In this document: positions 1 to 33,595 of the stretch, piece by piece
Layout: each line of letters begins with the position of its first letter
Position numbering within the stretch: the first letter of the stretch is position 1
DNA from: Pseudomonadota bacterium
GTDB taxonomy: Bacteria > Pseudomonadota > Gammaproteobacteria > Burkholderiales > Burkholderiaceae_C
Reading direction: 5' to 3'
Length of the DNA stretch: 33,595 nt
Assembly (NCBI GenBank): GCA_018240985.1
Contig: JAFEER010000271.1
Location: forward strand, 1 to 33,595
Position numbers and translations under genes: made by a program
Notes under the pieces: generated by a model
The model's input: only the letters and a program-made list of their open reading frames with translations
The model's database searches: none
What the model was told of the DNA's origin: nothing

Positions 1-299
1 GCCACGAACAACAGGCAGGGCACGCCCAGCAGCCATTTGCTGCCCTTGTCCCAGTGCGCGGCGCCCAGATCGAGCGACAGGAAGAACCACATGCAACCCA
101 TGCCGGCCAGCAGCAAGGCCAGCCATAGCGTCGCAGGTTCCGGCCGCTGGCGCAGCCAGCGTGGCGCAAAGCACAACGCGCCCAGCAACAGCAGCGCGGC
201 GCCATAGGAATAGCCGGACGGCACCCAGACGGCCAGCGCCGCCAGCAGGAAAGCCGCCAGCGCCGTCAGGCGCAGCGCAATCTCATTGGTTTGAATCAT
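1..299 (-). CDS. O-antigen ligase family protein, N-terminal part (runs off the left edge)
   Basis: Reading frame on the minus strand that starts with ATG at 299-297 and stays open to base 1, giving about 99 codons. The visible part starts MIQTNEIALRLTALAAFLLA and has about three hydrophobic segments separated by short basic loops (for example APRWLRQRPEP). This layout is typical of the start of WaaL/O-antigen ligase type polymerases, inner-membrane enzymes that transfer polymerised O-antigen to lipid A-core. Its ATG overlaps the TGA of the upstream glycosyltransferase (ATGA), so the two are translationally coupled, and a glycosyltransferase neighbour fits a surface-polysaccharide role. The diagnostic periplasmic loop lies outside the window, so the family call is an inference from the N-terminus and context. 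Confidence 0.6.
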   Translation of the reverse strand, partial: MIQTNEIALRLTALAAFLLAALAVWVPSGYSYGAALLLLGALCFAPRWLRQRPEPATLWLALLLAGMGCMWFFLSLDLGAAHWDKGSKWLLGVPCLLFV

Positions 300-1405
300 C
301 AATGCTGTGCTCCCGGCACATTCAGCAAGGCACGGTAGCGCTGCCACATAGGCTTGCGCCCGTAAAAAGACAAGGCCTGCTCACGCGCCGCTTGCCCCAG
401 CCGCTCGGCCAGCGCCGCATCGCTCAGCAGCCGCTGCAGCGCGTGCGCCAGTGCAGGCGCATCGGCATGCGGCACCAGCAGACCAGTACGGCCATTGTCG
501 ATCACCTCGCGCACGCCCAGCACGTCCGAGCCGATGCAGGCACAACCGGCGGCCATGGCCTCGACCAGGGCCAGGGGCATGCCCTCCCAATGGGTCGCCA
601 GCACGAACACCTGGGTGGCAGCCAGGCGCTGCGGCAGGTCGGCCACATTGCCCAGAAAGTGCACCTGTTGCTGCAGGCCCAGCCGCTGCGCCAGGGCCTC
701 GGCCTTGCGGCGCAGGCGCGTGCTGCCGCTGCCGGCCAGATAGAGCGCGGGCTTCAGCCCGCGGTCGCGCAGCAGGCCCAGGGCCTCGATCAGGGTGGCG
801 TGGTCTTTCTGCCGGGCAAAGCGCGAGGCCATGAGGATGGCCGCTTCGCGCTGCTGCCAGCGCTGCGGCAGCAGGCTGTCCGGGAAGCGCTCCAGCGCAA
901 TGCCGTTGGGAATGGCCAGGCATTTTTCTGGCGCAAAGCCGTGCTCCACCAGGGCCTGGCGCACGCCCTCGGATACGCCGATGCTGGCCTGGGTATGGGG
1001 CTCCAGCGCCAGGGCCTGGCGCAGGCGGCGCGGCGTGTAGCGCTCGCGCGAGTTGTGTTCGACGTGGTAGATGCGCGGCACGCCCTCGGCCACGGCGGCG
1101 CGCCGGCCCCAGATATGGTCGCTGAAGCCATGCGCGAAGACCACGTCGGGCTTCCAGGCGCGCATGATCTTGCGCAGCTCCCACACCGTGATCGCGTGCA
1201 GCCAGTTGGACACCAGCTGCACCTGCAGGCCCTGGTCGCGCAGCTGCTGCACGCGCGCCTCCGAGGTGTTGCGCTTGCGGCGCAGCACCAGCAGGGTTTG
1301 CATATCGGGGTCGCCCTGAGCGGCCAGGCACAAGTCCACCGCCACCTGAGTGGCGCCGGAAAACCCGCCCGTCACGAAATGCAACACCCTCAGTGGCCTG
1401 GCCAT
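299..1405 (-). CDS. Glycosyltransferase family 4 (GT-B fold)
   Basis: 368 residues from the ATG at 1405. The longer reading starts at a TTG at 1432, and the ATG directly precedes the typical ARPLRVLHFVTGGFSGA N-terminus. The N-terminal half carries the GT-B acceptor domain with a glycine-rich first loop (TGGFSGAT). The C-terminal half has the nucleotide-sugar domain: LLMASRFARQKDH-like beta strand, LGNVADLP, and the acidic motif HWEGMPLALVEAMAAG, where the E-x7-E pair binds the sugar nucleotide in GT4 enzymes. It probably transfers a sugar from a nucleotide donor onto an LPS core or O-antigen intermediate on the cytoplasmic side. It overlaps the ligase-like gene downstream by 1 base in an ATGA arrangement. 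The sugar and acceptor cannot be read from sequence. Confidence 0.88.
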   Translation of the reverse strand: MARPLRVLHFVTGGFSGATQVAVDLCLAAQGDPDMQTLLVLRRKRNTSEARVQQLRDQGLQVQLVSNWLHAITVWELRKIMRAWKPDVVFAHGFSDHIWGRRAAVAEGVPRIYHVEHNSRERYTPRRLRQALALEPHTQASIGVSEGVRQALVEHGFAPEKCLAIPNGIALERFPDSLLPQRWQQREAAILMASRFARQKDHATLIEALGLLRDRGLKPALYLAGSGSTRLRRKAEALAQRLGLQQQVHFLGNVADLPQRLAATQVFVLATHWEGMPLALVEAMAAGCACIGSDVLGVREVIDNGRTGLLVPHADAPALAHALQRLLSDAALAERLGQAAREQALSFYGRKPMWQRYRALLNVPGAQH

Positions 1406-1492
1406 GTCTTGATTGGTTTGAGGGTGCCCCAATGGGTGTAATGGCTGTGGGTGGCACCGACGGCCGCAACCCGGTGGCCGGGCGGCCGCGGA

Positions 1493-1699
1493 TCAATGCC
1501 CGCAGCGGATTACCTCACCGGCCTTCAGCTGATACACCGTCCCGCAATACGGGCACTGCGCCTTGCCCTGGTGCGCAATCTCCAGAAAGACGCGCGGGTG
1601 GGTGTTCCAGCGCTGCATGTCGGCCTTGGGGCTGGGGCAGTACACGCCGCCGTTGCCGTCCAGATCCTTGGCGAGCAGTTCAACGATTGCCTGTGTCAT
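1493..1699 (-). CDS. Small CHCC-type zinc-finger protein
   Basis: 68 residues. Cysteines occur at about 21 and as a CPYC pair at about 49-52, with a final CGH; together they make a Cys/His set like the zf-CHCC family, which also includes the zinc-binding part of complex I subunit NDUFS6. The start ATG (1699-1697) lies only 7 bases after the ilvE stop, so it is very probably co-transcribed with ilvE. Small proteins of this type next to ilvE are common in Burkholderiales. The function is unknown; zinc binding is the only property the sequence supports. Confidence 0.8.
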   Translation of the reverse strand: MTQAIVELLAKDLDGNGGVYCPSPKADMQRWNTHPRVFLEIAHQGKAQCPYCGTVYQLKAGEVIRCGH

Positions 1700-1706
1700 G
1701 GTGCGT

Positions 1707-2645
1707 TCAGACCTTGGTGAGCCAGTGGGCGTACTTGGGGTTGCGACCGTTCACGATGTCGAAGAACGCGCTCTGGATCTTTTCGGTGATCGGGCCGCGG
1801 CTGCCGGCGCCAATCGTTACGCGGTCGAGCTCGCGGATCGGCGTAATCTCGGCGGCCGTGCCGCTGAAGAAGGCCTCGTCGGCGATGTAGACCTCGTCGC
1901 GCGTGATGCGTTTCTGCACCAGCTCCAGGCCCAGATCCTTGCAGATGTGCAGCACGGTGTTGCGCGTGATGCCGTTCAGGGCGCCGGCCGACAGGTCGGG
2001 CGTGTAGACCACGCCGTCCTTGATGATGAACACGTTCTCGCCCGAACCCTCGGAGACGAAGCCGGCGGAATCCAGCAGCAGGGCCTCGTCGTAGCCGTCG
2101 TCGGTGGCCTCGGTGTTGGCCAGGATGGAGTTGGTGTAGTTGCTCGACGCCTTGGCCTGCGTCATGGTGATGTTGACGTGGTGGCGCGTGAAGCTGCTGG
2201 TCTTGACGCGGATGCCGCGCGTCATGCCCTCTTCGCCCAGGTAGGCGCCCCAGGCCCAGGCGGCGACGATCAGGTGGATCTTGTTGCCCTTGGGGCTGAC
2301 GCCGAGCTTTTCCGAGCCGATCCAGGTCAGCGGACGCAGGTAGCAGGATTCCAGGTTGTTGGCACGCACCACGGCGCGCTGCGCCTCGTTCACCTCTTCC
2401 TTGGTGAAGGGTATCTGCATGCGCAGGATCTTGGCGCTGTTGAACAGGCGGTCGGTGTGCTCCTGCAGGCGGAAGATGGCCGTGCCCTGCGCCGTCTTGT
2501 AGGCGCGCACGCCCTCGAAAGCGCCGCAGCCGTAGTGCAGCGAATGGGTCAGCACGTGGATCTTGGCGTCGCGCCAGTCCACCATCTGGCCATCCATCCA
2601 GATCTTGCCGTCACGGTCGGCCATGGAGGGAACAACGGGGCTCAT
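1707..2645 (-). CDS. ilvE: Branched-chain amino acid aminotransferase
   Basis: 312 residues, the usual length for fold-type IV class I BCATs (E. coli IlvE is 309). It catalyses the last step of leucine, isoleucine and valine synthesis, exchanging the amino group with glutamate, with PLP as cofactor. Visible signatures: HSLHYGCGAFEGVRAY near residue 35, RLQEHTDRLFNSAKIL near 60, the PLP lysine K165 in MTQAKASSNY, and the EGSGENVF motif with its phosphate-binding context near 210-220. The C-terminus has the SGTAAEITPI loop. It is the first gene of a pair with the small zinc-finger gene. Start chosen at the ATG 2645-2643; an internal ATG eight codons later (MADRDGKIW) is also possible. Confidence 0.96.
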   Translation of the reverse strand: MSPVVPSMADRDGKIWMDGQMVDWRDAKIHVLTHSLHYGCGAFEGVRAYKTAQGTAIFRLQEHTDRLFNSAKILRMQIPFTKEEVNEAQRAVVRANNLESCYLRPLTWIGSEKLGVSPKGNKIHLIVAAWAWGAYLGEEGMTRGIRVKTSSFTRHHVNITMTQAKASSNYTNSILANTEATDDGYDEALLLDSAGFVSEGSGENVFIIKDGVVYTPDLSAGALNGITRNTVLHICKDLGLELVQKRITRDEVYIADEAFFSGTAAEITPIRELDRVTIGAGSRGPITEKIQSAFFDIVNGRNPKYAHWLTKV

Positions 2646-2688
2646 GGTGATCCTTTAAGAGAACTGCGAAGTCGCAAAGCCAGCGATT

Positions 2689-3114
2689 TTACGACTCACT
2701 GGCCGACGTGGCGTCCTCCTGGGGCGGCGCGGGGCGCACCAGCTCCCAGCGCACCAGCCGGCCATTCAAGAATTCGCAGGTCACATGCGACTGCGTGCCG
2801 TCCGTCCAGCGATAGACCTCGGGCTGCTGGCCCTCGGCCGACAGATGCTCGCCCAGCGCGCGCGTCATGGCCACCACGTGCATCAGGTTCACGCCGGGTT
2901 TGAGCTTGGCATTGAGCATCACGGCGCTGCCCACATAACCGATGGGACTGTGCCGCGCCTTCTGCATCACGTTCATGAGGCGGGTGTAGTGCAGCAGCGC
3001 CCACATCACCAGACCACCAGTCACGGTAATGATGCCCTGCAAGCCATAGGCACGGTAGGCGGCAAAGACGAGGACGACGATGCCCAGCGGGATGAGGATC
3101 TTGCGCAAATTCAT
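2689..3114 (-). CDS. Small membrane-anchored protein of unknown function
   Basis: 141 residues. The first 45 contain two hydrophobic stretches (IPLGIVVLVFAAY and GIITVTGGLVMWALLH), predicting an N-terminal membrane hairpin followed by a soluble domain with GYVGSAVMLNAKLKPGVNL and YRWTDGTQSHV. Proteins like this in Acidovorax relatives are, from memory, sometimes labelled glycerate kinase, but nothing in this short sequence resembles a kinase (no P-loop, far too short), so I do not adopt that name. It lies 43 bases upstream of ilvE on the same strand and may share its transcript. Confidence 0.75.
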   Translation of the reverse strand: MNLRKILIPLGIVVLVFAAYRAYGLQGIITVTGGLVMWALLHYTRLMNVMQKARHSPIGYVGSAVMLNAKLKPGVNLMHVVAMTRALGEHLSAEGQQPEVYRWTDGTQSHVTCEFLNGRLVRWELVRPAPPQEDATSASES

Positions 3115-3171
3115 GGGCGGATTGTCCTATGCGCTGGCGATGGGTTGACTGCGGATCTTGCGTAGGGCTGG

Positions 3172-3591
3172 TCAAAGCGCCTGGGCACAGAAAACCGCCG
3201 GCGTAACGATGCGCGTGTGGCCCAGGTTTCCACGCTGTAGCAGCCCGGCCTTGCGGTCGCCGGTAACGAGGTAGTCGGCCGCGCTCGCCAGGGCCATCTG
3301 CAGCAGGAAGCTGTCGTTGGGGTCGGTGGCTTCAACACCGTCTGGCAATGGCGGCAGCGTTGGCAGCACCACGGCGCGCTGCAGGTTGTTGACCATGGTG
3401 CCGACACGATGCGCGGGCAGGATGGCCCTGAGCTTGGGGTAGCGGCTGGCACGCCGCAGTTCATCGAGCTGCTCGGTGGAGGTGACCAGTTCGAAACGCG
3501 AGGCGCGCCAGGCGCGGTAAATCGTGTCGGGTGGGCGATGCGGTGAAATCAGGGCGCCCAGCAACACATTGGTATCGAGGATGACGCGCAT
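3172..3591 (-). CDS. PIN-domain toxin of a type II toxin-antitoxin pair
   Basis: 139 residues with the acidic tetrad of PIN ribonucleases: D6 in VILDTNVLL, E44 in QLDEL, D93 in TDPNDSFLL and D112 in TGDRKAG. PIN toxins are Mg-dependent endoribonucleases, held inactive by a co-expressed antitoxin. It resembles the 'putative toxin component, PIN family' subgroup (COG1569-like) rather than classical VapC. Its ATG shares one base with the stop codon of the upstream ribbon-helix-helix gene (TGATG), the coupling expected of antitoxin-first operons. All catalytic residues are intact, so it is likely active. The RNA target cannot be deduced. Confidence 0.88.
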   Translation of the reverse strand: MRVILDTNVLLGALISPHRPPDTIYRAWRASRFELVTSTEQLDELRRASRYPKLRAILPAHRVGTMVNNLQRAVVLPTLPPLPDGVEATDPNDSFLLQMALASAADYLVTGDRKAGLLQRGNLGHTRIVTPAVFCAQAL

Positions 3592-3839
3592 CAGCGGGCC
3601 GCGTCTTCACGCGCCCACTGCACCGCCTCGTCGATCAGCTCTGCCAGCTCGGCCTCGGCCATTGCGCCCGCCGCCGTCTTGGCCTGGTCGGCCGCGCGCT
3701 CCAGCAGATAGGCGCGCACCGACTCTTCGATGAAGCGCGACAGATCCCCTTTGCGGCCCCCGCCCTGGGCGGCAAGAAACATGCGCACGGACTGATCCAC
3801 TTCCGGCGATACGGCGATGTTCCAGCGGACGGTGCTCAT
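3591..3839 (-). CDS. Ribbon-helix-helix antitoxin
   Basis: 82 residues. The N-terminal 45 form a ribbon-helix-helix fold: a short beta strand (VRWNIAVSP) then two helices ending in SRFIEESVRAYLLER. The C-terminal helix rich in Ala/Glu (AEAELAELIDEAVQWARED) is the likely toxin-binding tail. The start was set at the ATG 3839-3837 because a strong AAGGAGG Shine-Dalgarno lies 5 bases upstream; readings that begin further upstream have none. It would bind its own promoter as a dimer and neutralise the PIN protein encoded by the overlapping downstream gene. Specific family naming is not possible from sequence alone. Confidence 0.85.
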   Translation of the reverse strand: MSTVRWNIAVSPEVDQSVRMFLAAQGGGRKGDLSRFIEESVRAYLLERAADQAKTAAGAMAEAELAELIDEAVQWAREDAAR

Positions 3840-3854
3840 GGTGCCTCCTTGTGG

Positions 3855-3879
3855 GTGTTTGTGTGCATAGGTGTTTATA
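3855..3879 (-). promoter_or_regulatory. Putative promoter/operator of the toxin-antitoxin pair
   Basis: Just upstream of the antitoxin there is a TATAAA -10-like hexamer on the minus strand (3879-3874). On the plus strand GTGTTT occurs twice (3855-3860 and 3871-3876), 16 bases apart. Ribbon-helix-helix repressors often bind such short repeats one to two helical turns apart near the -10. No convincing -35 was found, so this is only a candidate. Confidence 0.3.
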
Positions 3880-3924
3880 CAGCCATTCCCAAATGTTGGC
3901 AGGGCCCCGCCTTCGCGGCTCCAT

Positions 3925-5307
3925 TCAGCCCAGCCCGCGCACCACGTCCATGGCCTCGTCCACGCGCTCCACCGCGTGGATTTCCAGGCCCGGGATGGGC
4001 TTCTTGGGCGCATTCGCCTTGGGCACGACGGCCACCGTAAAACCCAGCTTCGCGGCCTCCTTCAACCGCTCCTGGCCGCGCGGCGCGGGGCGCACCTCGC
4101 CGGCCAGGCCCACCTCGCCAAAGGCGATGAAGCCCTTGGGCAGGGCGCGGCCGCGCAGGCTGCTGGTGATGGAGAGCATCACCGCCAAGTCCGCCGCGGG
4201 CTCGCTGATGCGCACGCCGCCCACGGCGTTGACGAACACGTCCTGATCCGCGCAGGCCACGCCCGCGTGGCGGTGCAAGACCGCCAGCAGCATGGCCAGG
4301 CGGTCGCGCTCCAGGCCCACGGACAGGCGCCGCGGGCTTGGGCCGCCGCCATCGACCAGCGCCTGGATCTCCACCAGCAGCGGGCGCGTGCCCTCCAGCG
4401 TGACCAGCACGCAGCTGCCGGGCACGGGCTCGGCGTGCTGGGAGAGGAAGATGGCGCTGGGGTTGGCCACGCCCTTTAGGCCCTTTTCCGTCATGGCGAA
4501 CACGCCAATCTCGTTCACCGCGCCAAAGCGGTTCTTGATGGCGCGCACCAGGCGAAAGCTGCTGTGCGTGTCGCCCTCGAAGTACAGCACCGTGTCCACC
4601 ATATGCTCCAGCACGCGCGGGCCGGCCAGCGCGCCCTCCTTGGTCACATGGCCGACCAGCACCACGGCGATGCCCGTGGCCTTGGCCAGGCGCGTGAGGT
4701 GGGCCGCGCATTCGCGCACCTGGGACACGCTGCCCGGGGCGCTGGTGAGCTGGTCGGAGTAGATGGTCTGAATGGAGTCGATCACCGCCACGGCGGGCTG
4801 CGTGGCCTCGATGGTGGCGAGGATTTTCTCCAGCTGGATCTCGGCCAGCACGTTCACCTGGCTGGCCTCCAGCCCCAGCCGGCGCGAGCGCAGCGCCACC
4901 TGCGCGCCGCTTTCCTCGCCCGTCACGTACAGCGTGGGCAGGCCGCGGCGCTGCAGCGCGTCCATGGCCTGCAGCAGCAGCGTGGACTTGCCAATGCCCG
5001 GGTCGCCGCCGATGAGCACCACGCCGCCCTCGACCACGCCGCCGCCGAGCACGCGATCGAGCTCCTCGATGCCGCTGGCGCTGCGCGCCACCTCGGTGGC
5101 CTCGATGGCGGCCAGCGGCAGCACCGCCTGCGCCTGGGCCAGGCCGGCGTACTGGCCGGCGCCGCTCAGGCGGTTCTTGCCGGGCGCGGCCTCGGGCACG
5201 CTCTCGACGAGCGTGTTCCAGGCGCCGCAGCCGGGGCATTTGCCCAGCCAGCGCGGGCTGGTGGTGGCGCATTCGCTGCAGGTGTAGAGGGTTTTGTCCT
5301 TGGCCAT
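3925..5307 (-). CDS. radA: DNA repair protein RadA
   Basis: 460 residues from the ATG at 5307, exactly the E. coli length; the frame is open 19 codons further upstream but those residues do not fit the family. An N-terminal C4 zinc finger (C10, C13, C24, C27) is followed by a RecA-like ATPase with Walker A GGDPGIGKST near residues 100-109 and Walker B-like AVIDSIQTIYS. The RadA-specific KNRFG motif (AIKNRFGAVNE) is present, and the C-terminal domain is Lon-protease-like. RadA promotes branch migration of recombination intermediates and helps resolve stalled forks. It appears monocistronic, with its own upstream region shared divergently with the GST gene. Confidence 0.97.
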   Translation of the reverse strand: MAKDKTLYTCSECATTSPRWLGKCPGCGAWNTLVESVPEAAPGKNRLSGAGQYAGLAQAQAVLPLAAIEATEVARSASGIEELDRVLGGGVVEGGVVLIGGDPGIGKSTLLLQAMDALQRRGLPTLYVTGEESGAQVALRSRRLGLEASQVNVLAEIQLEKILATIEATQPAVAVIDSIQTIYSDQLTSAPGSVSQVRECAAHLTRLAKATGIAVVLVGHVTKEGALAGPRVLEHMVDTVLYFEGDTHSSFRLVRAIKNRFGAVNEIGVFAMTEKGLKGVANPSAIFLSQHAEPVPGSCVLVTLEGTRPLLVEIQALVDGGGPSPRRLSVGLERDRLAMLLAVLHRHAGVACADQDVFVNAVGGVRISEPAADLAVMLSITSSLRGRALPKGFIAFGEVGLAGEVRPAPRGQERLKEAAKLGFTVAVVPKANAPKKPIPGLEIHAVERVDEAMDVVRGLG

Positions 5308-5437
5308 GGGGTGGGCACTATAACGATCACAATCGTCGGTCGCGGCATTCCGGCACTGCGCCACAAACTTTCAAACAAAATCAGGCCATAGCGCCCATAC
5401 AGACTGCGCAAGCAGCTCTCATAATAGGAGTAAAACC

Positions 5438-6064
5438 ATGAGCACATTGACCCTCTACTACGCCCCCGGCACCTGCGCCCAGGCGGTGCGCATCGCGCTG
5501 CACGAGGCCGGCGCGCCGCATGAACTGGTGCGCCTGGACTTGGCGGCGAACGAGCAGCGCAGCCCCTCCTACCTGGCCATCAACCCCAAGGGCCGCGTGC
5601 CGGCGCTGGTGACCGAGCATGGCGTGCTCAGCGAGACCTCGGCCCTGCTGCTCTACGTGGCGCAGCGCTTTCCCCAGGCGCGGCTGGCGCCGCTGGACGA
5701 CCCGTTTGCCCTGGCCCGCATGCAGGAGCTGCACAGCTTCCTGGCCTCCACCGTGCACATCGCCCACGCCCACCGCCCGCGCGCCAGCCGCTGGGCCGAC
5801 GAGCCCGAGGCCCAGGCAGCGATGCAGCGCAAGGTGCCGGCCAACATGCGCGAGTGCTTTGCGGTGATCGAACGCCACTACCTGGCCAACCAGGACAAGG
5901 GCCCCTGGGTCATGGGCGAGCAGTTCACCGTGGCCGACGGCTACCTGTTCACGGTGGCCGGCTGGCTCAAGAGCGACGGCGTGGACATCAACGAGTTTGC
6001 GCGCGTCGCCGCCCACAGCCGGCGCGTGGCCGAGCGGCCTGCGGTGCAGCGGGCGCTGGCCTGA
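5438..6064 (+). CDS. Glutathione S-transferase, beta-class-like
   Basis: 208 residues. The N-terminal thioredoxin-like domain starts TLYYAPGTCAQAVRIAL, with Cys13 at the place of the catalytic Cys10 of bacterial beta-class GSTs. The glutathione-binding NPKGRVPAL (cis-Pro) and SETSALLLYVAQ (Glu-Ser gamma-glutamyl site) motifs follow. The C-terminal half is the all-helical domain with FTVADGYLFTV, the N-capping-box region. A good AGGAGT Shine-Dalgarno sits 7 bases before the ATG. It conjugates or reduces electrophiles with glutathione; the natural substrate is unknown. It is divergent from radA and convergent with the cytochrome c peroxidase gene. Confidence 0.93.
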   Translation: MSTLTLYYAPGTCAQAVRIALHEAGAPHELVRLDLAANEQRSPSYLAINPKGRVPALVTEHGVLSETSALLLYVAQRFPQARLAPLDDPFALARMQELHSFLASTVHIAHAHRPRASRWADEPEAQAAMQRKVPANMRECFAVIERHYLANQDKGPWVMGEQFTVADGYLFTVAGWLKSDGVDINEFARVAAHSRRVAERPAVQRALA

Positions 6065-6120
6065 AAAAAAGGCCAGCACCCTTGCGAAGTACCGGCCTGC
6101 AAAGGCCCGTCAGGCGGGCC
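6055..6120. terminator. Two hairpins between convergent gst and ccpA genes
   Basis: A 7-bp stem GCTGGCC/GGCCAGC (6055-6061 with 6071-6077) overlaps the GST stop codon. A second 6-bp stem GGCCCG/CGGGCC with a TCAGG loop lies at 6104-6120. The second is followed by CTTT on the plus strand after two more bases and by TTT on the minus strand. They lie between two convergent genes and could act as a bidirectional terminator, but the T tracts are short. Confidence 0.45.
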
Positions 6121-6142
6121 GGCTTTCACGAGCTACGATGAA

Positions 6143-7168
6143 TCATTCAAAGGGCTGCGGCCGCTTGGTCTTGTCGCTCGATGGCGGCAAGATGGGCATG
6201 GTGATCCGGGGCTGGTCGCCGGTCAGCGACTTCAGGAAGGCCACGATGTCGGCGTTTTCCTTGTCGCTGAACTTGCGGCCCAGCTGGATGCGGCCCATGG
6301 TGTCCACGGCCTCGGCCAGGGTGTCGGCTGCGCCATCGTGGAAGTAGGGATAGGTCAGCTCCACGTTGCGCAGCGTCGGCACCTTGAAGTTGAAGCGCTC
6401 GGCATCGTTGCCGGTGACGGCGGAGCGTCCCTCCGCCGGGTTGTCGGTCTTGTAGGGTTCGACCAGTCCCATCTTCTGGAACGACGTGCCGCCCAGGTTG
6501 GGGCCGTTGTGACAGGCCACACAGCCACTGCCCTTGAACAGCTCGTAGCCGCGCAGCTCCTGCGCCGTGATGGCCTTCTTGTCGCCCTTGAGCCATTTGT
6601 CAAAGCGCGCATTGGGCGTGACCAGTGTTTCCTCAAACGCCGCGATGGCATTCGTCACCTGGTCGATGTCCAGCTTGTCGTTGCCAAACACCTTCTTGAA
6701 CTCGGCCTGGTACTGCGGGATGGAGCGCAGCATGTCCACCGCCAGGTCGTGGGTGAAGGCCATCTCGCCCGGATTGGCGATGGGGCCGCCGGCCTGCTCC
6801 TTCAAATCCTTGGCGCGGCCATCCCAGAACTGGGCCACGTTGAGGCTGGAATTGAGCACCGTGGGCGAGTTGATGGGGCCCTTCTGCCACTTGTCGCCGA
6901 TGGAGGTCTTGAGGTTGTCCGAGCCGCCCATGCTCAGGTTGTGGCAGGAGTTGCACGAGATGAAGCCCGAGCGCGACAGGCGCGGGTCGAACCACAGCTT
7001 CTTGCCCAGATCGACCTTGGCCGGGTTGGTGACCTTGTGCGGGGCAATCGGCTGCACGGGTTCCTGGGCGCGCGCGGGCGTCACCGCCAGCAGTGCCGCG
7101 GCGCCCACAGCGGCAAGCGCAAGGCGCACGGCATGTCGCGGGGAGGAGGGCTTCGATTCGTATGGCAT
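6143..7168 (-). CDS. ccpA: Di-haem cytochrome c peroxidase
   Basis: 341 residues from the ATG at 7168, which directly precedes a secretion signal (basic start, then LALAAVGAAALLAVTPARAQ with cleavage near residue 35). Two CxxCH haem-c sites are present: C72-C75-H76 (low-potential peroxidatic haem) and C216-C219-H220 (electron-transferring haem). MauG/BCCP family landmarks include GKKLWFDPRLS, NSPTVLN, FWDGRA and PTLRNVELTYPYFHDG. It is a periplasmic enzyme that reduces hydrogen peroxide to water with electrons from small c-type cytochromes. Bacterial ccp genes are classically induced under low oxygen through FNR/ANR, and a matching dyad lies upstream here. The C-terminal tail after residue 320 is Pro/Lys-rich. 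Confidence 0.95.
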   Translation of the reverse strand: MPYESKPSSPRHAVRLALAAVGAAALLAVTPARAQEPVQPIAPHKVTNPAKVDLGKKLWFDPRLSRSGFISCNSCHNLSMGGSDNLKTSIGDKWQKGPINSPTVLNSSLNVAQFWDGRAKDLKEQAGGPIANPGEMAFTHDLAVDMLRSIPQYQAEFKKVFGNDKLDIDQVTNAIAAFEETLVTPNARFDKWLKGDKKAITAQELRGYELFKGSGCVACHNGPNLGGTSFQKMGLVEPYKTDNPAEGRSAVTGNDAERFNFKVPTLRNVELTYPYFHDGAADTLAEAVDTMGRIQLGRKFSDKENADIVAFLKSLTGDQPRITMPILPPSSDKTKRPQPFE

Positions 7169-7243
7169 GGGGCAACTCCATTCGTTAGTTGTCGATGACG
7201 TAGCGATCGGGGTGCTACGCAACCATTCTTGGTGAAAACCTGA

Positions 7244-7286
7244 GGTTATTGATTAACCCAGATCAAGAATAATATTAGAACGTTCT
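7244..7286 (-). promoter_or_regulatory. FNR/ANR-like site and adjacent palindromes upstream of ccpA
   Basis: On the minus strand TTGAT-CTGG-GTTAA (7266-7253) matches the FNR/ANR consensus TTGAT-N4-ATCAA at 8 of 10 conserved positions. Its centre lies about 90 bases before the ccpA ATG, inside a short A+T-rich stretch. It overlaps the perfect dyad GGTTA-TTGAT-TAACC (7244-7258). A separate 10-bp perfect palindrome AGAACGTTCT lies at 7277-7286. Anaerobic control of ccp by FNR-type regulators is well known in other proteobacteria; control here is inferred from the match. Confidence 0.55.
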
Positions 7287-7346
7287 TAATTAGAATCGAC
7301 CGGCGGTGCTGAAAACCTTCGAGTGCATCAACAGAGTGCCTGCACG

Positions 7347-8180
7347 TCAGCGCGCGCGCAGCAGGCGCACGGCCTCGGGCAGGGACTGCGCCTGCGGCAA
7401 GAAATGGTCTATGCACCAACCCAGCAGCACTGCGCACGCCAGTGCGCCCAGCAGCGGCCTGTAGGTCAGGCGCACGGCCGCACCCAGCCAGCCTTCGCGC
7501 TCCAAACCCATGGCGGCGCGCGCTGCCGCTGCAGAGAAGGCCAGCTCCACGGCCACGGCCAACAGCACGTCCCAGCCGAAGTACAAGAACGCCAGCGCGC
7601 CAGCGCCAAACAGCAGCGCCACACCGAGCAGGAAGATGGCCAGCACCGGCACGACCACGACGGCCCCCTCATCGGCGCTGCCCGCGGCTTCCAGCGCGCC
7701 GCCGGCGAGCTCGCCCAGCCCGGTACCGCCCGCATCCCCCGCGGCGTTGGCCACTGGGGCATCCAGGGCCGCGTAATGCCCAGAGGCACCGCCGCCGCCA
7801 AAGTCGCCACCACCACCCGGGCGCGGCGCCGATACCCCGCCCTTGCCGCCACCGGGCCAAGGCAGGTCGATGACATCCAGCAGGTCGGCGCCACCATCGC
7901 CGCGGCGTGCGGGCGGCTGCAACAGCCTTGCGGCCCAAAGCCGCAGCACACACAAATAGCCCAGATAGCCCAGGCCCAGCGTGACCAGGTAACGCAACGC
8001 CAGCGAATCCACCCCCAGGCGCATCTGCACATGGGAGGCCAACCACATCAGGCCCAGCGTGAAGCAGCCGATGAGCCAGCCATGCAGCCGCAGGTTGTGG
8101 CGCGACTGCAGGCTGCACTCCACACTCTGGCGCTGCAGGTGCAACGCACCCCAGCGCGAGCGGGCCCGGCCTCGCGTCAT
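7347..8180 (-). CDS. Integral membrane protein of unknown function with a glycine-rich loop
   Basis: 277 residues from the ATG at 8180, whose ATGA overlaps the alr stop codon. Two membrane segments lie near the N-terminus ([18 protein letters not shown] and [20 protein letters not shown]). A glycine-rich hydrophilic stretch follows ([16 protein letters not shown], about residues 125-145), then two or three more membrane segments ([19 protein letters not shown] and [18 protein letters not shown]). The Gly-rich part resembles tails seen in TPM/YgcG-type membrane proteins, but I do not see the rest of that domain. I do not recognise the family. Tight coupling to alanine racemase suggests shared expression, not necessarily a shared function. 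Confidence 0.7.
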
Positions 8181-9271
8181 GCAACCAGCACCGGCACGCG
8201 CGGCGCCAGTGCGCACATGAGCTCATAGCCCACGGTGCCCGCGGCCTGCGCCACCTCGTCGATGGGCAGCAAGGCGCCATTGCCGGCGCGGCCCCAGAGC
8301 GTGACCTCGGCGCCTATGCCCGCCCCGGGCACGGGTGTCAGGTCTACCGTGATCATGTCCATGCTCACGCGGCCCACGGTGCGCGTGCGCACGCCGTCCA
8401 CCAGCACGGGGGTACCGGTATCGCAGTGGCGCGGGTAGCCGTCGGCATAGCCGCAGGCCACCACGCCAATGGTGAGCGGCCCTTCGGCGGTGAAGCGCGA
8501 GCCGTAGCCCACCGTGTCGCCCGCCTGCAGCTGCTGCACGGCGATGAGGCGCGAGGACAGCGTCATCGCCGGCTGCAGATCCCAGGCCGCGGCCGTGCGC
8601 TCGGGGTGATCCGGCGCGCTGCCGTAGAGCACGATGCCGGCGCGCACCCAGTCCAGGCGCACCTGGGCCTGGCCGCCATGGCGCAGGATGGCGGCGCTGT
8701 TGGCAATGCAGCGCTCGCCCGGCAAATCCTGCGTGGCGCGCTCAAAGGCCTGCACCTGATGGACGATGCCGCGCGGGCCATCGGCGTCGCTGAAGTGGGT
8801 CATGAAGGAGATCTCGTCCACCTGCGGCAGCGCGTTCAGTCGTGCCCAGGCGCTGCGGTAGCGCTCGGGCGTGAAGCCCAGGCGGTTCATGCCGCTGTTC
8901 ATCTTCAAAAACACGCGCTGCGGCACCTGGGTCTTGTGCGCCGCCAACCAGTCGATCTGCTGCTCGCAATGCACGGCATGCCACAAACCGAGGCGTGAAC
9001 AGAGCTCCAGGTCGCGCGGCTCGAACACGCCCTCCAGCAGCAGGATGGGGCCGCGCCAGCCGAGCTGGCGCACGCGCTCGGCCTCGGCCAAATCCAAGAG
9101 CGCAATGCCGTCGGCCGAGCGCAAACCCTCGAACACGCGCTCTATGCCATGGCCATAGGCATTCGCCTTGACCACGGCCCAGACGCGCGCATCGGGCGCG
9201 GCACGGCGCGCGCGCTCCAGGTTGTGCTGCACCGCAGCAGGGTGGATCGTGGCGAGAATGGGGCGCGGCAT
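8177..9271 (-). CDS. alr: Alanine racemase
   Basis: 364 residues, standard for the family. The N-terminal TIM barrel carries the PLP lysine K35 in [10 protein letters not shown]. The second catalytic base is Y256 in [14 protein letters not shown] and [10 protein letters not shown] are further family signatures, and the C-terminal beta domain has [13 protein letters not shown] and VTLWG. It interconverts L- and D-alanine and so supplies D-Ala for peptidoglycan. It is the first gene of a two-gene transcript with the membrane protein that overlaps its stop codon, and is divergent from lplT. The sequence does not say whether it is the anabolic (Alr) or catabolic (DadX) type; no dadA is nearby, which slightly favours the biosynthetic role. 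Confidence 0.96.
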
Positions 9272-9412
9272 GGGGGGTGTTTACACGGATCAGAACGGCC
9301 TGATTCTGGCACCGCCTGGCATCCGGCGCGTGATATAACCGCCCCTCGCTCCGCGGAGTGTTTCGAAATATCACAAGCCACCGGCCCTGCCGATGAGGCC
9401 ACCAGCCATCCG

Positions 9413-10690
9413 ATGAAGCGCGGCTTCTACACCATCATGTCGGCGCAGTTTTTCAGCTCGCTGGCCGACAACGCCTTGTTCGTGACAGCGGTGGAGCTGC
9501 TGCGCAGCGGCGGCGCGCCCGAGTGGCAGCGCGCAGCCCTGGTGCCCATGTTCGCGTTGTTCTACGTGGTGCTGGCGCCCTTCGTGGGTGCGTTTGCCGA
9601 CTCCATGCCCAAGGGCCGCGTGATGTTCATCAGCAACGCCATCAAGGTGGTGGGCTGCCTGATGATGCTGTTCGGCTCGCACCCGCTGCTGGCCTATGGC
9701 GTGGTGGGCCTGGGCGCGGCGGCGTACTCGCCGGCCAAGTACGGCATCCTGACCGAGCTGCTGCCGACCTCGCAGCTGGTCAGGGCCAATGGCTGGATCG
9801 AGGGGCTGACCATAGGCTCCATCATCCTGGGCGTGGTGCTGGGCGGCCAGCTGGTGGCGCCGCATGTTGCAGGCGTGCTGCTGGGCTTTGATATGCCGGG
9901 CGTGGATCTGGGCATAGACCTGCCGGCCGAGGCCGCCATCTTCTCCCTGGTGCCGGTCTACGCGCTGGCGGCCGCCATCAACCTGCGCATTCCGCTGACC
10001 GGCGTGGTCATGCGGCCCATGCCGCGCCAGCTGCTGGTGTTGCTGCGCGACTTCCGGGCCTGCAACAGCCGCCTGTGGCACGACCGGCTGGGGCAGATTT
10101 CGCTCTCCACCACCACGCTGTTCTGGGGCGTGTCGGGCAACCTGCGCTACATCGTGCTCGCCTGGGCCGCCGTGGCGCTGGGCTACAGCACCACGCAGGC
10201 CTCCGCCCTGGTCGGCGTCGTGGCCCTGGGCACGGCCGCGGGCGCGGTGCTGGCCTCGTCCCACACCCAGCTGGACAAGGCCACGCGCGTGCTGCCCCTG
10301 GGCATTGCCATGGGCCTGGTGGTGGTGCTGATGAACGCCATCCACAGCATCTGGTTTGCCGTGCCCTTCCTGATCGTGCTCGGCGGCCTGGGCGGCTTCC
10401 TGGTCGTTCCCATGAACGCGCTGCTGCAGCACCGCGGCCACAACCTGATGGGCGCCGGCCGCTCCATCGCCGTGCAGAACTTCAACGAGCAGGCCGCCAT
10501 CCTCGGCATGGGCGTGCTCTACAGCCTGTTCACCAAATGGGGCCTGTCGGCCTACGGCGCCATTGCCGCGTTCGGCCTGCTGGTGGCGGCGGTGATGGTG
10601 GTGATACAGCGCTGGCATGTCTACAACGTGCGCCACTACCCCAAGGAAATGGTTCAGCTGCGCAAGATTGCGCGCATGGATCAGCACTGA
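9413..10690 (+). CDS. lplT: Lysophospholipid transporter LplT (MFS)
   Basis: 425 residues from the ATG at 9413; the frame is open upstream but the extra 88 residues are not membrane-like and overlap the alr start region. About 12 membrane segments. The N-terminus GFYTIMSAQFFSSLADNALFVTAVELL matches LplT closely, as do FADSMPKGRVMFISNAIKVVG (MFS motif A loop) and SPAKYGILTELLPTSQLVRANGW. LplT flips lyso-phospholipids across the inner membrane for re-acylation. In enterobacteria it sits next to aas; here no acyltransferase partner follows, so the acylation partner must be encoded elsewhere. No strong Shine-Dalgarno is visible before the chosen start. Confidence 0.9.
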   Translation: MKRGFYTIMSAQFFSSLADNALFVTAVELLRSGGAPEWQRAALVPMFALFYVVLAPFVGAFADSMPKGRVMFISNAIKVVGCLMMLFGSHPLLAYGVVGLGAAAYSPAKYGILTELLPTSQLVRANGWIEGLTIGSIILGVVLGGQLVAPHVAGVLLGFDMPGVDLGIDLPAEAAIFSLVPVYALAAAINLRIPLTGVVMRPMPRQLLVLLRDFRACNSRLWHDRLGQISLSTTTLFWGVSGNLRYIVLAWAAVALGYSTTQASALVGVVALGTAAGAVLASSHTQLDKATRVLPLGIAMGLVVVLMNAIHSIWFAVPFLIVLGGLGGFLVVPMNALLQHRGHNLMGAGRSIAVQNFNEQAAILGMGVLYSLFTKWGLSAYGAIAAFGLLVAAVMVVIQRWHVYNVRHYPKEMVQLRKIARMDQH

Positions 10691-10734
10691 TTTTGATAGC
10701 TGCTCGCGGTTGATGGACGGGCGCTGCAGCCTAT
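10691..10734 (+). repeat. Dispersed palindromic element, copy A
   Basis: The sequence between the lplT stop and the EamA gene contains TGATAGCTGCT, a 13-base variable middle, then CGGGCGCTGCAGCC. The same two blocks with the same spacing recur on the minus strand inside glcE (20081-20128) and, more diverged, at 28505-28544 inside the glycine-zipper gene. It looks like a short interspersed element family rather than coding sequence. Confidence 0.6.
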
Positions 10735-10740
10735 CTACGC

Positions 10741-11616
10741 ATGCAATCCCCCCTGCCCGTCTTCGCCCTGCTGTGCAACGCCTTGCTGTGGGGCCTGTCG
10801 TGGTGGCCGTTTCGCCAGATGCACGCCGCCGGCCTGCACCCGCTGTGGGCCACGGCCCTCATGTACGCGCTGGTCTGCGCCGTGATGCTGATCGTGCGCC
10901 CGGCCAGCCTGCGCGAGCTGCTGCGCCAGCCGGCGCTGTGGCTGCTGGCGCTGAACTCCGGCATCAACAACATGGCCTTCAACTGGGCCGTGACGGTGGG
11001 CGACGTGGTGCGCGTGGTGCTGGTGTTCTACCTCATGCCCGCCTGGCTGGTGCTGCTGGCCTGGCGCGTGCTGGGCGAACGCCCAACGCCCACTGCCCTC
11101 ATGCGCCTGCTGCTGGCCTTTGGCGGCGTGGCGCTGGTGCTGGTACCGGCAGGCGCCAGCTTGGCCAGCCTGCTGGCCAATCTGTCGCTGGCCGATGCGC
11201 TGGCGCTCGTCGGCGGCTTCACCTTTGCCGTGACCAATGTGCTGCTGCGCCGCCTGCACACCGTGCCCGGCCCGGCGCGCATGCTGGCCATGTTTGCCGG
11301 CTGCATGGCCCTGGGCTGGGTGGCGGCCCTCATCGGGCATGCGGCGGGGCTGGTGCCGGCCTTCCCGGCCTTCGACCTGCGCTGGGCCGCCGTGGCCGTG
11401 CTGCTGGCCCTGCTGCTGATGCTGGGCAACTGGGCACTGCAATACGGCGCGGCGCGCCTGCCCGCGGCCATCACCGGGGTGGTGATGCTGTCGGAGGTGC
11501 TGTTTGCCAGCGTGTCATCGGTGCTGCTGGGCGCTGCGCAACTGCAGCCGCGCACGCTGGCAGGGGGCGCGCTGATCGTGCTGGCGGCGCTGTGGGCGAC
11601 GCTGGAACGGCGCTAG
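10741..11616 (+). CDS. EamA/DMT-family transporter
   Basis: 291 residues with about ten hydrophobic segments arranged as two EamA repeats (about residues 5-135 and 150-290), the standard drug/metabolite transporter architecture. The N-terminal repeat starts LLCNALLWGLSWWPFRQM. The second has ITGVVMLSEVLFASVSSVLLG, the conserved end-of-repeat motif of EamA exporters. It is probably an inner-membrane exporter of a small metabolite or amino acid; the substrate cannot be assigned. It follows lplT on the same strand after 50 bases holding a dispersed element, and is convergent with the cytochrome c gene, whose stop lies 35 bases away. Confidence 0.88.
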   Translation: MQSPLPVFALLCNALLWGLSWWPFRQMHAAGLHPLWATALMYALVCAVMLIVRPASLRELLRQPALWLLALNSGINNMAFNWAVTVGDVVRVVLVFYLMPAWLVLLAWRVLGERPTPTALMRLLLAFGGVALVLVPAGASLASLLANLSLADALALVGGFTFAVTNVLLRRLHTVPGPARMLAMFAGCMALGWVAALIGHAAGLVPAFPAFDLRWAAVAVLLALLLMLGNWALQYGAARLPAAITGVVMLSEVLFASVSSVLLGAAQLQPRTLAGGALIVLAALWATLERR

Positions 11617-11651
11617 CCACGCGACCAATCGCCCGCGACGGTGCCCCACAC

Positions 11652-12017
11652 TCAATGCCGGCCCGAACCCAGCGTGGCCAGGTAGGCAATGATGTCTGCA
11701 CGCTCCTGCGCGTCGGCCAGCCGATACCCCATGCGCTGGCCCGGCACGAGCGCCTCGGGGTTGGCAAGCCAACGATCGAGCAGTGCTGCGTCCCAGACCA
11801 AGCCACTGCTGCGCAGTGCGTCGCTGTAGGCAAAACCCGGCACGCTGCCGGCACGACGGCCGACGATGCCGGCGTGCCGCGGCCCGATGCGGTCGGCATC
11901 CACCGAGTGGCAGCCGCCACAACGGGCTTCATAGGCCAGCCGGCCGCGCTGCGCATCGCCGTCGGCCCAGGCCGACGCCGCAGCAAGCGCGGCAGCCAGC
12001 ACAAGAGCAGACCGCAT
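11652..12017 (-). CDS. Secreted mono-haem cytochrome c
   Basis: 121 residues. A Sec signal peptide (SALVLAAALAAASAWADG, cleavage near residue 18) is followed by a single haem site C33-GG-C36-H37 and a plausible Met ligand in VPGQRMGYRL. The size, the IGPRHAGIVGRRAG segment and the C-terminal AQERADIIAYLATL helix match small class I cytochromes c (cytochrome c2/c550-like). It is a periplasmic electron carrier. Its ATG lies 1 base after the stop of the Tat-exported ferritin-like gene, so both are in one transcript that starts at the ECF-type promoter at 12637-12664. This suggests it carries electrons to or from a stress-related reaction. Confidence 0.9.
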   Translation of the reverse strand: MRSALVLAAALAAASAWADGDAQRGRLAYEARCGGCHSVDADRIGPRHAGIVGRRAGSVPGFAYSDALRSSGLVWDAALLDRWLANPEALVPGQRMGYRLADAQERADIIAYLATLGSGRH

Positions 12018-12018
12018 T

Positions 12019-12597
12019 TCAGGCCCCGAAGCTCAGCGCAGCTGCCGGTAGCGGCCGGCCCAGCACCTGCGAGAGTGCAGTCCAGTGCATGGTTTCGTCG
12101 GCGGCCAGGCGCGCGGCCACCTGCCCGAGCTGGCTGTCCTTGAACGACGGGATCACGCCGAGATAGGCGTTCGCGGCCCCCAGCTCCAGCCGCGCCGCCA
12201 AGGTCAGCACATCGGCCTGGGTCTTCAGCGACGCAGCGTTCAGTGCCTTCGCGTATTCGTCGGGCGACTTCTCGGCTACCGACATGCCGCCCATCTTTTT
12301 GATGGTGGCCATAAGCGCGTCGCGGTGGGCCTTGTGGTGCGACTGGAAGGCAACGGCCACGTCGAGCGCCGGCTTTTGCAGCAGGCCGCTGCCGGCACCA
12401 AGCTGGTAGGCGTTGATGGCCTCATGCTCAAGGCCCAGGGCGACGTTCAGAATGTTCACGTCGGACTCCATCGTCATGGACGACTGCGCGTTTGCCACGC
12501 GTGTGCCGGCCATCAGGCCAATGGCCGCGGCCGACAGCGTGAGCTGGCCGGAGCGCGAGAGGAAGAGACGGCGGGCGGGTGAGAGGTTGGCTTGCAT
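12019..12597 (-). CDS. Tat-exported ferritin-like domain protein
   Basis: 192 residues from the ATG at 12597, chosen because a GAAGGAGT Shine-Dalgarno lies 5 bases upstream and a twin-arginine signal starts at once (ARRLFLSRSG, then a hydrophobic stretch ending TRVANAQ, cleavage near residue 39). The mature part is a four-helix bundle with ferritin-like ligand spacing: LEHEAINAY, SHHKAHRDAL, RLELGAANAY and DETMHWTAL, giving paired Glu/His for a di-metal site. It should act in the periplasm; iron or manganese binding, peroxide removal or iron storage are possible. It is the first gene of a pair with the cytochrome c, behind an ECF-type promoter. Substrate and metal are inferred only. Confidence 0.88.
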   Translation of the reverse strand: MQANLSPARRLFLSRSGQLTLSAAAIGLMAGTRVANAQSSMTMESDVNILNVALGLEHEAINAYQLGAGSGLLQKPALDVAVAFQSHHKAHRDALMATIKKMGGMSVAEKSPDEYAKALNAASLKTQADVLTLAARLELGAANAYLGVIPSFKDSQLGQVAARLAADETMHWTALSQVLGRPLPAAALSFGA

Positions 12598-12636
12598 GAC
12601 AGACTCCTTCGGGTCGGTGGTGGATGACATGCTGCT

Positions 12637-12664
12637 GTACGGCACCCGTTGGCTGACCGGATGC
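12637..12664 (-). promoter_or_regulatory. ECF-type promoter before the ferritin-like/cytochrome c genes
   Basis: Minus strand GCATCC (12664-12659), 17 bases, CGTAC (12641-12637). The predicted start of transcription, near 12630, is about 33 bases before the ATG at 12597 and leaves room for the Shine-Dalgarno. It is the same bipartite motif as at 12702, 13838, 13891 and 14367; only this copy has a 17-base spacer. Confidence 0.62.
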
Positions 12665-12701
12665 GCATAGCCCTGCGGCCAGCCTGCGCAATACCCCCTT
12701 T

Positions 12702-12728
12702 GCATCCAATCGGGCATGCACACCGTAC
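12702..12728 (+). promoter_or_regulatory. ECF-type promoter before the SnoaL-like gene
   Basis: GCATCC (12702-12707), 16 bases, CGTAC (12724-12728). Transcription would start near 12735, about 29 bases before the ATG at 12764. It is divergent from the copy at 12664-12637, with the two -35 elements 37 bases apart. Confidence 0.62.
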
Positions 12729-12763
12729 CCCCTGCACCGCAACCACATGGATGGAGCAATTTC

Positions 12764-13159
12764 ATGCGCACCTCACTCGAAACTGTCCAGGACGCCTACG
12801 CAGCATTCGGCCGCGGCGACATGCCAGCCCTGCTGGCGCTGTGCAGCCCAGACATCCGCTGGCAATTCGTGGCCGACCGGTCGGCACCCTACAACGCCAC
12901 CGTGCTGGGTCGCGAGCAACTCGGCGCCTGGTTCGCTGCCGTTGCCGCAAGCGATGACATTCATGTCTTCGAGCCGCAGCAAATGCTCGCCGCATCAGAC
13001 CATGCCACGGTCATAGGGCACCAGCGCACAACGGTTCGCGCGACCGGAAGAACCTTTGAGTGCCCCTGGGTACATGTCTTCAGCGTCAGCGGCGGCATGA
13101 TCACGGCGTTCTGGGGCATGCTCGACACGCAGGCTGCGGCGGAGGCGCGCGCCGCCTGA
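12764..13159 (+). CDS. SnoaL-like (NTF2-fold) protein
   Basis: 131 residues from the ATG at 12764, selected for the GGAG 8 bases upstream and the family-typical opening TSLETVQDAYAAFGRGDMPALLALCSPDIRW. The latter is the first helix pair of the SnoaL/NTF2 cone-shaped fold. Later segments GREQLGAWFAAVAA, HATVIGHQRTTVRATGRTFECPWVHVFSVSGGMITAFWGMLDT complete it. SnoaL-like proteins include ketosteroid-isomerase-type enzymes and stress proteins, and a SnoaL domain is fused to ECF41 sigma factors. Here it is separate but lies in an ECF locus and has the shared promoter motif. The catalytic role is not predictable. Confidence 0.85.
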   Translation: MRTSLETVQDAYAAFGRGDMPALLALCSPDIRWQFVADRSAPYNATVLGREQLGAWFAAVAASDDIHVFEPQQMLAASDHATVIGHQRTTVRATGRTFECPWVHVFSVSGGMITAFWGMLDTQAAAEARAA

Positions 13160-13194
13160 CGACAGCCGGATTTGGCGCACAGGGGGCGGTCGGG

Positions 13195-13704
13195 TCAGCC
13201 GCTCTTCGCCGCAGCGCGCGGCGCGGGCGCGCCCTCGACGCGCTCGAGATAGCGCCGCAACCCGACCTCACCGGCACACATGACGCTACGGTGATTCCAG
13301 CGAAACACCGGCTTCAGCAGCGGGGCCAGCCAGCGCATCCAGCGCCCCTTGAGCGTCACGCGCCAGACATAGGTCACATCGGTGAAGCCTGGCTCGGCGC
13401 GCAGCAGCCACAGGCCTTCGGCGTCGAGCTGCCCGCGCGAACGCACGCGCAGCCTCTGCTGGCGCACCGACTCCACGGCCTCGACCTCGATGACGATGCG
13501 GTAGGGAAGGCGCGTGGCCCAGTCGATGCGCCGCAGCGCGCCCAAGCCATCGGCATCGCCTTCGCGTAGCGTCTGAACCTCGCGCACGTAGGGCCACCAG
13601 CGCGGCCAAGAAGCGGGGTCGGTGATTGCGGCCCAGACGCGCTCCACTGGCGCGTAGATGCGCCACTGGCTCACCAGATCGAATCGGGTAGGTAACATGG
13701 ACAT
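13195..13704 (-). CDS. SRPBCC (START-like) domain protein
   Basis: 169 residues from the ATG at 13704; a second ATG two codons later is equally possible, and the longer frame starts with TTG. The N-terminus FDLVSQWRIYAPVERVWAAITDPASWPRWWPYV is the characteristic first strand and helix of polyketide cyclase/dehydrase-type SRPBCC proteins. TDVTYVWRVTLKGRWMRWLAPLLKPVFRWNHRSVM forms the last strands and long C-terminal helix over the hydrophobic cavity. It probably binds or processes a lipid or aromatic ligand. A minus-strand ECF-type promoter lies about 100 bases upstream (13838-13812), placing it in the local regulon. Confidence 0.85.
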   Translation of the reverse strand: MSMLPTRFDLVSQWRIYAPVERVWAAITDPASWPRWWPYVREVQTLREGDADGLGALRRIDWATRLPYRIVIEVEAVESVRQQRLRVRSRGQLDAEGLWLLRAEPGFTDVTYVWRVTLKGRWMRWLAPLLKPVFRWNHRSVMCAGEVGLRRYLERVEGAPAPRAAAKSG

Positions 13705-13811
13705 GGCGCGGCAGACACGGTCACGTGGCAGGGAATAGCGCGCGGAAGCTGTCAAGCGAGGGGGCGCATCGGGTCATGGCGGGCCTTCTGTCGTGATGGC
13801 GGTTCCCCTTT

Positions 13812-13838
13812 TTACGTCCGCCTCGGACAGCCGGATGC
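13812..13838 (-). promoter_or_regulatory. ECF-type promoter before the SRPBCC gene
   Basis: Minus strand GCATCC (13838-13833), 16 bases, CGTAA (13816-13812). The predicted transcript starts near 13805, about 100 bases before the SRPBCC ATG. The motif sits inside the 5' part of the longest possible frame of the divergent cupin gene, arguing that the cupin gene starts further downstream. Confidence 0.58.
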
Positions 13839-13890
13839 AGGCCGACGCCACGCTCGATCTTGAACTTGACCCGGGCGCGGGCAAGGTGTT

Positions 13891-13917
13891 GAATCCGCGC
13901 ATCCAACCTCTGCGTAT
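13891..13917 (+). promoter_or_regulatory. ECF-type promoter before the single-cupin gene
   Basis: GAATCC (13891-13896), 16 bases, CGTAT (13913-13917), one base different from the GCATCC box of the other copies. Transcription from it would start at about 13923-13925, coinciding with an in-frame ATG at 13925. A leaderless message is therefore possible. Confidence 0.5.
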
Positions 13918-13924
13918 TCACTGC

Positions 13925-14347
13925 ATGGACTGCACCGATCCCCTGCTCCAGGAAACCACGCCAGCACAGGCGCGGGCCATCCGCCGCCGGCTCATGGAGC
14001 GCGTGGCTGACGCCGACGATTCGCACCTGACGATAGCCAGCGACGCCGGCCAATGGCTTGCCTTCCTGGAAGGCGTGGCGATCAAACCGCTGCGCGAGCG
14101 TGACGGCGTGCTGTCGTACCTGTTGCGCCTGGCGCCAGGGGCCAGGCTGCCGCCGCACCGCCATCCGCAGGACGAAGAGTGCATCGTGCTCGAGGGTCGT
14201 CTGCGTGTCGGAACCCAGGTTGAACTCGGCCCCGGCGGCTACCACTTGGCACATGGCGGCGCATTGCACGCCAGCATCACCACAGAGACTGGCGCGACGA
14301 TCTTCCTGCGCGGCGCCGTACCCGAGGCGAGCCAGCTGCTCGAATGA
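13925..14347 (+). CDS. Single-cupin protein, ChrR-like cupin domain
   Basis: 140 residues from the ATG at 13925; the frame is open back to an ATG at 13796 (183 residues), but the upstream part overlaps two promoter motifs and does not resemble cupins. The cupin barrel has motif 1 PPHRHPQDEECIVLEGRLRVG (His-His-Glu metal ligands) near residues 80-100 and motif 2 GGYHLAHGGALHAS. Its N-terminal DPLLQETTPAQARAIRRRLMERV resembles the N-terminal helix of the double-cupin protein downstream (DRAMEPLLSEPFASAL...RSRLLTRL), so the two are probably related by duplication. It may be a metal-binding sensor or an enzyme of the stress response; no substrate can be named. Confidence 0.8.
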   Translation: MDCTDPLLQETTPAQARAIRRRLMERVADADDSHLTIASDAGQWLAFLEGVAIKPLRERDGVLSYLLRLAPGARLPPHRHPQDEECIVLEGRLRVGTQVELGPGGYHLAHGGALHASITTETGATIFLRGAVPEASQLLE

Positions 14348-14366
14348 CTGCGATGGCCAGCACTGC

Positions 14367-14393
14367 GCATCCGAATGCGAACCGGCGCCGTAT
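14367..14393 (+). promoter_or_regulatory. ECF-type promoter before the ECF sigma gene (autoregulation)
   Basis: GCATCC (14367-14372), 16 bases, CGTAT (14389-14393), about 68 bases before the sigma-factor ATG. The same motif as at the other transcription units of the locus implies that the sigma factor drives its own gene, as is usual for ECF sigma/anti-sigma pairs. Confidence 0.62.
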
Positions 14394-14460
14394 TCCGTCA
14401 ACCGCCGCCGATGCGCCCGAGGTGCCGCCGCCGGCCGCCCCACAAGACTGAGGTTGTCAC

Positions 14461-15186
14461 ATGAACGCTGCCATGAAGAAGACCGATGCCCCCGAGGACA
14501 GCGGCAGGCTTCAGAGTGAATACAAGGATGCATCCGACGATCCGCCGGGGGAGGCAGAACCGCTGCATGAGGAAGGAAGTACCCCCGATGAGGCTCGCAG
14601 CAACCTGCCTGCCGCGTCCGACGCGCAGCTCGCGCAGTGGATTGCGGCCATCGTGGATCGGGACGAACATGCGCTGACGGCGCTCTACGATGCCACGTTC
14701 ACGCGCGTGTTCGGCCTCGTGCGGCGCATCGTGCACAGCACGGCATTGGCCGAGGAGGTGGTGGAAGACGCCTATTTCCAGGTCTGGCGGCAAGCGGTTC
14801 GCTTCGACCCTGCACGTGGCCGGGCGCTGACCTGGCTGCTGGCGATGGCCAGGTCGCGGGCAATCGACGCCTTGCGCCACGAGGCGCGTTTTCAGCATGC
14901 CGCGCTGGACGGCGAGTCCCTGCCCGAGGCCGCCAGCGAGGCGCCGCTCGTCGACGAGCTACTCGATCTGGCGCGCCACAGCTCGGATCTGCACCAGGCG
15001 CTGATGCTGCTGGGAGCGCAGCCACGCCAGTTGGTGTCGCTGGCATTCTTCCGTGGCCTGTCCCACGAGGAGATTGCGCAGCAGACGCTGTTGCCGCTTG
15101 GCACGGTCAAATCACAGATCCGCCGCGCCCTGCTATCGCTGCGCGAGACCCTCGGCGACCGCGGCGCGCCGGCCTTTCTGTCATGA
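14461..15186 (+). CDS. ECF-family RNA polymerase sigma factor
   Basis: 241 residues. Region 2 spans about 75-140 (LYDATFTRVFGLVRRIV, EEVVEDAYFQVWRQAVRFDP, RALTWLLAMARSRAIDALR), with -10 recognition and core binding. Region 4 spans about 180-230, with a helix-turn-helix LSHEEIAQQTLLPLGTVKSQIRRAL that reads the -35. An unusual hydrophilic, acidic extension of about 55 residues precedes region 2. The last four bases (ATGA) overlap the start of the double-cupin gene, typical of sigma/anti-sigma pairs. The arrangement fits ECF groups with cupin anti-sigma factors such as RpoE-ChrR (response to singlet oxygen/organic hydroperoxide); the inducing signal here is not known. A TGAGG Shine-Dalgarno precedes the ATG. 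Confidence 0.93.
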   Translation: MNAAMKKTDAPEDSGRLQSEYKDASDDPPGEAEPLHEEGSTPDEARSNLPAASDAQLAQWIAAIVDRDEHALTALYDATFTRVFGLVRRIVHSTALAEEVVEDAYFQVWRQAVRFDPARGRALTWLLAMARSRAIDALRHEARFQHAALDGESLPEAASEAPLVDELLDLARHSSDLHQALMLLGAQPRQLVSLAFFRGLSHEEIAQQTLLPLGTVKSQIRRALLSLRETLGDRGAPAFLS

Positions 15187-16061
15187 GCCGCTTCACAGAT
15201 CACATTGCCATGCCTGCCAACCCGCTACCGCTGCCAATCAACGCCGCCCCCGATCCGCTCGACCGCGCCATGGAGCCCTTGCTGAGCGAGCCATTCGCCA
15301 GCGCCCTGGATGCGGACGAAGCCGCAGCCATGGCGGCATCGGGCCCCTTGCGCAGCCGGCTGCTGACGCGTCTACAGGCATCGCGCGCCGCCTCGGCCGC
15401 AATGATCACGTCTCGGCCGAAGCGACTGGCGACGGCGCAACTGGCGGCGGGAGTCGCCGAGCGCGTGCTGTACGCGGCGGCGCAAGACCGGCCGCTGCGG
15501 CCGGGCGAACCCTGGCGCGCAAGGCTCCTGGAGCTGCAGCCCGGCAGCCGCTGGCAGGGCCCGGACGCCAGCTGCCACCGCGAATGGCTGGTGCTGCGCG
15601 GATCAGCCGGCATCGGCCGCGAACAGCTGCACCCGCGCGACTACCACGCCGCGCCGGCGGGTGCCGCAGTGGGCGCACTGTCATCCGAACGGGGCGCATT
15701 GCTGTTCCTGCGCGAGTCGGCCATTGCCCCACGCCCCGCTGACGCGCCGTTTACCGTGCGCGACGCCGATGCCGGCTGGCCCGAGTTCGCCCCCGGCATC
15801 CGGCGCCGAGTGCTCTGGCAGCGCGACGGCCAGGCAGCCCTGCTCTACCACGCGCAGCGCGGTGCCGCCGTGCCCCAGCACACGCACGGGCATGACGAGG
15901 AATGCCTGATGGTGCAGGGAGAGCTGTTCCTCGACGACCTGCTGCTGCAGGAGGGCGACTACCAGCTCGCCCCCGCCGGCACGGGCCACCACATCACCGA
16001 GACGGACACGGGCGTGGTGATCTACGCGCACGGCGACCTTGATCTGAGGTTTGTCGCCTGA
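15183..16061 (+). CDS. Double-cupin protein, probable anti-sigma factor (ChrR-like)
   Basis: 292 residues, start ATG overlapping the sigma-factor stop. The N-terminal part, about 30-75 (MEPLLSEPFASALDADEAAAMAASGPLRSRLLTRL), is helical and is the likely sigma-binding segment. A degenerate first cupin follows at about 95-185 (WQGPDASCHREWLVLRGSAGIG, lacking most metal ligands). A complete second cupin lies at about 225-285 with H-T-H-G-H-DEE and a later GTGHH. ChrR, the known cupin anti-sigma factor, holds an N-terminal zinc site made of His and a CxxC pair; no Cys-x-x-Cys exists here, so any inhibition must work differently. Gene coupling and domain order support the anti-sigma role, but it is not proved by sequence. 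Confidence 0.82.
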   Translation: MSRFTDHIAMPANPLPLPINAAPDPLDRAMEPLLSEPFASALDADEAAAMAASGPLRSRLLTRLQASRAASAAMITSRPKRLATAQLAAGVAERVLYAAAQDRPLRPGEPWRARLLELQPGSRWQGPDASCHREWLVLRGSAGIGREQLHPRDYHAAPAGAAVGALSSERGALLFLRESAIAPRPADAPFTVRDADAGWPEFAPGIRRRVLWQRDGQAALLYHAQRGAAVPQHTHGHDEECLMVQGELFLDDLLLQEGDYQLAPAGTGHHITETDTGVVIYAHGDLDLRFVA

Positions 16062-16170
16062 CCCGCCGCACGGGCGCATAAAAGCCCCTGCGGGGTGCGC
16101 ATGACCGCGGCGATAGCGGGGTGGCAATGTCGGCGCGACGCCGAGCATTCATGCGTTCATGAACCCCGCC

Positions 16171-16473
16171 TCAGCGGCACCATTGCTGTTCGCAGGGCAC
16201 GCCATCATTGTTCCCGTCCATTTTGACGCCGGGACAATTTTTGAGGAAGAACGTCGCCTCTTCGCATGAGGTCATCTGCGAGCAATAAGTTCTGCCATCG
16301 CATTGGAATTTCGGAACAACAGCGCTCGGACGTTCTGTTTTGGCAGTGCGATTCGGAATGGAAATTCCTGAAGAGCGCTCGTGCACTGCGGTCGCGGCGC
16401 TGCGTGCTTGGTATTTTTCAAACCCTTTCCAAGCGCCAAATGCAAGCACGGCAATGATGAGAATCCGGAACAT
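16171..16473 (-). CDS. Small secreted/anchored excalibur calcium-binding domain protein
   Basis: 100 residues from the ATG at 16473, preceded by a GGGAGGGAG Shine-Dalgarno. A hydrophobic N-terminal helix (FRILIIAVLAFGAW) anchors or exports it. The C-terminal 45 residues form an excalibur domain: CDGRTYCSQMTSCEEATFFL then KNCPG..MDGNNDGVPCEQQWC, with the DxDxDGxxCE-like calcium loop (here DGNNDGVPCE) and six cysteines able to form disulfides. Its A+T content is higher than that of its neighbours, hinting at separate acquisition. The role at the cell surface is unknown; related domains occur on extracellular nucleases, but no nuclease domain is present here. Confidence 0.85.
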   Translation of the reverse strand: MFRILIIAVLAFGAWKGFEKYQARSAATAVHERSSGISIPNRTAKTERPSAVVPKFQCDGRTYCSQMTSCEEATFFLKNCPGVKMDGNNDGVPCEQQWCR

Positions 16474-16526
16474 GCTCCCTCCCAAAAAATGACGGCCGGC
16501 GTGCTGCGCCGCAGGCCCGTTGGTTG

Positions 16527-17042
16527 TCACCCCATTCGCCCGCTCAGGATCAGATAGCCGGGCAGCCAGCCGGTGAGCACGCCCTGGGCGATGCACATGG
16601 CGCCCGTGAAGCGCCCGATGTCGCGCCCGCGCGCCAGCAGCAGCCAGAACAGCGCCCACAGCAGCGCCCAGGCGGCCCAATTGGCGCCCATCCACCAATC
16701 GATCAGGGCATTGGCCCCGGCCAGGGTGTCCAGCGCCACGGGCACGGCGGTGATGGCGACGAACAGGCTGAACCAGCCCAGGCCGCGCCCATCGGCGCCG
16801 CTGAAGCGGTTGGCTGCCACCCACAGGTAGGTGAAGGCGAACAGCAGCGTGAGGGTGCCGTTCCTGACCGATGCCGCATCGGCCGCGGGGCCGAAGATGG
16901 AAAACAGGCCTATGGCCAGCGACACCAGGCCGGCGAAGATGTTGATGACCCAGATCTCGCGATCGGCAATGTGGCCGCGCATCCACAGGCCGTTCAGGCA
17001 CAGCACGGCGCCCACGTAGAACAGCGATACGCCCAGCCACAT
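16527..17042 (-). CDS. AmiS/UreI-family urea/amide channel
   Basis: 171 residues with six membrane segments, the AmiS/UreI size and topology. Family landmarks include LFYVGAVLCLNGLWMRGHI at the N-terminus, INIFAGLVSLAIGLF, LLFAFTYLWVAANRF (the conserved YLWVA-N segment lining the pore) and GVLTGWLPGYLIL at the C-terminus. UreI is the proton-gated urea channel of Helicobacter and AmiS lies in amidase operons. No urease or amidase gene is near, so the partner enzyme is encoded elsewhere or the substrate differs. The gene starts 11 bases after the proQ-like stop and is probably on the same transcript, an uncommon pairing. Confidence 0.87.
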   Translation of the reverse strand: MWLGVSLFYVGAVLCLNGLWMRGHIADREIWVINIFAGLVSLAIGLFSIFGPAADAASVRNGTLTLLFAFTYLWVAANRFSGADGRGLGWFSLFVAITAVPVALDTLAGANALIDWWMGANWAAWALLWALFWLLLARGRDIGRFTGAMCIAQGVLTGWLPGYLILSGRMG

Positions 17043-17053
17043 GGCGGCGCCCC

Positions 17054-17908
17054 TCAGCCCTGTTGTTGACGGCGCACGCGCGCCAGCGCCTGGGTGACGG
17101 TGCGGCGATCCATGCCGTACATGTCGGCAAACTGCTCGGGCGTGGCGCCGCTGGCCTCGAAGGCGCGTGCCAGGGCCTCGGCCTTGGCATCGCGCTCTGC
17201 CACCTCGGCAAAGGCCTCGTCGAGCAGCGCGTTGGTCTTGTCGTCGCGCCCGCGCACCAGGGCGTCGTAGGCCTCGCGCGTGAGGCCGCTGGCCTCGAAG
17301 GCCTGGGCGATGCGCCGGCGCAGCGTGGCCGTCAGATCCTCGCCATCGCGGGGCTTACGGCGCCGGAACACCTCCAGCAGCGCATGGTGCACATGCTCGG
17401 GAGCCATGTCTTCCACCGGCTGGCCCTGCAGGTCGTGGCGCTTCATGCCCTGCGCCACGGCGTTCAGGTAGCGCGTGGAGCGCGTGTGGATGGACAGCGC
17501 GAGCTTGAGCGCGTCCTTGTCGATGGCCTCACCATGGGCGGCGATCAGGTCATGGAAGATGCCGCGCTTGAGCGGCAGGAACTGCGCGCCGAACAGCTGC
17601 GGGTACCAGCCGGCGAGCTGCTCCAGCAGCGGGTGCGTGCGGCGCGGCTGGGGCTTGGCTGCTCCTTCCTGTGCGGCGGCTTCAGGGCTGGCCGGTGCGG
17701 CGGCTTCAGGGCTGGCCGGTGCGGCGGGCTCGCGCCGCTCGCCTGAGCGGCGGCGCCCACCGCGGCGGTTCTGGCGGCGCGCGGATGGTGTGCCTGGCGT
17801 GGCTTGCTTAGTCTGCTCGGCAGCCGGTGTTGCAACGGCGGGGGCGGATGGGGCGGATGGCGCAGCTGCGGCGGATGGCGCCGGCGTGACGTTCACGTTG
17901 TCGTTCAT
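17054..17908 (-). CDS. ProQ/FinO-family RNA chaperone
   Basis: 284 residues. Residues 1-88 are a disordered Ala/Pro-rich tail with a strongly basic patch (RRQNRRGGRRRSGERR) and two copies of an eight-residue Ala/Pro/Ser/Glu repeat. The ProQ/FinO domain follows at about 90-200: HPLLEQLAGWYPQLFG, LPLKRGIFHDLIA, LKLALSIHTRSTRYLNAVA. A C-terminal region of about 80 residues ends in a helix-turn-helix-like stretch (ATPEQFADMYGMDRRTVTQALARVRRQQ). ProQ proteins bind structured sRNAs and mRNA 3' ends. The basic tail may add RNA affinity. It is the first gene before the AmiS-like channel. Confidence 0.92.
   Translation of the reverse strand: MNDNVNVTPAPSAAAAPSAPSAPAVATPAAEQTKQATPGTPSARRQNRRGGRRRSGERREPAAPASPEAAAPASPEAAAQEGAAKPQPRRTHPLLEQLAGWYPQLFGAQFLPLKRGIFHDLIAAHGEAIDKDALKLALSIHTRSTRYLNAVAQGMKRHDLQGQPVEDMAPEHVHHALLEVFRRRKPRDGEDLTATLRRRIAQAFEASGLTREAYDALVRGRDDKTNALLDEAFAEVAERDAKAEALARAFEASGATPEQFADMYGMDRRTVTQALARVRRQQQG
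17671..17727 (+). repeat. 24-bp tandem repeat within the proQ-like gene
   Basis: Two perfect 24-base units (17671-17694 and 17695-17718) and the first part of a third encode the repeated Ala-Pro-Ala-Ser-Pro-Glu-Ala-Ala segment of the ProQ N-terminal tail. Being in frame (24 = 8 codons), copy-number changes by slippage would alter only tail length. Confidence 0.85.
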
Positions 17909-17941
17909 GCTTGGAAACGCGCGGCATGGCCCATGCGGCGC

Positions 17942-17959
17942 GGCGGGTCAAAACCCGCC
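17942..17959 (-). terminator. Hairpin after glcF
   Basis: Perfect 7-bp stem GGCGGGT/ACCCGCC with a CAAA loop (TTTG on the minus strand), directly after the glcF stop codon and before the proQ-like start. No T tract follows, so it may be a weak terminator or 3'-end stabiliser rather than a true intrinsic terminator. Confidence 0.35.
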
Positions 17960-17960
17960 A

Positions 17961-19199
17961 TCATGCCAGCAATGATTCGTCGAGCAGTTCGACCCAGTGT
18001 TTCACGGGAATCTCGGTGCCGCTTTGCAGGTGCGTGATGCAGCCCATGTTGGCCGACAGGATGGCCGCGGGCGGCGCGTCCTCGAAGGCCTGGCCCAGCG
18101 CGCCGAGCTTGCGATCGCGCAGCTGGTGCGACAGCTCAGGCTGCAAGACCGAATAGGTGCCGGCCGAGCCGCAGCACAGGTGCGATTCGGTGCGCGCGCT
18201 GCGCAGCGTGAAGCCCAGCGCCGCCATGTGCCGCTCCACGCCGCCACGCAGCTTTTGCCCGTGCTGCAGCGTGCAGGGCGGGTGGTAGGCATAGGCGCGG
18301 CCGGCTGGGCGCACGCGGTCTTGCAGCAGCGGCACCAGATCCGGCAGCAGCTCCGACAGGTCGCGCGTCAGGCTGCTGACGCGCGCGGCCTTGTCGGCGT
18401 ACTGCGGATCCAGGCGCAGCAGGTGGCCATATTCCTTCACCGTGACGCCGCAGCCCGAGGCGTTCATGACGATGGCTTCCACCTCGCCGCGCTCGATGTA
18501 GGGCCACCAGGCGTCGATGTTGGCGCGCATCTGCGCCTTGCCACCTTCCTGGTCGTTCAGGTGGAACTTGACGGCGCCGCAGCAGCCGGCCTCGCGCGCC
18601 ACCAGCGTCTGTATGCCCGCGGCGTCGAGCACGCGCGCCGTGGCGGCATTGATGTTGGGCGCCATCGTGGGCTGCACGCAGCCCTGCAGCAGCAGCACCT
18701 TGCGCGCATGCGTGCGTTGCGGCCTGCTGCCCGCCGGCGGGTGCGGCTGCAGCTTGTCGCGCAAGCTTTCGGGCAGCAGGCCGCGCACGGCCCGGCCCAG
18801 CTGCATGGCGGGGGCGAACAGCGGCGAGGGTAGAACCTCCTTGAGCGCCCAGCGCGCCGAGCGCTCGCCCAGGGGGCGTTGCACCTTGTCCTCGACCACG
18901 CGCCGGCCTATGTCCAGCAGGTGGCCGTATTCGACGCCGCTGGGGCAGGTGCTCTCGCAGTTGCGGCAGGTCAGACAGCGATCGAGGTGCAGCTGGGTCT
19001 TGCGCGTGGGCGCCTGGCCCTCCAGCACCTGTTTGATGAGGTAGATGCGCCCGCGCGGGCCGTCCAGTTCATCGCCCAGCAGCTGGTAGGTGGGGCAGGT
19101 GGCGGTGCAGAAGCCGCAGTGCACGCATTTGCGCAGGATGGCCTCGGCCTCCTGGCCTTCGGGGGTGTTCTGGTACTCGGGGGCGAGCTGGGTTTGCAT
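17961..19199 (-). CDS. glcF: Glycolate oxidase iron-sulfur subunit
   Basis: 412 residues. Two 4Fe-4S ferredoxin motifs lie at C25/C28/C31/C35 (CVHCGFCTATCP) and C75/C78/C81/C85 (CLTCRNCESTCP). Two CCG-domain motifs follow in the C-terminal half (REAGCCGAVKFH and SHLCCGSAGTYS), which bind a further cluster or act in electron transfer. GlcF passes electrons from the flavin subunits GlcD/GlcE to the quinone pool during oxidation of glycolate to glyoxylate. It is the last gene of the co-directional set glcE-yoaK-glcF; the start lies 18 bases after the yoaK stop. All cluster cysteines are intact. Confidence 0.95.
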   Translation of the reverse strand: MQTQLAPEYQNTPEGQEAEAILRKCVHCGFCTATCPTYQLLGDELDGPRGRIYLIKQVLEGQAPTRKTQLHLDRCLTCRNCESTCPSGVEYGHLLDIGRRVVEDKVQRPLGERSARWALKEVLPSPLFAPAMQLGRAVRGLLPESLRDKLQPHPPAGSRPQRTHARKVLLLQGCVQPTMAPNINAATARVLDAAGIQTLVAREAGCCGAVKFHLNDQEGGKAQMRANIDAWWPYIERGEVEAIVMNASGCGVTVKEYGHLLRLDPQYADKAARVSSLTRDLSELLPDLVPLLQDRVRPAGRAYAYHPPCTLQHGQKLRGGVERHMAALGFTLRSARTESHLCCGSAGTYSVLQPELSHQLRDRKLGALGQAFEDAPPAAILSANMGCITHLQSGTEIPVKHWVELLDESLLA

Positions 19200-19217
19200 G
19201 GGGGGATTTCCTTCGCT

Positions 19218-19988
19218 TTATCTCAATGGGGGCCGCGCGCGCCACAGTGCCGCCAGGCGATCCATGTCGGCGAGCAGCGGCGGCAGCGACAGGGCCAGCA
19301 AAAGGGCCGCCAGCGGCACCACCCAGATGAAGCCCACATGCTTGAAGCCCGCCGCGCCGACCACGCCGCCGGCCATGAACATGCCCAGCAGGCTGGAAAA
19401 CAGGCGCAGGCGCTTCTGGTTGGCGCGCACCGGCTGGTGCTCCGGCCGGCCGCTGCGGTTCCAGTACAAGGCCTTGCCCAGCTCGATGCCGATGTCGGTG
19501 CAGATGCCGGTCATGTGCGTGGTGCGGATCTCGGCCGACGACATCTTGGTGATGACGGCGTTCTGCAGCCCCATCAGATAGGCCAGCAGCAGCACCGTGA
19601 GCGGCACGGCGAACGGCGTCCGCCAGGTCAGCGTGATGGCGCCCATCAGGCCGAACAACAGCATCAGCAAGGCCTCGAGCAGCAGCGGCAGCGCATAGGT
19701 GCAGTGCAAATGCTGCTGGCGCGCCCAATTGACCAGGATGGCCGTGCTGCCCGCGCCCGACATGAAGGCCCACAGCGTGCCCAGCGCACCCAGCACCAGC
19801 GCCATATTGCCCAGCACCAGGTTGTCGCCCACGGTGGAGATCACGCCCGTCATGTGCGAGGTGTACATGCCCACGACCAGAAAGCCCCCGGCGTTGATGC
19901 CGCCCGCGTTGAAGGCCAGCAGCAGGCCCAGCGTGCGGTTGGTGACCGGGGTGCGGTGCCGCCCGGTCAGGTGGCGCAGCAGGCGCAT
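19218..19988 (-). CDS. YoaK-family (DUF1275) membrane protein
   Basis: 256 residues with about six membrane segments. The N-terminus LLLAFNAGGINAGGFLVVGMYTSHMTGVIS and the later LLAYLMGLQNAVITKM are hallmarks of the DUF1275/YoaK family, which has no established function; a transport role has been suggested from topology only. The gene lies between glcE (2 bases upstream) and glcF (18 bases downstream) and must be co-transcribed with them. A link to import or export of glycolate or a related acid is therefore possible, purely from context. Confidence 0.9.
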   Translation of the reverse strand: MRLLRHLTGRHRTPVTNRTLGLLLAFNAGGINAGGFLVVGMYTSHMTGVISTVGDNLVLGNMALVLGALGTLWAFMSGAGSTAILVNWARQQHLHCTYALPLLLEALLMLLFGLMGAITLTWRTPFAVPLTVLLLAYLMGLQNAVITKMSSAEIRTTHMTGICTDIGIELGKALYWNRSGRPEHQPVRANQKRLRLFSSLLGMFMAGGVVGAAGFKHVGFIWVVPLAALLLALSLPPLLADMDRLAALWRARPPLR

Positions 19989-19990
19989 GG

Positions 19991-21100
19991 CTACATCAGC
20001 CGGCCGGGGTTGAGAATGCCGGCCGGGTCGAACGCTTCCTTGAGCCGCTGGTGGATGCTGGCCAGTGCGGTGGAGTTTGCATCAAAAATGGGTGCAGCGC
20101 CCGCACATCCTGCGTCAGCAGCTATGAACAAAGAAGCACTACCGCCCGCCTGCGCGGCCAGTGTGCGCAGCGCCCCGCCCTGCTGCTGCGGCGCCTGCAC
20201 CCAGCGCAAGCCGCCATGCCATTCCACCAGCGGCGGCGCCACGTCCTCGGGCAGCTGCAGCACTGCGGCCGTCTGCGGCAGCGACAGGCGCCACAGCGCG
20301 TGATCTGCGGCACGCGCCGTGAACCAGGGCAGGCGCTGGTCGCGGCAGGCCTGCCAGTCGTCCGGCACGCCGGGCGCATCCTGCAGCGCGCCACCCATGC
20401 CGCGGCAAGCCGCATCCACGGCCGCGCGCGCGCCGCGTAAGCGCACGTAAAGCTGGCCCCGGCCGCCATCCTCCACCCAGCAGCTGGCGTTGAGCGGCAG
20501 CGGCTGGCCGCCCCAGGCATTCAGGCGCTGGAGCGCCTCGGCCTGGCCGCAATCAAAGCGCAGCGTGGCCTCGGCCGGCGGCACGGGCAGCACCTTGAGG
20601 CTGACCTCGGTGATCACGCCCAGCTGCCCCCAGCTGCCCGCCATGAGGCGCGAGACGTCGTAGCCGGCCACGTTCTTCATCACCTGGCCGCCAAAGCGCA
20701 GCAGCTCGCCGCGGCCATTGACGATCTCCACGCCCAGCACATAGTCGCGCACCGCGCCCACGCTGGCGCGTGCCGGGCCCGACAGGCCGGCCGCCACCAT
20801 GCCGCCCACGGTGCCGCCCGGCGCAAAACGCGGCGGCTCGAACGGCAGGCTTTGCCCATGCCGGGCCAGCAGCGCCTCCAGCTCGGCCAGCGGCGTACCG
20901 GCCAGTGCCGTGACCACCAGCTCGCTAGGCTCGTAGCTGACGATGCCCGCGAGCGGCCGGATGTCCAGCAGATCCCCCGCATGCTGCGGCGCACCCGGGC
21001 CATAAAAGTCCTTGCTGCCGCCGCCGCGGATGCGCAACGGGGTGCGGCGCGCGGCGCTGTCGCGCACGCGGTCGATGATCTGGCTGAGGGCTGCTTGCAT
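19991..21100 (-). CDS. glcE: Glycolate oxidase FAD-binding subunit
   Basis: 369 residues, in the usual range for GlcE. The N-terminal PCMH-type FAD domain shows RIRGGGSKDFYG, FAPGGTVGGMVAAGLSGP (pyrophosphate loop) and GEIVNGRGELLRFGGQVMKNVAGYDVSRLMAGSWGQLGVITEVS-like segments. The C-terminus FDPAGILNPGRLM is conserved among GlcD/GlcE paralogues. GlcE pairs with GlcD and GlcF to oxidise glycolate. GlcD is not present next to it: upstream is an inverted repeat and then amtB, so glcD must be elsewhere or another flavoprotein substitutes. Residues near the C-terminus (about ADAGCAGAAPIFDANS) are encoded by a dispersed repeat element. Confidence 0.93.
   Translation of the reverse strand: MQAALSQIIDRVRDSAARRTPLRIRGGGSKDFYGPGAPQHAGDLLDIRPLAGIVSYEPSELVVTALAGTPLAELEALLARHGQSLPFEPPRFAPGGTVGGMVAAGLSGPARASVGAVRDYVLGVEIVNGRGELLRFGGQVMKNVAGYDVSRLMAGSWGQLGVITEVSLKVLPVPPAEATLRFDCGQAEALQRLNAWGGQPLPLNASCWVEDGGRGQLYVRLRGARAAVDAACRGMGGALQDAPGVPDDWQACRDQRLPWFTARAADHALWRLSLPQTAAVLQLPEDVAPPLVEWHGGLRWVQAPQQQGGALRTLAAQAGGSASLFIAADAGCAGAAPIFDANSTALASIHQRLKEAFDPAGILNPGRLM
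20081..20128 (-). repeat. Dispersed element, copy B, inside glcE
   Basis: Read on the minus strand it has TCATAGCTGCT, 13 variable bases, then CGGGCGCTGCACCC: 11/12 and 13/14 matches to the two conserved blocks of copy A at 10691-10734, with identical spacing. It lies within the coding frame near the 3' end of glcE, so the element has been accepted as protein-coding sequence. Confidence 0.6.
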
Positions 21101-21215
21101 CCGGGCGATGGTACTGCCCGCCCCTCGAATCTTGGCCGCGCGTGGTTTTGATTTTTTTGAACGCGCGGCGTGAACGTCTTGTTCATCCCGTCATTGACGC
21201 TCGCACAAAAAAACC

Positions 21216-21290
21216 GTCATTCCGGCGAAGGCCGGAATCCACGGTTTCCTGCTGTCAAGCGCCCTGGATCCCGGCCTTCGCCGGGATGAC
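21216..21290. repeat. Long inverted repeat (REP-like) between amtB and glcE
   Basis: Arms 21216-21240 (starting GTCATTCCGGCGAAGGCCGG) and 21266-21290 (ending GCCGGGATGAC) are near-perfect inverted complements around a 25-base loop, and each arm is itself a small hairpin. This type of GTCATTCC-GCGAAGG-C element is a widespread intergenic repeat in proteobacteria. It lies 32 bases beyond the amtB stop and before glcE, so its RNA hairpin could end amtB transcription or protect its 3' end. Confidence 0.85.
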
Positions 21291-21321
21291 GCGCTATCCC
21301 GCGTTGCCGGTTCAACAGCGC

Positions 21322-22728
21322 CTATCGGTTGTACGCCGTCTCGCCGTGATAGCTGATGTCCAGCCCCTGGCGCTCGGACTCCTCGCTCACGCGCAGGCCC
21401 ACCAGCAGGTCGGCGATCTTGTACGCCACGAAGGACACCACGCCCGACCAGACTATGGTGAACAGCACGCTCTTGACCTGGATCCACACCTGGGCGCCCA
21501 TGTGGAAGGTGTCGGGCGTGGCGCCGCCCGTGCCGCCCAGGCCCTGGGCCGCGAACACGCCGGTCAGGATGGCGCCGACGATGCCGCCCACGCCATGCAC
21601 GCCGAACACGTCGAAGGCGTCGTCCACCTTGAGCATGCGCTTCAGGCCCCCCACGCCCCACAGGCAGATCAGGCCGGCGATGAGGCCGATGACGATGGCG
21701 CCCATGGGCCCGACGAAGCCCGCGGCCGGTGTGACGGCCACCAGGCCGGCGACGGCGCCCGAGGCCGCGCCCAGCATCGAGGCCTTGCCCTTGTGCAGCG
21801 CCTCGCCGGCACTCCACGACAGCGTGGCTGCCGCGGTGGCCAGCACGGTGTTGACGAAGGCCAAGCCGGCGACGGCGTTGGCGGCCCCGGCCGAGCCGGC
21901 ATTGAAGCCGAACCAGCCCACCCACAGCAGCGACGCGCCCACCATGGTCAGCGTCAGCGAGTGCGGCGTGAACGCCTCGCGCCCAAAGCCAATGCGTTTG
22001 CCCACCATGTAGGAGCCCACCAGGCCGGCAATGCCGGCGTTGATGTGCACCACGGTGCCGCCGGCAAAGTCCAGCGCGCCGTCGGCCGCCAGCAGGCCGC
22101 CGCCCCAGACGATATGCGCCATGGGCACGTAGCTGAAGGTGAACCAGAGCAGGGCGAAGATCAGCACGGCGGAGAACTTGATGCGCTCGGCGAACGAGCC
22201 CACGATCAGCGCCACGGTGATGGCAGCAAACGTGCCCTGGAAGGCGAAGAACACGTATTCGGGGATGGTGGTGAGGGCCCCAAAGGTCTGCATGTTCACG
22301 CCGCGCAGAAAGACCTTGGACAGGTCGCCCAGGAACCGGCCCTCGCCCGCGAACGCCAGGCTGTAGCCATAGAGGGCCCACAGCAGCGACACCAGGGCGA
22401 ACACCACGAACACCTGCACCAGCACCGACAGCATGTTCTTGGCCCGCCCCAGGCCGCCGTAGAACAGGGCCAGGCCGGGGATGGTCATGAGGATCACCAG
22501 CAGCGTGGAGGTCAGCATCCAGGCGGTGTCGCCGGAGTCGATATGGGGCGCGGGCGCCGCGGCCGGTACCTCGGCGGGCGCGGGCGCGGCATCGGCGGCG
22601 GCGGATGCAGCGGCGGGGGCGCTGGCCTCGGCCACCGGTTCGGCCGTGGCGGGCGCCTGCGCCAGCGCGGCGCTGCCGCCGGCCAGCAGGCTCAAGCCCA
22701 GCAATAGAGAAGCAAGCAGTTTTTTCAT
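21322..22728 (-). CDS. amtB: Ammonium transporter AmtB
   Basis: 468 residues: a cleavable signal-like N-terminus (KKLLASLLLGLSLLAGGSAALAQ), an Ala/Pro-rich linker, then eleven membrane segments. Family signatures are DTAWMLTSTLLVILMTIPGLALFYGGL, FAGGTVVHINAGIAGLVGSYMVGKRIG (first pore His) and the twin-helix DDAFDVFGVHGVGGIVGAILTGVFA (second pore His). It conducts ammonium/ammonia into the cytoplasm when nitrogen is scarce and is blocked by GlnK, whose gene starts the preceding frame 21 bases upstream. Transcription is likely from the sigma-54 promoter at 23885-23900 through the porin and glnK genes. Confidence 0.97.
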   Translation of the reverse strand: MKKLLASLLLGLSLLAGGSAALAQAPATAEPVAEASAPAAASAAADAAPAPAEVPAAAPAPHIDSGDTAWMLTSTLLVILMTIPGLALFYGGLGRAKNMLSVLVQVFVVFALVSLLWALYGYSLAFAGEGRFLGDLSKVFLRGVNMQTFGALTTIPEYVFFAFQGTFAAITVALIVGSFAERIKFSAVLIFALLWFTFSYVPMAHIVWGGGLLAADGALDFAGGTVVHINAGIAGLVGSYMVGKRIGFGREAFTPHSLTLTMVGASLLWVGWFGFNAGSAGAANAVAGLAFVNTVLATAAATLSWSAGEALHKGKASMLGAASGAVAGLVAVTPAAGFVGPMGAIVIGLIAGLICLWGVGGLKRMLKVDDAFDVFGVHGVGGIVGAILTGVFAAQGLGGTGGATPDTFHMGAQVWIQVKSVLFTIVWSGVVSFVAYKIADLLVGLRVSEESERQGLDISYHGETAYNR

Positions 22729-22749
22729 GACGGATCTCCGTGGCTGGGG

Positions 22750-23839
<1,090 letters not shown>

Positions 23840-23884
23840 GATTCCTCCGGTGGTGTGTGTGTGGAAAGCAGACACAACCCCCAA

Positions 23885-23900
23885 TGCACAGACCGTGCCA
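23885..23900 (-). promoter_or_regulatory. Sigma-54 promoter of the porin-glnK-amtB operon
   Basis: On the minus strand the sequence TGGCACG-GTCT-GTGCA differs from the sigma-54 consensus TGGCACG-N4-TTGCW at one position. It has the invariant GG and GC 10 bases apart. It lies about 46 bases before the ATG at 23839, the expected place for a -24/-12 promoter of a nitrogen-regulated operon. Confidence 0.8.
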
Positions 23901-23952
23901 GCCACCCTGCAGGTACATTTGACGTCCAGGATGCAGCCCCGCCGCAGGGCCT

Positions 23953-23969
23953 TGCACCAGATTGGGGAG
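23953..23969. promoter_or_regulatory. Partial NtrC-binding site
   Basis: TGCACCA-GAT-TGGGGAG matches the NtrC dyad TGCACCA-N3-TGGTGCA at 11 of 14 positions (perfect left half, weaker right half). Its centre is about 60 bases upstream of the sigma-54 -24 element. It lies just before the divergent comM start codon (23981), so bound NtrC could also affect comM. Confidence 0.5.
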
Positions 23970-23980
23970 GGTTCCACGCC

Positions 23981-25516
23981 ATGAGTCTTGCTTTGGTGCA
24001 AAGCCGCGCCCTGTTGGGCCTGCAGGCCAGCGCCGTCACCGTGGAGGTGCATCTGGCCAATGGCCTGCCCAGCTTCACGCTGGTGGGCCTGGCCGATGTC
24101 GAGGTCAAGGAGGCACGCGAGCGCGTGCGCTCGGCGCTGCTGAACGCGGGGCTGGAGTTTCCGGCCAACAAGAAGATCACCGTGAACCTGGCGCCGGCCG
24201 ATCTGCCCAAGGACTCGGGGCGCTTCGACCTGCCGATCGCGCTGGGCATCCTGGCCGCCAGCGGGCAGATAGCCGCGGCGCGCCTGGCCGGCTGGGAGTT
24301 TGCCGGCGAGCTGTCGCTGTCCGGCCTGCTGCGCCCGGTGCGCGGGGCGCTGGCCACCAGCCTGGCGCTGCGCGCGCTGGATGAGCCCCCGCGCATGGTG
24401 CTGCCGCCCGGCAGCGCCGAGGAAGCCGCCCTGGTGCCCGGCGCCGAGATCTACCGCGCGCGCCACCTGCTGGACGTGGTGCGGCAGTTTCTGCCCGCGG
24501 GCAAGGCCCCGGAGGTCGAGGATGACGACGGCTGGCACCACCTGCAGCCCACGCCCCCGGCGATCCATGACGACGGCCCCGACCTGGCCGACGTGAAGGG
24601 CCAGGCCGCGGCCAAGCGCGCGCTGGAGATCGCGGCGGCCGGCGGCCATGGCCTGCTGCTGGTGGGCCCGCCAGGTTCGGGCAAGTCCATGCTGGCGCAG
24701 CGCTTTGCCGGCCTGCTGCCGCCCATGAGCGTGGAGCAGGCGCTGGAGAGCGCGGCCATCGCCAGCCTTGCCGGGCGCTTTACCGGCGCGCAATGGATGC
24801 GGCGCATCACTGCCAGCCCGCACCACAGCTGCAGCGCCGTGGCCCTGGTGGGCGGGGGCTCGCCGCCGCGGCCGGGCGAGATCTCGCTGGCGCATGAAGG
24901 CGTCTTGTTCCTGGACGAATTCCCGGAATTTGCCCGCAGCGCCCTGGAGGCCCTGCGCGAACCGCTGGAGAGCGGGCGCATCACCATTTCGCGCGCGGCG
25001 CAGCGCGCCGAGTTTCCGGCGCGCTTTCAGCTCGTCGCCGCCATGAACCCCTGCCCCTGCGGCTTTGCGGGCTCCGGCCAGCGCGCCTGCCGCTGTACGC
25101 CAGATCAGGTGGCGCGCTACCAGGCCAAGCTCAGCGGCCCCTTGCTCGATCGCATCGACCTGCATGTGGAGGTGCCGCAGCTGCCCGCCGAAGACCTGTT
25201 GAGCGCCCCCGCCGGCGAGGCCAGCGGCGCCGTGCGCGAGCGCGTGGCCCGGGCGCACGCGCGCGCCATCCAGCGCCAGGGCGCACCGAATCAGGCGCTG
25301 CAGGGCCGGCAGCTAGACCAGCTGGTGGCGCTGGACGAGGCCGCCGCGCGCTTCTTGCAGACCGCCGCGGCGCGCCTGGCCTGGTCGGCGCGCAGCACGC
25401 ATCGCGCGCTGAAGGTGGCGCGCACGATTGCCGACCTGGCGGCGTCCGAGCATGTCACCGTGGCCCATGTGGCCGAGGCGGTGCAGTACCGGCGCGTGCT
25501 GCGTGCTACTGTTTAA
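23981..25516 (+). CDS. comM: ComM/YifB-family Mg-chelatase-like AAA ATPase
   Basis: 511 residues from the ATG at 23981, which gives the family N-terminus MSLALVQSRALLGLQASAV. An N-terminal Lon-protease-like domain (about 1-165; HLANGLPSFTLVGLAD, KDSGRFDLPIALGILAASG) precedes a Mg-chelatase AAA+ domain with Walker A GPPGSGKS near residues 228-236 and Walker B GVLFLDEFPEF near 305-312. Also present are the AMNPCPCGFAGSGQRACRC cysteine-rich insertion and a C-terminal helical domain. ComM is a hexameric helicase that drives branch migration during integration of transforming DNA. It is divergent from the nitrogen operon and seems monocistronic. Confidence 0.95.
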   Translation: MSLALVQSRALLGLQASAVTVEVHLANGLPSFTLVGLADVEVKEARERVRSALLNAGLEFPANKKITVNLAPADLPKDSGRFDLPIALGILAASGQIAAARLAGWEFAGELSLSGLLRPVRGALATSLALRALDEPPRMVLPPGSAEEAALVPGAEIYRARHLLDVVRQFLPAGKAPEVEDDDGWHHLQPTPPAIHDDGPDLADVKGQAAAKRALEIAAAGGHGLLLVGPPGSGKSMLAQRFAGLLPPMSVEQALESAAIASLAGRFTGAQWMRRITASPHHSCSAVALVGGGSPPRPGEISLAHEGVLFLDEFPEFARSALEALREPLESGRITISRAAQRAEFPARFQLVAAMNPCPCGFAGSGQRACRCTPDQVARYQAKLSGPLLDRIDLHVEVPQLPAEDLLSAPAGEASGAVRERVARAHARAIQRQGAPNQALQGRQLDQLVALDEAAARFLQTAAARLAWSARSTHRALKVARTIADLAASEHVTVAHVAEAVQYRRVLRATV

Positions 25517-25543
25517 ATAGCTTTCAACAAAAGGCTTGGCCCA

Positions 25544-26740
25544 TCAGGGCGCGGCCGGGCGCAGCTTCTTCACCTCGGCGTCAGTCGGCTGGAACTTCGC
25601 GCCATCCAGGTACTTGAAGTCCACCATCACGCCCTTGCCGCCGTACAGGCCCGTCTTGCCGACAAAGGCGCCCATGGTGGACTGGTGATCCTGGGCACGG
25701 AAGGTGATGGGCCCGATGGGCGTGCGCACCTCCAGGCCGCGGAAGGCGGCGATGAGCTTCTCGGTGTCGGCGCTGCCGGCCTTGCGCAGGCCCATGGCGA
25801 TGGACTGCATGGCGTTGTAGCCGACCAGCGAGCCGGCGCGCGGGTAGTCCTTGAAGCGCTTGCGATAGGCCGTGGCAAAACCGTCGTGGTCGGGTGCGAA
25901 CAGGGCATACCAGGGGTAGCCGGTGACCACCCAGCCCTGCGGCGCCTCGTCCTTGAGCGGATCCAGGTACTCGGGCTCGCCCGTGAGCAGGCTGACCACG
26001 CGCTTGCCCTGGAACAGGCCGCGCGCATGGCCCGCGCGCACGAACTGCGCCAGATCCGCCGCGAACAGCACGTTGAAGATGGCGTCGGGCCGGGCGTCTG
26101 CCAGCGCCTGCACCACGCTGCCCGCGTCCAGCTTGCCCAGGGGCGTGGCCTGTTCGGCGACGAACTCCACGTCCGGCTGGGCGGCCTTGAGCAGCCGCTT
26201 GAAGGTGGCCACGGCCGACTGGCCGTGCTCGTCGTTGGGGTAGACGACGGCCCAGCGCTGCTTCTTCATGGCCGCGGCCTCGGGCACCAGCATGGCCACC
26301 TGCATATAGGTGGAGGGGCGCAGGCGGAAGGTGTAGCGGTTGCCGTTCTGCCAGACCAGCTTGTCGGTGAGCGGCTCGGTCGCCAGGTAGAAGCGCTTTT
26401 TCTGCTGCGCATAGTCGGCCAGCGCCAGGCCCACAGGCGACAGGAGGCCGCCCATGAGCAAGTCCGCCTTCTCGCGCGTGACCAGCTCCTCGGCCGCGCG
26501 CACGGCATCCGCCGGGTTGCCGTTGTCGTCGCGCGTCACCAGCACCAGCTTCCTGCCGCCCACGCCGCCGGTCAGGTTGATCTGCGCCAGGGCCAGCTCC
26601 ATGCCCTTCTTGTAGGGCTCGAGGACGGCCGGCTGCGCCTGGTAGCTGTTGATCTCGCCGATGGTGTAGACGTCTTGCGCCTGGGCCCGGACAAAAGTGC
26701 AGGCCAGCGCGGCCAGTGCCGTGAAAAGTAGCTTCTTCAT
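25544..26740 (-). CDS. ABC transporter periplasmic binding protein (branched-chain amino acid type)
   Basis: 398 residues. A signal peptide (KKLLFTALAALACTFVRAQAQ) is followed by a LivJ/LivK-type type I binding fold: YTIGEINSYQAQPAVLEPYKKGMELALAQINLTGGVGGRKLVLVTRDDNGNPADAVRAAEELV is the typical first lobe (seen in part). VVYPNDEHGQSAVATFKRLL is the hinge region and GPITFRAQDHQSTMGAFVGK the end of lobe two. It captures an unknown ligand (amino acid, amide or aromatic acid) for an ABC importer whose permease and ATPase genes are not in the window; it is an orphan here. It is divergent from fpr. Confidence 0.92.
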   Translation of the reverse strand: MKKLLFTALAALACTFVRAQAQDVYTIGEINSYQAQPAVLEPYKKGMELALAQINLTGGVGGRKLVLVTRDDNGNPADAVRAAEELVTREKADLLMGGLLSPVGLALADYAQQKKRFYLATEPLTDKLVWQNGNRYTFRLRPSTYMQVAMLVPEAAAMKKQRWAVVYPNDEHGQSAVATFKRLLKAAQPDVEFVAEQATPLGKLDAGSVVQALADARPDAIFNVLFAADLAQFVRAGHARGLFQGKRVVSLLTGEPEYLDPLKDEAPQGWVVTGYPWYALFAPDHDGFATAYRKRFKDYPRAGSLVGYNAMQSIAMGLRKAGSADTEKLIAAFRGLEVRTPIGPITFRAQDHQSTMGAFVGKTGLYGGKGVMVDFKYLDGAKFQPTDAEVKKLRPAAP

Positions 26741-26835
26741 ACATCAACCTGAATTCGGATTGAGGGCCGATCCTTGCCGCAGCGCAACAACTGCGGGAGC
26801 GCAACTGTACCGCCAGCGCCACTTTGCTCCACAAT

Positions 26836-26859
26836 ATGCGGGTTTGCCCGCATGCGGGC
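26836..26859. promoter_or_regulatory. Overlapping palindromes between the binding-protein gene and fpr
   Basis: ATGCGGG-TTTG-CCCGCAT (26836-26853) shares its right arm with a perfect 14-base palindrome GCCCGCATGCGGGC (26846-26859). It sits in the 218-base divergent intergenic region, about 100 bases from either start codon. It could be an operator for one or both genes or an RNA hairpin; no known regulator motif is recognised. Confidence 0.35.
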
Positions 26860-26958
26860 CGGTCGGTGCAATTTGGCTTATGCCTGACGTGAATAAGAAA
26901 ACGGCGACACTAGCCACAACAGCGCAGTACCTCCCTTTTCCACCATCCATTTCCTCCC

Positions 26959-27732
26959 ATGAGCGCATTCCACGAAGAGCGTGTCCTGTCCGTGCACCAC
27001 TGGACTGATCGCCTGTTCAGCTTCACCACCACGCGCGACCCGGCGCTGCGGTTCTCCAACGGCCACTTCACCATGATCGGGCTGAAGGTCAATGACAAGC
27101 CGCTGCTGCGCGCCTACAGCATCGTCAGCGCCAACTACGAGGAACACCTGGAGTTCCTGTCGATCAAGGTGCCCGACGGGCCGCTGACCTCGCGCCTGCA
27201 GCATATCCAGGTGGGCGACCACATCATCGTGGGCAAGAAGCCCACCGGCACGCTGCTGATCGACTACCTGCTGCCGGCCAAGCGCCTGTACTTGATGTCC
27301 ACCGGCACCGGCCTGGCGCCGTTCCTGAGCGTGATCCGCGACCCCGAGACCTACGAGAAGTTCGAACAGGTGATCCTGATCCACGGCGTGCGCCAGGTGG
27401 CCGAGCTGGCCTACTACGACTACCTGACCAAGGAGCTGCCGCAGCACGAGATCCTGGGCGAGATGGTCAGCCGCCAGCTCAAGTACTACCCCACGGTGAC
27501 GCGCGAGCCCTTCAAGCACCAGGGCCGCATCAACGAGCTGATCGAAAACGGCAAGCTGGCCGCCGACCTGGGCCTGCCCCAGCTCAACCCGCTGGAAGAC
27601 CGCGTGATGCTGTGCGGCAGCCCGGAGATGCTGGCCTCGCTCAAGGCCCTGCTGGAGCACCGCGACTTCGACGAAGGCAGCACCACGCGCCCGGGCGACT
27701 TCGTGATCGAGCGCGCCTTCGTAGAGAAATAA
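26959..27732 (+). CDS. fpr: Ferredoxin/flavodoxin-NADP reductase
   Basis: 257 residues, close to the bacterial Fpr length (E. coli 248). The FAD domain (about 1-100) has LRAYSIVSANYEEHLEFL, in which RAYS binds FAD, and PTGTLL. The NADP domain has the GTGLAPFLSV phosphate loop near residue 114 and the CGSPEMLASLKALLEHRDFDEGS region near the C-terminus. It transfers electrons between NADPH and ferredoxin or flavodoxin, supplying reductant for biosynthesis and oxidative-stress repair. The protein ends FVIERAFVEK, as is usual in the family. A strong terminator follows 20 bases after the stop. Confidence 0.96.
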   Translation: MSAFHEERVLSVHHWTDRLFSFTTTRDPALRFSNGHFTMIGLKVNDKPLLRAYSIVSANYEEHLEFLSIKVPDGPLTSRLQHIQVGDHIIVGKKPTGTLLIDYLLPAKRLYLMSTGTGLAPFLSVIRDPETYEKFEQVILIHGVRQVAELAYYDYLTKELPQHEILGEMVSRQLKYYPTVTREPFKHQGRINELIENGKLAADLGLPQLNPLEDRVMLCGSPEMLASLKALLEHRDFDEGSTTRPGDFVIERAFVEK

Positions 27733-27751
27733 AAGCGCTGCCTGAAACGCC

Positions 27752-27794
27752 ACGGGCGCTCCCAGTTGCATAGCTGGTAGCGCCCGTTTTTATT
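27752..27794 (+). terminator. Intrinsic terminator of fpr
   Basis: A 9-bp perfect stem ACGGGCGCT/AGCGCCCGT with an inner CCAG/CTGG pairing in the loop is followed by TTTTTATT. It sits 20 bases after the fpr stop codon. Its stem resembles the dispersed AGCTGCT...GGCGCT element of this genome. Confidence 0.88.
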
Positions 27795-27837
27795 GGGTTA
27801 AAGCCCAAAAACAGTTGGCTATGTACATGCCGCAGAA

Positions 27838-27930
27838 GCCCCTCACCCCTCCCTCTACCCAGAGGGGCGAGGGCGATCGGTGGCGCCGGTATTTCTCCCT
27901 CTCCCTCTGGGAGAGGGTGGGGGTGAGGGC
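27838..27930. repeat. Intergenic inverted-repeat element
   Basis: The ends GCCCCTCACCC (27838-27848) and GGGTGAGGGC (27921-27930) are inverted complements. Inside are further CCCTCT/AGAGGG-type short palindromes (27851-27869, 27901-27917). About 93 bases in all, between fpr and the glycine-zipper gene, with no coding potential. It resembles the CCCTCACCC-type miniature repeats scattered in many proteobacterial genomes. Confidence 0.7.
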
Positions 27931-27935
27931 CGGCA

Positions 27936-27965
27936 GCCTGGTCTGAGACATGTCTCTAACCAGGC
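27936..27965. repeat. 30-base interrupted palindrome
   Basis: GCCTGGT...ACCAGGC outer arms enclose the perfect 12-base palindrome GAGACATGTCTC, with only a two-base mismatch on each side. On the plus strand an AAAAA run follows; on the minus strand it lies about 20 bases after the glycine-zipper stop codon. It could end or stabilise that transcript, or be a protein-binding site. Confidence 0.6.
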
Positions 27966-27984
27966 AAAAACGCTCTAAAACCCG

Positions 27985-28734
27985 TCAATACCCCCGGTCG
28001 CTCACATACACCGGTTGCGTACCCTGGCGCTGCACGGCGCCGGCGCCATCGTCCACGCGAAAGCCCTTGCCCTCCAGGCGCACGGGCGTGCCCTCGGCCA
28101 CGGGCTGGGCGCGCGTGAAGCTGCGCACCGAGCCATCCTGCATGCGCACGCGCATCTGGTAGACGGTGTTGCTGCGCACGCGCTCCTCCACCTTGTGGCC
28201 CACATAGCCGCCGCCCACGGCGCCCAGCACCGTGGCGGCCATGCGGCCCGAGCCCTTGCCGACCTGGTTGCCGAGCACGCCGCCCAGCACACCACCGGCC
28301 ACCGCGCCCAGGCCGGTGGCGGGCGCCGCCTGCTCGACGGCCCGTACCGATTCCACATGCCCGCAAGTGGCGCACACCGGCGCCGCGGCGCGGCTCTGGG
28401 CCGCCGGCTGCAGATACGGGTCGGCCGGGCGTGCCGGCGCACGCTGGGGTGGCTGGGGCTGCGCGTAGGGCTGCGGTTGGTAGCCCTGCATAGCTCTTGA
28501 ATCAGGAGCTGCCAGCGCTTGCTGCATGGGCGCTTGCGCCCGATTTGGCTGTGCCATGACAGGCTCGGGCGTGAGTGGCGCAACGGCCTGTGCCTGCGGC
28601 GCGGCCTCGCCGCGCAGGTTCTGCGCCAACAGCGTGCCGCCCAGGGCCAGCACGCTGACGCCAAGCGCGCCCACGGCGGCCCATAGCCATTTCAGGGTAG
28701 CCGGGCTGGGGGCCACGGCATTCGTGGAGTTCAT
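27985..28734 (-). CDS. Glycine-zipper 2TM domain protein
   Basis: 249 residues. One N-terminal membrane helix (WLWAAVGALGVSVLALGGTLLA) is followed by a long Pro/Gln/Ala-rich linker. A glycine-zipper 2TM domain at about 155-190 (GLGAVAGGVLGGVLGNQVGKGSG...TVLGAVGGGYVGHKVEE) follows, with small residues every fourth position. A C-terminal beta-rich tail (VYQMRVRMQDGSVRSFTRAQP) resembles the SlyB/Rick_17kDa family. It is likely membrane- or envelope-bound. Part of the linker (about residues 58-75) is encoded by a dispersed repeat element. A CATCGH-like Cys pair (CATCGHVESV) near 120-123 is a further feature. Confidence 0.85.
   Translation of the reverse strand: MNSTNAVAPSPATLKWLWAAVGALGVSVLALGGTLLAQNLRGEAAPQAQAVAPLTPEPVMAQPNRAQAPMQQALAAPDSRAMQGYQPQPYAQPQPPQRAPARPADPYLQPAAQSRAAAPVCATCGHVESVRAVEQAAPATGLGAVAGGVLGGVLGNQVGKGSGRMAATVLGAVGGGYVGHKVEERVRSNTVYQMRVRMQDGSVRSFTRAQPVAEGTPVRLEGKGFRVDDGAGAVQRQGTQPVYVSDRGY
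28505..28544. repeat. Dispersed element, copy C, inside the glycine-zipper gene
   Basis: GGAGCTGCC, 13 bases, TGGGCGCTTGCGCC: the same block order and spacing as copies A and B but more diverged (middle part about 9/13 identical to copy A). It encodes part of the low-complexity linker on the minus strand. Confidence 0.5.
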
Positions 28735-28850
28735 ATGAAATTCCTATGCATTGAAGTGATGCGCCCGGCAGGCGGGCGGCTAAGTACCTGCAGCCTAACG
28801 CGGCCACCGCTTCACAAAGCCGCGCGTGCTGTAAGCGGCGTAATGAGACG

Positions 28851-29738
28851 TCACGTCACCCTCTGGCGCGCCTGGTGCAGGGCGCAGGCGCAACTGGCGC
28901 CAAACAGCAACACTGCCGACGAGAAATAGATCCACATCAGAAACACCACCAGCGATCCCGCCGCCCCATAGGCCGACACTACGGCCGCGCGCGTCAGGTA
29001 CAGCGCCAGCAGCTGCTTGCCCACGGTGAACAGCACCGCCCCCACGGTGGCGCCAAACAGCAGGCAGGGCAGCGGCGGTTTGGGGCCGCTGCCGATGCGC
29101 ATCAGCCCCAGGAACAGCAGCACCACCACGCCGAAGGACACGGCCTCGTTGACGAGCTGCAGCAGCAGGCCCGAGCCGACGGGCAGCAGGGCAGTGGCCC
29201 AGGTGGCCAGCATCTTGATGGCCGTGGACAGCACCAGCGACACCAGCAGCAGAAAACCCAGCGCCAGCACATAGGCCAGGCCGCGCAGGCGCAGCGAGGC
29301 CAGGCGCCACCAGGCCTGGCGTTCGGGCGCCGGCTGGCCATGCAGCCAGAGCCGCTCCAGCGCCTTCTGCAGCTCGGCAAACACGCCGGTGGCGCCCGAG
29401 AGCAGCAGCACGAAGCCGGCCACCGACGCCAGCCGGCCCTGCGCCGGCTCCTGGGCGCTGGCCAAGGCCATGCGCACCACCTCGGCGCCGCGCGCGCCCA
29501 TGACGGCCTGTACCTGGCCGATCAAATTGCTTTCCAGGTAGTCCTTGTCTATCCACCAGCCCAGCAGGCCGACGATGAGCAACAGCAGGGGCGCCAGGCT
29601 CAGCATGCCGTAGAAGGACATGGCGGCGCTCATGCGCGGGCCGTCGGCGTCCAGCCATAGCTGCACGGCGCGCCAGAGCGGCATTCGCGCCGAGACACTG
29701 CTCACGTACGAGCTCACAGCCTGAATGGAGAAAGACAT
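28851..29738 (-). CDS. YihY/BrkB-family inner-membrane protein
   Basis: 295 residues with six membrane segments. Family signatures are the N-terminal DADGPRMSAAMSFYGMLSLAPLLLLIVGLLGW, the GFVLLLSGATGVFAELQKALERLW segment after the second helix, and the C-terminal AAVVSAYGAAGSLVVFLMWIYFSSAVLLFGA. Once misnamed RNase BN, the family is now treated as membrane proteins of unclear function. The start ATG 29738-29736 is the first in frame. The upstream side borders the A+T-rich patch. It appears to be its own transcription unit. Confidence 0.92.
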   Translation of the reverse strand: MSFSIQAVSSYVSSVSARMPLWRAVQLWLDADGPRMSAAMSFYGMLSLAPLLLLIVGLLGWWIDKDYLESNLIGQVQAVMGARGAEVVRMALASAQEPAQGRLASVAGFVLLLSGATGVFAELQKALERLWLHGQPAPERQAWWRLASLRLRGLAYVLALGFLLLVSLVLSTAIKMLATWATALLPVGSGLLLQLVNEAVSFGVVVLLFLGLMRIGSGPKPPLPCLLFGATVGAVLFTVGKQLLALYLTRAAVVSAYGAAGSLVVFLMWIYFSSAVLLFGASCACALHQARQRVT

Positions 29739-29819
29739 GGATTGAATGCGCGCAATCGATCGGTTAATACGAAATCACCTGCGGGCCCAGCGCGGCGAAC
29801 CACATGCCATATGGCTTTC

Positions 29820-29960
29820 TCACCAAGATTTGTCAAGCCACGCGCGCATGGGCTGCTCCCACGCATAAAAACAGGCAAGCGACACAGCAAAAGCCGGCAC
29901 CAAGGCCAGCGGCGATCCACCGGGAAATGATGCCATCAAGAACGCAGCGAGGCCACTAAA
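29820..29960 (-). pseudogene. Probable C-terminal remnant of an acyltransferase-3 family protein
   Basis: The minus-strand frame ending at 29820 (open to 30080 but overlapping the methyltransferase beyond 29956) encodes IFSGLAAFLMASFPG, then LALVPAFAVSLACFYAWEQP, then MRAWLDKSW. The hydrophobic helix followed by a Trp-Glu-x-Pro-x-x-x-Trp ending resembles the last membrane helix and tail of OafA/acyltransferase-3 proteins (EQPxxRW). No catalytic part is present, so if the resemblance is right it is a leftover fragment. The alternative is a short non-coding frame. Confidence 0.4.
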
Positions 29961-30663
29961 TATTCGCGCCTTTTCGCCGGAAGATAGCAAATCCAGCGGC
30001 CGATGACATATATTGAAAATGCGAACTATTCTTGAATAAAGCAAATTCCGTCGGATTTCCGTACACCACCCACGCATCATGGAAATGCATTGACATCGAG
30101 TTCTCCCAGTTTTTCAAAACCTGAGACATTATTGCCATATCGAATGGGTTATAAAGATACAAGACGGTTGCGGCGTTTGGCGGCACATAGTCCCTGGCAT
30201 CACCATGAATAATTTCAATGCGATCCGTATTGGGCCACGACTTCGATGCTGCCTCAATGTTCTTCCTGGCCTGCAAGTGGAGACTGTCCGAAAACTCCAC
30301 TCCAATCACTTTATCAAAACCGAATTTGGCGGCGAGAAAAAGTGCCCTGCCCTTGCCGGATCCCAAATCTACAAAGCAGAAATCTGACGGATCAATTGGA
30401 AGGCTGCGAAGAGTTGTGAAGAATTTATCCTCATCGACGGCCTCGTAAGCATACCCCCCCGCGCCATGCTTATGCGTATAACCGAGCGCACTCAAATATA
30501 CAGCCCGATTTGTTTCCACACCTGGAATTCTGTCGACAGAGCTTTTCGCCTCAACACTTCCAGCCGCGAAAAGCCTCTTGTAATAGTGCTTTATATTCAG
30601 TATCGCCAAAGGGCCGAATATTCTCCACCCATGTCTGGACCAGGTGTTTTGAATTCTCTTCAT
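29956..30663 (-). CDS. Class I SAM-dependent methyltransferase-like protein
   Basis: 235 residues from the ATG at 30663 (three upstream in-frame starts are possible). Motif I FCFVDLGSGKGRALFLAAKFG (about 96-116) is the SAM-binding glycine loop; VIGVEFSDSLHLQARKNIE carries the acidic residue that holds the ribose hydroxyls; IEIIHGDARDY and VLYLYNPFD are motifs II-III. The latter (YNPFD) is typical of histone-methyltransferase-like/DOT1-resembling small enzymes whose substrate is unknown. Codon use and base composition are clearly lower in G+C than in neighbouring genes, suggesting horizontal acquisition. It stands alone with no clear operon partner. Confidence 0.8.
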   Translation of the reverse strand: MKRIQNTWSRHGWRIFGPLAILNIKHYYKRLFAAGSVEAKSSVDRIPGVETNRAVYLSALGYTHKHGAGGYAYEAVDEDKFFTTLRSLPIDPSDFCFVDLGSGKGRALFLAAKFGFDKVIGVEFSDSLHLQARKNIEAASKSWPNTDRIEIIHGDARDYVPPNAATVLYLYNPFDMAIMSQVLKNWENSMSMHFHDAWVVYGNPTEFALFKNSSHFQYMSSAAGFAIFRRKGANI

Positions 30664-30984
30664 GAAAGGCCTCCCCATCCTCATTCCATAAACTCCACGA
30701 AACGTCAATCAAAGCACATGGATTTCGCAGCCAACGATGGGGCGCGCCTTCAAAGAAACCTTGCTTGATCACGTGGATGATGGCGGTTGTATATCTTGAA
30801 ATAATGCAAATTATTTCCAATTCCGTACGGCACAAGCAATACGATTGTTTCACATTCCGGTTTTTTTGTGTTGATACTTTCAATGCCCGTGGTAACAGGT
30901 GGTGCGGTTGCGAGGCTGCTGCTACATCCATGATCGCCGGTGGCCGCCTTACACTTGGCGAATCCCTCACACCAATCCACAAGC
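30664..30984. other. A+T-rich stretch with no recognisable gene
   Basis: This stretch lies between the divergent methyltransferase and aroK. A minus-strand frame (30551-30982, 143 codons) runs through it but overlaps the methyltransferase start and resembles no family. A second frame (stop near 30750) carries ETIVLLVPYGIGNNLHY, which looks protein-like but is also unassigned. It may be debris of a decayed gene plus the promoters of both flanking genes. Confidence 0.5.
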
Positions 30985-31512
30985 ATGCAAACGCGTTGCG
31001 CCCTGGTCGGCATGCCCGGCAGCGGCAAATCCACCGTGGGCCGGCAGCTCGCCCGGCGCCTGGGCCTGCCCTTCATCGACATGGATCAGCGGCTGGAGCA
31101 GCAGCTGGGCTGCAGCATCAGCAGCTACTTCGAGCAGCAGGGCGAGCAGGCCTTTCGCGACCACGAGAGCGCCCTGCTGGCCCAGCTGGCCGCCGAGCCT
31201 GGCGACATGGTGCTGTCCACCGGCGGCGGCATCGTGTTGCGCCCGGAAAACCGCACCGCCCTGCGCCAAGGCTTCTCCCACGTGATGTACCTGCGCGCCG
31301 CGCCGGAGGAGATCTACAAGCGCGTGCGCAACAGCCAGACGCGGCCGCTGCTCCAGGTGGCCGACCCCATGGCACGCCTGCGTGAGCTCTACCGCACGCG
31401 CGACCCGCTGTACCGCGAGACGGCGCATTACGTCATCGAGACCGGCCGCCCCACCGTTAACACACTGGTGAACATGATCGTGATGCAACTGGAGATGACG
31501 CCGCAGGGTTGA
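30985..31512 (+). CDS. aroK: Shikimate kinase
   Basis: 175 residues from the ATG at 30985. The P-loop GMPGSGKSTVG is at residues 9-19. D33-region FIDMDQRLEQQLG and STGGGIVLRPENR (the GGG shikimate-binding motif) follow, and the LID and adenine-binding regions show RPLL and RLRELYRTRDPLYRE. It phosphorylates shikimate in the chorismate pathway. AroK is usually followed by aroB in betaproteobacteria; here the next gene, 18 bases on, encodes an NRPS, so it may be a relocated or second shikimate kinase. No strong Shine-Dalgarno is visible; an earlier in-frame start 45 bases upstream is possible. Confidence 0.92.
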   Translation: MQTRCALVGMPGSGKSTVGRQLARRLGLPFIDMDQRLEQQLGCSISSYFEQQGEQAFRDHESALLAQLAAEPGDMVLSTGGGIVLRPENRTALRQGFSHVMYLRAAPEEIYKRVRNSQTRPLLQVADPMARLRELYRTRDPLYRETAHYVIETGRPTVNTLVNMIVMQLEMTPQG

Positions 31513-31530
31513 TGCCCGGGCGCCAGTTTG

Positions 31531-33595
31531 ATGACCTCCCTGCCCATCCTCTACGGCCCAGAGCGGCCCGATCTGCTGCGCCACGAGATCCTGGCCGACC
31601 TGTTCGAGGCCACGGCCGCGCGCCTGCCGCACAAGACGGCCTTGATCGCCGCCGCCGGGCACCTGAGCTACGCCGAGCTGAACGCCGCCGCCGACCTGGC
31701 GGCGCACCGCCTGATGGCCGCCGGCGTGCGGCCCGGCGACATGGTCGGCCTGTGGCTGCCGCGCGGCCTGGAGCTGCTGGTGTGCCAGCTGGCCATTGCC
31801 AAGACCGGAGCCGCTTGGCTGCCGTTTGACGCCGAGGTGCCGCCCGAGCGCATCGCCGTCTGCCTGCAGGATGCGAGCGCCAAGGCGCTCGTTATTTCAG
31901 AGCTGTTTGCGCCCGTCCTGCAAGGGCAGGATGGCATTTTGGCTCACATTCTGACGGCGCCCGACCTGCTCGCCCCCCTGCCCGAAGGCAGCCGCCTGCA
32001 GCGCCGCCAGGGCGCCAGCCCTGAGCAGCCGGCCTACGTCATCTACACCAGCGGCTCCACCGGCAAGCCCAAGGGCATTGCCGTGACGCAGGGCAGCATC
32101 TGCCACTTTCTGCGCAGCGAGAACGCGCGCCTGGGGGTGCGCGAGGACGACCGCGTGTACCAGGGCTTCTCCGTCGCCTTCGACATGAGCTTCGAGGAGA
32201 TCTGGATCAGCTACCTGGTGGGCGCCACGCTGTGGCTGGCGCCCAAGGAGATCGCCGGCGACCCCGAGGCGCTGCCGCTGGCGCTGATCGAGAACGACAT
32301 CAGCGTGCTGCACGCCGTGCCCACGCTGCTGGCGCTGTTCGCGCAGGACGTGCCGGGCCTGCGCATCATCAACCTGGGCGGCGAGATGTGCCCGCAAAGC
32401 CTGGTGGACCAGTGGGCGCGGCCCGGGCGCCAGATGTTCAACACCTATGGGCCCACCGAGGCCACGGTGTCGGCCAGCCTGGCCGAGCTGCACGCCGGCG
32501 AGCCGGTGACGATTGGCGAGGCCCTGCCCAACTACGGCCTGCTGGTGATTGCGCCCATCGAGCAGGACAGCATCGCAGGTGGGGTGTTGCCGCCGCTGCA
32601 GCTGCTGCCCTTTGGCGACACCGGCGAGCTGTGCATCACCGGCCCGGGCGTGGCTGCAGGCTATCTGGGCCGGCCCGAGCTGACGGCGGAAAAGTTCGTG
32701 CCCAACCCCTGGGCGCGCAGCGCGCAAGAGGCGCGCCTGTACCGCACCGGCGACCTGGCGCGGGTCGAATTAAAGGCCGATGGCACGCCGCAAATGCAAT
32801 GCCTGGGCCGCGCCGACGACCAGGTCAAGGTGCGCGGCTTTCGTGTTGAATTGGGCGAGATCGAGGCCGTGCTCGCCGCCCAGCCCGGCGTGGGCACGAC
32901 GGCGGTGGTGCTGCGCCCGGACGGCGGCATGGATCAGCTGATTGCCTTCTACGTGCCCAGCGACCGGCCGCCGGAGGCGAAGGCGCTGCGCCAGGCGCTG
33001 GCCGACAAGCTGCCGCCCTATATGCTGCCGGCGCGCTTCGAGCCGCTGCCCGCCATGCCGCGCCTGCCCTCGGGCAAGATCGACCGCAAGACGCTCAAAA
33101 GCCAGCCGCTGGCCGCAGCCGCACCCAGCGCGGACGGCGATACGCCCGAAACGCCCGCCGAGGCACTGCTGTTTGCCGCGCTGCAGACCCTGTTCCCGGG
33201 CCAGCCGATCCGGCGCGAGCAGGATTTTTTCAGTGACCTGGGGGGCCATTCGCTGCTGGCGGCGCGCCTGACCTCCGCCCTGCGGCGCGACGCGCGCTTT
33301 GCCCAGGCCACCGTCAGCGACATCTACACGCACCGGCGCGTGGGTTCGATTGCCCAGGTGCTGCAGGCCGGCATGCTGGCCGGCACCAGCCAGGCCGAGC
33401 GCCCGTTTTTGCTGCACAGCCCCTGGCGGCGCTGGCGCTGCGGCCTGGCGCAGGGCGCTGCGATACCGCTCCTGGTGCTGCTGAACATGGCGCAGTGGCT
33501 GGCGCCGTTCTTTGTCTACCACTTCTACACCGGCGACCCGGGCGACAGCATCGTGCTCGCCGTCGCCATGTCGGTGCTGGCCTTTCTGGGATCGA
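31531..33595 (+). CDS. Pls/PosA-like non-ribosomal peptide synthetase, N-terminal part (runs off the right edge)
   Basis: 688 codons from the ATG at 31531, open at the right edge. The adenylation domain carries A3 YTSGSTGKPKG (about 171), A4 FDMSFEEIW (217), A5 NTYGPTEATV (303), A7 YRTGDLAR (403), A8 GRADDQVKVRGFRVELGEIE (426) and A10 LPSGKIDRK (511). A carrier domain with DLGGHSLLAARL follows (phosphopantetheine Ser 574). After it hydrophobic helices start (GAAIPLLVLLNMAQWLAPFFV and IVLAVAMSVLAFLG). A-PCP followed by membrane segments is the layout of Pls/PosA enzymes, such as epsilon-poly-lysine synthase, which make short homopolymers of a basic amino acid. The predicted residue set is discussed under findings. 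Product and the rest of the protein are not visible. Confidence 0.88.
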   Translation, partial: MTSLPILYGPERPDLLRHEILADLFEATAARLPHKTALIAAAGHLSYAELNAAADLAAHRLMAAGVRPGDMVGLWLPRGLELLVCQLAIAKTGAAWLPFDAEVPPERIAVCLQDASAKALVISELFAPVLQGQDGILAHILTAPDLLAPLPEGSRLQRRQGASPEQPAYVIYTSGSTGKPKGIAVTQGSICHFLRSENARLGVREDDRVYQGFSVAFDMSFEEIWISYLVGATLWLAPKEIAGDPEALPLALIENDISVLHAVPTLLALFAQDVPGLRIINLGGEMCPQSLVDQWARPGRQMFNTYGPTEATVSASLAELHAGEPVTIGEALPNYGLLVIAPIEQDSIAGGVLPPLQLLPFGDTGELCITGPGVAAGYLGRPELTAEKFVPNPWARSAQEARLYRTGDLARVELKADGTPQMQCLGRADDQVKVRGFRVELGEIEAVLAAQPGVGTTAVVLRPDGGMDQLIAFYVPSDRPPEAKALRQALADKLPPYMLPARFEPLPAMPRLPSGKIDRKTLKSQPLAAAAPSADGDTPETPAEALLFAALQTLFPGQPIRREQDFFSDLGGHSLLAARLTSALRRDARFAQATVSDIYTHRRVGSIAQVLQAGMLAGTSQAERPFLLHSPWRRWRCGLAQGAAIPLLVLLNMAQWLAPFFVYHFYTGDPGDSIVLAVAMSVLAFLGS

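Follow-up and report, generated by a model that had tools for sequence, protein, structure and literature searches.

The closest described systems to the locus considered here are RpoE-ChrR of Rhodobacter sphaeroides (ECF11) and SigK-RskA (ECF19). Rhodobacter RpoE uses a TGATCC-type promoter and SigK a CCATCC-type promoter; a literature search found no paper combining CCATCC, SigK and sigma factor. The operon of RpoE itself belongs to the RpoE regulon (excerpts of PMC6852236 and PMC8999054), and soluble anti-sigma factors of the ChrR kind carry a zinc module (excerpt of PMC8999054). The zinc motif occurs in about 72% of soluble anti-sigma factors, so that members of this class without the motif are already known (excerpt of PMC7406223). 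No described cupin-type anti-sigma factor without a zinc module was found in the literature search. For ECF18, conservation of Cys133 and Cys183 is reported at 94%, and for ECF19 at 56% (excerpt of PMC7509140). Certain ECF19 members are tabulated under regulation by conformational change, which means that soluble partners may not be new in that group (excerpt of PMC8999054).

The locus lies in a 33,595-nucleotide stretch of DNA (the window; contig JAFEER010000271.1) from the draft genome of a Pseudomonadota bacterium (Burkholderiaceae_C; 4.04 Mb, 95% complete). A gene for a SigK-like ECF sigma factor (14461-15186, plus strand), assigned through profile models, a PDB match and a tree, is followed on the same strand by a gene for a double-cupin protein in the anti-sigma position (15210-16061). 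The latter could also begin at an upstream ATG (15183), with 15210 the likelier start because this internal ATG is conserved. Upstream are genes for a candidate second regulator made of a single cupin behind a short N-terminal stretch (13925-14347, plus; Pfam Cupin_7), an SRPBCC (polyketide cyclase/START-like) protein with an uncertain start codon (13195-13698, minus; Polyketide_cyc2), a SnoaL-like protein (12764-13159, plus; SnoaL_2), a ferritin-like protein whose twin-arginine-like leader, recognized by eye, points to probable export (12019-12597, minus; Ferritin_2) and a class I c-type cytochrome with CxxCH and a signal-peptide-like leader, also recognized by eye (11652-12017, minus; Cytochrom_C). 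As a guess from the sequences, this set of ferritin-like, cytochrome c, SnoaL, SRPBCC and cupin products suggests a response to redox or envelope stress. The locus as a whole probably constitutes a compact, self-regulated ECF regulon with a double-cupin brake, a cytoplasmic signal and feedback.

The initial annotation had described five copies of one promoter motif, G[CA]ATCC-N16/17-CGTA. All five are present, four with N16 and one with N17, although the coordinates originally quoted ran one base too far on the CGTA side. The N17 copy (GCATCC; 12638-12664, minus) precedes the ferritin-like/cytochrome c operon, and its counterpart in the ortholog L011 has the same boxes with N16. GCATCC-N16-CGTA stands before the SnoaL gene (12702-12727, plus), the SRPBCC gene (13813-13838, minus) and the sigma gene (14367-14392, plus; between the cupin stop and the sigma start), while GAATCC-N16-CGTA precedes the single-cupin gene (13891-13916, plus). 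As had been claimed, each motif faces a gene: the likely start codon lies 40 bases past CGTA for the ferritin-like gene, 36 for SnoaL, 108 or 114 for SRPBCC, 8 for the single cupin and 68 for sigma. We infer that the window sigma factor reads G[CA]ATCC at -35 and CGTA at -10, across a spacer of 16 and sometimes 17 bases. It would thereby drive its own gene and four further units, namely ferritin-like/cytochrome c, SnoaL, SRPBCC and the single cupin. Between 11600 and 16100, five motif matches compare with 0.0145 expected under a first-order Markov model (2000 simulations); across the whole window, the figures are six matches and a mean of 0.12 (300 simulations). The sixth match (2068-2093, plus) is antisense inside an ORF that appears aminotransferase-like by eye, and looks like chance.

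Sequence comparison places the sigma factor nearest to SigK. SigK is its closest solved structure (4nqw, E 5e-29), followed by Rhodobacter RpoE (5e-22), and also its best NCBIfam model, at 149.7 bits and under the cut-off of 226. In a 64-row sigma tree, sequences sort by the partner encoded with them: double cupin, single cupin or RskA-like. The partner label changes four times, against a possible minimum of three and a mean of 27.9 after shuffling. The window sigma is one of 20 rows that form a double-cupin set supported at 98/87; the tree is compatible with one origin of the double-cupin type as well as with several. Its rows were picked by similarity to the window sigma, and it therefore says little about the full extent of the group; four sequences were left out (L013, whose extracted sigma sequence contains an in-frame stop; L123, a duplicate of L059; L127; and L129), of which L013 was put back for the sigma-upstream motif and cysteine counts. 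Among the RskA-like partners, RskA_C was recognized by Pfam in L079 and L080, and the 24 others were assigned by similarity to those two. In terms of total cysteines rather than exact positions, the window sigma has none, the cores of 28 double-cupin types contain 0, 1, 2, 3 or 4 in 6, 13, 7, 1 and 1 cases respectively, and all 26 RskA-type sigmas contain at least two. Sigma factors of the window type may already carry an ECF group number.

Conservation of the motif was followed in relatives by a scan of species genomes, which yielded two distant relatives of the sigma and eight close ones at 67-79% identity (L011-L018, with L015 from the cultured Ideonella aquatica 4Y11), and by a family search that returned sigma matches at E <= 1e-30 in 54 of 299 genomes. 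Duplicates (L055, equal to L015, and L063, equal to L018) were left out of the spacer, target, sigma-upstream and zinc-motif counts. The spacer scan took in 25 double-cupin-type loci, each covered as far as available from 3000 bases upstream of the sigma start to 4500 downstream of it; L071, L073, L076 and L148 were not among them. G[CA]ATCC-Nk-CGTA was found 56 times at k = 16, in 22 of the 25 loci, and three times at k = 17, the loci being related and the matches thus not independent; over k 8-26, the remaining matches were one each at k = 8, 10, 12 and 26. When the window is compared with L011, each of the four sites with equal spacers has boxes identical at 10 of 10 positions, while the spacers share 12, 4, 7 and 8 of 16 bases. 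The motif thus passed the check in orthologous loci that had been proposed alongside the initial annotation, with boxes and 16-base spacing kept and spacers diverged.

The same holds target by target. The motif precedes the orthologous single-cupin gene in 16 of 16 rows, SnoaL in 4 of 4, the ferritin-like gene in 5 of 5 and SRPBCC in 12 of 18, and its presence before these genes and the sigma gene bears out the local regulon first proposed around the sigma factor. Where gene order is altered, the motif has moved together with its gene: the ferritin-like/cytochrome c and SnoaL genes of L017 sit behind the partner gene and retain their divergent motif pair, and in L056, SnoaL is located elsewhere with a motif of its own. 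Relatives also have the motif before DUF4331, DUF3034, DUF4198 and alpha/beta hydrolase genes (one example each) and before two cupredoxin-like genes, one of them under the Pfam cut-off; several of these target genes were named by eye from translations. DUF4331 was not mentioned in the best matches of the literature searched. A sense motif lies within 850 bases before sigma codon 50 in 24 of 29 double-cupin-type loci (a count that includes the promoter of the upstream cupin), the five without one being L060, L069, L071, L073 and L148. This agrees with the suggestion that the sigma factor drives its own gene. Among single-cupin-type loci the count is 6 of 8, and among RskA-type loci 12 of 26, the other 14 of these having no sense motif upstream of sigma.

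Across whole genomes, the evidence is carried by the position of the sites and not by their number. Scanned for GCATCC with N16/17 and for GAATCC with N16 alone, the draft genome gave 10 matches to GCATCC-N16/17-CGTA, four of them at the locus, compared with 7 for the pattern read backwards, and 12 to G[CA]ATCC-N16-CGTA, compared with 1 backwards. GCATCC-N16-CGTA occurs 3-23 times in 13 genomes with the sigma factor and 3-12 times in 14 that have no match to it at E <= 1e-30, so that raw counts are not diagnostic of sigma presence. Nine further sites from these two scans of the draft genome were inspected, the gene names being assigned by eye on the translated sequence. Seven fall inside genes; the other two, L010 in a repeat-rich stretch and L054, are intergenic. 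The L054 site is about 120 bases before an ORF whose translation, read by eye, resembles a MerR regulator. The genome-wide scan envisaged at the outset hence supports a regulon that appears local and compact in the draft, with eight of nine other sites inside genes or repeats, but its counts alone prove little. These counts, both the sites in genomes without a sigma match and the 10 matches against 7 reversed, are also what would speak for the motifs being an effect of chance or GC-rich composition. That explanation was rejected and retains a negligible probability, given five copies in 4.5 kb against 0.0145 expected, the sharp spacer peak, and boxes that were kept while spacers diverged.

The motif marks a group of sister ECF sigma factors and not the window sigma alone. 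It is not private to the latter because it is common to RskA-type and single-cupin-type loci and to the ferritin-like gene, which has G[CA]ATCC-N16/17-CGTA upstream at 25 of 30 loci, these 30 being the ones inspected out of 67 matching places in 60 genomes. Since sister sigmas share the motif, sequence does not tell which sigma acts in genomes with several. The five motifs could accordingly serve another ECF sigma factor of the genome, the local sigma being one reader among several; this would fit the presence of the motif at sister sigmas whose partner is RskA-like or a single cupin, and its retention at ferritin-like genes in genomes that have no match to the window sigma at E <= 1e-30. Against it, no second sigma of the group was found in the draft genome at 95% completeness, the next four matches having E values of 5e-8 to 4e-4 and 27-32% identity. 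Action through another sigma is thus improbable here, and the window sigma is preferred as the reader of its own locus.

The double-cupin protein encoded directly 3' of the sigma gene is likely, from its position and sequence, to be the soluble anti-sigma factor of the window sigma. Its cupin fold is indicated both by family, with two Cupin_7 stretches (E 1.8e-18), and by an AlphaFold2 model of two cupins with a poorly predicted start (mean pLDDT 76.6 from eight sequences, L016 being left out of the alignment because it is cut by a contig end). The model places a low-confidence helix at residues 37-64, with block pLDDT of 48-55 for residues 31-60. Its top Foldseek match is 3o14, tied by Z with 1sfn, and the cupins alone are covered; as VIA-align rows mostly begin near model residue 53-64, the N-terminus is barely compared with solved folds. 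The zinc motif HxxxCxxC occurs in 0 of 28 distinct double-cupin rows over the first 150 residues; a second extraction, limited to 120 N-terminal residues, gave 0 of 27. The first cupin appears by eye to be without an H-x-H motif. For the second cupin, 27 of 28 rows contain an H-x-H...E pattern, and 27 of 28 a cysteine after an acidic pair; in both cases the remaining row is cut by a contig end. These figures come from a recount in which rows were selected by similarity alone, since an earlier extraction had demanded H-x-H and its 27 of 27 was partly built in.

Related partners were also sought outside the family. Double-cupin matches at E <= 1e-15 were found in the window genome and six others among 369 genomes of the class. 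The six outside matches, each from another family, extend mainly over the last cupin, and the double form was seen in the window's family alone. All six outside cupins are encoded directly behind a sigma factor 38-47% identical to that of the window, indicating that zinc-free cupin partners are not limited to one family; over the first 120 residues, HxxxCxxC is present in 0 of 6, and the cysteine is kept. A looser motif, [GT][ACG]ATCC-N16-CGTA, lies near the sigma start in the sense direction in two of the six (L150 and L152) and in the opposite direction in four (L150, L152, L153 and L154). Double and single cupins can be aligned with each other in their N-terminal stretches (probability 96.6%, E 5.3e-10), over a region that reaches the start of the cupin. 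A relationship of the cupin-partner N-terminus to that of RskA was also considered and rejected, with hhalign probabilities of 0.5% and 0.4%; the comparison is weak because 4 of 26 RskA rows (L080, L130, L134 and L136) are in the wrong frame.

The single cupin, which the initial annotation had listed among the targets, is preceded by the motif throughout its 16 rows, as given above, but is probably a regulator itself and not a mere target. None of the 16 upstream single cupins has HxxxCxxC in the first 150 residues, and all have the conserved cysteine after an acidic pair, including L075 and L077, which the H-x-H-based extraction had missed because their motif is one residue longer and which were recovered in the similarity-based recount. 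A structure model of the single cupin was set aside (mean pLDDT 57.6). Close matches (E <= 1e-54) occur in 11 genomes, all of which also have the sigma factor, and are missing in G133, G058, G156 and G199, out of 15 family genomes that have a close sigma. Six weaker matches, in six family genomes, are each encoded directly behind a sigma factor 39-45% identical to that of the window, which implies that a single cupin is able to fill the anti-sigma position. Transcription from ECF promoters usually starts a few bases past the -10 box. In all 16 single-cupin rows, an in-frame ATG lies 8, 9 or 10 bases past CGTA, so the single-cupin mRNA would be nearly leaderless if transcription starts in this way; on sequence grounds, it is probably leaderless.

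These properties raise the alternative that the main anti-sigma factor is the single cupin encoded upstream, with the double cupin as a modulating sensor or accessory. Single cupins directly behind related sigmas, in six family genomes and in six genomes of other families, would be expected under such an arrangement. This is nonetheless unlikely for the window, as L017, L058 and L061, for example, have no upstream single cupin, yet a double-cupin match follows their sigma, and the window single cupin seems by eye to lack the first conserved N-terminal stretch of those relatives. The double cupin is therefore retained as the principal brake in the scheme favoured here. In the resting state, this soluble protein would hold the sigma factor, binding it through a short helical N-terminal segment and without a zinc module. 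The second cupin would form a metal site, with the invariant cysteine beside the acidic pair to which the glutamate ligand belongs. A signal in the cytoplasm, whether an oxidant or a small ligand, might be sensed at this site and lead to release of the sigma factor. Release would then raise the single cupin, from its predicted leaderless mRNA, together with the sigma and double-cupin genes, providing feedback.

A broader generalization is tentative, and held with less confidence than the local scheme: the locus may belong to a zinc-free class of soluble anti-sigma factors, in which a short helical N-terminus precedes a single or double cupin and an invariant cysteine next to the cupin metal site serves as sensor, and which act on SigK-like sigmas in several families. 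In the present case, a second cupin regulator translated from leaderless mRNA might give two brakes per sigma factor, with the mode of translation shaping feedback. A conserved cupin group free of the zinc motif and paired with a sharp promoter offers a test case for whether a cupin alone can hold and release a sigma factor. The exchange of RskA-like and cupin partners on sigmas that share a promoter is useful for studying how an anti-sigma factor can be swapped without promoter change, and the predicted leaderless start of a regulator within its own regulon is easy to check.

Comparison with the two known systems yields a mixed picture. Like RpoE-ChrR, the locus pairs an ECF sigma factor with a soluble partner of the same Pfam cupin family ('ChrR Cupin-like'), and the H-x-H...E ligand pattern is kept in the window-type partner. 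Unlike ChrR, this partner has two cupins and is without the N-terminal zinc anti-sigma motif (0/28); it scores 26.2 of 300 and 23.7 of 124.5 bits against ChrR models, far under the cut-offs and with the cupin matched alone, and its sigma factor is nearer by sequence to SigK than to RpoE. The solved two-cupin protein 3o14 from Marinobacter, known by title alone as 'anti-ECF sigma factor, ChrR', is 17-19% identical to the window partner, leaves the helical N-terminus of the latter uncovered and has a phenylalanine at the position of the conserved cysteine. The likeness to SigK-RskA lies in the sigma factor, with SigK the closest solved sigma and with sister sigmas that have RskA-like partners, 12 of 26 with the motif. 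In contrast to that system, the window partner matches cupin families alone and not RskA_C, and the window sigma, without any cysteine, differs from the ECF18 and ECF19 sigmas with the conserved cysteine pair. By sequence, the system thus resembles the ChrR type yet lacks the zinc motif that defines it, and combines a SigK-like sigma with a partner other than RskA. Its most interesting aspect is a cupin partner free of the zinc module, where sister sigma factors use RskA-like proteins.

The ATG of the single-cupin gene lies only 8-10 bases past the -10 box (CGTA) in all 16 rows compared (positions 13891-13927 of the window and its orthologs), and the single-cupin mRNA is therefore predicted from sequence to be probably leaderless. 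The same 8-10-base spacing also occurs at some SRPBCC and sigma genes in related loci (L056, L058, L065 and L077).

Beside the regulon in the window are genes for an Excalibur-domain protein (16171-16476, -) and an AmiS/UreI-type transporter (16527-17042, -), and a motif search of the window found the strict motif upstream of neither. In five related loci (L066, L067, L118, L121 and L013), the divergent slot adjoining the cupin or sigma gene is filled by a second, distinct, putatively SRPBCC-like protein (MPRFVEVQHQEWIA...; resemblance judged by eye). In the genome G252, from the motif-count comparison, the promoter pattern is fitted by dispersed GCATCCGGGCTAC repeats (contigs C19, C38, C84 and others), some on both strands; this fit is probably accidental.

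The motif also precedes DUF4331-like proteins near cupin- or RskA-type sigmas (L058, L070, L072, L078 and L014; among these, the DUF4331 assignment was confirmed with Pfam for L058 only), and this motif-linked position is a possible clue to DUF4331 function. Sigma factors of different partner type can themselves be neighbors: an RskA-type sigma adjoins a single-cupin-type sigma in L075 and L077, with the pair in L077 also adjoining ferritin-like/cytochrome c genes. Such adjoining sigmas may illustrate the route of partner exchange.
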